Position numbers and translations under genes: made by a program
The notes under the pieces: generated by a model
The model's input: the letters and a program-made list of their open reading frames with translations, nothing else
Database searches by the model: none
Told to the model about the DNA's origin: nothing
NCBI RefSeq assembly: GCF_025629245.1
Contig: NZ_JANZXN010000015.1
Coordinates: forward strand, 124,001-188,000
Direction: 5' to 3'
DNA length: 64,000 nt
Origin: Natronobiforma cellulositropha
GTDB lineage: Archaea > Halobacteriota > Halobacteria > Halobacteriales > Natrialbaceae
Shown: positions 1 to 64,000 of the stretch, piece after piece
Numbering within the stretch: the stretch's first letter is position 1
How the letters are laid out: each line of letters starts with the position of its first letter

Positions 1-695
1 GAGTAGCGTGCACTGCCGATGCGGATGTCCGGACCGCCGGTGATGACGTCGTCGGCGGCGCTCGCGGCCCGGACGGCGAGACGACGTGCCTGGTCGATGT
101 CGCTCTCGTAGGTGACCTCGAACTGGATGGGGACTCGCGTCCGCTCGTCCTCCGCCGAGTAGTTGATGACGTCGCGCTCTCTGATCTCCGAGTTCGGGAT
201 GACGATGAACGTATTCTCGAGGGTGAAAATCTTCGTATACCGGATCGTGATGTCCTCGACGAAGCCACGGTGGCCCGCGTCCGGGAGTTCGATCATGTCA
301 CCGATTTCGTAGGGGCGGTCGGCGAGGACGAACAGGCCGTTGACGAAACTCCCGACCAGGGGTGCGAGGATCACACCGACGACGGCCGAGAAGACCGTCA
401 CCGACAACAGGAGTTCGAACCCGTCGAAGAGTATCGTCGCGACGACCAGGAGCGTAACGCCGAGGATGATCGCCCGGATGCCACGCAGAATCGTCCGCGT
501 GACGCTCGGCCGCTCGACCCGCTGGGCGACCGTCCGCGCAGTGAGTCGAACCACGAGTTTCGAGAGGTACCACCCGATAGCGAGGACGACGAGGGCGAGC
601 ACCAGCGACCCCACCCCCTCCGGGAGACCGATGCCGACGGTCTCCTCGAGTCTGCCGGTCAGGTTCCCGGTGTCACCCAGTACGTCCTCCTCCAT
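1..695 (-). CDS. MscS-family mechanosensitive ion channel (partial, C-terminus outside window)
   Basis: Reading the minus strand from an ATG at 695 gives an open frame that runs off the left edge. Hydrophobic helices near the N-terminus (roughly residues 25-50, 75-95 and 100-125) are followed by the MscS beta-domain pattern: residues such as NGLFVLADRPYEIGD, then FVEDITIRYT and IVIPNSEIRERDVINY. These are typical of small-conductance mechanosensitive channels, which open under membrane tension and release solutes on osmotic downshift. A second ATG at 709 is out of frame. The gene is divergent from the TrmB-type regulator. The family call is firm; the total length and C-terminal domain are not visible. 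Confidence 0.9.
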   Translation of the reverse strand, partial: MEEDVLGDTGNLTGRLEETVGIGLPEGVGSLVLALVVLAIGWYLSKLVVRLTARTVAQRVERPSVTRTILRGIRAIILGVTLLVVATILFDGFELLLSVTVFSAVVGVILAPLVGSFVNGLFVLADRPYEIGDMIELPDAGHRGFVEDITIRYTKIFTLENTFIVIPNSEIRERDVINYSAEDERTRVPIQFEVTYESDIDQARRLAVRAASAADDVITGGPDIRIGSARY

Positions 696-831
696 GCGCT
701 GATTCTCATGCGCTCGACGGTTAAGCATTCTGTCCGACGGGACCGACGTCGTCGAACACTACTCGATTTCGAAACAAAGTGTTACTCGGAACACAATAAT
801 ACGTTTATCGACGGCTCCCGTCGACTCGGCT
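696..831. promoter_or_regulatory. Divergent promoter region between mscS-like gene and trmB-like gene
   Basis: A TATA-like gtttat (803-808) lies about 27 bp before the ATG at 832, which fits a leaderless haloarchaeal promoter. Upstream is an inverted repeat AACACT (755-760) / AGTGTT (778-783), and the hexamer TACTCG occurs twice (760-765 and 783-788), 23 bp apart. TACT-type half sites are known for TrmB of Halobacterium, so autoregulation is possible; that is inference. Confidence 0.5.
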
Positions 832-1893
832 ATGGCGAGAGACGAACTCCGCTCGACCGTCGAACGTGTCGGCGACCGCTTCAACCTCGGCGAGTACGAG
901 ATTGACGCGTACCTGGCCGTCTTAGAACACGGCACGCTGACGGCGAGTGAGATCGCAGACAGTACGAGTATCCCCCAGCCACGAGTCTACGACACGGTCC
1001 GGAGCCTGAGCGACCGCGGACTCGTCGAACTCCGTGAATCCAGGCCGATGCAGGTCGTCGCCATCGACCCGACCGACGCCTTCGACGACGTCCACGCCGC
1101 ACTCGAGGAGATGATCGACGAACTCGAGGCGCGGTTCACTGCTCCGGCGCGCGACACCGAGGCGGTCTCGCTCGTGAAATCCCGCTCGACGATCCTCCGG
1201 TACATCGAGGAGGTGATCGACGCCGCCGAGTACGAACTCGCGTTGTCGTTGACGCCGGACCTGCTCGAGCGCTTCGAGGACGACCTGATGCGTGCACGCG
1301 CGAGCGGTGTCAGTACGGACCTGCTCATCACGCCCGCCGCGGACGCGCCCTCACCGGAGGAGTACGCGTACACGGAGGTCGCGACGGCCGCACGGGCGCG
1401 CCGGGGGATTACGACGCCGGTGATCGCCGTCGCCGACGGCACCTACTCGATCTACGCCACCCAGGACGCCTTACGCGACGACCAGGACCGCTACGGCGTC
1501 ATCTTCAACCGGTCTGCACTCGGCTTTCTGATCTCCGGATTCTTCGGGACCGTCCTCTGGACGACCGCGGAGACCACCCTCGGCGAGGACACGGAGAGCC
1601 GACCGTTCCCGCGCCGCTACGCCTCCATCCGCCGCTGCGTCAAAGAACTGATCGACGCCGGCGGCGAGTTCTACGCGACGATCGACGGCCGCGACGTCGA
1701 ATCCGGCCGCTCGAGAGTCGTCCGCGGGAAAGTCACCGACGTCTCCTTCGAGATGACCGAAGAGGTCGCCGCCCTCTCGCTCGAGACCGACGACGGAATC
1801 GTCACCGTCGGCGGCCGGGTCGCCGCACTCGAGGAGATCGAAGCCTACGAGATCCGCGTCGGCCGCCACCGGCCACCGGCCTACGAGGAGTGA
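832..1893 (+). CDS. TrmB-family transcriptional regulator
   Basis: 353 residues, close to the usual TrmB length. The N-terminal 15-75 region is a winged helix ([22 protein letters not shown], then [19 protein letters not shown]). A central part from about residue 115 ([18 protein letters not shown]) matches the phospholipase-D-like effector domain, and the C-terminal beta-rich region is the expected sugar-binding portion. TrmB proteins in archaea sense sugars and control sugar ABC transporters and central carbon genes. The next plus-strand operon is a carbohydrate ABC importer, so this is its likely regulator. The effector sugar cannot be told from sequence. Confidence 0.88.
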
Positions 1894-1927
1894 GCGTCGG
1901 TCGGCCGCCGTCCGTCGCTGTGTGCGG

Positions 1928-2764
1928 TCACCGGAATGTGAACAGCCGAACCGAACACGACTGACAGACGAGTTTCTCCGCGGGCGTCTTTCCGACCGGC
2001 GTCACCTCTCCACAGCAGGTCGACGCCGAGACAACCAGTTCCGCATCACAGAGCGGGCAGTGCTCGAGCAAACTCCGGAGCGGTCGCCCCGCGGCCAGCC
2101 GAATCCGCTCGTCGGTGACCGTCTCCTCGAGCGCCCGCATCGCGGCGAGTTCGGCGACGGCGATGGCGTGGGGCAGTAACACGATCGGACCCGCAACGGG
2201 GTCGAGAACGACGTAGGACCGCCCCCAGCGCGTCTTCGGATACGCCTCGAGCGTGTCCGGCGTCAGGTCGTCGGCGGCGCGCGCGAGGTCGGCTAGCTCA
2301 CGCTCGCGCAAGCGGGTCGTCTCCTCGCGCCAGCGCGTTCGAAACGTCGGGTCGAGGTCGAGCGTGTCACCGTCGGCGACGAGGACGCCGGTCTCGAGGA
2401 GCGTCTCGAGGACGGCGTCACCGCTCGGTGCGTCCGCCTCCTGGCCCGTTTCACCGGCCGTGTCGGGCGAGGCGTCGCCGGTGTCGGCCAGTGATCCGGG
2501 CGCTCGCTCGTGGTCGAACGGATCGCCGGGGAGCACTGAGACCAGTTGCGGAGCGAAGCGAGGCGTGTACGGCACGAGGTAGCCGCGCAGGGCGATCACA
2601 CAGACGCCGACGAGGAACAACACGCCAGCGAGTGCCGGCTGGCCGAGGAAGACGACGACCGTGACGCCCATCCAGAGGAGGACGACGTTGACGACCGTAC
2701 ACGGCCAGCAGCGGTTCTCGCCGGTGAACGCTGGCTCGCGGACTCGCTCTACGAGAGTGGCCAT
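1928..2764 (-). CDS. Conserved membrane/zinc-ribbon protein of unknown function
   Basis: 278 residues from the ATG at 2764; the open frame extends further upstream but lacks protein-like composition there. Two hydrophobic segments (about residues 18-60) follow a short cytoplasmic start containing NRCWPC. The middle is acidic and charged, and the C-terminus has four cysteine positions in a zinc-ribbon-like arrangement (CPLCDAELV, STCCGEV, CQSCSVRLF). I do not recognise a named family. It sits between trmB and the sugar importer on the opposite strand, so any link to sugar uptake is unproven. Confidence 0.7.
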   Translation of the reverse strand: MATLVERVREPAFTGENRCWPCTVVNVVLLWMGVTVVVFLGQPALAGVLFLVGVCVIALRGYLVPYTPRFAPQLVSVLPGDPFDHERAPGSLADTGDASPDTAGETGQEADAPSGDAVLETLLETGVLVADGDTLDLDPTFRTRWREETTRLRERELADLARAADDLTPDTLEAYPKTRWGRSYVVLDPVAGPIVLLPHAIAVAELAAMRALEETVTDERIRLAAGRPLRSLLEHCPLCDAELVVSASTCCGEVTPVGKTPAEKLVCQSCSVRLFTFR

Positions 2765-3007
2765 GGACCCAGTTCTGGAGCCGACGGCTTGAGCGTAGCG
2801 ACCGTTGTCAGCGCGCGCCACGGTTCGTTCACCGACGGTGCGACGGGAGACGGCTGCGTGGCGGCCGGCGGCCACCGACCGTGTGAGAGCCAGCAACGGC
2901 AAGCTCAGGTCCCACCGTTCGGTCCCATTACCGACAGGCAGTGGAGGTATGCAGAGACAAACCGCATACAGGCGGTGTGACGATGGTGTACACGCTCGGC
3001 CGATAGA

Positions 3008-3025
3008 TTACTACTACATAAGTAA
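3008..3025. promoter_or_regulatory. Candidate TrmB operator, TTACT-N8-AGTAA
   Basis: An 18-bp interrupted palindrome, TTACT at 3008-3012 and AGTAA at 3021-3025, lies about 85 bp upstream of the TATA box of the sugar-binding protein gene. The known Halobacterium TrmB motif is TACT-N7/8-GAGTA, which this nearly matches. A TrmB-type regulator is encoded just upstream. Operator function is inference. Confidence 0.5.
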
Positions 3026-3107
3026 ATCGATCGTGGTAAGATTATCTTTCTGTGAGTGTACGCAGTCTCCGACTTTCTCCTTTTCGACACCTGTTGTATC
3101 GCTCGAA

Positions 3108-3143
3108 TCAAATATAAACGCCTGTACACCGGAGTACACTGGT
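3108..3143 (+). promoter_or_regulatory. Promoter of the sugar ABC importer operon
   Basis: The sequence aatataaa around 3111-3118 is a good archaeal TATA box, 27-30 bp before the ATG at 3144, predicting a leaderless or nearly leaderless transcript. Its position decides the start: the open frame continues upstream for over 100 codons, but that part overlaps the promoter. The 2765-3107 stretch holds no other gene that I recognise. Confidence 0.6.
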
Positions 3144-4589
3144 ATGCCTGAGAAGGATTCACACGGTGCAAGTGGCAGGGGTGTCTCCAGACGGACCTTC
3201 GTGAAGGCCGCCGGCGCTTCCGGTGCGGCCGTGAGCATGGCCGGGTGTATCTACGGGAACGGCGGTCCCGGTGAAGACGCCGTCGTCTTCGGGTTCGACC
3301 CCGACTCCGCACAGGAAGTCGGCGACGAGATTATCGACCTCTACTACGAGAACGGTCTCAGCGAGGAGGTCGAACTCGAGTTACAGCCCGGGGCCTCTGA
3401 CACCGGTGAACGCCGGGACAACTACGAGACGCTGCTCGATACCGGAGAGACCGAACCCGACATCATGCTGATGGACAACGGCTGGGTGAACATCTTCATC
3501 CAGCAGGGGCTGATCGCGAACATGAGCGACGTCCTCGACGACGAGGATATCGAGCGCCTCGATACCGAGTACTTCGAGGCGTTCACCGACACGGCCAGAG
3601 ACCCCGAGACCGACGACATCTACGGCGTGCCACTGTTCCCTGACTTCGGGACGATGCAGTACCGCAAGGACTACGCACGCGAGGCGGGCTACGACGACGA
3701 CGACTTCGAGGAGTGGGCGACCGAGCCGATGACCTGGGAGGAGTGGTCGCAGATTACCGCCGAGATGGTCGAGACCTCCGACGCGAGTTTCGGTCTCTCG
3801 ACGCAGTTCGCCATCTACGAGGGGACCTCCTGTTGTTCGTTCAACGAGGTGCTCACCTCCTGGGGTGGCGGCTACTTCGGCGGCGAACCCGACCTGTTCG
3901 GTCCCGTCGGCGACCGTGAGGTCACCGTTGACGAGTCCGAGTTCGTCGACGCGCTCGCGATGATGCGGACGTTCGTCGACGGCGACGACCCGAACGCGCT
4001 CGATGAGTTCGAGGGCGACCTCGCACCGACGGACATCACCGAGTGGTCGGAAGACGAGTCGTTCCCGCAGATGGAAAACGGCAGCGCCGCGATGCACCGC
4101 AACTGGCCGTACGCCATCGCCGCTCTCGGCGAGGAGTTCGGCACCGACAACTACGGGACGATGCCGATTCCGTACGCCGTCTCCGAGGAAGACGCCGCCC
4201 AGGAGGGTATGGGCGGCACCGCCTCCGCACTCGGTGGCTGGCACATCGTCCTGAACCCGAACTCCGAACGCCAGGAGGACGCCCTCGAAGTCATCCAGAC
4301 CTCGATGGTCGACGAGTTCAACCTCGGCCTGCTGGAACTGTGGGGCTGGCTCCCACCGAAGCCCGAACTCTTCGAGTCGGAGGAAGCCGAACAACTCGAG
4401 CCCATCGGCGAGTACATGGATACCCTCCGGGTCGCCGGTGAGAACGCCGTCGCCCGGCCGGTGACCGAGGTGTGGCCGACCCAGGCCGAACTGATCGCCC
4501 AGGAGGCAAACAGCGCCGTGGCAGGGACGAAATCCCCCGAGGAGGCCGCCGCAGACCTCCAGTCCGGGCTCGAGCAAACGGAGACCTGA
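3144..4589 (+). CDS. Sugar ABC transporter substrate-binding lipoprotein
   Basis: 481 residues. The N-terminus has a twin-arginine signal (SRRTFVKAAG, RR at 16-17) ending in the lipobox SMAGC with Cys35, so the protein is Tat-exported and lipid-anchored. The rest fits extracellular solute-binding family 1 (maltose/glycerol-3-phosphate type), with the ligand-pocket style segments DIMLMDNGWVNIFIQQG, FPDFGTMQYRKDY and MHRNWPYAIAALG. It captures a carbohydrate for the membrane permeases encoded 3 bp downstream. The gene follows a TrmB-type regulator and a candidate TrmB site. The exact sugar is unknown. Confidence 0.9.
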   Translation: MPEKDSHGASGRGVSRRTFVKAAGASGAAVSMAGCIYGNGGPGEDAVVFGFDPDSAQEVGDEIIDLYYENGLSEEVELELQPGASDTGERRDNYETLLDTGETEPDIMLMDNGWVNIFIQQGLIANMSDVLDDEDIERLDTEYFEAFTDTARDPETDDIYGVPLFPDFGTMQYRKDYAREAGYDDDDFEEWATEPMTWEEWSQITAEMVETSDASFGLSTQFAIYEGTSCCSFNEVLTSWGGGYFGGEPDLFGPVGDREVTVDESEFVDALAMMRTFVDGDDPNALDEFEGDLAPTDITEWSEDESFPQMENGSAAMHRNWPYAIAALGEEFGTDNYGTMPIPYAVSEEDAAQEGMGGTASALGGWHIVLNPNSERQEDALEVIQTSMVDEFNLGLLELWGWLPPKPELFESEEAEQLEPIGEYMDTLRVAGENAVARPVTEVWPTQAELIAQEANSAVAGTKSPEEAAADLQSGLEQTET

Positions 4590-4592
4590 TCG

Positions 4593-5615
4593 ATGGCCGC
4601 AGAGACAGACGAGAGCGGGCCCACGCGTGAGACCCGCCGTTCGGGACCGCTCGTGGCGATCACTCGCTGGATGGAGAACCTCGGGGAGACCGGCTTCGCG
4701 TACCTCCTGCTGACGCCGGTGTTCGTCCTCCTCGGGGCGATCGCGCTCTATCCGCTCTTGCGGACGCTCGAGCTCTCACTGTACACCAACATCATCGGTG
4801 TTGGTGAGCCCGAGTTCGTCGGTCTCGACCACTACGTCAGCCTGTTCACCGGCGCGTCCGACCCCTGGCTCCCCGGGACGTCGGCGTTCCTCTGGGGTGA
4901 CGTAACGCTCAGCAGTACGTTCCCGTTCATCCACGTCGAGGGGCTGTTACGGAGCGCCCTCGCGGTGACGCTCATATTCACGCTCGTGAGCGTCTTCTTC
5001 GAGACGATCATCGGCTTCGGCCAGGCACTCGTCTTAGACCAGGAGTTCCGGGGCCGGAGCTGGGTCCGCGTCGCCATCATCATCCCGTGGGCGATTCCCA
5101 TCGTCATCCAGGGGATGATCTTCTACCTGATGTTCCACCCGAGTACCGGCTTCGCGACCGAGTACCTCGGCGCGTGGGGCATCGTCGCCGAGACGAACAC
5201 GCTCAACGATCCGTTCAGTTCGCTGTTGATCGTCACCGTCGCCGACATCTGGAAGACCTCCGCGTTCATGGCGCTGCTCATCCTCGCGGGTCTCCAGAGC
5301 ATCGACCGCAGCCTCTACGACGTCGCCCGGGTCGCGGGCGCCTCGCGCTGGCAGCAGTTCAAGCTGATCACCTTCCCGCTCATCCTCCCGACGCTCGGCG
5401 TCGCCATCCTCTTCCGGACGATCGACGCCATGCGCGTCTACGGACTGATCGACTCGGTCTCGAGCTGTACCGTCGTCCCCTCGCTCTCGTGTATGGTCGT
5501 CGCGACGTTCGGCAGCCAGCGCGGACTGGCGTCGGCTATCGCGTTCGTCACGGCCATCATCATCGGGATCGCCGTCCTCGGCGTCATCTACCAGCAGTAC
5601 AAGGAGGGGATCTAG
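4593..5615 (+). CDS. Sugar ABC transporter permease (MalF/UgpA type)
   Basis: 340 residues with six or more membrane helices and the cytoplasmic EAA loop visible as LYDVARVAGASRWQQFKLITFP near residues 242-262. This loop contacts the ATPase. The first ATG lies 3 bp after the binding-protein stop, and the second permease starts directly after this stop, so the three are co-transcribed. It forms the translocation channel with the next gene product. The family call (binding-protein-dependent transport inner membrane component) is firm; substrate is unknown. Confidence 0.9.
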   Translation: MAAETDESGPTRETRRSGPLVAITRWMENLGETGFAYLLLTPVFVLLGAIALYPLLRTLELSLYTNIIGVGEPEFVGLDHYVSLFTGASDPWLPGTSAFLWGDVTLSSTFPFIHVEGLLRSALAVTLIFTLVSVFFETIIGFGQALVLDQEFRGRSWVRVAIIIPWAIPIVIQGMIFYLMFHPSTGFATEYLGAWGIVAETNTLNDPFSSLLIVTVADIWKTSAFMALLILAGLQSIDRSLYDVARVAGASRWQQFKLITFPLILPTLGVAILFRTIDAMRVYGLIDSVSSCTVVPSLSCMVVATFGSQRGLASAIAFVTAIIIGIAVLGVIYQQYKEGI

Positions 5616-6608
5616 ATGGCCGCAGAGACGCCGACGGAGACCCAGCCACGGACGGACGAGACGGAGCGTGAAGGACCGCTCGCGCGCTGGACCCAGGGTG
5701 TGATTTCGGACCCCGACCGGCGAAAACTGTTGTACCGGGCGTTGTTCTACGTCATCACGCTCTTCTTCCTCGTGACGACGCTGTTTCCGTTCTACTGGCT
5801 GCTGGTACTCGCGCTGACGCCGAACAGCCTCATCCTCGCCGGTGACTGGGATCTGCCGTTCCTGCGCCCACAGGGGTTCAACCCCGAGGCGTTCGTCGAG
5901 GTGTTCCAGCAGATTCCGTTCCACCTCTACGTGTTCAACAGCTTCGTCCTCGCGACGGCGACGACGATCATCGTCATCGTCATCGCGAGCCTCGCGGGCT
6001 ACGTCTTCGGCCGGCTCAGCTTCCCCGGCCGGGGCCCGCTGATGCTCGCCATCCTGATGGTCTCGTACTTCCCGCCAGCGGCGTTTCTCATCCCGCTGTT
6101 CGAGGCGTTCACTGGCAACGTGATCGTGATTCCCTTCCTCGGGATTCCGCTGTTCGAACCGCCGCGGCTGGTCAACACCCCTGGCTCGATGGTCCTCCCG
6201 TTCAGCGCGCTCTTCCTCCCGCTGTCGATTTTCATCCTCACCACCTTCTACGCACAGATCCCGGACGGCTTAGAGGACGCCGCTCGAGTCGAGGGTACCA
6301 CCCGTCTCGGCGCACTGTTCAGAGTCATCATGCCGCTGTCGGCGCCCGGCGTGGCGACGGCCGCGGTGTTGACGTTCATCGCCGTCTACAACGAGTACTT
6401 CTTCAGTTCGATCATGGCGCTCGGCAACGAGCCCCAGCAGTGGTCGCCGCTGGTCGGCGGCCTGTTGCAGTACCAGTCGCTGTACTCGACGGAGTTCAAC
6501 CTCATGGCCGCGGCGAGTATCGTCGGGGTGCTCCCCGTCGTCATCCTCGTCGTCGTCGCCCAGGAACGCATCGTGAGCGGACTGACCGCTGGCGCACTCA
6601 AAGAGTAA
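5616..6608 (+). CDS. Sugar ABC transporter permease (MalG/UgpE type)
   Basis: 330 residues. A cytoplasmic head precedes a helix at about residues 40-65, followed by further helices and the EAA loop GLEDAARVEGTTRLGALFRVIMP around residues 210-232. The start abuts the stop of the first permease (tagATG), so translation is likely coupled. Both permeases begin with the same hexapeptide MAAETX-like start, which may reflect ancient duplication or shared initiation context. It is the second half of the carbohydrate channel. Confidence 0.9.
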   Translation: MAAETPTETQPRTDETEREGPLARWTQGVISDPDRRKLLYRALFYVITLFFLVTTLFPFYWLLVLALTPNSLILAGDWDLPFLRPQGFNPEAFVEVFQQIPFHLYVFNSFVLATATTIIVIVIASLAGYVFGRLSFPGRGPLMLAILMVSYFPPAAFLIPLFEAFTGNVIVIPFLGIPLFEPPRLVNTPGSMVLPFSALFLPLSIFILTTFYAQIPDGLEDAARVEGTTRLGALFRVIMPLSAPGVATAAVLTFIAVYNEYFFSSIMALGNEPQQWSPLVGGLLQYQSLYSTEFNLMAAASIVGVLPVVILVVVAQERIVSGLTAGALKE

Positions 6609-6615
6609 CAAACCA

Positions 6616-7845
6616 ATGGCACGAGTTACCCTCGAACACATCACGAAACGCTACGAAGACGTCACCGCAGTCGACGACATGAACGTCGAGATCAGAGACG
6701 GCGAGTTCGTCTGTCTCGTCGGTCCCTCCGGCTGTGGGAAGTCGACGACGATGGAGATCGTCGCCGGTCTCACCACGCCCACCGAGGGCACGGTCTTCAT
6801 CGGCGACGCCGACGTGACGAAACTGCCGCCGAAAGACCGCGGCGTCGCGATGGTCTTTCAGAACATCGCGCTCTTTCCCCACATGAACGTCTGGGAGAAC
6901 ATCTCGTTCGGTCTCCGCCTCCGGAAGTTCGACACCGACGAGATCGACCGGCGGGTCGAACACGCCGCCGACATCGTCCAGCTCGAGGGCATGTTAGAGC
7001 GGATGCCCGACGAGATGTCCGGCGGCCAGCGCCAGCGCGTCGCCATCGCCCGCGCCATCGTCCGCAACCCGGACGTGTTCCTGATGGACGAACCGCTCGC
7101 GAACCTGGACGCGAAACTGCGCGTCCACATGCGCACCGAACTCCAGCGCCTGCACAAAGAACTCGACACGACGATCATCTACGTCACTCACGACCAGGCC
7201 GAAGCGATGACGATGTCCGATCGCATCGCCGTCATCAACGCAGGCCGTCTCCAACAGATCGACCCGCCGCTGATCTGCTACAACGAACCGGCGAACCTCT
7301 TCGTCGCCGGCTTCATCGGGTCGCCGTCGATGAACTTCGTCGAGGGAGACCTCACCCGTGACGGGCTGGAGACGCCGAACTTCTCAGTCGAGTTCGACCC
7401 CTCACAGGTTCCGAACGCGACCGTCGGCGACCGACTGACTCTCGGCATCAGGCCCGAGGACGTCTTCCTCGAGCACCGCGCGGGCAATCTCGAGACGACG
7501 ACCGACCCCATCGACGCGGTCACCGACGTGCTCGAGCCGATGGGCGACGAAATCTTCGTCTACCTCCTGCTCGACGAGTCGGCCGAACGGTCGATGGAAG
7601 ACGCCCTCGCGACGCCGAATCAGTTGCTGATGAGCGTCAGCCCCGACACGGAGATTCACGAAGACGAACGGACGAACGTCGTCCTCGACCGCTCGAAGGT
7701 CCACCTCTTCGACACCGACACGGGCGAAGCGCTCGTCCACGGTATCGACGACCTCCCCGGTCCCACCGCAGGTGCCGACACCGGTGCGGGGACGGCGGGA
7801 ACTGAAACCCGTGCCACCGGGTCGGGCACTGACACGGAGCGCTGA
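6616..7845 (+). CDS. Sugar ABC transporter ATP-binding protein (MalK/UgpC/MsmX type)
   Basis: 409 residues. Walker A GPSGCGKST at 36-44, Q-loop FQNIALFPHM near 81, signature MSGGQRQRVAIARA from 134, Walker B VFLMDEPLANLD with D158, and H-loop THDQAEAMT are all intact. After the nucleotide-binding domain comes the MalK-type OB-fold regulatory domain (RLTLGIRPEDVFL). The last 35 residues are a Gly/Thr/Asp-rich tail, unlike the core family. It powers the importer and is the fourth gene of the operon. Confidence 0.92.
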   Translation: MARVTLEHITKRYEDVTAVDDMNVEIRDGEFVCLVGPSGCGKSTTMEIVAGLTTPTEGTVFIGDADVTKLPPKDRGVAMVFQNIALFPHMNVWENISFGLRLRKFDTDEIDRRVEHAADIVQLEGMLERMPDEMSGGQRQRVAIARAIVRNPDVFLMDEPLANLDAKLRVHMRTELQRLHKELDTTIIYVTHDQAEAMTMSDRIAVINAGRLQQIDPPLICYNEPANLFVAGFIGSPSMNFVEGDLTRDGLETPNFSVEFDPSQVPNATVGDRLTLGIRPEDVFLEHRAGNLETTTDPIDAVTDVLEPMGDEIFVYLLLDESAERSMEDALATPNQLLMSVSPDTEIHEDERTNVVLDRSKVHLFDTDTGEALVHGIDDLPGPTAGADTGAGTAGTETRATGSGTDTER

Positions 7846-7847
7846 CC

Positions 7848-8051
7848 ATGCTCGAGTGGGTTGTGCTCTTCTACCTGGTCGGCGTGTTCGTCCTCTTTTT
7901 CTTCTGGATCTACGGCATCGTGTCGTTCGCGCTCGATCTGAAGAACAAGATCGTCCCCGGCATCAGACGCTACCGGCGTGGGCGGGCCGCCATCGAGGAG
8001 AAACGCGAGCGAGAGGACAGACGGGAGGAAGAAGAACGACAGCTTTACTGA
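7848..8051 (+). CDS. Small membrane protein of the sugar importer operon
   Basis: 67 residues starting 2 bp after the ATPase stop. One strong membrane helix (WVVLFYLVGVFVLFFFWIYG, residues 4-23) is followed by a charged tail rich in Arg, Glu and Lys that is probably a cytoplasmic helix. I do not recognise a named family. Its place inside a tightly packed operon suggests an accessory subunit of the transporter, which is inference. Confidence 0.75.
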   Translation: MLEWVVLFYLVGVFVLFFFWIYGIVSFALDLKNKIVPGIRRYRRGRAAIEEKREREDRREEEERQLY

Positions 8052-8134
8052 TCGGTGCGTGCGTAGGCTGGCTATACTAAGGAGGTAGCCGTTCCATCCA
8101 CTGGACGCACCGCCGTGCAGCCACCCACTACACT

Positions 8135-9208
8135 ATGTCGACGATAGAGACACCCGCCGACGTCCGAACTGGCATCGTCGGTCTCGGAAACATCGGCCAC
8201 TTCCACGCCGAACGGCTCGTCGAACACGGCGGGACGCTGGCCGGAGGGATGGACGTTTCCGCCGAGGCACGGCAACACTTCGCCAGGCGCTACGGCGTTC
8301 CTGTGTACGACGACTATCAAGGCCTCTACGACGAGGTCGACGCCGTCATCGTCACGACGCCCAACAAGTTCCACGAGCCGTACACCGTCGCCGCCCTCGA
8401 GCGTGGTCTCCACGTCCTGCTCGAGAAGCCGCTGGCACACCGCCTGGAGAGCGCAGAACGCATCGCCGAGGCGGCGGCCGTCGCCGACGCACACTGTATG
8501 ATCGGCTTCAACAACCGGTTCTCGAACGCCGTCTCCATCGTGAAAAACCGGATCGACCGGGACGACCTCGGCGAGGTCACCCACATCGAGGCGAACTACG
8601 TCCGGCGGCGGGGCGTCCCCGGCCGTGGCTCGTGGTTCACCCGCGAGTCGATCGCCGGCGGCGGTGCGCTCATCGACCTCGGCGTCCACGCCATCGACCT
8701 CTCGTTGTTCCTCCTCGAGTACCCACCGATCGAGGAGGTGACCGGCATCGTCAGATCGGAGTTCGGCTCCCGGGAGGACTACGCCTACCTCGACATGTGG
8801 GGAGAAGACGCCGGTTCCTCGGGGTTCGACGTCGACGACTCCGCGAGCGCGTTCATCCGCTGTGAGGGCGAGCGGACCATCTCACTCGAGGTCGCCTGGG
8901 CGACGAACCGGCCCGCGAACCACGAGTTCGTCGTCCGCGGCACCGACGCGGCCGCCCGCTTCGACCTCCTCGAGAACGATCTCTCGTTTCACTCGACCGG
9001 CGCTGCGGGAACCGCCTACCACGAGGACACCGACATCGAGACGCGACAGAACGATACCCACACGGACGAACAGCAGGCGTTCTTCGACGCCATCGTCACC
9101 GGCCGCGGCGTCGACGACAGCGTCGAACACGCCCTCGCCGTCCAGCGGGTGATCGACGCCATCTACCGCTCGAGTGAGGGTGGACAGACGGTCTGTCCGG
9201 ACGGGTAG
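8135..9208 (+). CDS. Gfo/Idh/MocA-family oxidoreductase
   Basis: 357 residues. The N-terminus has the Rossmann motif GIVGLGNIGHFHAERL, the signature EKPLAHRLESAERI lies near residue 105, and the C-terminal alpha/beta domain contains GGGALIDLGVHAIDLSLFLL with the H-x-x-D pattern used for sugar binding. Members oxidise sugars, inositols or sugar acids with NAD(P). It follows the importer by 83 bp in the same direction, so it may process the imported sugar; the substrate is not predictable. Confidence 0.9.
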   Translation: MSTIETPADVRTGIVGLGNIGHFHAERLVEHGGTLAGGMDVSAEARQHFARRYGVPVYDDYQGLYDEVDAVIVTTPNKFHEPYTVAALERGLHVLLEKPLAHRLESAERIAEAAAVADAHCMIGFNNRFSNAVSIVKNRIDRDDLGEVTHIEANYVRRRGVPGRGSWFTRESIAGGGALIDLGVHAIDLSLFLLEYPPIEEVTGIVRSEFGSREDYAYLDMWGEDAGSSGFDVDDSASAFIRCEGERTISLEVAWATNRPANHEFVVRGTDAAARFDLLENDLSFHSTGAAGTAYHEDTDIETRQNDTHTDEQQAFFDAIVTGRGVDDSVEHALAVQRVIDAIYRSSEGGQTVCPDG

Positions 9209-9298
9209 CGGACTGGCGGCGCTCACGCGTGCTCTCGCGCTCCACGCACTCATCCTCCTTGGCCACCCCTCACACCCCCGCGCACGCTCTCTGCGCAC

Positions 9299-10705
9299 TC
9301 ACTCTCCCCGTGCTCGCTCGTACAGCTCGAGGGCTGCCTCGCGTCGCGCGGCGTGGTCGACGATCGGTGCCGGGTACGCGGGGGCGAGACGCTCGCGCTC
9401 CTCGTCCGAGAGCGTCGGCCAGCCGTGAATCGCCTCGGCGTCGACGTCCTCGAGTTCGGGGACGTACCGGCGGATGTACTCGGCGTCGGGGTCGTATCGT
9501 TCGCCCTGCGTCGTCGGATTGAAGATCCGAAAGTACGGCTGGGCGTCGGTGCCGGTGGAGGCGGCCCACTGCCAGCCGCCGGTGTCGTTCGCCGTGTCGT
9601 GGTCGAGGAGGTGCTCGCGGTACCAGTCGTAACCCTCGCGCCAGTCGATCAGGAGGTCTTTGGTGAGAAAGGAGGCGACGATCATCCGGACGCGGTTGTG
9701 GACCCACCCCTCCGTCGCGAGCTGACGCATTCCGGCGTCGACGATCGGATACCCCGTCTCGCCCGCCTGCCACGCCGCGAGTTCGTCCGGGTCCTCGCGC
9801 CAGTCGATGGCGCGCTCGAACCCCGAGAAGTCCTCGGTGACCACCTCCGGGTTGAACGCGAGGACGTGTGCGTAGAACTCCCGCCAGGCCAGTTGGCGCT
9901 GGAACGCCGTGACCGACTCGCGTTCCTCGTCGCCCTCGGCGCGCTCGAGTGCACGCTCGGTCTCCCGGTACACCCGTCTGCTCCCGAGCGTCCCCCACTT
10001 GAAGTCCACCGAGAGGTGTGAGGTCGCGTCGGCGGCCGGATAGTCGCGCTCGAGCGCGTAGCGGTAGATGTCCTCGCTACAGAACCCCTCGAGACGCGCC
10101 CGTGCGCCTTCGGGTGAGAGGTCCGGCACCGCTGCCGTCGGCGCTTCGAAGCCCAGGTCTGTGAGCGTCGGGAGCGGGTCACCGGACACCTCTGCGAGGG
10201 CGCCTGCGGGAACCGGGTCGAGCGGTGGGTCTTTCTCCCGGTCGCGCCACTTCTTCCAGAAGTACGAGAACACCGAGTAGTGCCGTCCCGAGTTCGGCGT
10301 GATCGATCCCGGTTCGAACAGGAGTCTGTCCTCGTGTGCCTCCCAGCCGACGCCCGCGTCCTCGAGCGCCGCGATGGTCGCCCGGTCGCGTTCGCCGGCG
10401 AGTCCCGAGTAGTCGTCGTTCCAGCCGACACTTTCGACGCCGTACTCCTCGGCGAGGTCGAGGAGTACGTCTCCCGGGTCACCGCGTCCGACGACGAGGT
10501 CGCTTCCGCGGTCGCGATAGAACGCCCGGAGACCGGCGAGCGCCTCGAGCAGGGAGGCGACCCGGATCGGCGATCCGTGGGCGAGGACCACCGGATCGAA
10601 GACGAAGACCGGTACCACCTCGTGTTCGCCGTTCGCGTGGCTCGCGAGCCCTCGGTTGTCCTCGCCACGGAGGTCCCGCCGGTGCCAGTGGAGGTGCACA
10701 CTCAC
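9299..10705 (-). CDS. Deoxyribodipyrimidine photolyase (class I cryptochrome/photolyase family)
   Basis: 468 residues beginning MSVHLHWHRRDLRGEDN, the usual N-terminal photolyase domain. The FAD-binding helical domain includes TEGWVHNRVRMIVASFLTKDLLIDW, DTANDTGGWQWAASTGTDA and FNPTTQGERYDPDAEYIRRYVPEL, all canonical. It repairs cyclobutane pyrimidine dimers with light, important for sun-exposed halophiles. Length is normal. A 6-4 specificity is unlikely from the close match to the prokaryotic CPD class, but this needs an alignment. Confidence 0.93.
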   Translation of the reverse strand: MSVHLHWHRRDLRGEDNRGLASHANGEHEVVPVFVFDPVVLAHGSPIRVASLLEALAGLRAFYRDRGSDLVVGRGDPGDVLLDLAEEYGVESVGWNDDYSGLAGERDRATIAALEDAGVGWEAHEDRLLFEPGSITPNSGRHYSVFSYFWKKWRDREKDPPLDPVPAGALAEVSGDPLPTLTDLGFEAPTAAVPDLSPEGARARLEGFCSEDIYRYALERDYPAADATSHLSVDFKWGTLGSRRVYRETERALERAEGDEERESVTAFQRQLAWREFYAHVLAFNPEVVTEDFSGFERAIDWREDPDELAAWQAGETGYPIVDAGMRQLATEGWVHNRVRMIVASFLTKDLLIDWREGYDWYREHLLDHDTANDTGGWQWAASTGTDAQPYFRIFNPTTQGERYDPDAEYIRRYVPELEDVDAEAIHGWPTLSDEERERLAPAYPAPIVDHAARREAALELYERARGE

Positions 10706-10751
10706 AGGGACGTCGCTTCGCGGGGAATACTCTCGCCCTACGTGTGATGGG

Positions 10752-11627
10752 TCAGCGGTCGGTACTCGAGCGGACCTGTTCGACGTTCCGGCGGAGGAAT
10801 CCCCTGAGGGTGTCGTCGACGTTCCGGCGGACGTAGGCCCGCCCCAACGAGACGCAGACCGCGGCGAGGAGGGTGCCGACGACCACGTCGCTGAACCAGT
10901 GGATACCGAGGTACATCGTCGAGACGACGACGCTGAGGGAGATCACGGCCGAGATGGGGACCCAGAGGGGGTAGATGAAGCGCGTCTGCCAGGCGAGAAA
11001 GAGGACGGTCATCGACAGCGAGGTGTGGAGGGACGGAAAGACGTTCGTGGGCTCGTTCACCTCGTGGGTGAGGTAGCCGAACTGCGGGAACGCATCGTAG
11101 AGGATCGCCTCGAAACGCTGGGGGTCGTGGTTGCGCGGCCCGTAGGCGATGAAGACGGTGTAGAGTGCCAGTCCGATCGCGTAGTTCGTCGTGTAGGCGA
11201 CGATGAGCGTCTGTAACTCGTCCATCTTCGAGAGCGCGAAGTAGGCGACGAGTGGGAAGACGAGCAAGAAGACGTAGCCGTAGACGTAGACGAACGCGAA
11301 GTACGAGGTGAGCGGCTCCGACTGCACCGACTGGACGACGACGACGGGGTTCGTCTCGAAGACGGTCGCCTCGAGTGCGACGATCGAACTGGTAAAGTGC
11401 GTGCCGACGACGCGCTGGGAGAGTTCTCGCAGGAAATCCCGCGTGCTGACCCGGACGAACAACACCAGCGTGAGGATCACCAGCGGTACCGAGATCGCGG
11501 CGAGACGCCACCGGAAGTCGCTAAACGCCCGCGAGAGCTGTCGCGGGCCGACGAGCACGAGCGCCGTCACGAGCACCATCGGGATGACGACGAGGGCGAG
11601 TTCGGTGACGAGCCCTGTGAGCGCCAT
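10752..11627 (-). CDS. PAP2-superfamily membrane phosphatase / Aur1-like protein
   Basis: 291 residues with about six membrane helices. The phosphatase signature is seen as VFPSLHTSLSM and YLGIHWFSDVVVGTLLA, matching the PSGH-like and H-x3-D motifs of PAP2 enzymes, in the variant style of inositol-phosphorylceramide synthase (Aur1/DUF) relatives where PSLHT replaces PSGHT. It may act on lipid phosphates or transfer a phosphate head group. It ends 46 bp upstream of the photolyase start on the same strand, possibly co-transcribed. Confidence 0.85.
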   Translation of the reverse strand: MALTGLVTELALVVIPMVLVTALVLVGPRQLSRAFSDFRWRLAAISVPLVILTLVLFVRVSTRDFLRELSQRVVGTHFTSSIVALEATVFETNPVVVVQSVQSEPLTSYFAFVYVYGYVFLLVFPLVAYFALSKMDELQTLIVAYTTNYAIGLALYTVFIAYGPRNHDPQRFEAILYDAFPQFGYLTHEVNEPTNVFPSLHTSLSMTVLFLAWQTRFIYPLWVPISAVISLSVVVSTMYLGIHWFSDVVVGTLLAAVCVSLGRAYVRRNVDDTLRGFLRRNVEQVRSSTDR

Positions 11628-11680
11628 TACCCGATATTCGTCTCGGTAGCACTTAATCGAGTGTGGTTCCCCACCCGGCT

Positions 11681-13462
11681 TCAGGCGACCAGGTCACCGT
11701 TGTCGTAGTGGTATCCCGCCTCTTCGAACAGCGCGTGTGCGGCCGCCTCGTCGACTTCGCCGTCAGTGCCGGGGAACTCGAGGAGCGAACCGGCGGCGAC
11801 CGCCGGCAGGTCCCACGGCGAGTCCGGCCGGAAGCCGAGGAGTTCGCCGACGGTCGTCGGCGTCTGTGCGTAGCCGTCGAAGAACTCGCTGGCGACGAAC
11901 TCCCGGTCGATGAGCCGTGAGACGACGCGCCGGAACTGCGGCAGCGTCAGTTCCGGGTGACGGAGGTTGTATCCGACCATGTAGAACGCGTCCGACCTCG
12001 AGTGGAGCGCCGTCGTTCCGTCGGCCTCCTCGACGCTCTCGAGTTGGTTCGCGGTGAGGTACGAGGCGAGGAAGTCGAACTCGCCATCGCCGAGCGCGTC
12101 GATGGCCGAGCCGATGTTCGGCGTCACCCTGAACTCGATGTCTTCGACGAGTTCGATCCCATCGAACACCCCGTCGTGGCCGTCGATGTCGACGTCGTGG
12201 AGGACGTGGTCGTCGTACGGCTCGAGTCTGACGTACTCACTCCCCGACTCTGCGAACGCGTAGAGTCCCGAGCCGACCGGTTCGTCGTTGTCCCAGCGGA
12301 CGGCCTCGGTCGCGTGTGAGTCGATGACGGTCGCTCGCTCTGCCCAGACGTGTTCCGGCAGAATCGGCACCGTCAGCACCCGCTCTGCCGCCGGTCTCGC
12401 ACACTCGTCGAAGGTGAACCGAACCCGACGGTCGTCGAGGACAGCCACGTCGTCGACGGTCGTGATCCGTTCTCTGTACCGCGGCGCTGGAATCTCGTTC
12501 TCCGCCTGACCACGTGCGGTGTCCGCGAGCAACCCGACGGTGAACACGACGTCGGACGCCTCGAGAGCGAGACCGTCGTGCCAGGTCAGTCCCTCACGAA
12601 GCGTCACCGTCGCAGCGAGCGTATCCCCCTCGTCCCACTCGACGCGTTCGGCGAGCCACGGGACCGTTCCCGTCTCAGTGCGGCGCACCAGCGGATCGTA
12701 GAGCAACCCGACGAGCGACCTGATGTCTCGCACGTCGACGGCGATCGGGTTCAGCCGGTCACCGACCGTCTGGTCGACGAGTACGACACGCAACGTCCTC
12801 CCGTTCGGCTCCCCGTTCGCGTCGTTCTCGACGGCGCTCGTGTTCCACCGACTGCCGAGCAGTTCGTAGTACTCGAGGGCAGACCTGGGGGTTCGCGTGA
12901 GATCACTCCCCTCGTTCGCTGCCCCGAGGCGGTCGGGAAACGCGACGGTGGTAAACGGCGCGACGCCACCGAGCGCAGAAAAGAGGTTCCCGAACGCCGT
13001 ACGCCGCCGGCCGCCAGCGCTCTCACACTGTCTCTCGAGTAACTCGTCGACCTCCGCGTCGGAGAAACGAAACGGGTTCTGCCAGCCGCGTTCGTTGATG
13101 AACGCCGAGTGGAGCAATCCCCGGAGCGCATCGGGGTCGTCGTAGCCAGGGTGACGGACGACGAACACGTCGAAATCGGCGTTGATGAGCGTCTGTCGGT
13201 ACAGTTCTGACTCCTCGATCGGCTCGAACCCCGCGTCGATACCCGCCGCCGTGAGCGTCGTCTCGAGGTGGCCAGCGATGGTCGCTGCCATCACGTCGTA
13301 CTCGGCCGGCAGCGCTTTGATCGTCAACGACACCTGCTCGTGTGGCGAGCGCTCCGCGACGGTCCACAGTCGCTCCGAACAGCCAGCGAGGGTCCCGGCA
13401 CCGACGCCAGCGACGCCACCGAGGAGGCGGCGACGCGTCACTGACGGGGCGCTCTCGTCCAT
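11681..13462 (-). CDS. ABC transporter substrate-binding lipoprotein, peptide/nickel (SBP_bac_5) type
   Basis: 593 residues from the ATG at 13462. A Tat signal (TRRRLLGGVAG) ends in lipobox LAGC with Cys28. The body fits DppA/OppA-like binding proteins: NPIAVDVRDIRSLVGLLYDPLV, LREGLTWHDGLALEASDVVFTV and FYMVGYNLRHPEL. A frame extension adds seven residues, but a TATA-like tttacgg about 25 bp before 13462 favours the shorter start. No permease or ATPase genes adjoin it, so it is an orphan binding protein. The first 120 residues also look like a second truncated family-5 segment, hinting at an internal rearrangement. Confidence 0.85.
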   Translation of the reverse strand: MDESAPSVTRRRLLGGVAGVGAGTLAGCSERLWTVAERSPHEQVSLTIKALPAEYDVMAATIAGHLETTLTAAGIDAGFEPIEESELYRQTLINADFDVFVVRHPGYDDPDALRGLLHSAFINERGWQNPFRFSDAEVDELLERQCESAGGRRRTAFGNLFSALGGVAPFTTVAFPDRLGAANEGSDLTRTPRSALEYYELLGSRWNTSAVENDANGEPNGRTLRVVLVDQTVGDRLNPIAVDVRDIRSLVGLLYDPLVRRTETGTVPWLAERVEWDEGDTLAATVTLREGLTWHDGLALEASDVVFTVGLLADTARGQAENEIPAPRYRERITTVDDVAVLDDRRVRFTFDECARPAAERVLTVPILPEHVWAERATVIDSHATEAVRWDNDEPVGSGLYAFAESGSEYVRLEPYDDHVLHDVDIDGHDGVFDGIELVEDIEFRVTPNIGSAIDALGDGEFDFLASYLTANQLESVEEADGTTALHSRSDAFYMVGYNLRHPELTLPQFRRVVSRLIDREFVASEFFDGYAQTPTTVGELLGFRPDSPWDLPAVAAGSLLEFPGTDGEVDEAAAHALFEEAGYHYDNGDLVA

Positions 13463-13814
13463 GAATCTGACGTTGGCCGCCACCCCGTAAAGGAGTTACT
13501 CTCTCGACAACAGCGTCACCGAGCGCTCCGCACGCGGCGGTGGGTGGCCGCGGTGGTCGGTGTCGAACGCGCCCGGTTTCGCTCGAGTAGTGCGTGCCTA
13601 CCCACACCGGTCGGGAACCGGTACGCGCTCCATAACAATGGCTAACGTACACGTTCTCGTGACTGTCGATGCACCCTCGTCGCTCGAGTGAACGCCAGTC
13701 TCACGCCGTCCTCGAGTCGGACGAACGGCGGTACGCGTCGGAGACGGCAGACCGTACGCGGACGTACGGTCCCCGATACGCCCACACCGCCCAGCGACGC
13801 ACGACAGGCTACCC
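13463..13814. other. Intergenic region between binding protein gene and cetZ
   Basis: This 352-bp gap contains the promoters of two divergent genes. A direct, self-complementary repeat ACCGGT occurs twice a few bases apart near 13603-13619. I see no coding sequence with haloarchaeal (acidic) composition and no clear TATA box for cetZ. Confidence 0.4.
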
Positions 13815-14978
13815 ATGAAACTCGCACTCATCGGATTCGGACAGGCAGGTGGAAAGATCGTCGACGACTTCCTCGCCTACGAGCACAGCCTCGGCAGCGA
13901 CTTCGTCTCCGGAGCCATCGCGGTGAACTCCGCGAGTACGGATCTGCACGGTCTCGAGTGGATACCCGACGAACAGCAAATCCTGATCGGCCAGTCCCGC
14001 GTGAAAGGACACGGCGTCGGCGCGGACAACGAACTCGGTGCGGAGATCGCCGAAGCCGACGTCGGTGAGATCCAGCGAGCGATCGACGAGATACCCGTCC
14101 ACGAAATCGACGCCTTCCTCGTCGTCGCTGGCATGGGCGGCGGGACGGGGTCGGGTGGCGCACCGGTGCTCGCGAAACACCTCAGACACCTCTATACGGT
14201 TCCGGTGTACGGTCTCGGCGTCCTGCCGGGAACCGACGAGGGTGGCATCTACACGCTCAACGCCGCCCGCTCGTTCCAGACGTTCGTCCGCGAGGTCGAC
14301 AACCTCCTCGTCTTCGACAACGACGCCTGGCGCGCCTCCGGTGAGTCAGTTCGGAGCGGCTACGACGGCATCAATGCCGAAATCGTCACCCGCTTCGGTA
14401 CGCTGTTCGCCGCAGGCGAGGTGACCGACGGGGCGAACGTCGCAGAGAGCGTCGTCGACTCCTCGGAGATCATCAACACGCTCGCCGGCGGCGGCGTCTC
14501 GACCGTCGGCTACGCGAGTGAGACCGTCGACACCGAGTCCGGACTGCTCTCTCGAGTCACCGGCCGCGACCCCGGCGTCGACGAGGTTGCCGCGACGACG
14601 CGCATGACCAGTCTCGTCCGGAAAGGCACGCTCGGCCGACTCACCCTCCCCTGCGAGGTCGAGAGTGCAGAGCGCGCACTCGTCGTCTCCTCGGGCCCAC
14701 CGGCACACTTGAACCGGAAGGGAATCGAGCGCGGGCGGAAGTGGCTCGAGGAGGAGACCGGCAGCATGGAGGTTCGCGGCGGTGACTTCCCGCTCCCCGA
14801 ACGCGAGGAGGTCGGGGTGACGGTCCTCCTCTCGGGGGTGACCAACGTCCCGCGGATCAAACAGCTCCAGCGCGTCGCCATCGAAGCCAGAGACACCGCC
14901 GCCGAGGTCAGGGCGGCGAGCCAGGACGGCTTCGAGTCGCTGGTCGACACCCAGGGCGAACTCGACGCACTGTTCTGA
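13815..14978 (+). CDS. cetZ: CetZ tubulin/FtsZ-family protein
   Basis: 387 residues. The N-terminal MKLALIGFGQAGGKIVDDFL and the tubulin GTP-binding signature GGGTGSG (108-114) are intact, followed by VYGLGVLPGTDEGG and NAARSF, as in archaeal CetZ. CetZ proteins are a haloarchaeal branch between tubulin and FtsZ; CetZ1 of Haloferax volcanii controls rod shape and motility, not division. The sequence resembles the CetZ1 subgroup, but subgroup assignment needs a tree. It polymerises at the inner membrane with GTP. It stands alone in the same direction as the next oxidoreductase gene. Confidence 0.92.
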   Translation: MKLALIGFGQAGGKIVDDFLAYEHSLGSDFVSGAIAVNSASTDLHGLEWIPDEQQILIGQSRVKGHGVGADNELGAEIAEADVGEIQRAIDEIPVHEIDAFLVVAGMGGGTGSGGAPVLAKHLRHLYTVPVYGLGVLPGTDEGGIYTLNAARSFQTFVREVDNLLVFDNDAWRASGESVRSGYDGINAEIVTRFGTLFAAGEVTDGANVAESVVDSSEIINTLAGGGVSTVGYASETVDTESGLLSRVTGRDPGVDEVAATTRMTSLVRKGTLGRLTLPCEVESAERALVVSSGPPAHLNRKGIERGRKWLEEETGSMEVRGGDFPLPEREEVGVTVLLSGVTNVPRIKQLQRVAIEARDTAAEVRAASQDGFESLVDTQGELDALF

Positions 14979-15079
14979 CCCGCTGCCGTGGGTGCCGGCC
15001 GTCACGGTGTTTCGGATTCGATTCGCTGACGCGCTCGACTCTCGAACGTATACGTCACTGGCCGCGCATAGTAGGCCAC

Positions 15080-16081
15080 ATGTCTTCGCGTACGCTCTCG
15101 CTCCCGGTCGCCTCCCAGCCGAGCATCGACGCGCTCGTCGACCTCGCACGTCTCGGCGAAGCCCGCGGCTACGACCGCGTCTGGGTGCCAGAAACGTGGG
15201 GCCGGGACGCCGTCACCGTCCTCGCGACCCTCGCCGCCGAAACCGACGCGATCGGTCTCGGCTCGAGCATCCTCCCGGTCTACTCGCGCTCGCCCGCACT
15301 CCTCGGCCAGACGGCCGCCACCCTCCAGGAGACCGCCGACGGCCGCTTTCGTCTCGGTCTCGGCCCGAGCGGTCCCGCGGTGATCGAACACTGGCACGGC
15401 GAGGCGTTCGACCGCCCGCTTCGCTACACCCGCGAGACGCTCGAGGTCGTCCGTCGCGTCCTCTCGGGCGAGGTTGTCAGCTACGACGGCCGCTGGCACG
15501 AACTCGAGGGGTTTCGCCTGCGCTCTGGGCCACCCGAGACGCCGGTCCCAATCGACCTCGCCGGGATGGGACCGACGGCCGTCGAACTGGCCGGCCGGTA
15601 CGCCGACGGCTGGCACGCGATCACGTTCACGCCCGAGGGCATGGCCGACCGTCTCCAGGACCTCGAGCGAGGGATCGACCTCGCCGGCCGCGAGCGGACG
15701 GACGTTCGGGTCACCCTCTCGGTGACCGCCTGCGCGCTCGCGGACGCCGACCGCGCGCGTCGACTCGGCCGCGAGCACCTCGCCTTCTACATCGGCTCGA
15801 TGGGGTCGTTCTACCGCGACTCCCTCGCCAGACAGGGCTACGCCGACGCGGCCGACGCCGTCGCGAACGCGTGGCAGGCAGGCGACCGAGACGCCGCGCT
15901 CGAGGCACTTCCGGATACGCTCCTCGACGCGGTCACTGCGGTCGGTTCGCCCGACGACGCACGCGAACGGGTCCGTCGCTTCGAGACACTCGACGGCGTC
16001 GATAGCGTCTCCGTCTCCCTCCCGCGGGGGGCGACGCCAGCAGAGATCGACGCGACCGTCGAGGCGCTCGCGCCGTCGTGA
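15080..16081 (+). CDS. LLM-class (F420-dependent type) oxidoreductase
   Basis: 333 residues of the luciferase-like TIM-barrel fold: LGEARGYDRVWVPETWGRDAVTVL, IGLGSSILPVYSRSPALLGQTAATL and FRLGLGPSGPAVIEHWHG are characteristic of the F420-dependent Mer-like branch rather than FMN luciferases. Haloarchaea make coenzyme F420. The true substrate is unknown. It lies 101 bp after cetZ in the same direction. Confidence 0.88.
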   Translation: MSSRTLSLPVASQPSIDALVDLARLGEARGYDRVWVPETWGRDAVTVLATLAAETDAIGLGSSILPVYSRSPALLGQTAATLQETADGRFRLGLGPSGPAVIEHWHGEAFDRPLRYTRETLEVVRRVLSGEVVSYDGRWHELEGFRLRSGPPETPVPIDLAGMGPTAVELAGRYADGWHAITFTPEGMADRLQDLERGIDLAGRERTDVRVTLSVTACALADADRARRLGREHLAFYIGSMGSFYRDSLARQGYADAADAVANAWQAGDRDAALEALPDTLLDAVTAVGSPDDARERVRRFETLDGVDSVSVSLPRGATPAEIDATVEALAPS

Positions 16082-16084
16082 GGC

Positions 16085-16525
16085 TCACTCGCTCGAGTCC
16101 GGCGGCCTGATGACCCGGTCGACCGCCGAGCGGAAGCCGTCGCTCTCGCGGTACCAGAGCCACGCACCGACACCGGCCGTGAGCAGCGAGGTGACGAGCA
16201 CGGCGATGGTTGCGTAGAGGTAGGCGCTCGCGCCGTCACCGCCAACTGCGGCGACGTTCGCCGGATTGTCGTTGATCAGGAAGAAGTAGAGGACGAACCA
16301 CCAGCCAGCGATCGCACTCGCGAAGAGCAACGGCGCGCCGTAGACGTAGTTGCGAAGCCAGACGAGTCCCATCGCCACCGTCGGCCCGAGGTAGCCGACG
16401 AGGACGATGAACTCGAGCTGGCCGTCGGTGAACTGTACCGACGCCACGCTGTAGGCGACGGCGAGCATCGCCCCACCGACGAGGTGGGCGACGTACGGCA
16501 CCGTGACGATGAGACGTTGATCCAC
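16085..16525 (-). CDS. Four-helix membrane protein of unknown function
   Basis: 146 residues with four predicted membrane helices (about residues 8-28, 36-57, 63-83 and 100-122) and a short charged tail. No catalytic motif is evident. It lies 25 bp after the mptE-like gene on the same strand and may share its transcript. I do not recognise a named family. Confidence 0.7.
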   Translation of the reverse strand: MDQRLIVTVPYVAHLVGGAMLAVAYSVASVQFTDGQLEFIVLVGYLGPTVAMGLVWLRNYVYGAPLLFASAIAGWWFVLYFFLINDNPANVAAVGGDGASAYLYATIAVLVTSLLTAGVGAWLWYRESDGFRSAVDRVIRPPDSSE

Positions 16526-16550
16526 GTCTCTCCTTGTCGTGTCGCCCCTC

Positions 16551-17276
16551 TTAATGATTGTTGCAGCGGCCGTCTACTCGAGTCACCGCCGTCAGTTCTC
16601 GCTCGAGTCGCTCGCGTCGGCCGTCGAGGATGGGGAACCGGTCACCGCGGCGACGCTCGAGCCAGGAGAGCAAGCGCTCGGCCCACGCGAGTTTCTTCGC
16701 CTTCGTGGGACTCACGGTCGGGTCGTCGACGTCCCAGCCGACGAAGACGAGGTCGCGAGCGCCGAGGTAGTCGGCGAGAAACGCCGCCCGGTCGCCGTCA
16801 GTGAACCCCCCGACGTTGACTACGGGACCTGTCGGCGCTGCCTGCGTGGTCGGACAGACGGACGCCGCCGCACAGCGAGGGACGACCCGCTCGAGCGCCG
16901 CCCGGTTGTCACCGTGGGCGTGGACGGCCACGGGCGTCCCGCGCTGTGTGAGCGAGACGACCGTCTCCGGGTTCTTATCCAGGTCGGTCACCATACAGTC
17001 GACCGGAACGCCCGCCGCCTCGAGCGTGTCGACCGCCGTCGACGCTGCGATTACCACGTCCGCCGTCCGTGCACGCTCGAGTGCGTCCTCGGTCTCGAGT
17101 GAGGGACCGGCCCCGGCGATAGCGACGCGCGCCCCGCGAACCGCCGAGAGACGGTCGAAGTCGAACGGCGTCGCTAGCTCCGCTAAGCGGTCTCGGGCCC
17201 GCTCGTCGTCGCGTCGCTCGAACTCGAACGCCGCACAGATCGCCTCGTATACCGGCTCCCACTCCTCGAACTCCAT
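16551..17276 (-). CDS. mptE: 6-hydroxymethyl-7,8-dihydropterin pyrophosphokinase (MptE-like)
   Basis: 241 residues from the ATG at 17276 (another ATG is three codons upstream). The core ARVAIAGAGPSLE, then VDCMVTDLDKNPE, VHAHGDNRAALERVVPR and VFVGWDVDDPT fit the DUF115/MptE family, the archaeal replacement for FolK. It transfers pyrophosphate to the pterin precursor of folate or methanopterin-type cofactors. A dihydropteroate-synthase-like gene is encoded just upstream on the same strand, which supports a pterin pathway role. Confidence 0.85.
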   Translation of the reverse strand: MEFEEWEPVYEAICAAFEFERRDDERARDRLAELATPFDFDRLSAVRGARVAIAGAGPSLETEDALERARTADVVIAASTAVDTLEAAGVPVDCMVTDLDKNPETVVSLTQRGTPVAVHAHGDNRAALERVVPRCAAASVCPTTQAAPTGPVVNVGGFTDGDRAAFLADYLGARDLVFVGWDVDDPTVSPTKAKKLAWAERLLSWLERRRGDRFPILDGRRERLERELTAVTRVDGRCNNH

Positions 17277-17518
17277 CGTCGTCACTGTTCGAGTTCGGTC
17301 TCAATAAGTCCGCGTAGTGGGCCAAGCCAGCCTCCAAAGTACCCCTACCCGGGAGGCCGCCCGGCTTCCACTCCCCTCTTCATAAGCGTCCGGCATAAGC
17401 TTTCTCTTAGCTGGCCGGCGGCTCGGGACCTGCCCAGACGGCCGATAGCGGCCGATACGCGGCTCGGAGAGATATTTTCCACTGTCGTAGTATCCCGACA
17501 AATGGAGTGTGTGTTCTG
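17277..17518. other. Short intergenic gap between mptE-like and folP-like genes
   Basis: The 242-bp gap contains a pyrimidine-rich run with ataagc repeated (near 17381-17402) and a tatttt sequence near 17473. No gene was seen. On the minus strand it could hold the terminator of the DHPS-like gene and the promoter of the MptE-like gene. Confidence 0.3.
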
Positions 17519-18424
17519 CTATCGCGTCTCGGGGCCGGGCGCGAGTCGACGGCCGTCGGATCGGTCCGCGGCGAACGCGTGGCCGATCAGCGCCGCGTCT
17601 CGCGTTTCGCGCACGTCGTGGGTCCTGATCACGTCCGCACCACGCTCGACCGCCATCGCCGTCGCCGCGAGGCTGACCGGCAAGCGTTCGTCGGTCTCGC
17701 GGCCGACGACCTCGCCGAGGAAGTTCTTGCGGTTGATCGAGACCAGCACCGGCCGGCCGAGATCGCGAAACTCCTCGAGCCGTCGGAACGTCTCGCGGTC
17801 GTCCGCGAGCGTCTTCGCCTCGCTCCACCCACCGAATGCCGGGTCGACGATCGTCTTCTCGGTGAGACCGTTTTGCTGGAGTGCCTCGTAAACCATGTCG
17901 ACGTAGTCCGCACTGGCGGCCCACTCCGGCGACTTCCGCGCCGCCCAGTCGGTCTCCTCGACCGCGCCCGGCCGCTCGAGGTCCGGTGGACTCGCCATCT
18001 TGACGACGGCGGCGTCGTACTCCGCACAGACTCGCGCCATCGCCGGATCGGCGAAGCCACAGATGTCGTTGACCATGTCGAACCCGCGGGCGAGAGCCGC
18101 CTCCGCGACCGCTGCGTAGCGCGTCTCGATCGAGAAGACGGCGTCGCCGGAGACGCTCTCGATGGTCTCGAGGGCGACGTCGAGTCTCGCCAGTTCCGCT
18201 TCGGCGCTCAGCACCTCGAAGCGCTTGTTCGCCGACTCGAGACCGACGTCGACGATGTCCGCACCCTCACCGACGAGTTCCTCGTCGACGTACGCAGCAG
18301 CGTCCCCCGGGTCGTCGTAGACGCTCGGGTCGTAGGGCGACTCCTCGCTGACGTTCAACACCCCCATGATTCGCGGCGGGTGTCCGCCACCAATCTCGAG
18401 TCCGGCCGCGTCGACACTCTCCAT
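17519..18424 (-). CDS. folP: Dihydropteroate synthase-family protein
   Basis: 301 residues from the ATG at 18424; the frame continues upstream but without fitting sequence. DHPS motifs are recognisable in altered form: IMGVLNVSEESPYDPS replaces the usual MG-LNVTPDSF, GADIVDVGLES replaces GADI-DVGGES, then FSIETRYAAVAEAAL, FDMVNDICGF and VLVSINRKNFLG. Normal enzymes join a pterin pyrophosphate to 4-aminobenzoate. The unusual substrate-binding loops suggest either an archaeal-type DHPS with a different acceptor or a DHPS-like protein. Its neighbour MptE would supply the pterin substrate. Confidence 0.8.
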   Translation of the reverse strand: MESVDAAGLEIGGGHPPRIMGVLNVSEESPYDPSVYDDPGDAAAYVDEELVGEGADIVDVGLESANKRFEVLSAEAELARLDVALETIESVSGDAVFSIETRYAAVAEAALARGFDMVNDICGFADPAMARVCAEYDAAVVKMASPPDLERPGAVEETDWAARKSPEWAASADYVDMVYEALQQNGLTEKTIVDPAFGGWSEAKTLADDRETFRRLEEFRDLGRPVLVSINRKNFLGEVVGRETDERLPVSLAATAMAVERGADVIRTHDVRETRDAALIGHAFAADRSDGRRLAPGPETR

Positions 18425-18560
18425 GTGCGCACTGACGGAGGGGTGCGGAAAAGGGTCGCGGTTTCGGCGACCGCCGCCTGCATCCGTCGGCGCTCGTCTG
18501 ACACCCGCCACCGGAGGACACAACAGGCTCTTTTTGTCCGTCGGCGCGAAAGCCCCGCAC

Positions 18561-19103
18561 ATGGCCAAGATCAGCATCGGGATGCTCGGCTGGCGCTTCG
18601 ACGAGGCGGACATCCTCGACGAAGACGGCGAGTTCCTCCCGCTCGAGGAGATGCCACCCGAGGACCGGACCCGGATCGTTCGTCTGGGATCGATCACCAA
18701 CGCACCCTGCCACGCCTGCTGGCTGATCCACGGCGACGCGAACCTCGACGACTGTAACGCCTCCCAGTACGTCTACGGCGAACCGTTCGCCGAGGTGCTG
18801 GTCTGTGAGGAACACGAACCCGACTTCGTCTACTGGTACCGCAGATGCGGTGGCGACGCCTATCGCGGCACCGACGAGTTCCAGGACGCCTTCCACGAGT
18901 GGTTCCTCGACGGCGGCCGCGCACCCGAGGGCTACGAGGGCATGGAGTACGTCGAGACCGACCCGCGCGACCTCCCGCCACCGCCGACGGTCGACGACGA
19001 TGCCCAGGCAGACGATCCCGCCGAAGCGGAGGCGCTCACCGACACGGACATCGTCGACAGCGGCGTCGATTTTGGCTCCGAGTATCCCCGCAGCCGAGAC
19101 TGA
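18561..19103 (+). CDS. Conserved cysteine-containing protein of unknown function
   Basis: 180 residues from the ATG at 18561. It has a compact N-terminal domain with five cysteines, including NAPCHACWLIHG, LDDC, LVCEEHEP and YRRCGG, which could bind a metal, and an acidic, proline-containing C-terminal tail. Its TGA overlaps the ATG of the RNA methyltransferase gene (tgATG), so the two are translationally coupled. I do not recognise the family. Confidence 0.75.
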   Translation: MAKISIGMLGWRFDEADILDEDGEFLPLEEMPPEDRTRIVRLGSITNAPCHACWLIHGDANLDDCNASQYVYGEPFAEVLVCEEHEPDFVYWYRRCGGDAYRGTDEFQDAFHEWFLDGGRAPEGYEGMEYVETDPRDLPPPPTVDDDAQADDPAEAEALTDTDIVDSGVDFGSEYPRSRD

Positions 19104-19876
19104 TGCCCGACTCACACGCGCCCGCTCGAGACGACACCTCCTCGAGTCCCCTCCCCGCCGTCGCCGTCGTCGACGCGAAGACGCCCGGCAACGTCGGCAC
19201 CATCGCTCGAGCGATGAAGAACTTCGGGTTCAGCGATCTGTTACTCGTCGACCCGCCAGCACTCGACCCCGACGGCGAGGCCTACGGCTTCGCCGGCCAC
19301 GCCCGCGAGGACATCCTCCCGAACGCGACCGAGCTGACCTTCGACGACCTCGTCTCCGAGTACCACACCATCGGCTGTACCGCCGTCACCAACGAGACCG
19401 ACGCGAACCACGTCCGTTTTCCCTTCTCGACGCCCGCCGAACTCGCCGAGCGCCTCCCGACGGTCGCCGGCAAGAGCGCCCTCGTCTTCGGCCGCGAACG
19501 TGTCGGTCTCACCAACGAGGAACTCGCCCACATCGACGAAATCTGCTCGATTCCCGCCAGCGCCGACTACCCCGTGCTCAACTTAGGCCAGGCCGCGACG
19601 ATCACCCTCTACGAACTCCGCACCCTCGCCCTCGACCCCGGCGACACCCAGCACCCCGACCGCGAGCGTACCCGCGCATCCCCGCCCCTGCTCGAGCGTC
19701 TCTACGACGGCTGGGCGGACCTGCTCGAGGAGATCAACCACCCCGAAGAGAAACGGGCGAAGACGATGCGGATGATCCGTCGGGTCTACGGCCGGGCCGA
19801 CCCGACCGAACGCGAGGTCAACACCTTCATCGGAATTCTCCGACGGGCAACCGAACGGCCAGACCGGGATCGGTGA
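19103..19876 (+). CDS. trmJ: tRNA/rRNA 2'-O-methyltransferase, TrmJ-like SPOUT family
   Basis: 257 residues starting inside the stop of the previous gene. The SPOUT trefoil-knot motifs are present: VVDAKTPGNVGTIARAMKNFG, ALVFGRERVGLTNEEL and YPVLNLGQAATITLYEL. These are characteristic of TrmJ, which uses S-adenosylmethionine to methylate the 2'-OH of C32 (or U32) in tRNA. The C-terminal helix region, LLERLYDGWADLLEEINHPEEK, also matches archaeal TrmJ. Assignment to tRNA position 32 is by family similarity only. Confidence 0.88.
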   Translation: MPDSHAPARDDTSSSPLPAVAVVDAKTPGNVGTIARAMKNFGFSDLLLVDPPALDPDGEAYGFAGHAREDILPNATELTFDDLVSEYHTIGCTAVTNETDANHVRFPFSTPAELAERLPTVAGKSALVFGRERVGLTNEELAHIDEICSIPASADYPVLNLGQAATITLYELRTLALDPGDTQHPDRERTRASPPLLERLYDGWADLLEEINHPEEKRAKTMRMIRRVYGRADPTEREVNTFIGILRRATERPDRDR

Positions 19877-20200
19877 CCGACGAGTGGTCGGACCAATCGG
19901 TCAGTCGTTCCGTCGGTGATCGCCTTTCCAACCGTATCTCTCGGTCTCGCTCAGACGGGTGCAAATCGAGGGCAATTGGTACGTCGGAGAGTCACTCGAG
20001 TTCGCTCTTCGATAGCCACTTGGTGCTACTGCTCTCCATAGCGGAGTTACAACGGACCGGCTACTTTCTCAACGACTGGATTCTACTCTTCCCCACGTGT
20101 ACCAGAGAATCGCGAGATGATATCTCATTACCAATGGCCACACGACGTCTTTTGACCCCAAGACCCAAAGATTCATTCACTTCACGGTGGTAGACTACGC
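19877..20200. other. Low-GC intergenic stretch before the lipoprotein gene
   Basis: This 324-bp interval has no gene that I recognise. Its base composition drops from about 20.0 kb on, matching the following lipoprotein gene and contrasting with the flanks. A direct repeat of ACCCAAG/CCCAAGA occurs near 20157-20168 close to the promoter position of that gene. Confidence 0.4.
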
Positions 20201-20779
20201 ATGAAAAGACGGAGCTTCATCGGCACTCTCGGAATGAGTGCTGTGCTTCCCGTTTCGGGTTGCACATCAATCGGACGTGACACCTTCTCAGACAGTTCTG
20301 GAGCGGACAAATCAACTGACAATTCTGATGATGTTCAATATGCTGATCGAATTCCAGACGAAGCGACATTCGATGTCGAAATTTCAGCGGGTTCGAACGA
20401 TCACCTGGAAATTCAAAGTGAGGTACCTGATCACAGTATCAAACACTCCGGCGGGGACGTAATAGTAACACTACAAAACCAGGCAGATTCGGAGATACGG
20501 CCAGTAGCTGACTACGGGTTTTTCGCCCCGGAACAGCTACTCCGCCGAGGAGAAGGCATTGATCAATTGTATATGTGGATGGAAGATACTCCGACCGGAA
20601 ATAGGCCTCTCAGCCCGGGAGAAAACGAGTCTGCAAAATATACAGTTGAATTCGCCCACTCGATGTTGGGTGGAACGTTCACTACTAACACTACCATACC
20701 ATATAATTGGAGAGGAAACATTCTCGAATTTTCGTATTCAATTGCGGTCTCCGCTAGCGTTACCGACCAAGACCAATAA
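20201..20779 (+). CDS. Tat lipoprotein of unknown function, low-GC
   Basis: 192 residues. A Tat signal (KRRSFIGTLG) ends in lipobox VSGC with Cys21, followed by a Ser/Asp-rich linker and a domain of beta strands (VIVTLQNQADSEIRPVADYGFF; SPGENESAKYTVEF), like an immunoglobulin-type fold that contains no enzymatic motif. Base composition is markedly AT-richer than its neighbours and codon choice differs, so it was probably acquired recently. No transposase lies beside it. Function is unknown. Confidence 0.75.
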   Translation: MKRRSFIGTLGMSAVLPVSGCTSIGRDTFSDSSGADKSTDNSDDVQYADRIPDEATFDVEISAGSNDHLEIQSEVPDHSIKHSGGDVIVTLQNQADSEIRPVADYGFFAPEQLLRRGEGIDQLYMWMEDTPTGNRPLSPGENESAKYTVEFAHSMLGGTFTTNTTIPYNWRGNILEFSYSIAVSASVTDQDQ

Positions 20780-21002
20780 TGTGGACTGTTCAATCAATAC
20801 GACCTATTAAGATCAAAAAGGCAATTTTCCGTAGTTTGTAACCTGAATCTCTGGTTGGACAACTAGTTCTTCTGTCCATCCCTTCATCGGCGTGTTACGC
20901 CGGGCGAGCGAACGCCCCGAGCGGCGACGCCGAGGCTGACCGGCCTGACGTCTCCACTGACGGCCACAACCTTCAACGCCGGTGGCCGTGACCCATCCAC
21001 CG
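20780..21002. other. Intergenic stretch across the GC boundary
   Basis: The 223-bp gap changes from low GC (to about 20.87 kb) back to high GC. No coding sequence, tRNA or clear direct repeat bounding the low-GC patch could be seen. Confidence 0.3.
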
Positions 21003-22061
21003 ATGGTAGCAACGACGCGACGGCTCGCACTCTGTGCGATCGGCTCCGGACTCGCCTTCCTCGCCGGGTGTGCTGACGCATCGGACGAGCCAGCAGGAGA
21101 CGACGGCTCGAGCGATGGCTCCGACGACGGTGGACCCGCAGACACCGCTTCGATCCCACTCGGTGACCTCCCACCGTTCGCCACGGCGTTCCCGGCCGCA
21201 GTGGAGACGCCCTTCTTCGGCGCGGTCGACCTCGCCTCGATGGCGAACGCGTTCGAGGGACCGGCGGATGGCGAGGAGAGCGAGGGTGTGGAGCCGACAG
21301 ATCCGCTGTTGCGCAACCCGCTCGTAGGATTGCTCACGGGCTTCTCGTTCCTGCTCGGACTCGGGTTCACCGCCGCCGCGAGCGTACAGGACGCGAACGA
21401 CGAGACCGAAGACGGCGGCTGGCTGGTCGTCACCGACGAGACGGCCGTCCTCGTCGGCGCGTACGACCTCGCGGGGATCAGCGACGACGCCAGCGCCGCT
21501 GGCTTCGACGCGGTTCGTGACGACGCCGACGGCGTGGTGTTCGCCGACGAGAACGGCGGCTACGCCGTCGGCGCGAGCGCGGACCTGTTCGCCATTTCGT
21601 TCGCGAACGAGGCTCTGCCGGCACTCGACCCCGTCGCGGCGGTCGAACGCCACGTCGAGGCGGCGACCGGGGAGACGGCCCTGAAACACGAACGCGACGA
21701 GGCGTTCGAGCGACTCCTCCGGACGACGGCCGCAGACGGCATCGTCGTCGGTCTCTACGGTGACGGTGACCGACTCGAGGAGACGCCGGTCCCGTCCGGC
21801 GACGACCTCGCTATCGACGCCAGCGCGTTCGCGGGCGCGGTCGGCGTGAGCCAACACCTCGAGATGGAGACCGGCGGGAACGGGGCGCTCGCACGGGCGA
21901 CCGTCCACTACGACCACGAAGAGGCGGTCGACGAACCACGGCTCGAGGCGTCACTCGGGACGCAAGCGCAGTCGACGTCGCTCACGCGAGATGGGACCAC
22001 GGTTCGCATCGACGCCGAGTACGACGGTGAGACCGTCGACGAGTTCGACGAACTCGAGTAG
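21003..22061 (+). CDS. Lipoprotein of unknown function
   Basis: 352 residues from the ATG at 21003; an in-frame GTG seven codons upstream is less likely. A short Tat-like signal (TTRRLALCAIG) leads to lipobox LAGC with Cys23, then a Ser/Asp/Gly linker. The rest alternates acidic segments and hydrophobic strands (VVTDETAVLVGAYDLAGI, DGVVFADENGGYAVG), with no catalytic motif. A hydrophobic stretch (LLTGFSFLLGLGFTAAASV) around residue 110 could be a membrane or buried helix. I do not recognise a named family. Confidence 0.75.
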   Translation: MVATTRRLALCAIGSGLAFLAGCADASDEPAGDDGSSDGSDDGGPADTASIPLGDLPPFATAFPAAVETPFFGAVDLASMANAFEGPADGEESEGVEPTDPLLRNPLVGLLTGFSFLLGLGFTAAASVQDANDETEDGGWLVVTDETAVLVGAYDLAGISDDASAAGFDAVRDDADGVVFADENGGYAVGASADLFAISFANEALPALDPVAAVERHVEAATGETALKHERDEAFERLLRTTAADGIVVGLYGDGDRLEETPVPSGDDLAIDASAFAGAVGVSQHLEMETGGNGALARATVHYDHEEAVDEPRLEASLGTQAQSTSLTRDGTTVRIDAEYDGETVDEFDELE

Positions 22062-22070
22062 GCGACGCGT

Positions 22071-23945
22071 TCAGGCCCGCTTCTGGATCTCTTCGCGGAG
22101 CAGTTGGCTGACCAGGTCGCCGTCGGCCTTTCCTCGCAGCGCGCCCATACACTCACCCATCAGCCCCGAGAAGGCCTGCATTCCCTCTTCTTCGACCTGT
22201 GGCCCGTTGCGCTCGACGACCTCGAGGACGACCTCGCGCACCTCGTCGTCACCGGCAGCGCCGAGACCCGCCGCCTCCGCGGCGTCGGCTGCAGACTGTG
22301 CCGGCTCCCCCGCCAGTACCGTCAGCAGGTCGGTGACGCCCTCGTTCGGGAGGTCACCGTCGGTGACCATGCCGAGCACCTCCTCGAAGTGGCGGTCGGT
22401 CAGGTTCTCGACGGGGACGTCGTCGCGACGCAGTTCCGTCACGGTCGACTCGAGCGTACTCGCCGCGAGCGTCGGATTCACACCGTCGGCGACGAGCGAC
22501 TCGAACAGCGGCATGCGCCTGCCGTAGGCGACCTGCTCGGCGAGTCCGGCGTCGAGGTCGAACTCGGCGGCGTAGCGCTCGACCTTCTCGGTCAGTAGCT
22601 CCGGCGTCTCGACCTCGCCCGGGTCGGGTTCGACCGGCGGGACGTCGGTCTCGGGGTACATGCGCGCCGCGCCCGGCAGCGGACGCAGGTAGCGGGTCGT
22701 GCCGTCTTCGTTCGCCCCGCGCGTCTCCTCGGGGACGCCGTCGATGGCACCCTGTGCGCGCGCCGCAACCGCTTCGATCGCCGACGCCGCGACCTCGGTC
22801 TCGGCGGCGACGATGGCGACGGCGTCCTCGTCGGTCGCCTCGACGGCGCCACGCAGTGCCGCGACCTCCTCCTCGGTGACGCCGTAGGCGGGCAGTTCGT
22901 CGGTGTGGAAGATGCCGCCCGCGCCGTGGCGCTTTGCGTGATCGGAGAACTCGGTGCCGAGACGCCGGTCGGGGGCGATCTCCCGGCCGACGAGTCCGTC
23001 GAAGCCGACCAGCCGAACCGCCATCACCGACCCGCCAGCCTCGAGCGCGCCGCCGATGACGCCGCTGTCGGTATCTGCGAACGTCTCGGTTACGTCGATC
23101 GGCTCAGCGACCGAGCCACCGCGAGACTCGAGTTCGTCGCGAATCGCGACGAGTTCGACCTGGCGGCCGACCTCGTTGCGGACGATGTCGTCGATGTCGT
23201 CGAGACTCTGGACGCCCTTGATCTCGACACGCGCACCCTCGGCGATCGAGACGTTCACGTCCTGGCGGATCGTGCCGAGACCGCGTTTGACCTTGCCGGT
23301 CGAGCGCAACAACATGCCGATCTGAGCGGCGGCATCTCTGGCCTGCTCGGGCGAGCGGATGTCCGGGCTGGTACCGATTTCGACCAGTGGGATGCCGAGT
23401 CGGTCGAGGCTGAACCGGACGCCGTCGTCGGTCTCTGCGACGCGCTGGGCGCTCTCCTCCTCGAGGAGGAGGTCCTCGATGCCGACCGGACCCGCCTCGG
23501 TCTCGATCTGCCCGCCGGTCGCCACCAGCGAGGTGCGCTGAAAGCCCGAGGTGTTCGAGCCGTCGACGACGATCTTTCGCATCACCTGGACAAGGTCGAC
23601 GACGCCCATATCCATCAGCTGGGCGATTTCGAGGGCGGTCTCGAGCGCCTCCTCGTCGAGGCGGTGTGGAGGTTCGTCGTCGGCCTCGACGAGACAGGTG
23701 GTGTCGTAGGCGAGGTACTCGAACTCGCGTTCGACCTTGCTCTCCTCGACGGCGGCCTGGTCGAGTTCGCCGAGTTCGCTCCGCGTCGGGTGGAGAAAGC
23801 GGGTGAACCGGTGGGTCGACTCTTCGGGGTCGCGAAGCTCGGTCGGGCAGTCACAGAACAGTTTCGTCGCCGTGTCGAGTTGCTGGTGGATTTCCAGACC
23901 AGCGACGAGACCGAGGGTCTCGTAGTCGTACTCGGAGTCGCTCAT
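22071..23945 (-). CDS. gatE: Glu-tRNA(Gln) amidotransferase subunit E
   Basis: 624 residues, the usual GatE length. The start MSDSEYDYETLGLVAGLEIHQQLDTATKLFC, the kinase-domain stretch RFSLDRLGIPLVEIGTSPDI, an AspRS-like insert (LPGAARMYPETDVPPV) and the C-terminal YqeY-type tail (LMGECMGALRGKADGDLV) are all present. With GatD it converts Glu-tRNA(Gln) to Gln-tRNA(Gln), the archaeal route. gatD is not in this window. The call is firm. Confidence 0.95.
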   Translation of the reverse strand: MSDSEYDYETLGLVAGLEIHQQLDTATKLFCDCPTELRDPEESTHRFTRFLHPTRSELGELDQAAVEESKVEREFEYLAYDTTCLVEADDEPPHRLDEEALETALEIAQLMDMGVVDLVQVMRKIVVDGSNTSGFQRTSLVATGGQIETEAGPVGIEDLLLEEESAQRVAETDDGVRFSLDRLGIPLVEIGTSPDIRSPEQARDAAAQIGMLLRSTGKVKRGLGTIRQDVNVSIAEGARVEIKGVQSLDDIDDIVRNEVGRQVELVAIRDELESRGGSVAEPIDVTETFADTDSGVIGGALEAGGSVMAVRLVGFDGLVGREIAPDRRLGTEFSDHAKRHGAGGIFHTDELPAYGVTEEEVAALRGAVEATDEDAVAIVAAETEVAASAIEAVAARAQGAIDGVPEETRGANEDGTTRYLRPLPGAARMYPETDVPPVEPDPGEVETPELLTEKVERYAAEFDLDAGLAEQVAYGRRMPLFESLVADGVNPTLAASTLESTVTELRRDDVPVENLTDRHFEEVLGMVTDGDLPNEGVTDLLTVLAGEPAQSAADAAEAAGLGAAGDDEVREVVLEVVERNGPQVEEEGMQAFSGLMGECMGALRGKADGDLVSQLLREEIQKRA

Positions 23946-24077
23946 TGGCCACCACTCGGCGGCCCGGGGCTAAAAAACCGTCCAGTTCGCGGTGGGTGAC
24001 CAGTCCACTGTCGGCGTACACCGCACCCCTGAATACGAGAACGGTCGCAGGCGAGGTGCACGCGAGTCAGCCGACAG

Positions 24078-24602
24078 TCAGGTGTCGAGACCGTCGACAC
24101 CGGTGAGCCAGCTATCGGTGTGTTCGTCTCGCTGCCACCGAAGGACTCCGCGCGCCCGCCCGCCGGTGTACCCTGCCTCGCTCGCCCGGAAGAACAACAA
24201 CAGGCCCGACTCGCACTCGATGTGGTGAACTGGGCGCACCCCGGATTCACCGCCAGTGGAACCAGGGCGGCCGATACTGAATCTGTACCGGAGCGCTTCC
24301 GTCGTCGGGTCGAACCCGCTGGTCCGCTCGACTTTGACCGGGACGAGACCCGGGTCGTCCGGATCGACCGGCGACCTGACGTCGATCTCGAGCGACGGTC
24401 CCTCTCGAGCAAGCACCGACTGACCCGACGCCGAGAGACCGACGCCAGCGAGTGCGAGCCCGTACAGCAGTCGGCGTCGGCTCGCCATCGAGGTTGGACG
24501 ACTCGAGTCTCGCAGTTCGTCTGCCTCCGGAGCGTGCGACATCGTTCGTTCGGCGTGATCACGCTCTGGCATATAACCGTACTGGTGGTTCTGGCGGTTC
24601 AT
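24078..24602 (-). CDS. Secreted beta-domain protein, last gene of the HExxH operon
   Basis: 174 residues from the ATG at 24602, whose ATGA overlaps the stop of the HExxH gene, supporting coupling. A twin-arginine-like stretch SRRRLLYGLALAGVGLSASG begins near residue 40, so either the signal has a long n-region or translation starts further in (ATG at MASRRR). The mature part matches a common secreted beta-domain pattern: VDPDDPGLVPVKVERTSGFDP, then GLLLFFRASEAG and GVLRWQRDE. No catalytic residues are evident. It may be an exported partner or target of the operon. Confidence 0.65.
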   Translation of the reverse strand: MNRQNHQYGYMPERDHAERTMSHAPEADELRDSSRPTSMASRRRLLYGLALAGVGLSASGQSVLAREGPSLEIDVRSPVDPDDPGLVPVKVERTSGFDPTTEALRYRFSIGRPGSTGGESGVRPVHHIECESGLLLFFRASEAGYTGGRARGVLRWQRDEHTDSWLTGVDGLDT

Positions 24603-25540
24603 TGGTCTGTGAGCGCCTCCATCGCCTCGCCGTGTAACGCGTCGAAGAGTTCCTCACCGGCAGGTGTGAACAGCCCCTCCCGGTCGGCCAGTTCCTCGAT
24701 CAGGTGGCGTAACGACTCCTCTGCTTCCGCCGTCGCCTCCTCGAGCCACGCCCGGTGAGTGTCGTCGATGTCCCGGTCGAGTTCGTCCGCTCGCATCTCG
24801 ACGAGACCGGTGTAGACGACTGCGGCGTGCAGTGCGCGGTCGGGTTCCCAGAAGCTCTCTCGCCACGGAATCGGAACCTTCTGACTCGCCGCCGCGGAGT
24901 ACGACGGGTCGAGTACGTCCCGGTGTAAGAGCGTGGCACCGAGTTGCTGGTGGAGCGCCTCGTGGTAGAGGTTCTCTCTGAGGGCGTAGTCTGTGGGTTC
25001 GTCTGCGACGCTGTTCGGTGGGATGTGTCGCAGTGCCTTCTCCGTGAGAAACGAACAGTGTGGCACTGCTGGGAACGTCGAAGAGGTGAGGACGGTGGCC
25101 GACGTGCCAGGCGCCCGTTCCAGCCAGACGATCAACGAGGTCCACTCCTCGAGCGCTGCCAGCCGGTCGGGTTCGAGCGTCTCCATGCGCTCGAGGGCGT
25201 CGAGAGTGTGTTCGATCAGTTCGTCCCGGTTCGTCGCCTGCCGGTGTCCCGCGAGCGGTAGCCGGTCGGTCAACGATCCGATTCCCTCGCCGTCGACCAG
25301 GGCGATCGTTCCGTCGCCGTCGGTCCCGTCCGTCCAGTGCAACGCTGGCTGATCCGGTCCAGTGTACGCGTACTCGATTCCCTCTTCGAAGGGATAGGAC
25401 GCACCCAGAGCGAGGCGCTGACAGAGGTACGGAGGTAACTGCCCGATGATCGGCGCGTACGACTCCGGAGCGTCGTCACGCTCGTCGGCCAGGTCGTGGT
25501 AACACTCCACGACGGTCTGCTGAGTGAGTAGCCGATTCAT
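24599..25540 (-). CDS. HExxH-motif protein resembling putative peptide-modification (RiPP) enzymes
   Basis: 313 residues. The segment STFPAVPHCSFLTEKAL, then LRENLYHEALHQQLGATLLH (HEALH at 193-197) and PIPWRESFWEPDRALHAAVV (223-242) follows the layout of the mod_HExxH / alpha-ketoglutarate-HExxH proteins, where H-E-x-x-H and a downstream His (here near H238) bind iron in enzymes that modify ribosomal peptides. Alternatively it is a zinc peptidase, but the surrounding pattern favours the peptide-modification group. It lies between a small helical acidic protein (12 bp upstream) and a secreted protein (ATGA overlap), so these three form one transcript. Substrate and reaction are unproven. Confidence 0.6.
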   Translation of the reverse strand: MNRLLTQQTVVECYHDLADERDDAPESYAPIIGQLPPYLCQRLALGASYPFEEGIEYAYTGPDQPALHWTDGTDGDGTIALVDGEGIGSLTDRLPLAGHRQATNRDELIEHTLDALERMETLEPDRLAALEEWTSLIVWLERAPGTSATVLTSSTFPAVPHCSFLTEKALRHIPPNSVADEPTDYALRENLYHEALHQQLGATLLHRDVLDPSYSAAASQKVPIPWRESFWEPDRALHAAVVYTGLVEMRADELDRDIDDTHRAWLEEATAEAEESLRHLIEELADREGLFTPAGEELFDALHGEAMEALTDQ

Positions 25541-25552
25541 AGGCTCTGGCGT

Positions 25553-25987
25553 TCACTCCCGTACCGGCTCGAGTCCGGTGCGTTCGTCACCCATCCGCTC
25601 TAAAATTTCGACGAAGTCCGGATCGTCGTCGAAACGCTCGCCGACCTCGTTGACGTTCTCGATGAGAACCTCGAGTTTCTCGACCGAACTCAGCCGAGGA
25701 TTGTCGACCAGGTCGTCGAGTCGGCGCTCGAGTCGGTACAGTTTCTCGACGGCGGGGAGCAAGTGCTCGCGTTGTGGGACGCGCTCCTGATTCACGCGAG
25801 CGATCCGCTCGAGTCGTTCGTCGGGAGAGAGCGTCGGGTCGGGAACGTGTTCGATCAACAGACCGCTGAGTTCCTCGAGCTGTCGTGATGCTCGCTCGTT
25901 GACGTCGTCGGGGAGCATCTGGTCGGGAACGATGTGGTCGAGTCGCTGCGTCACCTGCATCATCCGATCGCGAGTGTCGTTAGGCAT
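25553..25987 (-). CDS. Small acidic helical protein, first gene of the HExxH operon
   Basis: 144 residues from the ATG at 25987 (an in-frame GTG at 26008 is possible). It is almost all charged helix: repeated DERLERIARVNQERVPQ, LYRLERRLDDLVDNPRLS and VEKLEVLIENVNEVGERF suggest a three-helix or coiled-coil protein. There are no cysteines and no signal peptide. Twelve bases separate it from the HExxH gene. It could be a partner, a carrier or a precursor peptide with a long leader, but nothing in the sequence proves this. Confidence 0.6.
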   Translation of the reverse strand: MPNDTRDRMMQVTQRLDHIVPDQMLPDDVNERASRQLEELSGLLIEHVPDPTLSPDERLERIARVNQERVPQREHLLPAVEKLYRLERRLDDLVDNPRLSSVEKLEVLIENVNEVGERFDDDPDFVEILERMGDERTGLEPVRE

Positions 25988-26066
25988 GACCGTTGGATCA
26001 ATTTCCACCGGCTATACTTCAACGTTCATATTCTATTCTCTATAGCTATTTCCCCCTCGAGGTAGC
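25988..26066 (-). promoter_or_regulatory. AT-rich promoter region of the HExxH operon
   Basis: On the minus strand this 79-bp gap is much richer in A+T than its neighbours, with TATA-like runs such as ctatagag and gaatatgaa near 26027-26045. It separates the HExxH operon from the upstream AhpD-like gene, so the two are probably transcribed independently. The exact start site is not determined. Confidence 0.45.
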
Positions 26067-26651
26067 CTAGTCGTCGGCAGCGATCGCAGCCATATCGAGT
26101 TCGCGCCAGATGTCTTGGTAGTCGTAGTCGGTGTCGAGGGCTGTGTTGAGACGGTTGTAGGAGGCGAAGTCGCTCACGAGGTGGGTGAGTTGGACGATGC
26201 CTCGGTCACCGAGTCCAACCTCGCGGAGTCGGTCGACGTCCTCGTCGGTGATCGCGTGTGGGTCTTCGTTGACCGCGATGGCGTACTCGACGATCGCCTC
26301 GAGTCGCTCGTCTTCGACGACGGCCGTCCCCTGCTCGGCGAACGCCCGGACGTACTCGGTATCGGCGTCGAGACCGAAGTCGAGGATCGTGCAGAACGCG
26401 CCGGTGCAGTAGGCACAGCGGTTGGCGGTGGAGACGGCGATACCGACGTGCTGGATCTCCGCCATCGTCAGCTCACCGGCTTCCCACAGGGTCGCCGTCG
26501 ACCCGAGCTTTGCCTTCATGTACTCGGGGAAGTTCAACTCGAGGTAGAAGTGGTTCGGTACCGATCCTTCCATCTCGGTCACCCACTCGAATAGCTCCTG
26601 TACAGTTGGGTCATCCACCCGCTCCGGTTCGATGAGTGGCACTCGTGCCAT
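26067..26651 (-). CDS. Carboxymuconolactone decarboxylase / AhpD-like family protein with altered active site
   Basis: 194 residues from the ATG at 26651; a TATA-like caaatacc (minus strand) about 26 bp upstream agrees with that start. The helical fold and the pair CAYC at 79-82 match the AhpD alkylhydroperoxidase-like family, but the histidine that normally follows four residues after the second cysteine is Phe86, with an extra Cys87. Canonical AhpD uses Glu-Cys-Cys-His for peroxide reduction, so this member may have other chemistry. It lies between the halogenase-like gene and the HExxH operon on the same strand. Confidence 0.8.
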   Translation of the reverse strand: MARVPLIEPERVDDPTVQELFEWVTEMEGSVPNHFYLELNFPEYMKAKLGSTATLWEAGELTMAEIQHVGIAVSTANRCAYCTGAFCTILDFGLDADTEYVRAFAEQGTAVVEDERLEAIVEYAIAVNEDPHAITDEDVDRLREVGLGDRGIVQLTHLVSDFASYNRLNTALDTDYDYQDIWRELDMAAIAADD

Positions 26652-26897
26652 ACGTCTGGGGGACGCCGAATCGGTATTTGAAGCGTCTGATGCGCACGGG
26701 GTGCGACCGGCGCACAGGGCTGGTTTCACGCACTGGGTGCGCTGGTCGAACCACGCGTGGCGACACCCAGTGTCGAGGCGGTCAGCGACACACGTCACGT
26801 TCACGACGGCCACCTGGCTCGAGCCACCCCCGCTGTGCCGGTCGGCCACGTCGGGCGGCCGAGACCAGTCACGTGGTTGCTGGGCGTTCGCGGCCGA
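26652..26897. other. Intergenic region between AhpD-like and halogenase-like genes
   Basis: The 246-bp gap includes a TATA-like element near 26676 for the AhpD-like gene and an inverted repeat built on CACTGGGTGC / ACACCCAGTGT around 26729-26776. No gene was seen. The repeat may be part of a terminator for the halogenase-like gene or a regulator site. Confidence 0.35.
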
Positions 26898-28529
26898 TCA
26901 CGCCATCTCAGGAACGTCGAAGTCGAACAGACCCTCGCGGATGTGCGTCGGCGAGTCGGTCTTTCCCCACTCGAGGAGCGCGCCGACGAGTTCGGGGTTG
27001 GAGAAGTCGACGTGGCGTGCCCGTTCGTCGCCCCACGGGTAGACGTGTTTGGGGAGCCACTCGGCGCACTGGAGTTCGTCGAGGATCACCCTCGCGGCTT
27101 GCTCGGGTGGAACCTCGCCGGCCGTGTAGGTGTCCAGCGCGTCGCCGATAGTGTGGTACATCGCCGCCTTCTCGGGGACGAACGGGGCCCGGTCGCCGGG
27201 AGCGGTCTCCTCGCGGAGCGGGTCGAACTCGTCGGGTCGCCCCGAGGCGACGTACTTGAAGCAGTGACGCTGGATGTACAGGTCGTGAAACAGGATCTGT
27301 GCGAGCCACATCTGGGTCCAGGCGTTCCAGACCTCGAAGTCGCCCGTCGCCTTGTAGGCGCTGGCGATGGTGAAGTCGGCGTCCAGAAGCTGTTTGCGGT
27401 GCAGTTCGTCGATCCGTGTGAAGCGCTCGGCGGAGAAGTCGCCGTCCTCGAACGCCTCCAGGAGGAGAGACGAAGAGAGGAAGATGGACTCGAACGTGTC
27501 GATCAGCCCGTTCGAGTAGAGCGGGTCGACGAACCCGTAGGTGTTGTTCGTCATGTAGTGGCGCTCACCCGACGACCGACGCAGCGCGCGCTGGAGACGG
27601 CCCGTGCGGACCCAGGGGCGTACTGCCTCGACCGGCTCGAGGTGGCGTTCGACGTCGGGAAACGCGGAGATAATTCGGTAGAACTCCTCCTCGGCACTCA
27701 CCGACTCGTCGAGGGGATAGGTGGACCGATCCAGCACCAGGCCGACGCTGGCGTTGGTGGCCTCGGAACGCTCGAAGTTGTCGAAGGGGATGATCCACAG
27801 CCAGCCGCCGTCGAACACGTGGTGTAAGGTGCCGTCGTGTAAGCGATTGGACTGGTGTGGGCGGTCTTCGTCCGCGAGCAGGTCGTCGAACGGCTCGAGT
27901 CCCTCGACGTGCGTGAAGATCGCCCGCGAGTCGGTCTCGAGTTCCGGCGCGTGCTCGTGGTAGCCGAGGGTCTCGGCGAGGACGGAGTGGCTCCCCGTAG
28001 CGTCGACGAAGAAGTCGGCTGTGGCCGTCCCGCGGTCGGTGTCGACCGTGACCTCGTCGTCGGTGATCTCCACGTCGGTGATCGCCGTCTCGTCGAGGTA
28101 GGTCACACCGTAGTCGATGGCGGTCCGGACCAGGTAGTGGTCGACGTGTTCGCGCACGAAGTGGCCTTCGCTGTAGAACGGGAGGCTCGGCGGGATCAGC
28201 TGGTGTCCGTACTCGCCGCTGAACGGCTGGTTCCGTTCGTGGTAGGTGAACCCCACCGAGTGTTTGATCCCACAGGAGTGGGTGACCTCGTCTATCACCG
28301 CGTTCACGTCGCTCAGGTACCCCACTTCTGGAATGTCGAAGTACTCGCCGACGATCCACATCCACATCGAACTCTGGGGCAGTAACGCCTCGCCGATGGT
28401 AAACCGTGGATGGGTGCCTGCCTCGAGTAGCAACACGTCGAGACCGTCGTTCGCCAGAATCGTCGCGGTCGTCGAGCCGGCCATCCCCGAGCCGCCGACG
28501 ACGACATCGTAGGTATCGTTCATACTCAT
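26898..28529 (-). CDS. Flavin-dependent halogenase-like FAD oxidoreductase
   Basis: 543 residues from the ATG at 28529 (a second start is two codons in). GGSGMAGSTTA (12-22) is the FAD Rossmann motif, WLWIIP at 243-248 matches the halogenase W-x-W-x-I-P motif, DATGS is at 176-180, and a Lys at 89 (GIKHSVGF) sits where many halogenases keep the catalytic lysine. Such enzymes use FADH2, O2 and chloride or bromide to form a hypohalous acid. In this saline organism the halide supply is abundant. The homology may equally fit a non-halogenating geranylgeranyl-reductase-like or tryptophan-halogenase-related oxidoreductase; activity is unproven. Confidence 0.72.
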   Translation of the reverse strand: MSMNDTYDVVVGGSGMAGSTTATILANDGLDVLLLEAGTHPRFTIGEALLPQSSMWMWIVGEYFDIPEVGYLSDVNAVIDEVTHSCGIKHSVGFTYHERNQPFSGEYGHQLIPPSLPFYSEGHFVREHVDHYLVRTAIDYGVTYLDETAITDVEITDDEVTVDTDRGTATADFFVDATGSHSVLAETLGYHEHAPELETDSRAIFTHVEGLEPFDDLLADEDRPHQSNRLHDGTLHHVFDGGWLWIIPFDNFERSEATNASVGLVLDRSTYPLDESVSAEEEFYRIISAFPDVERHLEPVEAVRPWVRTGRLQRALRRSSGERHYMTNNTYGFVDPLYSNGLIDTFESIFLSSSLLLEAFEDGDFSAERFTRIDELHRKQLLDADFTIASAYKATGDFEVWNAWTQMWLAQILFHDLYIQRHCFKYVASGRPDEFDPLREETAPGDRAPFVPEKAAMYHTIGDALDTYTAGEVPPEQAARVILDELQCAEWLPKHVYPWGDERARHVDFSNPELVGALLEWGKTDSPTHIREGLFDFDVPEMA

Positions 28530-28864
28530 GCTGATAGTTTGGGTTGCGAATTCGCCGAAGACGGTCGGCCACTCACCCAGCGCACCGTTCGGATCGGGCC
28601 GTACAGCGCGGGTCTCCGTCTTCGACGGTTCCCCTGCCACCCGTTATCCACATCCGATAGATAAAGTAGCTGATGCGCACCGTACGGGTTCGACGCACGG
28701 CGTGCACATCGCTCGAAAAGTTGTTAATATAAATCCTCAACTGTGGTATACTACTCGAGACCACCGTTCACTGACACGCACCATCGTATCGGACCACAGC
28801 CGGGTTCGGAGACCGTACACGCGCCGTTCACAAAATTCACTACGGGGTCGGACGATAGACGACT
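28530..28864. promoter_or_regulatory. Divergent regulatory region between halogenase-like gene and winged-helix regulator
   Basis: The 335-bp interval contains an AT-rich core at about 28721-28755 (ttgttaatataaatcc and gtggtatac) with TATA-like elements on either strand, about 200 bp from the halogenase start. The regulator ATG at 28865 is preceded by a weaker A/T-rich patch (ttcacaaaattcacta). A short open frame at 28573-28764 on the minus strand does not look protein-like. Confidence 0.4.
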
Positions 28865-29647
28865 ATGACGATCACGTCCGCGGACGCACTCGCGTCTACG
28901 GTAGTCGACCGTGCAGATTTTCTCGAGGTGGTCGCAGACCGCTCACCGATCGCTGTCAGCGACCTCGCAGACGAACTCGGAACCTCCGTCTCGACGGTCA
29001 ACCGCGTCGTTAGCTCGTTCTCGAGGGAGCAACTCGTCGAGCGGACCGACGGGGCTGTCTCGATCACGCCGTGTGGTGAGGTCGTTCTCGACGCGGTCGA
29101 CCAGCTCGTGGAGACGATCGAAATCACCCGCACGCTCCATCCGGTGATGCTGTCGCTGGCGGACGCGCCGATCGAGTACGACCGCGAGTGGTTCCTCGAG
29201 GCGACCGTCACGACGTCGACGCCGAAACACCCCTACGCGCCGCTCGATCGGTACAGCGAGCTGTTCGCGAACGCCAGCCACAAGCGACTGGTCGGCGACC
29301 AGTTCGTCGTCCCGGAGTACGGCATCGACACGGCGTTACGGGCGATGGAAAGTGGCGTGATGTGTTCGTGCGTCTGGAGTGAGGACGCGCTGGCGCGGAT
29401 GGCCGACGAGTATCCCGAGGTGATCGACTGGTCGGCCGACCAGGACAACCTCGAGGCGGTGACCTCCGAGGCGGTCCCGTTCGATCTCGCGATCTTAGAC
29501 GAGCACCTCCTCGTCTACGGCTTCGACGAGAACGGCATCATGTCCGTCCTGGTGGATACGGACGACCCGGCGGCCGTCGAGTGGGGAATCGCCGTCTTCG
29601 AGGCGTGTTTCGACTCGGGCGAACTCGTCGAACTGGAGCCGACGTAG
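28865..29647 (+). CDS. Winged-helix transcriptional regulator
   Basis: 260 residues. Residues 15-75 form a MarR/IclR-like winged helix (VVADRSPIAVSDLADELGTSVSTVNRVVSSFSREQLVE). The C-terminal two thirds (LFANASHKRLVGDQFVVPEYGIDTALRAME, WSADQDNLEAVTSEAVPFDLAILDEHLLVYGFDENG) resemble the middle/sensor domain of the FilR1-type haloarchaeal regulators. It is encoded divergently from the halogenase-like gene and is the likely controller of that gene or of the nearby operon; the ligand is unknown. Confidence 0.8.
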   Translation: MTITSADALASTVVDRADFLEVVADRSPIAVSDLADELGTSVSTVNRVVSSFSREQLVERTDGAVSITPCGEVVLDAVDQLVETIEITRTLHPVMLSLADAPIEYDREWFLEATVTTSTPKHPYAPLDRYSELFANASHKRLVGDQFVVPEYGIDTALRAMESGVMCSCVWSEDALARMADEYPEVIDWSADQDNLEAVTSEAVPFDLAILDEHLLVYGFDENGIMSVLVDTDDPAAVEWGIAVFEACFDSGELVELEPT

Positions 29648-29787
29648 TCGGTGGTCCGAGGGGCCGCCTCGAGTGAGCTGAGAGAACTGCCGACGGCGTC
29701 GGCTCGAGAGTCGCTAGTGCTTTGGCAGACCTGGACGCCACTGGATCCGCTCGAACACCCCGAGCGGAGCGGGGCGATCTCGAACGC

Positions 29788-31533
29788 TTACAGGCGTTCG
29801 AAGAGCGCGACCACGTCGTTGAAGCCGACGCTCCCGTTCCCACTGAAGTCGAAGTACTGGACGTTGTTCTGGACGACGTCGCCGTTGTGCTCCTCGAAGA
29901 AGGTCACGACGTCGTTGAAGCCGAGGTTGCCGTCGCCCGTCACGTCCTCGTAGCGGCCGTCGCCGGTGAGGTCCTGTGCGGGGTTGCCGTCGCCGTTGAC
30001 GTCGAGGATACTGTCACCGTCGTCGCCGTCGTCGATGACGACCGTGACGCCCGTCGAGTCCGGCTCGTCGACGGAGACGGTCTCGGTGACCGTCTCGTCG
30101 CCGACGGTGACGGTGACCTCGTGCTCGCCGAGGAAGGCATCGGTGGTGAACGTGCCGCTTGCGTCGGTGGTTCCCGACTCGTCGGTCCACCACTCGTCGA
30201 AGACCAGGTCCATCCAGACGTCGTAGCTGGGTTTCGGCGTCCAGTCTTCGTAGAACAGCGGCGGCTGCGGGTCCCAGTACGGGTCGTCGACGTCCCAGAA
30301 GCCCCACATCACGAAGTCGGTGACCGAGGGGTGACTGAAGATCATCTTGAGGAATTCGTAGAAGAACTCCGCGCGGTCTTCCTCCGACCAGCCGTCGCCG
30401 TCGAAGTCGAACTCGGTGATCCGCAGCTCGACGCCGTGTTGAGCGTAGCGCTCGAGACCCTCCCAGATCTCGCTGGGGGTGAGCTGTTCGTTCTGGTGGA
30501 AGTGACACTGGAGACCGGCACCGTCGAGACCGGTGTCCTCCCCGACGAGGAACTCGATCTGGCGCTCGTAGGGACCGCGGGCGTACTCGTAGGCCCCGGC
30601 GAGGGTGTTGTAGTCGTTGACGTCGGTGGCGACGCCGTCGGGGGCGACCGCGTCTGCGTGTTCGTACCACTCCGCGAGCACCGGCGCTTCGACGGCTTCG
30701 ACGCCGTCACCGTCGATCACCTCGATCATGTCCGTCTCGTGGAAGGCCTCGTTGACGACGTCCCACTGGTCGACGACGCTGCCGTAGTGGACGCCGTCGT
30801 ACTCGAAGTCGGCGTAGTGTTCGATGATCGTCTCGATGTGCTCCATCGAGCGCTCGTAGACGTGATCGGGATCGAGCTGGGGATTGCCAGCGCCGCTCTC
30901 GTGGCTGACGTCCATCGCATCGACGACGTCGCCCGGGACGGCCCAGGCCTCGACGTTCCCCCACACACAGGTGTGCCCGCGCATGCGCAGGCCCTGCTCG
31001 GCGACCCAGGCGGTCGCCTCGTCGGCGATGTGCTGTTCGTCCTCGAAGAAGCGCCACTTGTGGTAGTTGCCGAAGACGGCGGTGTTGAACAGCTCCGGGA
31101 CGACCTCGAGGTACTGCTCGCGGTCTGCGTCCGAGATGTCGTTGTCGTCGCCGGTGACGATGGGGGCCGTGAGCGCCGTCCCCCAGCCGAAGGCGTGCTC
31201 TCGCATCTCGACGGAGACGTCGGCATCCGAGACGGGGTTGCCCGCCTCGTCGACGACCGCCACCTCGAGCTCGCTCTGTCGGTGGTCGGCGATCCGCTGG
31301 TCGGCGTCGGCCTCCCAGTTGGCGTCCGCAGCCGCAGTGCCGGTCGCCGGTCCCGCGATTCCACCGACGGCACCGAGGACGCCGGCGATCCCCACCGACC
31401 GCAGATAGTCGCGCCGATCCATCGTGGCCGACGCGTTCGAGTCCACTGACTGGTCGATACGTTCGTCGTCGTCTCGAGGAGCCGGCTCCTCGGTTCGGGC
31501 GTCGTTGTCGCTCGTCGAGTCGTGGCCTGACAT
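29788..31533 (-). CDS. Secreted GH10 endo-1,4-beta-xylanase with dockerin-like C-terminus
   Basis: 581 residues from the ATG at 31533. A Tat signal (MDRRDYLRSVGIAG) follows an acidic 37-residue n-region. The GH10 domain shows the acid/base motif WDVVNEAF, a nucleophile motif LRITEFDF, and GFWDVDDPYWD. A short beta-sandwich linker (VTVTVGDETVTETVSV) leads to two EF-hand-like dockerin repeats, DVTGDGNLGFNDVVTFF and DFSGNGSVGFNDVVALF, at the very end. It should cut xylan outside the cell. A TATA-like ttttatgg lies about 40 bp before the ATG. Confidence 0.88.
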   Translation of the reverse strand: MSGHDSTSDNDARTEEPAPRDDDERIDQSVDSNASATMDRRDYLRSVGIAGVLGAVGGIAGPATGTAAADANWEADADQRIADHRQSELEVAVVDEAGNPVSDADVSVEMREHAFGWGTALTAPIVTGDDNDISDADREQYLEVVPELFNTAVFGNYHKWRFFEDEQHIADEATAWVAEQGLRMRGHTCVWGNVEAWAVPGDVVDAMDVSHESGAGNPQLDPDHVYERSMEHIETIIEHYADFEYDGVHYGSVVDQWDVVNEAFHETDMIEVIDGDGVEAVEAPVLAEWYEHADAVAPDGVATDVNDYNTLAGAYEYARGPYERQIEFLVGEDTGLDGAGLQCHFHQNEQLTPSEIWEGLERYAQHGVELRITEFDFDGDGWSEEDRAEFFYEFLKMIFSHPSVTDFVMWGFWDVDDPYWDPQPPLFYEDWTPKPSYDVWMDLVFDEWWTDESGTTDASGTFTTDAFLGEHEVTVTVGDETVTETVSVDEPDSTGVTVVIDDGDDGDSILDVNGDGNPAQDLTGDGRYEDVTGDGNLGFNDVVTFFEEHNGDVVQNNVQYFDFSGNGSVGFNDVVALFERL

Positions 31534-31643
31534 GACCTGTTCTGGTACTTGATTTCTCCCAATACTCCATAAAATCATCGACCAGGTAGTGGATGGTCGA
31601 GTGAAGTCGTGGGAGTTATAGACCGGTCCTCTGAGGTGCGTAT

Positions 31644-33173
31644 GTGCACTCACACAGGTTGCTCTCACGACAGACCGTCGGACTGGTCCTCGGCCCGGGG
31701 GTGTGCGTTCTGCTCTTGCTCGGTACGCCGTTCGGTCTCTCATCCGCAGCGACGGCCGTCCTCGCGAGCACCGCGTGGGTGGTCATCTGGTGGGTGAGCG
31801 AGGCGGTCCCGATTCCGGTCACGTCGCTGTTGCCGGTCGTCCTCTTTCCGCTGACTGGCGTCACGACGGTCGGCGGGGCAACCGCACCGTACGCCGATCC
31901 GATCGTCTTCTTGCTCCTCGGTGGCTTTCTCATCGCACTGGCGATCGAACGGTGGAACCTCCACCACCGGCTGTCGCTCGTCATCCTCGATGCGGTCGGC
32001 ACCAGTGGAAAAGCGCTCGTCCTCGGCTTCATGGCCGCCACCGCGTTCCTCTCGATGTGGATCTCGAACACGGCAACGGCGATGATGATGGTCCCGATCG
32101 GTGCCGCGGTGATCGTCGAGCTGACGGCCGTCGGCGGTCGCCGGACGCCACCGCTCGAGCGCGACGACATCGAAGCACCGAACGATCCGCTCGAGGTCGA
32201 GGGCGAACTCTTCCACCAGCTCGAGGAGGAGCCGGAGGACCTCCCGAACACCTCGTTCGGGCTGGCACTGATGCTCGGCATCGCCTACGGGGCGTCGATC
32301 GGTGGGGCGGCGACCCTGATCGGGAGTCCGCCGAACGCGGTGTTGGCGGGCGTCGCCGAGTCGAACCTCGGCGTCGAGATTGGCTTTCTCGAGTGGATGC
32401 TCGTCGGCGTCCCCCTCGGTGTCGTCTTCTTGCTCGTCACGTGGCTCTTGCTGGTCGTCGTCCTCCGCCCGACGGTCGAGCCAGGGCCGGAGCGAGCGGA
32501 CGTCGTCGAGCGACAGCTGCGTGAACTCGGCGCGATGACGACGGGTGAACGCCGCGTCCTGGCGGTGTTCGGTCTCGTCGCGGGTGCGTGGATCCTTCGG
32601 CCGTTCGTCATCGAACCCATCGCACCGACGGTCACCGACGCGATGATCGCCATCGCTGGTGCCATCCTCGTCTTTCTGGTGCCGGTCGACGGTGAGCGGC
32701 TGCTCGACTGGGAGTACACCTCGAGAGTCCCGTGGGGCGTCCTCCTCTTGCTCGGTGCTGGGTTCTCGATCGCTCGAGGCTTCCAGGTGAGCGGTCTCGA
32801 CGTCGTCGTGGCGGACGCAATCGTCGGTCTCGGTGTGACGGAGCTGGCGGGGATGGTCCTCCTGCTCACGGCCGTCGTCTGTCTGCTGACGAACGTCACC
32901 TCGAACACCGCCACCGCGTCGCTGTTCATGCCGATCACGTTGAGCATCGGCCTGGCGACCGGCGTCGCACCGCTGACCCTGATGGCGGCCGCCGCCTTCG
33001 CCGCCTCCTTCGCGTTCGTGCTCCCGGTCGCGACCGCGCCGAACGCCATCGTCTTCGCCAGCGGCTACCTGACGATCCCCGAGATGGCGAAAGTCGGACT
33101 CGTCGTCACGGTCCCGGCGATCCTCGCCATCGCCATCTTCACCATCTGGTGGCTCCCACTGGTCTGGTCCTGA
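31644..33173 (+). CDS. SLC13/DASS-family anion permease
   Basis: 509 residues starting at GTG 31644, with a TATA-like gttata about 27 bp upstream. Around 11-12 membrane helices and the paired DASS motifs NTATAMMMVPIGAAV and SNTATASLFMPITLSIG are present, with SIGGAATLIGSPPNAVLAG between them. Members carry dicarboxylates, citrate, sulfate or similar anions with sodium. An acidic cytoplasmic loop is inserted around residues 160-195. The actual anion is not predictable. It is divergent from the xylanase gene. Confidence 0.85.
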   Translation: MHSHRLLSRQTVGLVLGPGVCVLLLLGTPFGLSSAATAVLASTAWVVIWWVSEAVPIPVTSLLPVVLFPLTGVTTVGGATAPYADPIVFLLLGGFLIALAIERWNLHHRLSLVILDAVGTSGKALVLGFMAATAFLSMWISNTATAMMMVPIGAAVIVELTAVGGRRTPPLERDDIEAPNDPLEVEGELFHQLEEEPEDLPNTSFGLALMLGIAYGASIGGAATLIGSPPNAVLAGVAESNLGVEIGFLEWMLVGVPLGVVFLLVTWLLLVVVLRPTVEPGPERADVVERQLRELGAMTTGERRVLAVFGLVAGAWILRPFVIEPIAPTVTDAMIAIAGAILVFLVPVDGERLLDWEYTSRVPWGVLLLLGAGFSIARGFQVSGLDVVVADAIVGLGVTELAGMVLLLTAVVCLLTNVTSNTATASLFMPITLSIGLATGVAPLTLMAAAAFAASFAFVLPVATAPNAIVFASGYLTIPEMAKVGLVVTVPAILAIAIFTIWWLPLVWS

Positions 33174-33229
33174 CGTCCCCTCGCCCGTCCCGAAACACCG
33201 ATGAGACGGCGGTGGACATACACGGAACG

Positions 33230-33973
33230 ATGACCGACGAACTGACCATCGAGGTCGACGCCGACGAACCACCGGAGTCGACGCTGATCGTCGCACTCCC
33301 CGGACCCGGCATGGCTGGCATCTCCGCGACACAGTACCTCATCGAGCAACTCGCACTCGAGGAGACCGGACACATCCAGACCAGCGGGCTTCCGGCGATC
33401 ACCCCGTACACCGACGGCCAGCCGTACCACCACACCAGGCTCTTCTCGAGTCCGGAACTCGAGTGTACGTTCCTGACCAGCGAGTTGCCAGTCCCGCTGC
33501 AGCTCTCCGAGCCGTTCGGCCGGACCCTCGTGGAGTGGATCGACGAGCGAGCGATCGAGGAGGTGACGCTGCTGACCTCGATCCCGTGGCTCGAGCCGGT
33601 CGACGAGCTGTGTTACGTCGCCTCCGAGGACTATCTCGAGAGCCGTCTCGCCGACAGTTCGATCGGGCCGCTTCACGGCGGGTTCCTGACCGGGAGCAAC
33701 GCGAGTCTGCTCTCCCGAGCGATGGATACGACGCTCCGGGTGGGTGTGATCGCGAGTGCTGTCGATCCGCGACTCCCACTCGACGCGAGCGCTGCGTTAC
33801 GCCTCGCGGAAGGTCTCGACGGGCTCTACGGGCTGGACGTGGATACGACCGACCTCCGCGAGTTCGCCGACCGGACACACCAACACTACGAGGCGCTGGC
33901 AGCGCAGTTCGAGGCCCAGCAGGAAGACGACCGGATCCGGCCGCGGGTGACCGACGACTACGGCTTCATGTAG
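33230..33973 (+). CDS. PAC2-family protein (proteasome-assembly-chaperone-like)
   Basis: 247 residues from the ATG at 33230. It starts with a strand-rich segment (ESTLIVALPGPGMAGISATQYLIEQLAL) and contains IPWLEPVDELCYVASEDYLE and GFLTGSNASLLSRAMD, as in archaeal PAC2 proteins related to the eukaryotic proteasome assembly chaperone 2. The role in archaea is not settled. It lies 56 bp after the SLC13-type gene in the same direction and its 3' end overlaps the end of the NSS transporter by 8 bp. Confidence 0.8.
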   Translation: MTDELTIEVDADEPPESTLIVALPGPGMAGISATQYLIEQLALEETGHIQTSGLPAITPYTDGQPYHHTRLFSSPELECTFLTSELPVPLQLSEPFGRTLVEWIDERAIEEVTLLTSIPWLEPVDELCYVASEDYLESRLADSSIGPLHGGFLTGSNASLLSRAMDTTLRVGVIASAVDPRLPLDASAALRLAEGLDGLYGLDVDTTDLREFADRTHQHYEALAAQFEAQQEDDRIRPRVTDDYGFM

Positions 33974-35396
33974 CCTGCTGGGAGGATTCTCGGCGTGAGC
34001 GCCGCCGCCGGTAGAGCAGCCAGCCGACGGCGGCGAGTACCAGCGCGACGAGTAGCGATGCCGTCATCGCGTCGAGGCTCGCGAGCGTTTCGGCTCCCGG
34101 GAGGCGTCGCCAGCGCGAGCGGTCGAGACCGGCGACGAGTCCGAGCGTCGTGACGACGACTAAGACGAGCGGGACGACGTACTTCACCAGCGGGAGGACG
34201 ATGGAGTCGCCGAGCTGTTCTCGCAGGACCGCCTGATCTTGGACCCACGCGAAGACGACGATGAGCGCGAGCGCACCGAGCGGCAGTCCGAGCGTTCCGA
34301 CGGTCGAATCCAGCACGTCGAGGAACGGACGGCCGAGCACCGAGAGTTCGACGGCGCTGTAACTCAGAGCCGACGGGAGACCCACGAGCAATACCACGCC
34401 GGTCACGACGGCGCTCGCGCGTCGGCGCGACCAGTCGGTCGTCCGCATCGCCCCCGCGACACCGACCTCGAGCATGGCCACGGACGGGGCGATCGCGGCG
34501 ACGAACAGCAGCCCGAAGAAACAGACGGCGAGGACCGAGCCGAAGGGCATCGCCTCGAAGGCGGCTGGCAGCGTCGAGAAGGCGAGTTCCGTCCCTGCTG
34601 CGGGTTCGCCGCCGACGGTGAAGACGATCCCGAAGATGACGATCCCCGCGAGGATGGCGACCGTGAGGTCGGCGAGTGCGATGATCACGGACGAACGCGG
34701 GACGTTCGCGTCCGCGCCGAGGTAGCTCCCGTAGGTGAGCAAGACCCCCATCCCCACCGAGAAGGTGAAAAACACCTGGCCGAACGCCGCACTCCAGATC
34801 AGTGGGTCGGAGAGGACCGAGACGTCGGGCGTGAGGAAAAATCGCAGTCCGTCCGTGAAGCCCGGGAGGGTCGCGACGTAGCCCGCCAGCCCGAGGAGGA
34901 CGACGAACGTCAGTGGGATCAACACGCTCGCCATGCGTTCGATCCCCCCTTGAATGCCGAGGGAGACGATCGTCCCGACGGCGAGCGTCGAGACGACGAA
35001 GAAGACGATCGGCTGGTAGGTGCCGGTGAACTCGCCGAAGGCGGGTGTCGATCCGAGAAGCGAGAAGAGCGCGAACGCGAGGACCCACCCCGTGATGACC
35101 AGGTAGTAACTCAACACCGCGAGCACCGACCCGCCGATGAGCCAGCCGACGATCTCGAACTCGGACCGGATCCGGCGACAGGCCGTCACGACGTCGGCTT
35201 TGAGCGACCGACCGACCGAAATCTCGAGAATCATCAACGGGATCGCGAAGGCGAACGCCGCGATCAGGTAGGGGACGAGGTAGGCTCCACCGCCGTTTTG
35301 CCCGACGACGGCGGGGAACCGCCAGATGTTGCCCAGACCGACGGCAGCACCGATGGCCGCGAAGACGAAGCCGATCCGCGAGGACCACTGTTCCAT
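33966..35396 (-). CDS. Sodium-dependent transporter, NSS (SNF) family
   Basis: 476 residues with about twelve helices. GLGNIWRFP near residue 20 is the NSS signature, followed by QNGGGAYLVPYL and IPLMILEISVGRSL. These carriers import amino acids or related small molecules with sodium, which suits a high-salt environment. Members with eleven or twelve helices occur in archaea. The substrate is unknown. Confidence 0.9.
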   Translation of the reverse strand: MEQWSSRIGFVFAAIGAAVGLGNIWRFPAVVGQNGGGAYLVPYLIAAFAFAIPLMILEISVGRSLKADVVTACRRIRSEFEIVGWLIGGSVLAVLSYYLVITGWVLAFALFSLLGSTPAFGEFTGTYQPIVFFVVSTLAVGTIVSLGIQGGIERMASVLIPLTFVVLLGLAGYVATLPGFTDGLRFFLTPDVSVLSDPLIWSAAFGQVFFTFSVGMGVLLTYGSYLGADANVPRSSVIIALADLTVAILAGIVIFGIVFTVGGEPAAGTELAFSTLPAAFEAMPFGSVLAVCFFGLLFVAAIAPSVAMLEVGVAGAMRTTDWSRRRASAVVTGVVLLVGLPSALSYSAVELSVLGRPFLDVLDSTVGTLGLPLGALALIVVFAWVQDQAVLREQLGDSIVLPLVKYVVPLVLVVVTTLGLVAGLDRSRWRRLPGAETLASLDAMTASLLVALVLAAVGWLLYRRRRSRRESSQQAT

Positions 35397-35486
35397 GTGT
35401 CGAGCGAATTCGGCGGGGAAATAAGCGTGGCGGTACTGGCGAGTGTCCTCGCTTCCTGCGTGACACTCCTGGGGTTTCAGCGCGCG

Positions 35487-36899
35487 TTAGCGGACCGTTC
35501 CGGAGAGCACCTTCGCGGCGACGAGGACGGGGTCCCACGTGGTGTTGAACGGCGGCGCGTACGCGAGGTCGTAGTTCTCGAGGTCGGAGACGGTCGCTGC
35601 CTCCGTCAGTGCCGCGACGATCGCGTGGCTGCGGTGGACGGCGCCCTCACCGTACTCGCTGACCAGGCTCGCACCGAGGATACGCCCCGTCTCACGGTCG
35701 GCGGTCAAGGTGACCGTCACCGTCCCACCCTCGGGATAGTAGCCCGCACGGGAGTTCGCCGTGACGGTTTCGCTCACCGGATCGAAGCCCGCCGCTCGAG
35801 CCGCTTCGTGGTCGAGGATACCGGTCCGTGCCGCCTCGATGTCGAACGCCTTGACGGCTGCCGTCCCGGCGACCGCCCCTCCTTCGGTCGGCTTCCCGGT
35901 GACCGTCTGGCCGACCGCCCGGCCGTGACGGTTGGCCGTCAGTGCGAGCGGGACGTACACCGGTTCGCCCGTGACGACGTGCGCCGATTCGGCGCAGTCG
36001 CCCGCCGCGTAGACGTCGGAAACGTTCGTCTCCCGATACGCGTCGGTCTCGATCGCACCGGTCTCCCCGAGTGCGATGCCCGCGTCCTCGGCGAGCGCCG
36101 TCCGCGGTCTGACACCCGTTCCGAGCAGGACCATCTCGACGTCGATCCGTTCGTCGACCGTGACGACGGTCTCGACACGGTCACCGCCCGTGAGGGTCTG
36201 TACGTCGGTCCCGAGGTGAACGACGACGTCTCGCTCTCGGAGGTGGTCGGCGACCGCCTCACTCGTCGCGTCGCTGAACCCCGTCAGCACGCGCTCGCCA
36301 CGCTGGAACAGGTTGACCTCGAACCCGTTCGCTGCCAGCGCCTCGGCCATTTCGACGCCGATGTAGCCGCCACCGACGATACCGACGGGACCGGCACAGT
36401 CCTCGAGATACCGACAGGCCGGTCCCCTGTCGGGCTGCTGGAGTGTGTCTCCGTCTCGAGCCCTCGCGACGTACTCACGGAGTTCTTTGCCGTCGCTCAT
36501 CGACCCGAGCGTGTAGACGCCCTCGAGTTCCGTCCCGTCGATCGGTGGCACTACCGACTCCGACCCCGTCGCGAGCAACAGCCGGTCGTACGGCTGGACC
36601 GTCTCGCCTCCTTCGTGTTCGGCCGTGACCGTTCTGTCGTCGGGGTCGATCGCGACGACCTCGTGGCCCGTCCGCAGATCGATGTCGCGTTCCTCCCGGA
36701 ACGCTTCCGGCGTCACCGAGACGAGGTGCTCGAGCGACTGAATCTCGCCTTTGACGTAGTACGGCAGGCCACAGGCACCGTAGGAGACCCACTCACCTCT
36801 CTCGAAGACGACGACATCCAGTTCGGGGTCGTCGCGTTTCGCTTTACTCGCGGCGGACATGCCGGCGGCGTCTCCACCGACGACGACGAAGGTAGTCAC
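35487..36899 (-). CDS. CoA-disulfide reductase / NADH-oxidase-type flavoprotein
   Basis: 470 residues of the pyridine-nucleotide-disulfide oxidoreductase family. VVVGGDAAGMSAASKAKR is the FAD site, Cys43 (SYGACGLPYYVKGE) is the single redox cysteine of the CoADR/Nox group, GIVGGGYIGVEMAEAL is the NAD(P)H site, and YAAGDCAES precedes the C-terminal dimer domain (TANSRAGYYPEG). It should reduce CoA disulfide or oxygen. Start and length are normal for the family. Confidence 0.87.
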   Translation of the reverse strand: MTTFVVVGGDAAGMSAASKAKRDDPELDVVVFERGEWVSYGACGLPYYVKGEIQSLEHLVSVTPEAFREERDIDLRTGHEVVAIDPDDRTVTAEHEGGETVQPYDRLLLATGSESVVPPIDGTELEGVYTLGSMSDGKELREYVARARDGDTLQQPDRGPACRYLEDCAGPVGIVGGGYIGVEMAEALAANGFEVNLFQRGERVLTGFSDATSEAVADHLRERDVVVHLGTDVQTLTGGDRVETVVTVDERIDVEMVLLGTGVRPRTALAEDAGIALGETGAIETDAYRETNVSDVYAAGDCAESAHVVTGEPVYVPLALTANRHGRAVGQTVTGKPTEGGAVAGTAAVKAFDIEAARTGILDHEAARAAGFDPVSETVTANSRAGYYPEGGTVTVTLTADRETGRILGASLVSEYGEGAVHRSHAIVAALTEAATVSDLENYDLAYAPPFNTTWDPVLVAAKVLSGTVR

Positions 36900-37006
36900 A
36901 GGCCGATATCGACGCCTGGGGTCAAAAGCCCGCGTCGGCTGTGCGTAGAAGGCGCACCGCCGAACGTGCTACCTAAAACAGCGAGAGAGTCCCGCCGTTC
37001 ACGGCG

Positions 37007-37060
37007 TCCTCAGAACGCAAGCGTTCTGATGGGCATCGCAAACCTTCGGTTTGCTCAGCG
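37007..37060. repeat. Paired-hairpin insert A in the left-end palindrome
   Basis: About 54 bp with two perfect hairpins: TCAGAACGC (37010-37018), loop AA, GCGTTCTGA (37021-37029); a linker beginning TGG; then GCAAACC (37038-37044), loop TTC, GGTTTGC (37048-37054). Its removal restores a perfect 7-bp palindrome with a ttca loop at the left end of the IS. One boundary base is ambiguous. Confidence 0.75.
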
Positions 37061-37097
37061 GGCGTGAATCGCGTCACTCGTCGACGCGAACCATCGG

Positions 37098-37238
37098 TCA
37101 CTCCCCGGCCGGAGTCTCCAAGTCGTCAGCGGCGTGGATCAACATCCCGCGCCACGTCAGACCGTGTTCGTTCTTCACGCGCTTGATGCGTTCGTACTGT
37201 TCGTCGTCAGGCACTTCGATGTTAACGTGGTTCGACAC
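37098..37238 (-). CDS. Small accessory protein divergent from tnpB
   Basis: 46 residues, GTG start at 37238: the sequence reads VSNHVNIEVPDDEQYERI, then KRVKNEHGLTWRGML and a short acidic end. It resembles the small antitoxin-like or ribbon-helix-helix-type proteins encoded beside tnpB in haloarchaeal IS elements. It lies 56 bp upstream of tnpB on the opposite strand. Function is unknown. Confidence 0.6.
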   Translation of the reverse strand: MSNHVNIEVPDDEQYERIKRVKNEHGLTWRGMLIHAADDLETPAGE

Positions 37239-37590
37239 AGTGTCTACGAGAATCCGTAGGTCTATGTTAGTTGCGCTCGTACACAGAAGTAGCGATGAAG
37301 CGCACCAACGAGTTCGAAGTGGTTCCGAAGTCCGACGAGGACGAGGAGTTACTTCGCCGACTGTTGGACGCTTCAGCCGCTCTCTGGAACGAGATCAATT
37401 ACCAGCGCCGAACCAACTTCGACGACCCGGACGGCGACGTGTGGGAAATCGACGAGTACCGCGGTCGGTACGGCGGGACGCTCGGCGCGTCAACCGTTCA
37501 GCAGATCGAGCGCAAGAACCGCAACGCGTGGCGGTCGTTCTTCGCACTCCGAGAGAAGGGCGAAGCCAACGGCACGCCCGGCTTCTGGGG

Positions 37591-37641
37591 TCTTGGAGAG
37601 CAAAGCTCTCCAATGGTCAGCGAATCGTAGATTCGCTTCGA
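37591..37641. repeat. Paired-hairpin insert B inside tnpB
   Basis: 51 bp: TTGGAGAGC (37593-37601), loop AAA, GCTCTCCAA (37605-37613), linker TGGTC, AGCGAATC (37619-37626), loop GTA, GATTCGCT (37630-37637; the TAG stop spans loop and stem). Removal makes the DNA read GGCTTCTGGGG-CAACCAAG, which gives [11 protein letters not shown], the expected TnpB sequence. The insert is thus an exact 17-codon addition. Confidence 0.8.
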
Positions 37642-38486
37642 CAACCAAGACGAGGGCCGCGAACTGCGGACGTACATCCGAAACACGTCGTACTCGGTCG
37701 AGTGGGGTGAATACTCTCGCCTCGAGATACTCGTCGGCCAAGACCTGAAAGAAGAGTACGGACTTGGCCGCCAAGAACGACTCCGACTCGAAGTTCGCGG
37801 CGAACCCAACTGGAACGAGTACGACAAGCAGGGTCGGTTAGAACTGTATTACGACGATGTGAGCGAGACGTTCAGGGCCTTTCAGCCAGTCACTATCGAC
37901 AATTCTCGACTGGCACAACCACTGGCGGACGAATCCGCCGCTCTGGATATCGGCGCGAACAACATCGTCGCCTGTACGGTTTCGACCGGCGAGCAGTACC
38001 TGTACGAAGGTCGCGACCTGTTCGAACGGTTCCGCGAGACCACGCAACGGATCGCCGAACTTCAGTCGAAACTTCGGGAAGGTCGGTACAGTTCGAAGCA
38101 GATCGACTCGCTGTACCGACGCCGGACCCGACGACGCGACCATGCACAGGACGCGCTTTGTCGAGACCTGATCGAACGACTGTACGACGAGGGCGTTTCG
38201 ACGGTGTACGTCGGCGACTTAACCGACGTGCTCGAGACACTGGTCGGTTCGGACGAACGCCAAACTGCACAACTTCTGGGCGTTCCGGCGGTTCGTCGGA
38301 CGGCTCGCCGACACCGCCGAGGAGTTCGGTATCTGCGTCGAAGTCCGCACGGAAGCGTGGACCTCGCAGACGTGTCCGAACTGCGGTTCGACGGACCGGA
38401 CCACACGGCACCAAGACACGCTCACGTGTGCCTGCGGTTTCGAAGGTCACGCGGACCTTGCAGCAAGCGAGACGTTCCTGAGGCGT

Positions 38487-38543
38487 CATCAGAACTCAAA
38501 GAGTTCTGATTGGCGAACGAGACACGAAGTGTCTCGTCAACGG
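38487..38543. repeat. Paired-hairpin insert C near the tnpB 3' end
   Basis: About 57 bp: ATCAGAACTC (38488-38497), loop AAA, GAGTTCTGAT (38501-38510), linker TGGCGA, ACGAGACAC (38517-38525), loop GAA, GTGTCTCGT (38529-38537). It adds about 19 codons in frame between ETFLRR and the ordinary C-terminal [13 protein letters not shown]. Exact borders are uncertain by a few bases. Confidence 0.75.
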
Positions 38544-38707
38544 CACGAAACAGACGTAGTACGGCCGATGGCACGGCCCGTGTGCCTCAAGTGGGACAGC
38601 CACGACTGGCTGGAGTCACCACGCTCTTCCCGTCCCAACGAGGAGCACACGAACCCGAAAGTTGCCTCCGTGGACTCGGCATAGCCGAGACTCCCAGCGT
38701 GAGGAAA

Positions 38708-38736
38708 CCCCGGCGTTCACGCCGGGGAGGATGTCA
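38708..38736 (+). ncRNA. Right-end hairpin, candidate omega-RNA (reRNA) scaffold end
   Basis: The hairpin CCCCGGCG-ttca-CGCCGGGG plus aggatgtca marks the right end of the IS. In TnpB systems the guide RNA scaffold overlaps this end and the guide is the sequence immediately downstream (here from 38737). Sense-overlapping transcripts from this region have been described for IS1341 elements in Halobacterium. Expression here is inferred, and the partner TnpB is broken. Confidence 0.5.
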
Positions 38737-38888
38737 TACTTCTTCGTGTTGTCCCTCCTTCGCTCACACGGCGCGAGTCCACTACCGGTTCCCCGTCCCC
38801 TCGTCGGCACGACGTCGGTGACGTCCTCTCCGGTGAACGTCGGGCAGGATGTCGTGCCGTGGCTCCGAGCGGAGTAGCAGGGATGGCC

Positions 38889-40712
38889 TCACTCGAGCGA
38901 CCCACGGTCCTCGGTGTCGCTCGAGCGCTCGTCGTCCCGTTCGTCCTGTGTCGCTTCGTCCCGCATCGGCTCGTCCGACCAGTCGCGTGTCGCCAGTCGG
39001 TCGAGCACGCGCTGGTGTTTGCGCTGGCGCAGTTGTTCCTGTAAGCGCTCGTTGAGCGTCCGCTGGACCTCGAGTGCGCGGCCGTGGTCGATGTCGTAGG
39101 CAGTCCCGGCCCGGCCGAAGAAGGCGGCGGAACTCGCGGTGTCGGCGGTGACACTCGCCAGCCGACGGCGCCGCTGAAAGATCGTCTGGTTGTAGACGAC
39201 CGACTGGACGCGGTAGTGGGGGACGATCTTCGTCGTCCGTCGCCAGAAGCCGGTGCGCGCGAAGAAGTAGGTGTCTCCGAGGTGAAAGCCGCGGTTAGTC
39301 CACTTGAGGTGGGCGGCGACCGGCACGAGTACGAGCAGTACGAGGGTGACGTACCAGTCGACGACGACGTCGGTGGTGGTCGCCAGGGCGTAGCTGCCGG
39401 CGACGAGGGCGGCGACGACGAGGAAGTACCGCACGCCGTAGCGCTCGCGTGCTCGACGTGGCGAGCGCTCGAGGTCGGGTACCTCGACGGGTTCGACCGA
39501 CCGGGCGAGTTCGCGGACGCGGCCCGCTTCGGCGAGCGGCACGGCGGACTCGGCTCCCCGGGAGCCGGACTGGCCGGGGGCGTAGCCCGCCGTTTCGACG
39601 GCGAGTGAGCCGTAGCCGAACCAGCGAAACGGCACCGATTCCTTGATCGTGAGCGTCTGGACCTTCTCGAGCGGAATCGTCCCGCTGTAGCGCTGGAGGA
39701 GACCGCGTTCGTAGCGCAGTTCACCGTTCGTCCGGGTGAGCCGAAAGCCGTAGTAGCGGGTGAAGGTGAGCGCGGCACTCAACACCCAGGCGGCGACGGC
39801 GAAGATGAGAACCGCCCAGGCGATGGCGACCAGGCCGGTTCCGGGGAGGTCGGTCTCGATGAAGTCGAGTGGAATCAGCGTCGCGGGGTCGAACCCGCTC
39901 GCGAACGAGAGGGCGATGGTCGCGAGCACGCTCGCACCGGGGTCGATGGTGAAGGCGCTCAAGATGGCGAGTTCGTTCGGCTGAATCTCGAAGAGGAGTT
40001 CCTCGTCTTCTTCGTCCGCCTCGTCCTCGGGGAATTCACCGTTCTCCGTCCGCTCCCGTGGCCCGTCTCTGAGGCGGCGCTGGAGCCGTCTGGCTTCGGT
40101 CTCGTCGACGTACTGCAGCGTCACCTCGGTCGCGCCCCCACCGGCGGTTTCGACGTGGACGGCGGCGATGCCGAGCGCACGCTGGAGGACGTTCTGGCGA
40201 ACGTCGACGTTCTGGATGCGCCTGAGTGGCACCTCGCGGTCGCGTCTCGAGACGACGCCGGAAGCCACGTCGAAGGTGTCGTTCGTGAGCCGATAGCGAA
40301 AGCGCTGGTAGTAGGCGAACTCGTAGGCGATGCCCACGAGGATCCCGACGACGACCATCGCGCCGATGAGAACCAGGTTCGCCCCCGCACCGCCCGGCGA
40401 GGCGACGATGCCGATGAAGAAGAACAGCGACCCGGTGCTCACACTCCGCGAGAGCGAGCGGTAGGGGACGGACGCCGGGTGTAACTGCTGTTCTTTCGGA
40501 CCCGCCGACACGGCTCCCGGCGGGGTCTCGGGTTCGTCGTTCGGTGGCGCTGGCCCGTCGTTCGCCCCAGATGCGGGAGCGTCGTCTCTCGTCGCCCCCT
40601 CACTCGGTTCCGGTGTGGAGGTCCGGTCCGACGGCCGAACCCCTTCGTCGCCGCTCGAGTGCGGCGAGTCTCCGGACCCCGTTTCGCGCTCCGTGTCGTG
40701 GTCCTCGGTCAT
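38889..40712 (-). CDS. PH-domain membrane protein (bPH_2, YdbT-like)
   Basis: 607 residues. A disordered acidic N-terminus (about 80 residues, Pro/Glu/Asp-rich) is followed by repeated units of two membrane helices plus a bacterial-PH domain: RYRLTNDTFDVASGVVSRRDREVPLRRIQNVDVRQ, YGFRLTRTNGELRYERGLL and FARTGFWRRTTKIVPHYRVQSV. This is the YdbT/YvbJ-type architecture. The start overlaps the stop of the upstream YdbS-like gene by 4 bp (ATGA), so they form an operon. Function is not settled. Confidence 0.82.
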   Translation of the reverse strand: MTEDHDTERETGSGDSPHSSGDEGVRPSDRTSTPEPSEGATRDDAPASGANDGPAPPNDEPETPPGAVSAGPKEQQLHPASVPYRSLSRSVSTGSLFFFIGIVASPGGAGANLVLIGAMVVVGILVGIAYEFAYYQRFRYRLTNDTFDVASGVVSRRDREVPLRRIQNVDVRQNVLQRALGIAAVHVETAGGGATEVTLQYVDETEARRLQRRLRDGPRERTENGEFPEDEADEEDEELLFEIQPNELAILSAFTIDPGASVLATIALSFASGFDPATLIPLDFIETDLPGTGLVAIAWAVLIFAVAAWVLSAALTFTRYYGFRLTRTNGELRYERGLLQRYSGTIPLEKVQTLTIKESVPFRWFGYGSLAVETAGYAPGQSGSRGAESAVPLAEAGRVRELARSVEPVEVPDLERSPRRARERYGVRYFLVVAALVAGSYALATTTDVVVDWYVTLVLLVLVPVAAHLKWTNRGFHLGDTYFFARTGFWRRTTKIVPHYRVQSVVYNQTIFQRRRRLASVTADTASSAAFFGRAGTAYDIDHGRALEVQRTLNERLQEQLRQRKHQRVLDRLATRDWSDEPMRDEATQDERDDERSSDTEDRGSLE

Positions 40713-41197
40713 ACCGCGTCTTCACCTTCGCTCTCGATCGCCAGGCGTCTGAGTTCCTCGCGAAGTTCCTCGGCGCGCTCGGGGTCGAGTCCCGGAATCG
40801 CTACGTCGGCGCTACGAGAGCCGGCCGTGTAGATGACGACGGTCGCTAGCCCGACCGAGCGCTCGACCGGCCCGCGCTGGGTGTCGACGTGCTGGAGGCG
40901 GACGTAGGGGACGACGGTCTTGATCCGTGTGAAGACGCCGCGTTCGATGTAGAGCGAGTCCTCGCGCACGTCGAAGCGCCAGACGCGGTAGCGCTGCCAG
41001 GCGACGGCGACGCGAAAGACGAGGACGAAGGCCGCGACGGCGACCGCAGCCCAGATCAGGCGGACGTCGCCGCCCGTCCAGTCGGTCGACTCCGTGACGA
41101 TCGCTGCCCCGCCGACGAGAAACCCGCCAGCGAACCCGGCCCGAATCACCGCAATCGTGAGCCAGACGGGCCGCACCCGGGGGTCGAGCCGTTCCAT
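40709..41197 (-). CDS. PH-domain membrane protein (YdbS-like)
   Basis: 162 residues from the ATG at 41197. Two membrane helices (residues 10-50) precede a single bPH_2 domain, VWRFDVREDSLYIERGVFTRIKTVVPYVRLQHVDTQRG. It is the first gene of a pair with the larger YdbT-like gene, as is common in many genomes. It probably acts in the membrane in a stress or envelope role; this is not shown by sequence. Confidence 0.82.
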   Translation of the reverse strand: MERLDPRVRPVWLTIAVIRAGFAGGFLVGGAAIVTESTDWTGGDVRLIWAAVAVAAFVLVFRVAVAWQRYRVWRFDVREDSLYIERGVFTRIKTVVPYVRLQHVDTQRGPVERSVGLATVVIYTAGSRSADVAIPGLDPERAEELREELRRLAIESEGEDAV

Positions 41198-41306
41198 AGC
41201 TCCCGACACGATTCGACCGGGAATAAAAGATGGGTTTTCCACGTCGGTCCCGATTCTCCGCTCACCGGCCGCGTCGGAACTCGAGACACACGTTCTCGGT
41301 TCGTCC

Positions 41307-41540
41307 TCAGTGTCGTGCTACTCTGACGTCGGGTACGTTGAACAGGTCCTCTTTCAATCCCTCGCCGTCACACTCCTCGTTCGGGCACGAATAGTGCCAG
41401 CCGTCCTGGGTCGCGTCACGCTCGCGAAACCGGTCGCCACAGACCTGACAGAATAATTGTCCTTTCTTGCACGAGTCCCGGTGAAGCTCGAGCGCAAGTT
41501 CAGTCTGGAACGACTGGTTGCAGTTGCGACAGGTGTGCAT
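41307..41540 (-). CDS. Small zinc-finger protein
   Basis: 77 residues. A C2H2-like finger, CRNCNQSFQTELALELHRDSC, is followed by a second cysteine set, CQVCGDRFRE and SCPNEECDG, giving a double zinc-binding protein. Small proteins of this kind are common in haloarchaea and some affect biofilm or swarming, but the role of this one is unknown. A TATA-like gaataaaag lies about 35-40 bp before the ATG. Confidence 0.75.
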   Translation of the reverse strand: MHTCRNCNQSFQTELALELHRDSCKKGQLFCQVCGDRFRERDATQDGWHYSCPNEECDGEGLKEDLFNVPDVRVARH

Positions 41541-41788
41541 GTTTCGTCTGACGACGACATCACTAAAAACTGCTTGGGTTCTTTTATTCCATATCGATTC
41601 CGTTCGATCCAGGCTCTATGTCCCGATTTACGGCCGATCAGTCGGTAAGAAAGAGTGCCAGTATGCGGATAGTACTCACACTCGAGTAACCTTCGATCAG
41701 TCACACCGGTCGGGGAGACACCACCCCGGCGAGCACTATATAGACCGTGAGGAATAGTATGTAAGATACGAGAGTGTTCCGGGTAGTA
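41541..41788. other. Intergenic region with AT-rich elements
   Basis: The 248-bp gap between fumC and the zinc-finger gene holds the promoter of the latter and, near 41735-41745, ctatatag, a strong TATA-like sequence with no obvious gene in front of it on the plus strand. It may drive an unannotated RNA or be a leftover. Confidence 0.35.
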
Positions 41789-43198
41789 CTACTCGTCTCG
41801 GCCGAGGATTCCACGCCGGGTCATCGCCCGCGGATCGAGCACTTCGTCGGCTTCCTCCTCGGTAATGTATCCTTTCTCGAGCGCGACTTCGCGAACGGTC
41901 TTGCCCTCTTTCATCGCCGTCTTCGCCACCTCGCTCGCCTTGTCGTAGCCGATGTGGACGTTCAGCGGCGTCGCGAGCGCCATGCTCTGTTCGACCGCCG
42001 TCGCACAGTGCTCGCGGTTGGCCTCGAGCGGGCGGACGAACCGTGCTGCGAACACCTCACTCGAGTTGGCGAGCAGTTCCGCCGACTGGAGGAAGTTGTA
42101 CGCGAGCAGCGGTTTGTAGAGGTTGAGGTCGAGCTGGCCCTCGGCGGCCCCGGCGGCGACGGCGGCGTCGTTGCCGACGACCTGCTTGTGGACCTGGTTG
42201 ACCGCCTCGGCGACGACCGGGTTCACCTTGCCGGGCATGATCGACGAGCCTGGCTGGTTCTCGGGCTGCTCGAGTTCACAGAGCCCGTTTCGCGGTCCCG
42301 AGGCGAGCAGTCGGAGGTCGTTGGCGATCTTGTTGAGCGAGCCTGCGACGACGCGCAGCGCACCGTGGGCCTCGCTCATCGCGTCGTGGGCGGCCTGGGC
42401 CTCGAAGTGGTCGTCGGCCTCGCGGAAGTGGACGCCGGTCTCTTTCGTGATGTACTCGGCGGCGCGGCCGGGGAACTCGGGGTGGGTGTTGAGACCGGTG
42501 CCGGTCGCCGTCCCGCCGAGGGCGAGTTCGGCGAGGTGTTCTCGCGCTTTGTCGACGCGCGCCAGGCCCTTCTCGACCTGAGTCCGGTAGCCGCCGAACT
42601 CCTGGCCGAGGGTGACCGGCGTCGCGTCCTGGAGGTGCGTCCGCCCGGTCTTGACGACGTCGTCGAACTCCTCCTCTTTCGCCTCGAGCGCCTCCCGGAG
42701 CGTATCGAGCGCCGGGATGACGTCTTTCTCGACGGCCTCGAGACTGGCGACGTGCATCGCCGTCGGGATCACGTCGTTGCTCGACTGGCCGTAGTTGACG
42801 TGGTCGTTCGGGTGGACCGCGCGGTCGCCGATCTCGCGTCCCATGAGTTCGGCCGCGCGGTTGGCGATCACCTCGTTGGCGTTCATGTTCGAGGAGGTCC
42901 CGGAGCCGGTCTGGAAGACATCCACGGGGAACTGGTCGTCGAGTTCGCCCGCGATGACCTCGTCTGCGGCCTCGACGATGGCGTCTGCGACCTCCGCCTC
43001 GAGCAGACCGAGGTCGCGGTTGGCCTGGGCGGCCCCCTTCTTGACGACGCCCAGCGCCCGGATGAACCGGCGGCCGAAGGTCAGCCCCGAGATGGGGAAG
43101 TTCTCGACTGCGCGCTGGGTCTGTGCCCCCCAGTAGGCCTCTGCGGGTACCTGCATCTCACCGATGCTGTCCGTCTCAGTGCGGAACTCGTCTGCCAT
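41789..43198 (-). CDS. fumC: Class II fumarate hydratase
   Basis: 469 residues from the ATG at 43198. EAYWGAQTQRAVENFPISG, TGSGTSSNMNANEVIANRA, VKTGRTHLQDATPVTLGQE and the family signature GSSIMPGKVNPV are all intact. It reversibly hydrates fumarate to malate in the citric acid cycle. The frame extends 15 codons upstream, but the family start is MADEFRTETDSIGEM. The call is firm. Confidence 0.95.
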   Translation of the reverse strand: MADEFRTETDSIGEMQVPAEAYWGAQTQRAVENFPISGLTFGRRFIRALGVVKKGAAQANRDLGLLEAEVADAIVEAADEVIAGELDDQFPVDVFQTGSGTSSNMNANEVIANRAAELMGREIGDRAVHPNDHVNYGQSSNDVIPTAMHVASLEAVEKDVIPALDTLREALEAKEEEFDDVVKTGRTHLQDATPVTLGQEFGGYRTQVEKGLARVDKAREHLAELALGGTATGTGLNTHPEFPGRAAEYITKETGVHFREADDHFEAQAAHDAMSEAHGALRVVAGSLNKIANDLRLLASGPRNGLCELEQPENQPGSSIMPGKVNPVVAEAVNQVHKQVVGNDAAVAAGAAEGQLDLNLYKPLLAYNFLQSAELLANSSEVFAARFVRPLEANREHCATAVEQSMALATPLNVHIGYDKASEVAKTAMKEGKTVREVALEKGYITEEEADEVLDPRAMTRRGILGRDE

Positions 43199-43328
43199 AG
43201 CTGTGCGGTTCGCCCCGGTGAGGTAAAAGCCACCGAAACGCACCGGCGTGGCTCACTCGAGCAGTTATTTTCACACTCGGTTTGCGAACGTCAACTGTCG
43301 GCGTTCGAGAGGTCCAGAACCGGACCGC

Positions 43329-43586
43329 TCACTCGCCCTCGAGTTCGGCGTACTCTTCGGGCGTGTACGTCGAGAGTTCGAGCGCGTGGATGTCGGTCGT
43401 CATGTGCTCGCCGAGGGCGTCGTAGACCTGCTGGTGCTGGGCGACCAGTGGGGTGTCCTCGAACGTCGGCGAGACGACCGTCGCCGCGAGGTGGTCGTCG
43501 TCGTGTTCTCCGCGTGCGCGCGTGACGGTCGCTTCCGCACCCTCGAGTCCGTCTTCGATGAGGCGTTCGACGTCTGCTGGGTCCAT
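43329..43586 (-). CDS. BolA-family protein
   Basis: 85 residues. The pattern DPADVERLIEDGLEGAEATV, then LVAQHQQVYDALGEHM and the late IHALELSTYTPEEY fits BolA/YrbA proteins, which act with monothiol glutaredoxins in Fe-S or redox control in bacteria and eukaryotes. The RHQ-like signature is replaced here by VAQHQQ. It is divergent from the following gene. Confidence 0.8.
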   Translation of the reverse strand: MDPADVERLIEDGLEGAEATVTRARGEHDDDHLAATVVSPTFEDTPLVAQHQQVYDALGEHMTTDIHALELSTYTPEEYAELEGE

Positions 43587-43673
43587 AGCGGGAGGTCGAC
43601 CGGTCGCCTCAAAAGCGCCGCGGTCTCGCGTTCGATCACCGGGTTTATGCGACCGGCCGTCGCGCTCGCTCGT

Positions 43674-44174
43674 ATGTCACTCGCCGCCGAGACGAGACGG
43701 GCGCTCGAGCGCCACCCGTTTCTCGTCGCCGCACTCCGCGCAGAGGTCGTCAACTACACCGCCGCCGCCCGCTTTCTCGACGTCGACGGCGAACTCGAGG
43801 CGGTCGCGACGGCGCTCCGGCGCTACGCGGAGGACCTCCCCGACTACGAGACCGACGCGCGCGACGCGCGCGTAACCATGCAGAGTGGACTCGGCCCGGT
43901 GGAGACGCTCGAGGAGGCACTGATCGTCGTCGGTGCGGGCGCCCTCGGCGTCCCGGAGACGGGTGCGACCGGCGGCGACCGGACCGCCATCCTCGCGAAC
44001 GGTGCGGTCGACGCGAGTGCGCTCTCGAGCGTGCTCGAGCGACTGGCGCTCGCCGAGATCGAGGTCGAGTCAGCAGCCGTCGCCGACGGAACGCTGGCCG
44101 TCGTGGTGGGCCGACGCGACGGCGTGAACGCCGTCCGTCTCGTCGAAGGGGCGCTCGAGTCGGTTCCCTCCTGA
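43674..44174 (+). CDS. Conserved haloarchaeal protein of unknown function
   Basis: 166 residues from the ATG at 43674; a TATA-like gtttatg about 28 bp upstream agrees with this leaderless start. The N-terminal helical part, FLVAALRAEVVNYTAAARFL, looks like a domain found in several haloarchaeal genes, and the C-terminal half is an ACT-like alpha/beta region (LAEIEVESAAVADGTLAVVVGRRDG). An ACT-type regulatory role is possible but unproven. It sits just upstream of cysS in the same direction. Confidence 0.7.
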   Translation: MSLAAETRRALERHPFLVAALRAEVVNYTAAARFLDVDGELEAVATALRRYAEDLPDYETDARDARVTMQSGLGPVETLEEALIVVGAGALGVPETGATGGDRTAILANGAVDASALSSVLERLALAEIEVESAAVADGTLAVVVGRRDGVNAVRLVEGALESVPS

Positions 44175-44227
44175 GCGGTGAAAGCGCACCAGACGCTTTA
44201 ACTTCGGCCACCGGATATGGTGAGACA

Positions 44228-45706
44228 ATGACCCTGTACGTGACGAACACGTTGACGGGCGAGAAGGAGCCGTTCGAGCCACAGGACCCCGAAAACGTCT
44301 CCCTCTACTACTGTGGCCTGACGGTCTCCGACCCGCCCCACCTCGGCCACGCCCGCTCGTGGGTCCACGTCGACGTGATGCACCGCTGGCTCGAGCACCT
44401 CGGCTACGAGGTCCGTCACGTCGAGAACTTCACGGACGTCAACGAAAAGATCGTCGCCCGCGTCGGCGAGGACGACCTCGGTGAGAGCGAGGAGGAGGTG
44501 GCGCGAACCTACGTCGCCGAGGCGATCACGGCGATGCGGTCGCTCAACCTGCTGCGTGCGGAGGTGTATCCGCGTGTCACCGAGCACATCCCCCAGATCG
44601 TCGAGCTGATCGAGACGCTGATCGAACGCGAGTACGCCTACGAGTCGAACGGGTCGGTCTACTTCGACGTCACCGCCTTCGAGGAGTACGGCAAACTCTC
44701 GAACCAGCAGGTCGACGAGATCGAAGCCCAGGGAGACGAGCGCGAGCGCTCGGAGAAACGCCATCCGGCGGACTTCGCCCTCTGGAAGGGCGGCGGCGTC
44801 GACCCGGACGCCGTCTGTGAACACCGACACGAGGGCGTCGAGGGTGAGCCAACCGAGGGCCTGACCTGGGACTCGCCGTGGGGCGAGGGCCGCCCAGGCT
44901 GGCACATCGAGTGTTCGGCGATGAGTATGGCCCACCTCGGTGAGACCCTCGACATTCACGTCGGTGGGCGCGACCTCGTCTTCCCCCACCACGAGAACGA
45001 GATCGCCCAGAGCGAGGCCGCGACCGGCCAGGAGTTCGCGACCTACTGGCTCCACTGTGAACTGTTCCGGATGGGCGACGAGAAGATGTCCTCGAGTCTC
45101 GGCAACTTCGTCACCGTCGGCGAGGGCATCGAGAAGTGGGGGACCAACGCCCTGCGAACGTTCCTCACTGCCGGCTCGTACAACAGCCAGCAGCTCTACA
45201 GCGACGAGACGATCAGCGAGGCACTCGAGCGCTGGGAGCGACTCGAGCGCGCCTACGAGCGGGCGACCGGTGCGCTCGACTCCCCGGAGGCCTCCTCGGT
45301 CACCGAAGACGAGGCGCTCCGCTCGAGCGTCGACGCGGTGCGCGAGGCGTTTACGGCCGCGATGAACGACGACTTCAACACACGCGAGGCACAGTCGGCG
45401 TTGCTCGAACTCGCCGGAGCGATCAACCGTCACGTCGACGAACCGCCGCACGATTATCGCGGTCTCAAGCGAGCCGTCGAGACGCTCGAGGAACTCGGCG
45501 GCGTGCTGGGTCTCTCGTTCACCGGCGAGACGACCGGCGAGGTCGACCTCGCGGCGGACGTGGTCGAACTCGTCCTCGACGTGAGAGAACAGGAGCGGGC
45601 GGCGGGCGACTACGAGCGCGCCGACGAACTCAGAGCGGAACTCGAGGCACTCGGCGTCGAGGTGCAAGACACCGACGACGGCCCGACCTACCGGCTCGAT
45701 TCGTAG
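44228..45706 (+). CDS. cysS: Cysteinyl-tRNA synthetase
   Basis: 492 residues. The first ATP-binding motif is CGLTVSDPPHLGHARSW (zinc and HIGH region), and DEKMSSSLGNF is the KMSKS motif. GWHIECSAMSM carries a zinc cysteine. The normal length and intact motifs support a functional enzyme that charges tRNA(Cys). The gene follows the ACT-like protein by 53 bp. The call is firm. Confidence 0.95.
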   Translation: MTLYVTNTLTGEKEPFEPQDPENVSLYYCGLTVSDPPHLGHARSWVHVDVMHRWLEHLGYEVRHVENFTDVNEKIVARVGEDDLGESEEEVARTYVAEAITAMRSLNLLRAEVYPRVTEHIPQIVELIETLIEREYAYESNGSVYFDVTAFEEYGKLSNQQVDEIEAQGDERERSEKRHPADFALWKGGGVDPDAVCEHRHEGVEGEPTEGLTWDSPWGEGRPGWHIECSAMSMAHLGETLDIHVGGRDLVFPHHENEIAQSEAATGQEFATYWLHCELFRMGDEKMSSSLGNFVTVGEGIEKWGTNALRTFLTAGSYNSQQLYSDETISEALERWERLERAYERATGALDSPEASSVTEDEALRSSVDAVREAFTAAMNDDFNTREAQSALLELAGAINRHVDEPPHDYRGLKRAVETLEELGGVLGLSFTGETTGEVDLAADVVELVLDVREQERAAGDYERADELRAELEALGVEVQDTDDGPTYRLDS

Positions 45707-45762
45707 GACGTGACACCAGCGGAGCCATATTCCTCAAGTACGTGGCTGGCGTCCGTTCCGAC

Positions 45763-46839
45763 ATGTCCGATCCGGGGCCGCTGGTCGCCGCTGCATTCGA
45801 CGTCCTGCCGTCGACTGCCGCGATACTCGATTCTACAGGCGACATCGTCAGAACCAACGAGACGTGGCGGTGGTTCGGCCGCGAGAACGATGGTCCGACC
45901 GACGTCGTCTGTGGTCACGGGAACTATCTCGAGGTGTGTGACGCGAGTGACGACCCGGTCGCGGCCGAGGCGGCGGCCGGGATTCGCGCCCTGCTCGAGG
46001 GCGACGAATCGACCGTCTCGTTCGAGTATCCCTGCCACTCGCCGGGAACGAAACGGTGGTTTACGATGCAGGCGACGGCGTTCGAGCACGGTGGCGAACG
46101 GTACGTCCTGGTTGTCCACGCTGACATCACGGAACGGCGCCTGGCCGAAGAACGGGTCGCAGCGCAGGCAGAACGGATGGAGTCGTTCGCAGGAATGCTC
46201 TCACACGACCTCAGGAACCCCCTGTCGGTTGCCCTCGCCGAAGTCTCTCACCTCGCAGACGTCACCGACGGGAGCGCTCACGAGTCGCTCCACTCTTCGC
46301 TCGAGCGTATGTCGACGATCATCGACGACGCGCTCGTCCTCGCGAGCGCCGACGACGTCGATGAGACACGCGCCTGCTCGCTCGAGACGCTCACACGGGC
46401 GGCCTGGTCACACGTCGAAACGAGTGGGTCGGCGCTCGAGGTTCGCGGCTCGGAGACGGTCGACGTCGATCCCGACCTCGTCGGCCACCTCTTCGAGAAC
46501 CTCTTTCGCAACGCCATCGAACACGGGACCCGGCCAGGAACCGAGCGCGAGAGCGACGAACCCGGCGTGACCGTTCGCGTCGGCACGCTCGAGGACGGCT
46601 TCTACGTCGAGGACGACGGTCCCGGCATTCCGCCGGAGACACGCGACCACGTCTTCGAGTCGGGCTACTCGACGGTCGAGGAGGGTTCCGGCTACGGTCT
46701 CCACATCGTCGACCGGGTGGCGCGTGCACACGGCTGGAGCGTCTCGGTCGGTGCGAGCGAGGACGGCGGCGCTCGCTTCGAGATCACCGGAGCGACACAC
46801 GAACGAACAGACGCCGACGCATCGGCGACCGCTCCCTGA
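45763..46839 (+). CDS. PAS-domain histidine kinase
   Basis: 358 residues from the ATG at 45763. A PAS domain (residues 15-130, FDVLPSTAAILDSTGDIVRTN and TMQATAFEHGGERYVLVVHADITERR) precedes the H-box SHDLRNPLSVALAEV (His about 147) and a HATPase domain with N-box HLFENLFRNAIEHG and G-boxes DDGPGIPPETRDHVFESGYS, GSGYGLHIVDRVA. It is cytoplasmic with no membrane segments. The cognate response regulator is not adjacent. A TATA-like ccatattcc lies upstream near 45725. Confidence 0.88.
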   Translation: MSDPGPLVAAAFDVLPSTAAILDSTGDIVRTNETWRWFGRENDGPTDVVCGHGNYLEVCDASDDPVAAEAAAGIRALLEGDESTVSFEYPCHSPGTKRWFTMQATAFEHGGERYVLVVHADITERRLAEERVAAQAERMESFAGMLSHDLRNPLSVALAEVSHLADVTDGSAHESLHSSLERMSTIIDDALVLASADDVDETRACSLETLTRAAWSHVETSGSALEVRGSETVDVDPDLVGHLFENLFRNAIEHGTRPGTERESDEPGVTVRVGTLEDGFYVEDDGPGIPPETRDHVFESGYSTVEEGSGYGLHIVDRVARAHGWSVSVGASEDGGARFEITGATHERTDADASATAP

Positions 46840-46940
46840 CCCTGACGGTCGTCGGTGGAGTAACGACTCGCCAGCAAAATTGTCCTCGCACGGTGAGAGA
46901 CGGTGGCGGTGTTTATCGTCCTTCTCGAGGTCGAGAGCGT

Positions 46941-47570
46941 ATGCACCGCCGCCGAGCACTCGCTGGTCTCGCTGCGTGTGGCTGTGTGATGACTGCAGGC
47001 TGTCTCGACACGCTGGTCGGGAGGCTGACGACGCACACCGCGACGCCCGTCGAGGTCCGCGAGGCGGTGGCGACTGAACAGGGCTACGAACACCAGGGGA
47101 CCGACGAGGACGTTCGCGAAGAGACGGTCGCCAGACAGCGCGTCGAGGTGACCAGCTACGCCGCCCAGTACGAGCGACGGAGCACCGTCCCCGGTCTCGG
47201 TGAGGTCCGAACCAGCGTCTTCGGCGCGGCCTCGACCCCGCAGGTATCGCTCCTCGGCACCCAGCACAACCCGATTGCCGATCTGAGCACGCGCGAACTC
47301 GTCGACGAGGCCCAGGAGACGTACACACCGCTCTCGGTGGGCGACGCAATCGACTCGAGGACCGTCCCGATCCTCGGACACGACACCGAGGTCGAGACGT
47401 TCGAGGGCGAGGCGCTGCTAACCGACGGTCTCGAGGTCGAGGTCAGAATCGACATCGCGCGCTTCGACAACGCCGACGATCACCTGGTCGCCGTCGGCGT
47501 CTATCCGGAACTGCTCTCGAGTGAGCGCGAGCGGATCGACGCCCTACTCGAGGGACTCGAGCACGGCTGA
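46941..47570 (+). CDS. Lipoprotein of unknown function (haloarchaeal type)
   Basis: 209 residues from the ATG at 46941. A short Tat-like signal, MHRRRALAGLAACGCVMTAG, ends with lipobox Cys21. The mature part has repeated strands, QRVEVTSYAAQYERRSTV and SLLGTQHNPIADLSTRELVDEAQ, and resembles the DUF6517-type haloarchaeal lipoproteins. No catalytic motif is seen. It ends two bases before the end of the presenilin-like gene on the opposite strand. Confidence 0.72.
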   Translation: MHRRRALAGLAACGCVMTAGCLDTLVGRLTTHTATPVEVREAVATEQGYEHQGTDEDVREETVARQRVEVTSYAAQYERRSTVPGLGEVRTSVFGAASTPQVSLLGTQHNPIADLSTRELVDEAQETYTPLSVGDAIDSRTVPILGHDTEVETFEGEALLTDGLEVEVRIDIARFDNADDHLVAVGVYPELLSSERERIDALLEGLEHG

Positions 47571-47571
47571 T

Positions 47572-48621
47572 TCAGAAGCCGAGCGCCGTCGCGAGCGAGA
47601 CGCCGCTGGCGAGTGCGCCGAGTACGTAGCCGGTGATCGCGCCGCCGTTGAGTAAGGGTAGTCCCGCGTGGGCGCGCCCCTGTAACACCATGTAGAGCAG
47701 GACGACCAGGCCAACGAGCGTGCCGACCATCGCACCCAGCGCAGAGAGGTTGAGCGCGATGAGGGGGACCTCGAGTGTACCCTCCTCGATGAAGTAGGCG
47801 GCGCTGGCGACCAGGATGGTCGGGATGATGGCGTCGCCGAGACCGATGAACAGCGCGTCGCGCTCGAACTGGTCGTCGGAATCGGTGCCGTCGTCGCCGG
47901 CATCGTCACCGTCCGTCGTACTCGAGCCGTCGGCGTCTCCGCCGTTGGCAGCAGAGCCATCCGCCGTCCCCGTCGGCGCCGACTCGTCGCCCTCGATGAC
48001 GCCGGCGGTGCTGTCGGTCGCGAGGTAGGAGTACGACAGTGTGGTGGGGACGACGAGGACGACGGGAATTTTCAGGTCCATGACGCCCTCGGCGAGCGAG
48101 AGCATGTGTTTCGTCTTGTAGACGCTGATAGCGTCGTAGATGGCGAGTGCCGCGAGCAACAGCAGTGCGGGAAGCAGGCCGAAACTGATGCCGAACAGCC
48201 CGGCCGCGCCCGCACCCATCACGACTCCGGCGGCGTCGATGACGTACCACTCGGGGTAGGCCAGCAAGCCGACGCCGACGGCGAGTGCGCCGAGGAGGGC
48301 GAGTGCGTGCAGGTCGTAGACCACCACGAACGGCGGGACGACCTCCGCGAAGACGAACCAGGCGAGCATCGCGCTCACGCCGACGACGATGGCGCGGATC
48401 ACCCACTGGGCGTCGTACTTGAACGCCGCGAGCATGAAGCCCGTCATCAGGAGGATCACGAGGAAGTAGAGCAGGCTGATCACCGGATCGTCCGGGTCTT
48501 CGACGACCTGGTGCTCTGCGTCGTGGAAGGGTTCGACCAGTGCCAGCGCACCGAGTTGTACGGCGAGAAACAGCGCCACCACCGCGAGAACCGCAGCGAG
48601 GACCCCGGTCCGATCGTTCAT
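47572..48621 (-). CDS. Presenilin-like intramembrane aspartyl protease
   Basis: 349 residues with nine membrane helices. Catalytic YD is at 162-163 (LAIYDAISVYKT) and GLGD at 260-263, with GLPLLN near the end in place of the usual PAL. The loop between the catalytic helices (about residues 205-250) is a long Asp/Gly/Ser-rich insertion. This matches the archaeal presenilin/signal-peptide-peptidase homologues, which cut substrates inside the membrane. Function in archaea is not established. Confidence 0.85.
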   Translation of the reverse strand: MNDRTGVLAAVLAVVALFLAVQLGALALVEPFHDAEHQVVEDPDDPVISLLYFLVILLMTGFMLAAFKYDAQWVIRAIVVGVSAMLAWFVFAEVVPPFVVVYDLHALALLGALAVGVGLLAYPEWYVIDAAGVVMGAGAAGLFGISFGLLPALLLLAALAIYDAISVYKTKHMLSLAEGVMDLKIPVVLVVPTTLSYSYLATDSTAGVIEGDESAPTGTADGSAANGGDADGSSTTDGDDAGDDGTDSDDQFERDALFIGLGDAIIPTILVASAAYFIEEGTLEVPLIALNLSALGAMVGTLVGLVVLLYMVLQGRAHAGLPLLNGGAITGYVLGALASGVSLATALGF

Positions 48622-48717
48622 GTCGCCCGGTTTGCGTGCCGCTCGTATTGGTGTTGCGCTCTTCTCGTCAGAAACGTGGACGAGGCTGCGGGCCCGACCA
48701 CACCCTCACACGGTCGT

Positions 48718-48951
48718 CTACGCCCGCGCGTAGAGCGTCGACCCGACCAATCCGGGCGCGTGGACGCTCGGGTTCGGCGTGACGGCGACGTAGGGCCGGG
48801 AGACGGGTCCGAAGACGTCGACGACGCGGCCGACTTTCTCGAGTGAGTCGTCGAGGACCATGGTTCCGATCTCCGTCTCGTCACCTTCACCCTCCGCACG
48901 GAGGACGAGCAGGCCCTGGGCAGTGCGAACGACCGACCCGACGCGATACAT
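48718..48951 (-). CDS. gar1: H/ACA RNA-protein complex component Gar1
   Basis: 77 residues from the ATG at 48951 (an in-frame GTG is two codons upstream). The small beta-barrel, YRVGSVVRTAQGLLVLRAE, then EIGTMVLDDSLEKVGRVVDVFGPVSRPYVAV, is that of archaeal Gar1, which works with Cbf5 and Nop10 in H/ACA RNA-guided pseudouridylation. It starts eight bases after the srp19 stop and is co-transcribed with it, a common archaeal arrangement. Confidence 0.85.
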   Translation of the reverse strand: MYRVGSVVRTAQGLLVLRAEGEGDETEIGTMVLDDSLEKVGRVVDVFGPVSRPYVAVTPNPSVHAPGLVGSTLYARA

Positions 48952-48959
48952 CGCCACGG

Positions 48960-49241
48960 TTAGGTGCGCATCGCGACGACGTACGCCGCGACGGCCTGGA
49001 CGAGATCGTTCTTCGTCGAGTCGTCGGCACCGCGGACGACGACGCGTCCCCGCCTGGCCCAGGGTTCGCGCGAGTAGGCTTTCTCGCGCTCGACGGCGGC
49101 GTCGTAGCCGATCTGCTGGACGGCCTTTGCGATCTCCTCGACCGTCGGTTCGTCGACGGCGAGGTCCTGTGGGACGCGTCGTCCATCGGACCGCGAGAGG
49201 GAGGCGTCGAGATACGCGGGCCAGATGACGTTTTCGACCAT
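48960..49241 (-). CDS. srp19: Signal recognition particle subunit SRP19
   Basis: 93 residues from the ATG at 49241. The start [23 protein letters not shown] followed by [23 protein letters not shown] is the SRP19 signature; this protein binds 7S RNA and helps SRP54 load. It is first in an operon with gar1. The 7S RNA gene itself was not seen in the window. Confidence 0.9.
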
Positions 49242-49303
49242 ACGGATACGTCTGACGGGGGGTGAGTAAACGCTTTTCAAAACGTGACGGTCAGCGGATC
49301 GGG

Positions 49304-50479
49304 TCAGCGCCGGCGGCGGGCGAACAGTCCCGTCCCGACGAGCACCGCGACGACGGCCGCAGGCAGCGTGAAGCCGGGGATCGACTCGGCGCTGTCGTCG
49401 CCCTCGTCTGTACTGCCGCTCGCTTCGTCGTCAGCCTCGTCCGCACCCGCGCCAGTGTCGTCTGCGTCCGCCCCCTCGCCGTCAGCGTCTGCCTCCTCGT
49501 CACCGCCCGCCGAATCGAGGTCGGTCTCGAGTCCCAACTCTGCCTGTGCTTCGGCGTACGCCTCGGGGTGGACCGCTTCGACGATGTCCTCGATGGCGTA
49601 GACGACGTGCGGTGCGGGCTGGTTCACCTGGTTCGAGGAGACCGCGACCAGGTTGTCTTCCTCGTACGCCGTCGTCGCCATCGCCCCCTCGCTCAGCTCG
49701 GGCGACTCGCCGTCGCTCTCGACGCCGTAGACGATCCACTCGGGGTCGGCGTCGACGATCTGTTCGTCGCTGATCTCCATCCAGCCCTCGATGCCGACCG
49801 CCGAGGCGAGGTTCTCGACGCCCGCCGTCTCGAGAATCTCCTCCTGGAACGTCCCTTCACCGGCCGTCCAGCCGAAGCCGAGCGACCAGTAGGCGAGCGG
49901 ACGCTCTTCGCCTTCGAGTGCGTCCTCGAGCGCCTCGAGTCGGTCGTCCATCCAGCCGATACGCTCGAGTGCACCGCCACACTCACCGGTGAGGAGTCCG
50001 GTCTCGAAGACGCTCTCGCGGATGTCCGAAATAGCGGCCGCAGTCTCGAACTGATAGACCGTCAGCCCCGCGTTTCGAAGCTGTTCGACGTCGTCATCGA
50101 CGGTGACGGCGGCGGCGAGGACCAGATCAGGCTCGAGGTCGATCACGGCTTCGATGTCGACGGATTCCTCCCCCGCAACGTCGATGTTCGTCCGGTCACC
50201 GGGGTCGTGGGCGTCGGTGTACTGATTGATCGGCATTCCGACGAGCGTCTCTTCGGCACCGATTTCGTACACCAACTGGACGTCACTCGGCTGGAGCGCC
50301 ACGACGCGCTCGGGTGGCTCTTCGAGCGTGAACGTCTCACCGCCCGCGTCCTCGAACTCGAGCGGGTACTCACAGGTCGCCTCGTTTACCCCGCCCGACG
50401 CGCCGCCGGCGACGACCGCCGGAGCGAACGCGCCCGCGAGGACTACCACTGTCACCAGTACTGCGAGGAGTCGCTTCAT
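49304..50479 (-). CDS. BtuF/FepB-type ABC substrate-binding protein with PGF-CTERM anchor
   Basis: 391 residues from the ATG at 50479. A Sec signal peptide ([22 protein letters not shown]) precedes a periplasmic-binding-protein type 3 domain: [54 protein letters not shown]. The C-terminus has an acidic linker and [24 protein letters not shown], a PGF-CTERM archaeosortase signal, so the protein is probably anchored to the surface. It binds cobalamin or a siderophore. It is divergent from the permease gene with a shared 60-bp promoter. Confidence 0.88.
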
Positions 50480-50539
50480 CGCTCCCACCTCGAACACACT
50501 CCAACAAATATTTGCCTAAAGCAAGCGAGGTTGTGTACA
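50480..50539. promoter_or_regulatory. Shared divergent promoter of btuF-like and btuC-like genes
   Basis: The perfect palindrome CAAATATTTG (50505-50514) lies about 30 bp from the ATG at 50479 on one side and the GTG at 50540 on the other. It can act as a TATA element for both directions. Next to it is TTGC-cctaaa-GCAA-like sequence (50512-50524), which recalls the iron-box half site of DtxR/SirR-type regulators in haloarchaea. Regulation by metal is inference. Confidence 0.55.
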
Positions 50540-51634
50540 GTGACCCGACCGAGCCGTATCTTCGCCTGGTCGCTCTGCCTGACGGCGCTACTCGCGGGTG
50601 TCGTCGTCGCGAGCGCCGCCCTCGGCTCGGTCAGTATCGACCCCGTGACCGTCGCGATGGCGATTCTGAACGCGGTGGTCGTCCCCGTCGGACTCGAGCG
50701 CACCGGGTGGGCCGTGCCCATCGTGGGCTGGACGGTGCCGGTGGTTGCACTCGAGTTCGCGCCGCTGTTCGCGTTCGACGTTCCGTCGGCCCACCAGACC
50801 ATCGTCGCCGACATTCGCCTGCCGCGAATCGCACTCGCGGCGACGGTGGGGTTCGGTCTCGCCGCGGCGGGAACGGTCATGCAGGGTTTCTTCCGCAACC
50901 CGCTGGCCGACCCGTCGATCATCGGCGTCTCCTCGGGGGCGGCCGTCGGCGCGGTCGCCGTGATCGCCTTTCCGGTGCTGGTTCCGGTCGGCCTGCGCCC
51001 GGCGGCGTTCACGACGGCCGTCGTCACGGCGTTTCTCGTCTACGCCATCGCGACCGAGGGTGGGCGGACGCCGGTCGCGACCCTGTTGCTCGCGGGCGTC
51101 GCGATACAGGCGTTTCTCGGTGCGGTCATCTCCTACATGCTCTTACACAGCGGTGAGAGCCTCCGCGAGGCCGTCGTCTGGCTGATGGGCCACCTCTCGA
51201 ACAGCACCTGGAACGACGTCGCTCTCTCGCTGCCGTTCGTCCTCGCCGGCGTCGTGATCCTCGGGGCGTACACGCGCGAGATGAACGTCTTGCTCCTCGG
51301 CGAGGAGGACGCCCACCACCTCGGCGTCGAGGTCGAGCGGACCAAACTGCTGTTGCTCGCCCTCGCGAGCGTGATCACCGCGGCGGGCGTTGCCGTTGCA
51401 GGCGTCATCGGTTTCGTCGGTCTCGTCGTCCCGCACATGATGCGGCTCATCGTCGGTCCCGACCACCGGATCCTCCTCCCGACGAGCGCACTCGCCGGTG
51501 CCTCGTTTCTCGTCGCCACTGATACCATCGCCAGGGCCGGACCCGCCGAGGTCCCCGTCGGCATCGTCACCGCCGCACTCGGCGCGCCCTTCTTCCTCTA
51601 CTTGCTGGTCCGCAGGGAGGTGCACGCACTGTGA
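50540..51634 (+). CDS. btuC: BtuC/FecD-type ABC transporter permease
   Basis: 364 residues from GTG 50540 (VTRPSRIFAWSLCL). Ten or so membrane helices and typical BtuC segments are seen: ADIRLPRIALAATVGFGLAAAGTVMQGFFRNPLADPSIIGVSSGAA, LLLAGVAIQAFLGAVIS and GVIGFVGLVVPHMMRLIVGPDHR. The frame extends further upstream, but that part overlaps btuF and the promoter. It imports cobalamin or iron-siderophore. The stop overlaps the start of the ATPase gene (GTGA). Confidence 0.9.
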   Translation: MTRPSRIFAWSLCLTALLAGVVVASAALGSVSIDPVTVAMAILNAVVVPVGLERTGWAVPIVGWTVPVVALEFAPLFAFDVPSAHQTIVADIRLPRIALAATVGFGLAAAGTVMQGFFRNPLADPSIIGVSSGAAVGAVAVIAFPVLVPVGLRPAAFTTAVVTAFLVYAIATEGGRTPVATLLLAGVAIQAFLGAVISYMLLHSGESLREAVVWLMGHLSNSTWNDVALSLPFVLAGVVILGAYTREMNVLLLGEEDAHHLGVEVERTKLLLLALASVITAAGVAVAGVIGFVGLVVPHMMRLIVGPDHRILLPTSALAGASFLVATDTIARAGPAEVPVGIVTAALGAPFFLYLLVRREVHAL

Positions 51635-53010
51635 CGCCTGACGGGCGACGGCCGGACCCCGTCCCCACCCCCGACGAGTACCCGATGGTCGATATCTCCG
51701 ACCTCTCGCTCTCACTCGGCGGCCAGCAGATCCTCAGCGACGTCTCGCTGTCGGTCGAGCGCGGCGAGGTCGTCGGTCTCATCGGCCCGAACGGGGCGGG
51801 GAAGACCACCCTCCTGCGTGCGCTCACCGGCGTCCTCACCCCCGACGCTGGTACGGTCGTCGTCGACGGCGAGACCGTCCACGCACTCTCGTCTCGAGCG
51901 ACCAGCCGACTCCTCTCGGTCGTCCCCCAGGAGACGACGGTCTCGTTCGCCTTCGACGTCCGATCGATCGTCGAGATGGGCAGGACGCCGTACCGCTCGC
52001 GCTTTTCACCCCCGACGGCTGACGACCGAAAACTGATCGAGGACGCACTCGAGCGAACCGCCACCGACTCGCTCGCCGAGCGCTCGATCGGGACCGTCAG
52101 CGGCGGTGAACGCCAGCGCGTGCTGCTCGCGCGCACGCTCGCACAGGACACACCCGTGATCGTCCTCGACGAACCGACGGCCAGTCTCGACATCGCCCAC
52201 CAGGTCGAGACGCTCGAACTCGTCTGTGACCTCGCCGCCGAGGGGAAGACCGTGATCGCCGCGATCCACGACCTGGACCTCGCCGCCCGCTACTGTGACT
52301 CGCTCGTCTTACTCGCCGACGGCACCGTCCTCGAGCGTGGCCCGCCGGAGACCGTCCTGACGAGCGCCCACCTCGAGCGGGCGTTCGACGCCACGGCGGC
52401 GATCACGAAGCACCCGGTGACCGGATCGACGAACGTGACGACGCTCCCGAGCGATTCGGTCGCGTTCGACACCCGAGAGGGGGGTCCGCCACGTGTTCAC
52501 GTCGTCGGCTCCGGGGGGACCGCCGCCGGTGTACTCGCTCGACTCGCTGCCGCCGGCGTCGACGCCTCACTCGGACCGGTGACGGCCACCGACGTGGCCG
52601 CGGAGACGGCCGCCCAGCTCGGCGTCGACACACTCACGGTCGATCCGTTCTCGCCGCTCGAGCGAACGACCGTCGACGCACTCGAACGGGAACTCGCCGC
52701 CGCCGACGTGACGATACTCGCGGACCTCCGGGTCAGCGTCGGCAACCAACTCCTGCTCGAGTCGCTCGCCGACGCTCCCGCGCCGGTGTTCCTCGAGACG
52801 ACGCCCTTCACGGAGCGAAACGCGGCCGGTGGTGGCGCTCGGGAACGCTACGAGCGACTCCGCGACCGGGCGCGAGCGGTGAGTGACGACTCGGACTCAC
52901 TCGTCCGAACCGTTCGTCGCGTACTCGAGACGCGGCCGCCGTCCCCACCGGCCGACGGCTCGCGTGAGTCCACACACGCGTCGCTCGACTCGATCGACGC
53001 GACCGACTGA
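51631..53010 (+). CDS. btuD: BtuD-type ABC ATPase with C-terminal Rossmann-like extension
   Basis: 459 residues starting at GTG overlapping the permease stop. Walker A GPNGAGKTTLL is near residue 55, the signature VSGGERQRVLLARTLAQ near 150, and VIVLDEPTASLDIAH Walker B; the H-loop is AAIHDLDLAARY. The nucleotide-binding part ends near residue 260. About 190 more residues form an extra domain with a nucleotide-binding-like start VHVVGSGGTAAGVLARLAAAGVD and ADVTILADLRVSVGNQLLLESL. This haloarchaeal extension is absent from bacterial BtuD and its role is unknown. Confidence 0.88.
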   Translation: MTPDGRRPDPVPTPDEYPMVDISDLSLSLGGQQILSDVSLSVERGEVVGLIGPNGAGKTTLLRALTGVLTPDAGTVVVDGETVHALSSRATSRLLSVVPQETTVSFAFDVRSIVEMGRTPYRSRFSPPTADDRKLIEDALERTATDSLAERSIGTVSGGERQRVLLARTLAQDTPVIVLDEPTASLDIAHQVETLELVCDLAAEGKTVIAAIHDLDLAARYCDSLVLLADGTVLERGPPETVLTSAHLERAFDATAAITKHPVTGSTNVTTLPSDSVAFDTREGGPPRVHVVGSGGTAAGVLARLAAAGVDASLGPVTATDVAAETAAQLGVDTLTVDPFSPLERTTVDALERELAAADVTILADLRVSVGNQLLLESLADAPAPVFLETTPFTERNAAGGGARERYERLRDRARAVSDDSDSLVRTVRRVLETRPPSPPADGSRESTHASLDSIDATD

Positions 53011-53085
53011 GGGACCGTACCGTGTACACCCTCGGCGTGTGCCCCTTCCTGCACACTTTTGTGCTTCCCTCCCGCCACCTCTTCC

Positions 53086-54285
53086 ATGTTCGACGGGATC
53101 GGTTCGATGGCCGACGGCTACAGGGTACAGAGTCCGAACGACATCCGCTACGGCGCCGGCGTCACGGCCGAACTCGAGGGATACCTCACCGACCGGGGCG
53201 TCGACTCCGCGCTCGTCGTCACCGACGGCGACATTCTCGAGGCGGGGGCGGCAGAACCGGTGTTCGACGCACTCGAGGCAGCGGGCGTCGCGGTCTCGAC
53301 GTTCGACGGCGTCGCCCCCGAACCCAAACTCGGGATGGCCGAGCGGGCGGCGGGTGAACTCGAGCGGGCCGACGCAGATGTGGTGGTCGGCGTCGGCGGT
53401 GGGAGCAGTCTCGACACCGCGAAACTCGCCGCCGTCCTCCCCGAGTACGACGTCGACGTTCGCGACCTCCTCGGAATGGGGAACGTTCCCGGCCGCGGCC
53501 GTCCCACCGTCCTCGTGCCGACGACGGCCGGTACCGGGAGCGAAGTCACCCACATCGGCGTCTTCGCCGACGAGGACGACGAAAACAACAAGAAGGTCGT
53601 CTACTCCGAGCACCTCTTCTGTGATCTCGCGCTGGTCGACCCCGACCTCACCCGGTCGCTCCCGCCAGGCGTCGCCGCCGCCACCGGGATGGACGCGTTG
53701 AGCCACGCCATCGAGGCCTACGTCTCGACGCTCAGGACGCCGTACACGGACATGCTGGCACGGCGGGCGATCGAACTGGTCGGTGAGAGCCTCCGCGAGG
53801 CGGTCCACCAGGGCGAACACAACGACGAGGCCCGCTACCGGATGAGTCTCGCCGCCACCCTCGGCGGCCAGGCGTTCGTCAACGCCGGTCTCGGTGCTGT
53901 CCACGCGCTCACCTACCCGCTCGGCGTCGAGTACGGCATCGGCCACGGCCGGGCGAACGCCGTCCTCCTCCCCCACGTGGTGCGCTACAACGCCCCCGCC
54001 GAACCCGACCGCCTGGCCGACGTCGCGAGCCTGCTCGGCGTCGACCGCCGCGACGGTGAGACCGCCCTCGAGCACGCCCGCCGCGGGGCGGACGCCATCG
54101 CGGCGCTCAACGACGACATCGGCATTCCGAACCGGATGCACGAACTCGGCGACGTGAGGGGGACGACCGCGGAGTTCGAGGCGTTCGCCGACGTCGCGTT
54201 CGAACACTCACTGCACAACATCGAACGGAACCCCCGCCGCCTCGAGCGCGCCGACGTGGTCCGCATCTTCGAGAACGCCTACTGA
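53086..54285 (+). CDS. Iron-containing alcohol dehydrogenase family protein
   Basis: 399 residues from the ATG at 53086 (or seven codons later). The N-terminal Rossmann-type half shows VVVGVGGGSSLDTAKLAAVL, and PTTAGTGSEVTHIG and the metal site GMDALSHAIEAYVST plus GHGRANAVLLPHVVRYN give the Asp-His-His-His ligands of group III alcohol dehydrogenases. The substrate is unknown. It is in the same direction as the btu genes and 75 bp after them. Confidence 0.9.
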   Translation: MFDGIGSMADGYRVQSPNDIRYGAGVTAELEGYLTDRGVDSALVVTDGDILEAGAAEPVFDALEAAGVAVSTFDGVAPEPKLGMAERAAGELERADADVVVGVGGGSSLDTAKLAAVLPEYDVDVRDLLGMGNVPGRGRPTVLVPTTAGTGSEVTHIGVFADEDDENNKKVVYSEHLFCDLALVDPDLTRSLPPGVAAATGMDALSHAIEAYVSTLRTPYTDMLARRAIELVGESLREAVHQGEHNDEARYRMSLAATLGGQAFVNAGLGAVHALTYPLGVEYGIGHGRANAVLLPHVVRYNAPAEPDRLADVASLLGVDRRDGETALEHARRGADAIAALNDDIGIPNRMHELGDVRGTTAEFEAFADVAFEHSLHNIERNPRRLERADVVRIFENAY

Positions 54286-54293
54286 TTCTCGTC

Positions 54294-55253
54294 TCACACC
54301 ACCTGATTCTCGAGGTCGTCGTACTCGCCGGTCTCCGACACGCGCTCGAGGTTTCGAACCAGGATCGCCGCGACTCGTTCCCAGTAGTGTGGCGTGTGCC
54401 CAGAGTTGTGTGGGGTGATGAAGACGTTCTCGAGCGTCCACAGCGGGTGGTCCTCGGGGAGCGGTTCCGGGTCGGTCACGTCGAGCGCTGCGGCGTGGAG
54501 TTTGTTCGACCGGAGCGCCGAGACGAGCGCGTCGGTGTCGACGATCGGCCCGCGGCCGACGTTCACCAGGACTGCATCCGGCGGGAGCGTCGCCAGTTCG
54601 TCCTCGCCGATGAGTCCGCGCGTCGTCTCCGTGAGCGGGCAGGCGATCACGAGGTAGTCGACACCGACGAGTGCGCGTTCGATCTCGTCGAAGCCGTAGA
54701 CCTCGTCGGTCGGCCCACCCTTCTCCGGGCTGTAGCGGACGCCGACCGTCTCGACGCCGAAGCCCTCGAGTCGGGTACAGATCGCCTGGCCGATCGCCCC
54801 GAGTCCGACCACGCAGACGCGCGACCCGTACAGTTCGCCGAACGCCTGGAAGTGGTTCCACTCCCGACGTGCCTGCCGCCGCAGCCCCTCGTCGAGCCGT
54901 CGGGCGACCAGCAGCAGCCAGCCGACGACGTGCTCGGCGATGTTCGGCCCGTGCACGCCCGAGGCGTTGGTGACGGCGACGCCACGTTCGCGAAGCGCCT
55001 CGAGGTCGACGTGGCCAACCCCCGCGGAGGAACAGGCGAACAACTGCAGGTCGTCTGCCGCCTCGAGCACCGCCGGCCTGACGTTGCCGCCGACGATCAC
55101 GTCCGCATCACCGACGAGGTCGACCTCGTCTGCGGGTGACGCGGCGAGTCGGACCTCGTATCGGTCTTCTTCGAGTCGGTCGCGAAGGGCGTCCGCACAC
55201 GCACTCGAGGGAATTCCGTGAGCGCTCCCGTTCAACACGACGATCACTGTCAT
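54294..55253 (-). CDS. D-2-hydroxyacid dehydrogenase
   Basis: 319 residues of the NAD-binding D-isomer family. VCVVGLGAIGQAICTRLEG is the NAD site, NVGRGPIVDTDALVSAL carries the catalytic region, and FITPHNSGHTPHYWERV has the catalytic His. Active-site Arg is expected in ADYLVIACPLTETTRG. It reduces or oxidises 2-hydroxyacids such as glycerate or phosphoglycerate; the substrate is open. It is convergent with the alcohol dehydrogenase. Confidence 0.9.
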   Translation of the reverse strand: MTVIVVLNGSAHGIPSSACADALRDRLEEDRYEVRLAASPADEVDLVGDADVIVGGNVRPAVLEAADDLQLFACSSAGVGHVDLEALRERGVAVTNASGVHGPNIAEHVVGWLLLVARRLDEGLRRQARREWNHFQAFGELYGSRVCVVGLGAIGQAICTRLEGFGVETVGVRYSPEKGGPTDEVYGFDEIERALVGVDYLVIACPLTETTRGLIGEDELATLPPDAVLVNVGRGPIVDTDALVSALRSNKLHAAALDVTDPEPLPEDHPLWTLENVFITPHNSGHTPHYWERVAAILVRNLERVSETGEYDDLENQVV

Positions 55254-55669
55254 ACTGCTGCTGTCGGGAGAGATCCGGAATAACGTTCGGGACTCCCACG
55301 CGGGTTGCCCACTCGCGGAGTCGGCACGTTCACCGGCATCACCCCTCTACTCTCGTCCGCACCGCTCGTGAACTCGCCCGCTATTCGGTATAGCGCCATA
55401 CGATTTATACGTCTGGTTTCGACCGAGTCAATTAAACAATAATACCAATTTACCGTCATTCGTGTGCCAAATTTCGGCGAATCGGCCAGCCGTCGTCCGA
55501 CGGTGATCGGCCGTCGGCCGGCGGCACGAGCGCTCTCACAACCGCACCGAGCCGGCCCGAGCGCCCCACACTGCCGTGGCAGAAACTGATCCCTGGCTGG
55601 CGTGGGGTCTCCGTCGAAAAAATCCCGCGTTGGTCCACTACTGGCCGGTGTACGGGTCGAAGGCGCCGG
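55254..55669. other. Intergenic region with AT-rich patch
   Basis: The 416-bp gap has an A/T-rich core at about 55385-55455 (gatttatacg, aattaaacaataataccaattt). This could include a promoter or an origin-like element, but no gene or repeated element was recognised. The flanking sequence has ordinary high GC. Confidence 0.35.
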
Positions 55670-56716
55670 TCAGCGCTCGAGCAGCGAGTAGATGTTCCGT
55701 TCGTAGACCGATCGAACCTGGTCGCCCCAGTTGTGGGTGTAGGTGTCGATCACGTCGCTCGCGACGTCGCCGCGGAGGTACTTGACGACCCCGCGGTCAC
55801 CCGTCCGATCTCGCAGGTGGGTCGTGAAGAAGTGACGGAAGTAGTGGGGCGTGACGTTCTCGCTCGCGCCGCCGCCGGTTCGATACCAGCCGTGAGCGCG
55901 GGCGTGGCGTTCGACGACGTAGCGGACGTCGGCGGGCGTCACTCGCTGTCCCCAGCTCTCGCCCGTGTCGAGAAAGAGCGGCTCGGCCGGTGAGACCGGG
56001 TCGGGCCTGATCGCGAGCCACTCGCGCAGCACACCCTCGAGTTCAGAATCGACCGGGACCACCGTCGAGCGCTTTCGCTTGTTCGACGCCGTCCGCTGCT
56101 CGCCGTTGACCACCGCGCCGCGGGCCGGTTCGTCGTCGACGTACAGCGACGCGGGCCGAGCGTCGATTTCGACACGCGGCGTCCACTCGAGTGAGAGACC
56201 GTCGGCGGCGACGTTGAGGTCACGCAGGTCCAGGTTGCAACACTCACCGACACGCATCCCGGTCTTGAGCAGGGTGACGACGAGAGCCCGCTCGAGCGGA
56301 TGGGTGATCGATCCGACGAACCCCCGCATCTGTGCGACCGATAGCTCACGTCTGGTCGGGTTCGTGTCGATCGATTCGGGCATCTCCGCGAGGACGAGCA
56401 CCATCGGATTCGACTCGAGGACGCCCACCTGCGTCATGTAGTCGTAGAAACGGTGGACGTAGGAGGCGTAGGTCGCGACGGTGCTGTCCTCGAGTGTCGC
56501 CCGCAGCGAGTGTACCCAGGCCATACACTGGCGTCGGTCGGCCGTCGCCGGCGTGACGGCGCCTTCCGCCGCTGACTCTACGAACCGCTCGAAACGACGC
56601 AACACTCGTTCGTAGGCCTCGACCGTCCGTTCGCTCTTCCCGTGGTAGCGCTGGTCGTCGAGGAAGTACTCGATCGGATCCGTGACGTCCGCTTCGCTCG
56701 CCGCCTCACTGGCCAT
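55670..56716 (-). CDS. Tyrosine recombinase/integrase (XerC/D-like)
   Basis: 348 residues from ATG 56716, which overlaps the end of the upstream gene by 11 bp. An N-terminal SAM-like domain (FLDDQRYHGKSERTVEAYERVLRRF) precedes a catalytic domain with KTGMRVGECCNL (Arg), THYFRHFFTTHLR (H-x-x-R) and a late DVIDTYTHNWG...NIYSLL region (His and Tyr). It can cut and join DNA by a phosphotyrosine step. No att direct repeats were found nearby, so it may be a chromosomal recombinase rather than a prophage enzyme. Confidence 0.87.
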   Translation of the reverse strand: MASEAASEADVTDPIEYFLDDQRYHGKSERTVEAYERVLRRFERFVESAAEGAVTPATADRRQCMAWVHSLRATLEDSTVATYASYVHRFYDYMTQVGVLESNPMVLVLAEMPESIDTNPTRRELSVAQMRGFVGSITHPLERALVVTLLKTGMRVGECCNLDLRDLNVAADGLSLEWTPRVEIDARPASLYVDDEPARGAVVNGEQRTASNKRKRSTVVPVDSELEGVLREWLAIRPDPVSPAEPLFLDTGESWGQRVTPADVRYVVERHARAHGWYRTGGGASENVTPHYFRHFFTTHLRDRTGDRGVVKYLRGDVASDVIDTYTHNWGDQVRSVYERNIYSLLER

Positions 56717-57098
56717 CGCCACCACCGACGAGGATGTACCCGCCGTCGCGACCGCTGTAGTGAATTCGGTTCGCGTTCTGCAACTCGTCGAGCGTCTCCT
56801 CGAGCCGCGTCTCGATCTCTTCGCTCACCGCCTCGAGCAGTTCGTCCCACGAGAACGTGTCGGATTCGAGTAACTCGAGCACCTGTGTTTCGAGCGCGTT
56901 ACCCCTAGGGGTTGCGTCGCTAGAAGCGGGTTCCTCGTGGGCCGGTTCGAACCCCTTCCGGCCGGCCTGTACCATCGTTCTGACGAACTCACTCTGGTTC
57001 ATCTCGAGGGCGTCCGCGTGGGCTTTCCACCGTTCTTTCTGGTACGCTGGGAGATACGCCTTGATAGACGTTCGAGAGGTATCGGCGTGGTCGTCCAT
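56706..57098 (-). CDS. DUF5805-like partner protein of the integrase
   Basis: 130 residues from ATG 57098 (another start lies eight codons upstream). The N-terminus, SRTSIKAYLPAYQKERWKAHADALEMNQSEFVRTMVQAGRKG, looks like a ribbon-helix-helix DNA-binding protein; the C-terminus is an acidic winged-helix-like part (ESDTFSWDELLEAVSEEIETRLEETLDELQNANRIHYSGRDGGYILV). It overlaps the integrase start, so both are coupled. A palindrome ACCCCTAGGGGT lies inside the gene at 56901-56912. A role in controlling the recombinase is inference. Confidence 0.78.
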   Translation of the reverse strand: MDDHADTSRTSIKAYLPAYQKERWKAHADALEMNQSEFVRTMVQAGRKGFEPAHEEPASSDATPRGNALETQVLELLESDTFSWDELLEAVSEEIETRLEETLDELQNANRIHYSGRDGGYILVGGGDGQ

Positions 57099-58999
57099 AG
57101 ACGGGCCATCACACCCCGCCACCTTGAATGTTCCCTTCAGTGAAGATAAAGGCCCTTATCTCAGTTCACAGAGTTAGAATGGGGCGTCAACAAGGGATGT
57201 GAATCGAGATATCCGATGTCGTTGGTGACACCATTCTAGATGCTACTCGTCGCGGAGTGGGTATGCGAGTCCAGATATGATCCCTTCCCGTCCGGCGAGC
57301 GATTGTCCCTCGTTCGACAGAACCGCGGTAGCCGACTCGTCCTCTCGGATCGAGTACACACGTGCTTCGTGTCGCGGCGGCCACGAAAGTCGCCGTGGAC
57401 TCCTCGGCGAGGTGGGCGGGGTCCTGTCGATGGCGCGGCCCGTGTCGTCCCCGTCGGGAGGGCAGGGACGAACGCACGCATTCGGACGGCCACCCCTCCT
57501 GGAACCGGGCGAGTGGGTGGGAATCGAGACACAACCGGGGGTCCACCACGGACTGGCGTCACCGTGTACACTGCCCCAGGGTCGCTCACGGCCAGGTACT
57601 CCCATCGGGAGAAGGTGCCTTCGGGAGACAGCGCGACCCGACACCTCGCGACGGATTCCTCGCACCTGAAGCGCCGGGGGGTATCGACACCAGATCAGTA
57701 GACGTACTCTCCAGCGCCGTGGTGACTGGCCGGGTTTACACCCGAGCGAGAAGTCGGACGGTCAGATGGCGGAATCTCTCGAGTACGTCGCAGGTAGTCC
57801 GTACGAGAGATACCAGCACCCTCGTACCTGATTGGCGGTGTGTCTCGAGAGGGTCGGCCGAACCGTGTACCGATGTGGCCGAGTACCCACTCCCGACGAC
57901 AGAGCCGCTCGACCGAGGGTGGGTGCCGTCGTATTCGTGGTGTTCGACGTCCAGTCAGAGTGAACGTCCGGAAAGTCATAGATCTCTGCGCGTCGTGCCG
58001 GCCGCTCGAGGAGCGTCGACCCTCGTTGGCTACGGCTCACCGGTGTCCGAATGACGCGTGTTCCGTCCCCCGTGGGTAGGCACTCGCTCCCGGGTAGCGG
58101 CCCGTACGGCACAGACCGCTGTGTGTATACTGACGCTGTTCGGACACACGGCCGGTGGGTCCGACAGTTCGTTTGCATCCTCAGGGATGCAGAGGTGCTG
58201 GTGGGGAGAGACTACCCAGCGTGACGGTCTCGCGGCGAGCAGTCGTCGTTCACACCGAGTTCGGTCTCGAGAGCAGCGCTGGTGGGTATCCGACCAGTCT
58301 CACCAGCAGCGTCGTAGCCGTCACCGCTGTCCGGGCGAGGCGACTCACGAGCCACCGACGCCGGTTCTCGAGGCGAGTGTCGGTACTCGAGAAGTCGCTC
58401 CAGACGCACTCGAGGAGATGGCTGTGGTCTCACGGCCCGAGTGCCCCGTCTGTCCCCGCCGAACGTATCGCACTCTACGGTGTATGGATGGCCCGTCCGA
58501 GCGACGACAGGGACCGTTAGAGAGCCACTGCCGTCACGATGGCTGAGAATAGATACACCAGCGCTACATCGATGGGACCACTGGCACGCAGAAGCCGGTG
58601 GTCCAGTCGCTCGGGAGTCGGCCACAGCCCTCCGTTCTTCGTGGGACGTATCCGTGCCAGTCTCTCGTCGTGGCCGTATCGGCGGTTCTGACGAGCCGCA
58701 GCTGGCACTCGCCGGTGTCCGTTCCACCGAGGCGTGTTGTGGACGATATCGAACTCAGCGTCCGTAAGGATACTACCATTGTAGTAAATTCTATCGTCCT
58801 GTACACAACACATAAATCGTATGTTGCTATATCTATTCTGGGTGCCGGGTGACCGGTCGGTCACGTGAGTGTGGGGCGGTAGTCGTCCGAAACGCTCTGG
58901 AGAGTCGTTCAGCACGATACCGGGTAGGCGGCGCGTACCGGAGTGTCAGACGACGAAACGACTGGATAACAATACACGACCGCAGGCAATTCAGGGGTG
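57099..58999. other. 1.9-kb stretch without a recognisable gene
   Basis: No open frame here has haloarchaeal amino-acid usage: translations are rich in Arg, Ser, Trp and Cys, not Asp and Glu, on both strands. Base composition is mostly high GC, with AT-rich patches near 57120-57240 and 58765-58840 (tagtaaattctatcg, acataaatcgtatgttgctatat), which may be promoters or decayed sequence. I did not see RNase P or SRP RNA hallmark motifs, transposase remnants or direct repeats. Confidence 0.5.
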
Positions 59000-60025
59000 A
59001 TGACCGCTCCGAGCGACTCCGCCATCTGTTACGTTGGCTGCACTGCACCTGCCCACGACGTCCTCGAGACACTTCTCGAGCGTGGACTGCCCATCACGGA
59101 AATCGTCACCATCGACCGTGAGATGGCTCGAGCGAACCACGTCTCGGGCTACGCGTCGTTCGCCGACCTCGCCGAAGCGTACGACGTTCCCCTCTACTAT
59201 CCCGCGACGTACTCGATGAACGAGCGCACCGACATCGAGCACTTCGAGTCGCTCGAGGCGGACCTCCTCGTCGTCAACGGCTGGCAACGGCTGATTCCCG
59301 CAGCGATCCTCGAGACGGCAACGTACGGCGGACTCGGCAACCACGGCAGTGCGTACGGTCTGCCGAAGGGGCGCGGGCGCTCGCCGCTGAACTGGTCGCT
59401 CATTGAGGACCGCGACCGGTTCCTCCTCTCGGTGATCACGCTCGACCCGGACGCCGACGCGGGCGACGTCGTCGCCACCCGCAAGTTCGACATCACCGAG
59501 TTCGACACCATCCGGACGCTGTACTACAAGGTGACGATGGCCCTCCAGGAGATGCTCCTCGAGGTGATCGACCCGATCCTCAGCGGCGAGCGTCCCCTCG
59601 AGACCCAGTCGGGTGAGGCGACCTACTATCCGAAACGCAACCCCGAGGACGGCGAGATCAACTGGGAAGATGGAACGCAGGACGTGTACAACCTCGTGCG
59701 GGCGGTCGCCGACCCGTACCCCGGTGCGTTCACGTTCGTCGAGGGTGAGTCGCCCGCCGCTCGCGAGAAGGTGATGATCTGGGAGGCGAGACCGTTCTCC
59801 GCAGACCTGGGAGCGACCGCGGACGCGGGGACGATACTCGAGGTGTTCTGGAGCGGTGACTTCGTCGTCGCGACCGCCGACGGCACCGTTCTGGTCACCG
59901 AGTACGAGACCGACGGCTGGGAGCCACGCGTCGGCGAGACGTTCGTCTCGCGTGGATCGAACCGTCGCGTCGACAGCGTCGACCACCGACACAATCTCAC
60001 CAGCGGGGCGTCAGCCGGGGAGTGA
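59000..60025 (+). CDS. Formyltransferase-family protein (ArnA/Fmt-like)
   Basis: 341 residues from ATG 59000. The formyltransferase core GLGNHGSAYGLPKGRGRSPLNW (112-131) and LDPDADAGDVV parallel the N-x-H and D motifs of 10-formyltetrahydrofolate enzymes, but the asparagine position is changed (GNH instead of N-x-H) and two residues are inserted between the HGS and LPK parts. Sugar-amine formylation is likely over methionyl-tRNA. The stop overlaps the start of a deacetylase-like gene by one base, so the two proteins probably act together. Confidence 0.8.
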   Translation: MTAPSDSAICYVGCTAPAHDVLETLLERGLPITEIVTIDREMARANHVSGYASFADLAEAYDVPLYYPATYSMNERTDIEHFESLEADLLVVNGWQRLIPAAILETATYGGLGNHGSAYGLPKGRGRSPLNWSLIEDRDRFLLSVITLDPDADAGDVVATRKFDITEFDTIRTLYYKVTMALQEMLLEVIDPILSGERPLETQSGEATYYPKRNPEDGEINWEDGTQDVYNLVRAVADPYPGAFTFVEGESPAAREKVMIWEARPFSADLGATADAGTILEVFWSGDFVVATADGTVLVTEYETDGWEPRVGETFVSRGSNRRVDSVDHRHNLTSGASAGE

Positions 60026-60732
60026 TGGGCGAACTCTTCGCACTCGAGCGACTCACCTATCGCTTCGAGAACTACGAGCGCCTCCTCGAGTCCTTACTCG
60101 CCGACGGGTTCACCTTCACCGACTACTCCGGACTCGAACGCGATCAGATCGTTCTCAGACACGACGTCGACCTCTCCCCGGCGGCGGCACTCGAGATGGC
60201 GCAACTGGAGGCACGGCTCGGCGTCCAGTCGACCTACTGCTTTCTGTTGACGACGCCAGTATACAATCTGCTCGAGACCGAGCACGTCCGAACACTTCGG
60301 GACATCGAAGCGCTCGGCCACGACGTCGCCCTCCACTTCAACACCCACCACTACTGGGACGACCGGCCGTCGGCCGACGACCTGACGGCGCAGGTGTGCG
60401 CCGAGTGTGACGTCTTCGCCCAGCTCCTCGGCCACCCCGTCGACACCGTCTCGTTCCACCGGCCGCCGGAGTGGGTCCTGGGCGTCGACTTCGACGAGTT
60501 CGTCAACACCTACAGTCCCGAGTTCTTCACCCGGACCCGGTACACGTCGGACTCGAACCAGAAGTGGCGACTCGAGCCTCCGTTCCCCGGCGGTCGCCCC
60601 GACCACCTCCAGTTGCTCGTCCATCCCGGACTGTGGGGTGAGGACGAACGGCCGCTCGAGGAGATCGTCGACGAACTCGCGAGCGACTGTCGCGACCACG
60701 TCGAGCGGTACGTCGAGGCGCTCGGCGTCTGA
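60025..60732 (+). CDS. Polysaccharide-deacetylase-like protein
   Basis: 235 residues from ATG 60025. IVLRHDVDLSPAAALEMAQLEA carries the catalytic Asp-Asp pair, GHDVALHFNTHHYWDD has the metal His, and DTVSFHRPPEWVLG is the third motif of NodB-type deacetylases, in a shortened form. It may remove an acetyl group before formylation by the overlapping upstream gene product. No glycosyltransferase cluster lies adjacent in this window. Confidence 0.8.
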   Translation: MGELFALERLTYRFENYERLLESLLADGFTFTDYSGLERDQIVLRHDVDLSPAAALEMAQLEARLGVQSTYCFLLTTPVYNLLETEHVRTLRDIEALGHDVALHFNTHHYWDDRPSADDLTAQVCAECDVFAQLLGHPVDTVSFHRPPEWVLGVDFDEFVNTYSPEFFTRTRYTSDSNQKWRLEPPFPGGRPDHLQLLVHPGLWGEDERPLEEIVDELASDCRDHVERYVEALGV

Positions 60733-60733
60733 C

Positions 60734-61663
60734 TCAGACGAGGAGTGCGGTCTCTTCGTCGGCGTCGACGACGGTCGAGACGAGTGCCTTGACGGCGTCG
60801 ACCGCGGGCGTCACCTCCGCCTGGTTCTCCATCAGGACGGTCTCGCTCGGGAAGAGTCTGTCTCCGAGGACGAGTCCGTGTTCGCGCGCGGTCGACCCCG
60901 TCACCGTCAGGTAGACGCCGAGACCGGCGTCTGCGATCGCCGCCTCCTCGTCGATGCCCGACGGCGGATACTCGAAGCTGATTCCGGCGAGCGCGTCCGT
61001 TCCGAGAACGGCCTGGACGAGGCGTTCGTACCGGGGTGCGATACACAGTGGGCCGTCGTACGCGGCGAGAAACGAGCGGTCGACGCCGTCGGTTCTCGGG
61101 GCGACGTCGGGCGTCGCCATTAGCGTGTGGTACACCGTATCCCCGAGTCCGGTAACCACGCGTACGTCGGTGTCGGTGGGATCGATCCGTGCGTTGATGT
61201 CGGCGATGCGCTCGAGCGGGTCGGCCCGGAGTTCGACGACCTCCTCTAAGACGAGGTCTGCACTGTCGAACCCGAGCGCGAAGTCGTGCGTTCTGAGCGC
61301 ACGAAACGGCTCTTCGCGCCCAACGAGCTGGAGTTTCGTCCCCGCGGGAACGTCGAGGACGCCGTCGAGTGCAACCGTCAGGCTGTCGAAGACGATCCGG
61401 CGTGGCATACCGGCCCGGTCGTCGCGAACGAGGGTGTACTCGGGCTGTGTCGGGTCGTCGACGTCACTGTAGGTCGCGAGGCGATGGTACACGTCGTCGC
61501 TCGTCGGCTCGAGATGGCCTTTCGTTACGGCCTTCTCGTGGCGCAGCGTCGAAATCACGTCGTCTGCGAGGTTGGTCAGCTCCAGTCGGCGGGCCAATCG
61601 CTCGAGTACCGACTCGAGCGGCCTGCCTTTCCGAGGTACGGCGACGGCAATCGTCTCGCCCAT
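60734..61663 (-). CDS. HisG-like (ATP phosphoribosyltransferase-related) protein
   Basis: 309 residues. The start GETIAVAVPRKGRPLESVLERL is HisG-like, and near residue 240-265 IADAGLGVYLTVTGSTAREHGL matches the HisG phosphoribosyl-binding region (normally -VETGTTLRENGL). The middle part is divergent and lacks clear equivalents of several active-site residues. The classic HisG makes phosphoribosyl-ATP in histidine synthesis; this may be a paralogue with another role. It converges on the deacetylase gene, two bases apart. Confidence 0.65.
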   Translation of the reverse strand: MGETIAVAVPRKGRPLESVLERLARRLELTNLADDVISTLRHEKAVTKGHLEPTSDDVYHRLATYSDVDDPTQPEYTLVRDDRAGMPRRIVFDSLTVALDGVLDVPAGTKLQLVGREEPFRALRTHDFALGFDSADLVLEEVVELRADPLERIADINARIDPTDTDVRVVTGLGDTVYHTLMATPDVAPRTDGVDRSFLAAYDGPLCIAPRYERLVQAVLGTDALAGISFEYPPSGIDEEAAIADAGLGVYLTVTGSTAREHGLVLGDRLFPSETVLMENQAEVTPAVDAVKALVSTVVDADEETALLV

Positions 61664-61726
61664 CGAACAGTGCTGTGTCGCGGACTGCTAAACGAGTTCC
61701 GTTTTACCGACGCGAGAAGCGAGTGC

Positions 61727-63136
61727 TCACCCGGAGAACATCGATCCAAGTTCGGCGCGCCACTCGGTGATCTCGGTGACGTCCGCGCGGACGTCTTCGA
61801 GACGCTCGTCTAACTCGTCGACCGACGACTCGACGCGCTCGAGACCGGACTCGAGTTCGTCGGCGCGCTCGTCGGTCCGCTCGAGACGGTCGTCGATCTC
61901 GCCAACGTCCGCTTCGAGCGTCTCCGTTCGTTCCGTCGCGTCCGCGAGATCCTCGGAGAGGTCGCCCACGCTCCCGGTCGCCTCGTCGACCCGGTCACGT
62001 AGCGTCTCTAAGTCAGCACCGAACGACTCGAGTTCGGTTCTGAACTCGCCGATGAGTTCCTCGCCGCGTCCGTTCTCGTCGATGAACGCCTCGAGTGCGT
62101 TCGCGTAGGCACCGATCTCTTCGACCCTGGTGACGAGGTGGTCGATGCGGGCACGTTCGCTGGCGGTCATCCCGCTCTCGGCACCCTCGCCGTCGAGTTC
62201 GAGCTCGCGACGGAGGACTTCGACGTCGGTCTCCTCGAGCGTTCCCGCACGGAGTTCGGCGGCGAGGCGTGCCCCGACCGGTTCGTCACCCGCGGTGGCT
62301 GGCGCCGGGTCGGTGTCAGCAGGCGGTGCAGCGACCACCTCGTCCTCGTCTGTCCCCTCGGTTACCCACTCGGCCGGTTCGGCGTCGGCGGTGGCGTCCG
62401 CCGTGTCTCCGTCGGATTCGTCGTCGGCAGGTTCGGCGTCGGCGGTGGCGTCCGCCGTGTCCCCGTCGGATTCGTCGTCCGCAGCCTCGCCGATGTCGAG
62501 GGTGATCTCGGGTTCCTCCTCGTCGTCGACCGTCTGCTCGCCGGGTCCGTCCTCCTCCTCGCTCGGTTCGGCATCGGCGGCCGCTCGCTCGAGGTCGAGG
62601 GTGATCTCGGGTTCCTCCTCGCCGTCATCGCCCTGGTCGTCGAGTCCGGGAACGCCGCCGGTGCCTGCGAGCATGTCTTTGACGACCTGGTTGCGGTCGC
62701 TCGCGAGAATGTCGTCGATCGTCGTGTCGTCGACCTCTTCGGCATCACGCTCGTCGTCGTCGGTGTCTTCGGTCGTCGTGGGTGCGATGGCCGGTTCGGT
62801 CAGGAACTCGGCGGGTTCGGTCTCTTCGTCGAGACGAATCCCGTAGACGGTCACGAGCGGTTCGTCCGGTTCGACGGTACCCGAAAACTCGACGTGGTTG
62901 TCCTGGAACGCCGTCCAGTTCTCACTGTGATACTCCGGGTGGAACCCGACGCCGTCCATCGGGAACGACTCGGGGATGCGCTCGACGAGGCGAAACGAGA
63001 CTGCCTCGTCGCCGGCCGTCTCGATCTCGAAGCGGATCGCCGGAACCGGAAACTCGTCCGCAGTAAACGATTTCTCGACGGTCAGCCCCCCCTCGCTAAC
63101 TTCCACCACCTCGTCCGCGTCAGCGGTACTACTCAT
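61727..63136 (-). CDS. Acidic coiled-coil protein with internal repeats
   Basis: 469 residues. A beta-rich N-terminal domain (residues 1-110, VSEGGLTVEKSFTADEFPVPAIRFEI) is followed by a very acidic low-complexity middle with duplicated segments (EEEPEITLD twice; an 18-residue unit ADDESDGDTADATADAEP twice), then a C-terminal coiled coil of about 150 residues (VEEIGAYANALEAFIDENG, DVGEIDDRLERTDERADELE). It may be a structural or chemotaxis-like scaffold. No signal peptide or membrane helix is visible. I do not recognise the family. Confidence 0.7.
   Translation of the reverse strand: MSSTADADEVVEVSEGGLTVEKSFTADEFPVPAIRFEIETAGDEAVSFRLVERIPESFPMDGVGFHPEYHSENWTAFQDNHVEFSGTVEPDEPLVTVYGIRLDEETEPAEFLTEPAIAPTTTEDTDDDERDAEEVDDTTIDDILASDRNQVVKDMLAGTGGVPGLDDQGDDGEEEPEITLDLERAAADAEPSEEEDGPGEQTVDDEEEPEITLDIGEAADDESDGDTADATADAEPADDESDGDTADATADAEPAEWVTEGTDEDEVVAAPPADTDPAPATAGDEPVGARLAAELRAGTLEETDVEVLRRELELDGEGAESGMTASERARIDHLVTRVEEIGAYANALEAFIDENGRGEELIGEFRTELESFGADLETLRDRVDEATGSVGDLSEDLADATERTETLEADVGEIDDRLERTDERADELESGLERVESSVDELDERLEDVRADVTEITEWRAELGSMFSG
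62376..62483. repeat. 54-bp tandem repeat inside the coiled-coil gene
   Basis: Two nearly identical 54-bp units begin at 62376 and 62430 and differ by only a few bases. Each encodes the 18-residue acidic unit on the minus strand. High identity suggests a recent duplication. Confidence 0.85.
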
Positions 63137-63210
63137 GGGAAGAACGTTACGCCAGCACTACTATAAATGAAACGGGCACTCCGCGGAACGGACGTCTGCC
63201 CTGCTCGCGG

Positions 63211-64000
63211 TCACAACTCGACGCGGTCACCGATCTCGACGAGTTCGAGGCGCTCCGGGTACGGGAAGCTCTTCGTGTGGTGGTGGAGCACTTTCGGGTC
63301 GGAGGTGAGTCCACGCCACATGTCCCAGTGACTCGGGAGCAGCCGATCGAGCTGGAGGTCGTGTGCACACTCGACGATCTGGTTCTCGTCGTTGTACCAG
63401 ACCGTCCGCTGACCCTCGCCGGTCTCCTTGTCGGCGATCAGACCGACCGTCCCGAACGCGAGGACGCCCAGGTCGATGTCGTACTCCTCGCCGATGCGGG
63501 CGAACGCGTCCGATGGCTTCGTGTCGCCGCCGTGGAAGAACGTCCCGGCGTCGTGTTCGATGACGTAGCTCACGGGGTGGGTCGCGTCGGGGTCGTGAGC
63601 CTCCTCGACGTGGAGGGTGAACTCACCGATCTCGAGGGTGTCGCCCTCGGTCACCTCTTCGAACTGCTCGTCGGTGACGTCCCAGCCGTCGGTCCAGGCT
63701 TCCTCCTCGCGCGCGACGGCGAGGCTGTCGTCGGGTGCGTAGAGAGTCGCTCCGGTCGACTCGAGGATCGGTGCCTGGGAGGGACCGTGGACGTGGTCGA
63801 GGTGTTCGTGGGTCGCGAGCACCGCGTCCGCCTCCGTGACGTCTTCGGGATCGAAGGGCACGGGGATCATGCGGACGGTTCGCGGTGGGCGGCCGATGCC
63901 GAGGTAGGGATCGATGAAGAGCGTCGTTCCCTCGCTGCCTTTGAGCGCGAAGCCGTTACAGCCGAGATACCAGATGGCGACGCCGTCGGGTTCGGCGTCG
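63211..64000 (-). CDS. UlaG-like metallo-beta-lactamase-fold hydrolase (partial)
   Basis: The frame enters at the right edge of the window and ends with the stop at 63211. It shows the metal motif LATHEHLDHVHGP, a later HGGDTKPSDAF and the late region LPSHWDMWRGLTSDPKVLHHH, typical of the L-ascorbate-6-phosphate lactonase (UlaG) branch of the MBL fold. The N-terminus begins outside the window. The substrate in a haloarchaeon is unknown. Confidence 0.85.
   Translation of the reverse strand, partial: DAEPDGVAIWYLGCNGFALKGSEGTTLFIDPYLGIGRPPRTVRMIPVPFDPEDVTEADAVLATHEHLDHVHGPSQAPILESTGATLYAPDDSLAVAREEEAWTDGWDVTDEQFEEVTEGDTLEIGEFTLHVEEAHDPDATHPVSYVIEHDAGTFFHGGDTKPSDAFARIGEEYDIDLGVLAFGTVGLIADKETGEGQRTVWYNDENQIVECAHDLQLDRLLPSHWDMWRGLTSDPKVLHHHTKSFPYPERLELVEIGDRVEL

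Follow-up and report, generated by a model that had tools for sequence, protein, structure and literature searches.

A decayed tnpB-only (IS1341-type) element of the IS200/IS605 family lies on the plus strand at about positions 36969 to 38737 of the window, i.e. the 64-kb stretch of DNA analysed here. Its ends, which run from CTACCTAA to GATGTCAT, are common to a second copy on the same contig, 100 kb away (L002), and to six plasmid copies (L252-L257) from Natrinema, Natronorubrum, Haladaptatus, Natrononativus and DL31; these seven served as IS relatives for comparison. Three inserts, all on the plus strand, interrupt the element. Insert A (37007-37060), with hairpins at 37010-37029 and 37038-37054 (stems of 9 and 7 bp, loops AA and TTC), is a double hairpin of type II; it is bracketed by CG at 37005-37006 and 37059-37060 and splits the left-end palindrome CCCGCCG-ttca-CGG-CG-GG (36991-37063). 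The tnpB pseudogene (37295-38684) carries a frameshift near position 38240 and the two other inserts. Insert B (37591-37641, 51 bp) is a type IV double hairpin (hairpins 37593-37613 and 37619-37637, stems of 9 and 8 bp, loops AAA and GTA) that is flanked by GGGG on one side and CAAC on the other and adds 17 codons in the tnpB frame, including one TAG. Insert C (38486-38542, 57 bp) is a type I double hairpin (hairpins 38488-38510 and 38517-38537, stems of 10 and 9 bp, loops AAA and GAA) located near the 3' end of tnpB between CG at 38484-38485 and 38541-38542, and it adds 19 codons in frame without a stop. The right-end palindrome CCCCGGCG-ttca-CGCCGGGG (38708-38727) is unbroken in the window copy. 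At the right end of the element (38595-38745), there is a weak Rfam match to HgcC (25 bits against a cut-off of 50), perhaps the omega-RNA region of tnpB.

The presence of paired perfect hairpins inside one IS, as stated in the initial annotation, is real: A scan for adjacent hairpins with perfect stems of at least 7 bp and loops of 2-4 nt found four places in the 64 kb, the inserts A, B and C and positions 22022-22056, as compared to 0.1 expected per window from shuffled sequence. The z-scores for folding of the inserts as single-stranded DNA are -4.0, -6.4 and -5.9 for A, B and C, respectively. The positions originally given for A and B are correct, and insert C, which had been placed at 38487-38543, starts one base further to the left; by sliding, it can also be placed at 38484-38540. 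The fourth place, with two 7-bp hairpins and a 1-nt linker, is probably due to chance. Elsewhere in the window, at 62370-62484, a 54-bp tandem repeat is present in two copies with a 95% match.

The IS relatives revealed empty sites at the exact points of insertion. Site B is empty in all seven of them, and the junction is exactly the one that had been predicted from deletion of B, with tnpB restored in frame. In the same way, the relatives without insert A have precisely the palindrome CCCGCCG-ttca-CGGCGGG expected upon its removal: Site A is empty in four plasmid relatives, and the left-end palindrome is unbroken in L253, L254, L256, L257, L209 and L015. The same site is occupied by insert A in L002 and L022; in L252 it contains a unit of opposite orientation, and in L255 two tandem units, again opposite to that of the window. 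Site C is empty in five plasmid copies and in L002 and is occupied, with different loops, in DL31 (L255), L045 and L057. Thus, the L002 copy contains A but is exactly devoid of B and C. The initial annotation had named the presence of the same sequences at the same places in IS relatives as evidence against insertion; this applies only in half, since L002, L172 and L255 do carry A, B or C, but other relatives are cleanly empty. Halorientalis salina (L172:4695-4740) shares with the window a type IV element that interrupts tnpB at the same codon and likewise contains this TAG; in both genera, the stop stems from an unchanged GTA loop, and loops elsewhere usually vary. The four C-site copies (window, L255, L045 and L057) have common stems and the loops AAA, GGA, TCC and GGG in diverged IS copies.

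The inserts belong to a large family. When the IS was compared to its own genome by BLAST, two other loci matched, and only with the C region; these are copies of C with altered stems and loops. The covariance model R1, built from insert C and these two copies, gave six strong matches in the own genome in addition to the A copies. Weak matches in this genome (L024-L040 except L034) were rejected as ordinary-looking DNA without paired hairpins. R1 matches are present in 36 of the 41 genomes of relatives from different genera, and the search for paired hairpins elsewhere in haloarchaea that had been proposed initially detected family members in 104 of the 116 near-complete genomes from the host's order and in all 45 genera, with up to 67 copies per genome (12-27 in Haloquadratum) and none in the Streptomyces control. 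Moreover, a scan of GTDB genomes with the exact pattern yielded almost only Halobacteria among the matches listed. Among 147 aligned R1 matches, 98.5% of the cells are paired, all 18 base pairs show changes on both sides, and there are 482 compensatory cells as compared to 117 in shuffles, with slid controls far exceeded, too. Scanning the fetched loci for the structure gave 249 units, and shuffled DNA gave none. Type I and II units have the form CG, TC-hairpin1-TG(T/G)GC..-hairpin2-(A/G)A, CG and are 54-59 bp long; the wider scan revealed several types that are unrelated in sequence and share the double-hairpin architecture. The earlier statement that the stems differ in sequence needs correction: A and C are members of a family with recurring stem sequences, and B is of a sister type that has no sequence relationship to it and does not follow the CG rule. 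Neighbours in tandem have one CG in common, and a length of about 115 bp was seen only for inverted pairs of units. Longer hairpin arrays occur as well; some IS ends contain numerous perfect hairpins of different sequence in a row, extending well past the size of one unit (L084:1900-2330, L186:780-1120 and L081:1900-2280). In the literature searched, a limited set, we found no earlier description of this double-hairpin family.

How do these units enter DNA? An empty site contains one CG, and an occupied site consists of CG-element-CG. When the two flanks were joined with one CG, 111 of 116 joins gave a gapless match to an existing empty site, as compared to one of 95 without CG and none of 102 with two CGs (the test spans 43 distinct site classes). 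We can conclude that the insertion converts CG into CG-TC...AA-CG. In 15 pairs, near-identical elements, including identical 59-mers, are located between flanks that are unrelated on both sides, indicating independent dispersal. The elements occur in both orientations, singly or in tandem. Beyond the CG there is only a weak flank preference; many targets are ends of IS200/IS605 elements, e.g. CCGCCGTTCACGG-CG-GG (site A) and GGGGATACAG-CG-CCG, and 48% of the elements lie within 600 bp of tnpB as compared to 11% for positions drawn at random from these loci. A general preference for hairpin arms was considered and rejected: Perfect hairpins were present in 36 of 201 joined flanks and at 386 of 1732 other nearby CGs, and without such enrichment the hot spots are specific IS ends only. 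The proposal of a mobile mini-element thus gained support from the copies in every genus, the single-CG empty sites, the unrelated flanks and the covarying stems, and we consider it likely that the three inserts are copies of transposase-less double-hairpin mobile mini-elements that are widespread in haloarchaea, insert at CG, and reside mostly in or near IS200/IS605 elements.

The most serious competitor, which we regard as possible though rather doubtful, is that the elements are minimal derivatives of the left and right ends of IS200/IS605 elements (PATE or MITE), cut after CG at both ends by a Y1 TnpA, the best candidate enzyme (Y1/HUH). The lack of a true target duplication, the two subterminal hairpins, the triloops of the single-stranded DNA type, and the location in IS200/IS605 elements are all in agreement with this idea, and the number of Y1 genes correlates weakly with that of element copies (rho 0.32, p 0.0006). 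However, hairpin 1 begins 2-3 nt from the cut, the hairpins are unlike any IS end found here, and CG alone is fixed in the target, whereas a PATE or MITE is defined by a target of 4-5 nt. Moreover, eight genomes free of Y1 contain 7-26 copies. As the Y1_Tnp-free genomes have up to 26 copies (G103), the presence of copies does not now require that the genome itself encodes a Y1 enzyme. A serine recombinase (IS607-like, with a 2-bp crossover) was rejected as the mobilizer, since there was no PF00239 match in the copy-rich genome G034 or in the own genome, and no mobilizing gene linked to the elements was found.

The perfection of the stems might also be explained if the elements were immobile, with palindromes that originate on the spot and are made perfect there by template switching in the course of replication. 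This would account for stems that are perfect even though the loops differ between orthologous copies (C in the window and in DL31), and for loops that often form reverse-complementary pairs (GAA and TTC), a pattern that recurs elsewhere and suggests, as judged from the sequences, flipping of the hairpins. Identical 59-mers between unrelated flanks, exact single-CG empty sites, and a linker and ends that are conserved across genera make this account improbable. While the dispersed identical copies refute template switching as the full explanation, it could still explain the turnover of the loops, and the perfect stems, attributed to selection on structure in the initial annotation, may result either from selection or from palindrome-perfecting mutation.

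The loops also bear on the second reading offered initially, an RNA module such as a piece of the tnpB omega-RNA or a regulator. Insert C and the right-end sites do lie in the region of tnpB that produces the omega-RNA, and the stems covary; yet units occur in both orientations at one site, in non-coding IS ends and on either strand of coding DNA, and in tandem arrays, the loops change freely, and the Rfam scan of the IS region gave no match for the inserts. The loops rather have the signature of DNA triloops: They are 3 nt long in nearly all units (the commonest stems have 9 bp), all 264 triloops are closed by a C-G pair, and the loop sequence is GNA or the complementary TNC in 61%. The corresponding value is 12.7% for the CNNNG background in the same DNA and 36% for other C-G-closed triloop hairpins of the loci, some of which may represent additional elements. 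The motif d(C-GNA-G), e.g. d(GCGAAGC), forms an extraordinarily stable DNA mini-hairpin. Such triloops argue for single-stranded DNA rather than RNA, and suggest that a folded single DNA strand may be the working form; an RNA module is very unlikely.

Copies of the mini-elements are also located in genes. Inside the coding sequences of tnpA and tnpB, we found 35 double hairpins; 33 are in frame and 26 open, and seven in-frame inserts carry stops, including type IV (insert B) in two genera. The in-frame counts come from about 15 site clusters and are thus not fully independent, simulated off-frame insertions were recognised in 75% of the cases, and 59% of the elements outside of tnpA and tnpB already have lengths divisible by three; taken together, the excess of in-frame inserts looks real but moderate. 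It is hardly credible that the elements are introns (of the bulge-helix-bulge type) whose removal from RNA renders gene insertions harmless: the stops in seven in-frame inserts would be tolerated, but splicing needs no conservation of the frame, and many copies are antisense or non-coding. The only Y1 TnpA gene of the own genome has an open frame of 176 amino acids with two in-frame type III double hairpins (G000:C6:32470-32937; L308:1152-1302), and another genome (L322) likewise carries an insert at this site.

The mini-elements most likely spread by single-strand transposition in trans. In this scheme, the moving form of the double-hairpin element would be one folded DNA strand bearing two stable hairpins, and a single-strand-specific enzyme would cut and join at CG. 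Among copies in genes, only those in frame would persist because the IS stays working, and the mini-element, riding on the IS, would be a parasite of a parasite. The IS of the window may have gathered three elements and decayed afterwards. More tentatively, and in our judgement this is unlikely, there might be a whole class of hyperparasitic mini-elements, comprising several types that are unrelated in sequence and have nothing in common but the two C(NNN)G triloop hairpins. Such elements would move in the form of single-stranded DNA, by a mechanism that has not been described, and would be held in frame within transposase and TnpB genes so that the host transposon works. For more than a decade, there has been no consensus on the mode of movement of transposase-less short palindromic repeats such as CGTC-tagged REPs, Rickettsia palindromic elements (RPEs) and SMRs. 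The double-hairpin family offers exact ends, a one-CG target rule, dozens of pairs of empty and occupied sites, and culturable and genetically tractable hosts, thus making a direct search for the enzyme possible. In addition, the occurrence of palindromic DNA inserted in frame in archaeal genes for transposases and TnpB is relevant both to protein annotation and to the life of mini-elements on larger elements.

Similar arrangements are known from other organisms. The double-hairpin elements of fungal mitochondria consist of two small hairpins and have been proposed to be mobile; they are organellar and differ in sequence, and there is only a resemblance. As in REP, BIME and REPIN sequences with their RAYT, hairpin pairs are dispersed as mini-elements, but these have a GTAG tag and a linked RAYT, whereas the haloarchaeal ends are CGTC and AACG without GTAG, and Y1 is not required. 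With the RPEs, our units share the occurrence of short palindromic DNA in frame within protein genes; in contrast, they reside in tnpA and tnpB of mobile elements and consist of two separate hairpins. As judged at the sequence level, the family appears to share traits with RPEs, dimers of CGTC-tagged REPs and SMR-A, yet to lack defining features of the latter two. The CGTC-tagged REPs of bacteria, which include Rickettsia RPE-4/RPE-6 and Neisseria dRS3 (Di Nocera 2013, PMC3733652), resemble our units in the CGTC tag at the end, the 8-9 bp stems, the prevalence of head-to-head dimers, the intragenic copies, the location of some copies within larger palindromes, and the lack of a dedicated transposase. 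For the bacterial repeats, the tag is defined as unpaired CGTC, TGTC or CCTC at one end; nearly all R1 matches begin with CGTC, which R1 itself favours. The bacterial repeats have loops of 4-5 nt, A-T in the first and second stem positions and a CCA tail, whereas the haloarchaeal units have loops of 3 nt, commonest stems that begin with CC or TC (the C-site subtype is an exception) and the linker TGT/TGG (TGTGC or TGGGC); moreover, our units are archaeal, concentrated in IS200/IS605 elements and, according to the empty sites, bracketed by CG. SMR-A and SMR-B of Haloquadratum, whose mobilization was called enigmatic (Dyall-Smith 2011, PMC3119063), likewise lack a transposase and a target duplication, and they, too, reside in palindromes close to the termini of IS605-type elements and PATEs; the sites of this kind used by our units are CCCGCCG-ttca-CGG-CG-GG and similar ones. 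SMR-A, compared here by its description, is about 110 bp long with terminal inverted repeats and more than 95% identity, unlike the units of 54-59 bp. In one Haloquadratum genome, we observed candidate SMR-A copies (L292:19190-19316, L300:12997-13116 and L302:11551-11671), dispersed repeats of about 120 bp with inverted ends of the TATCAGT type that are unlike the double hairpins.
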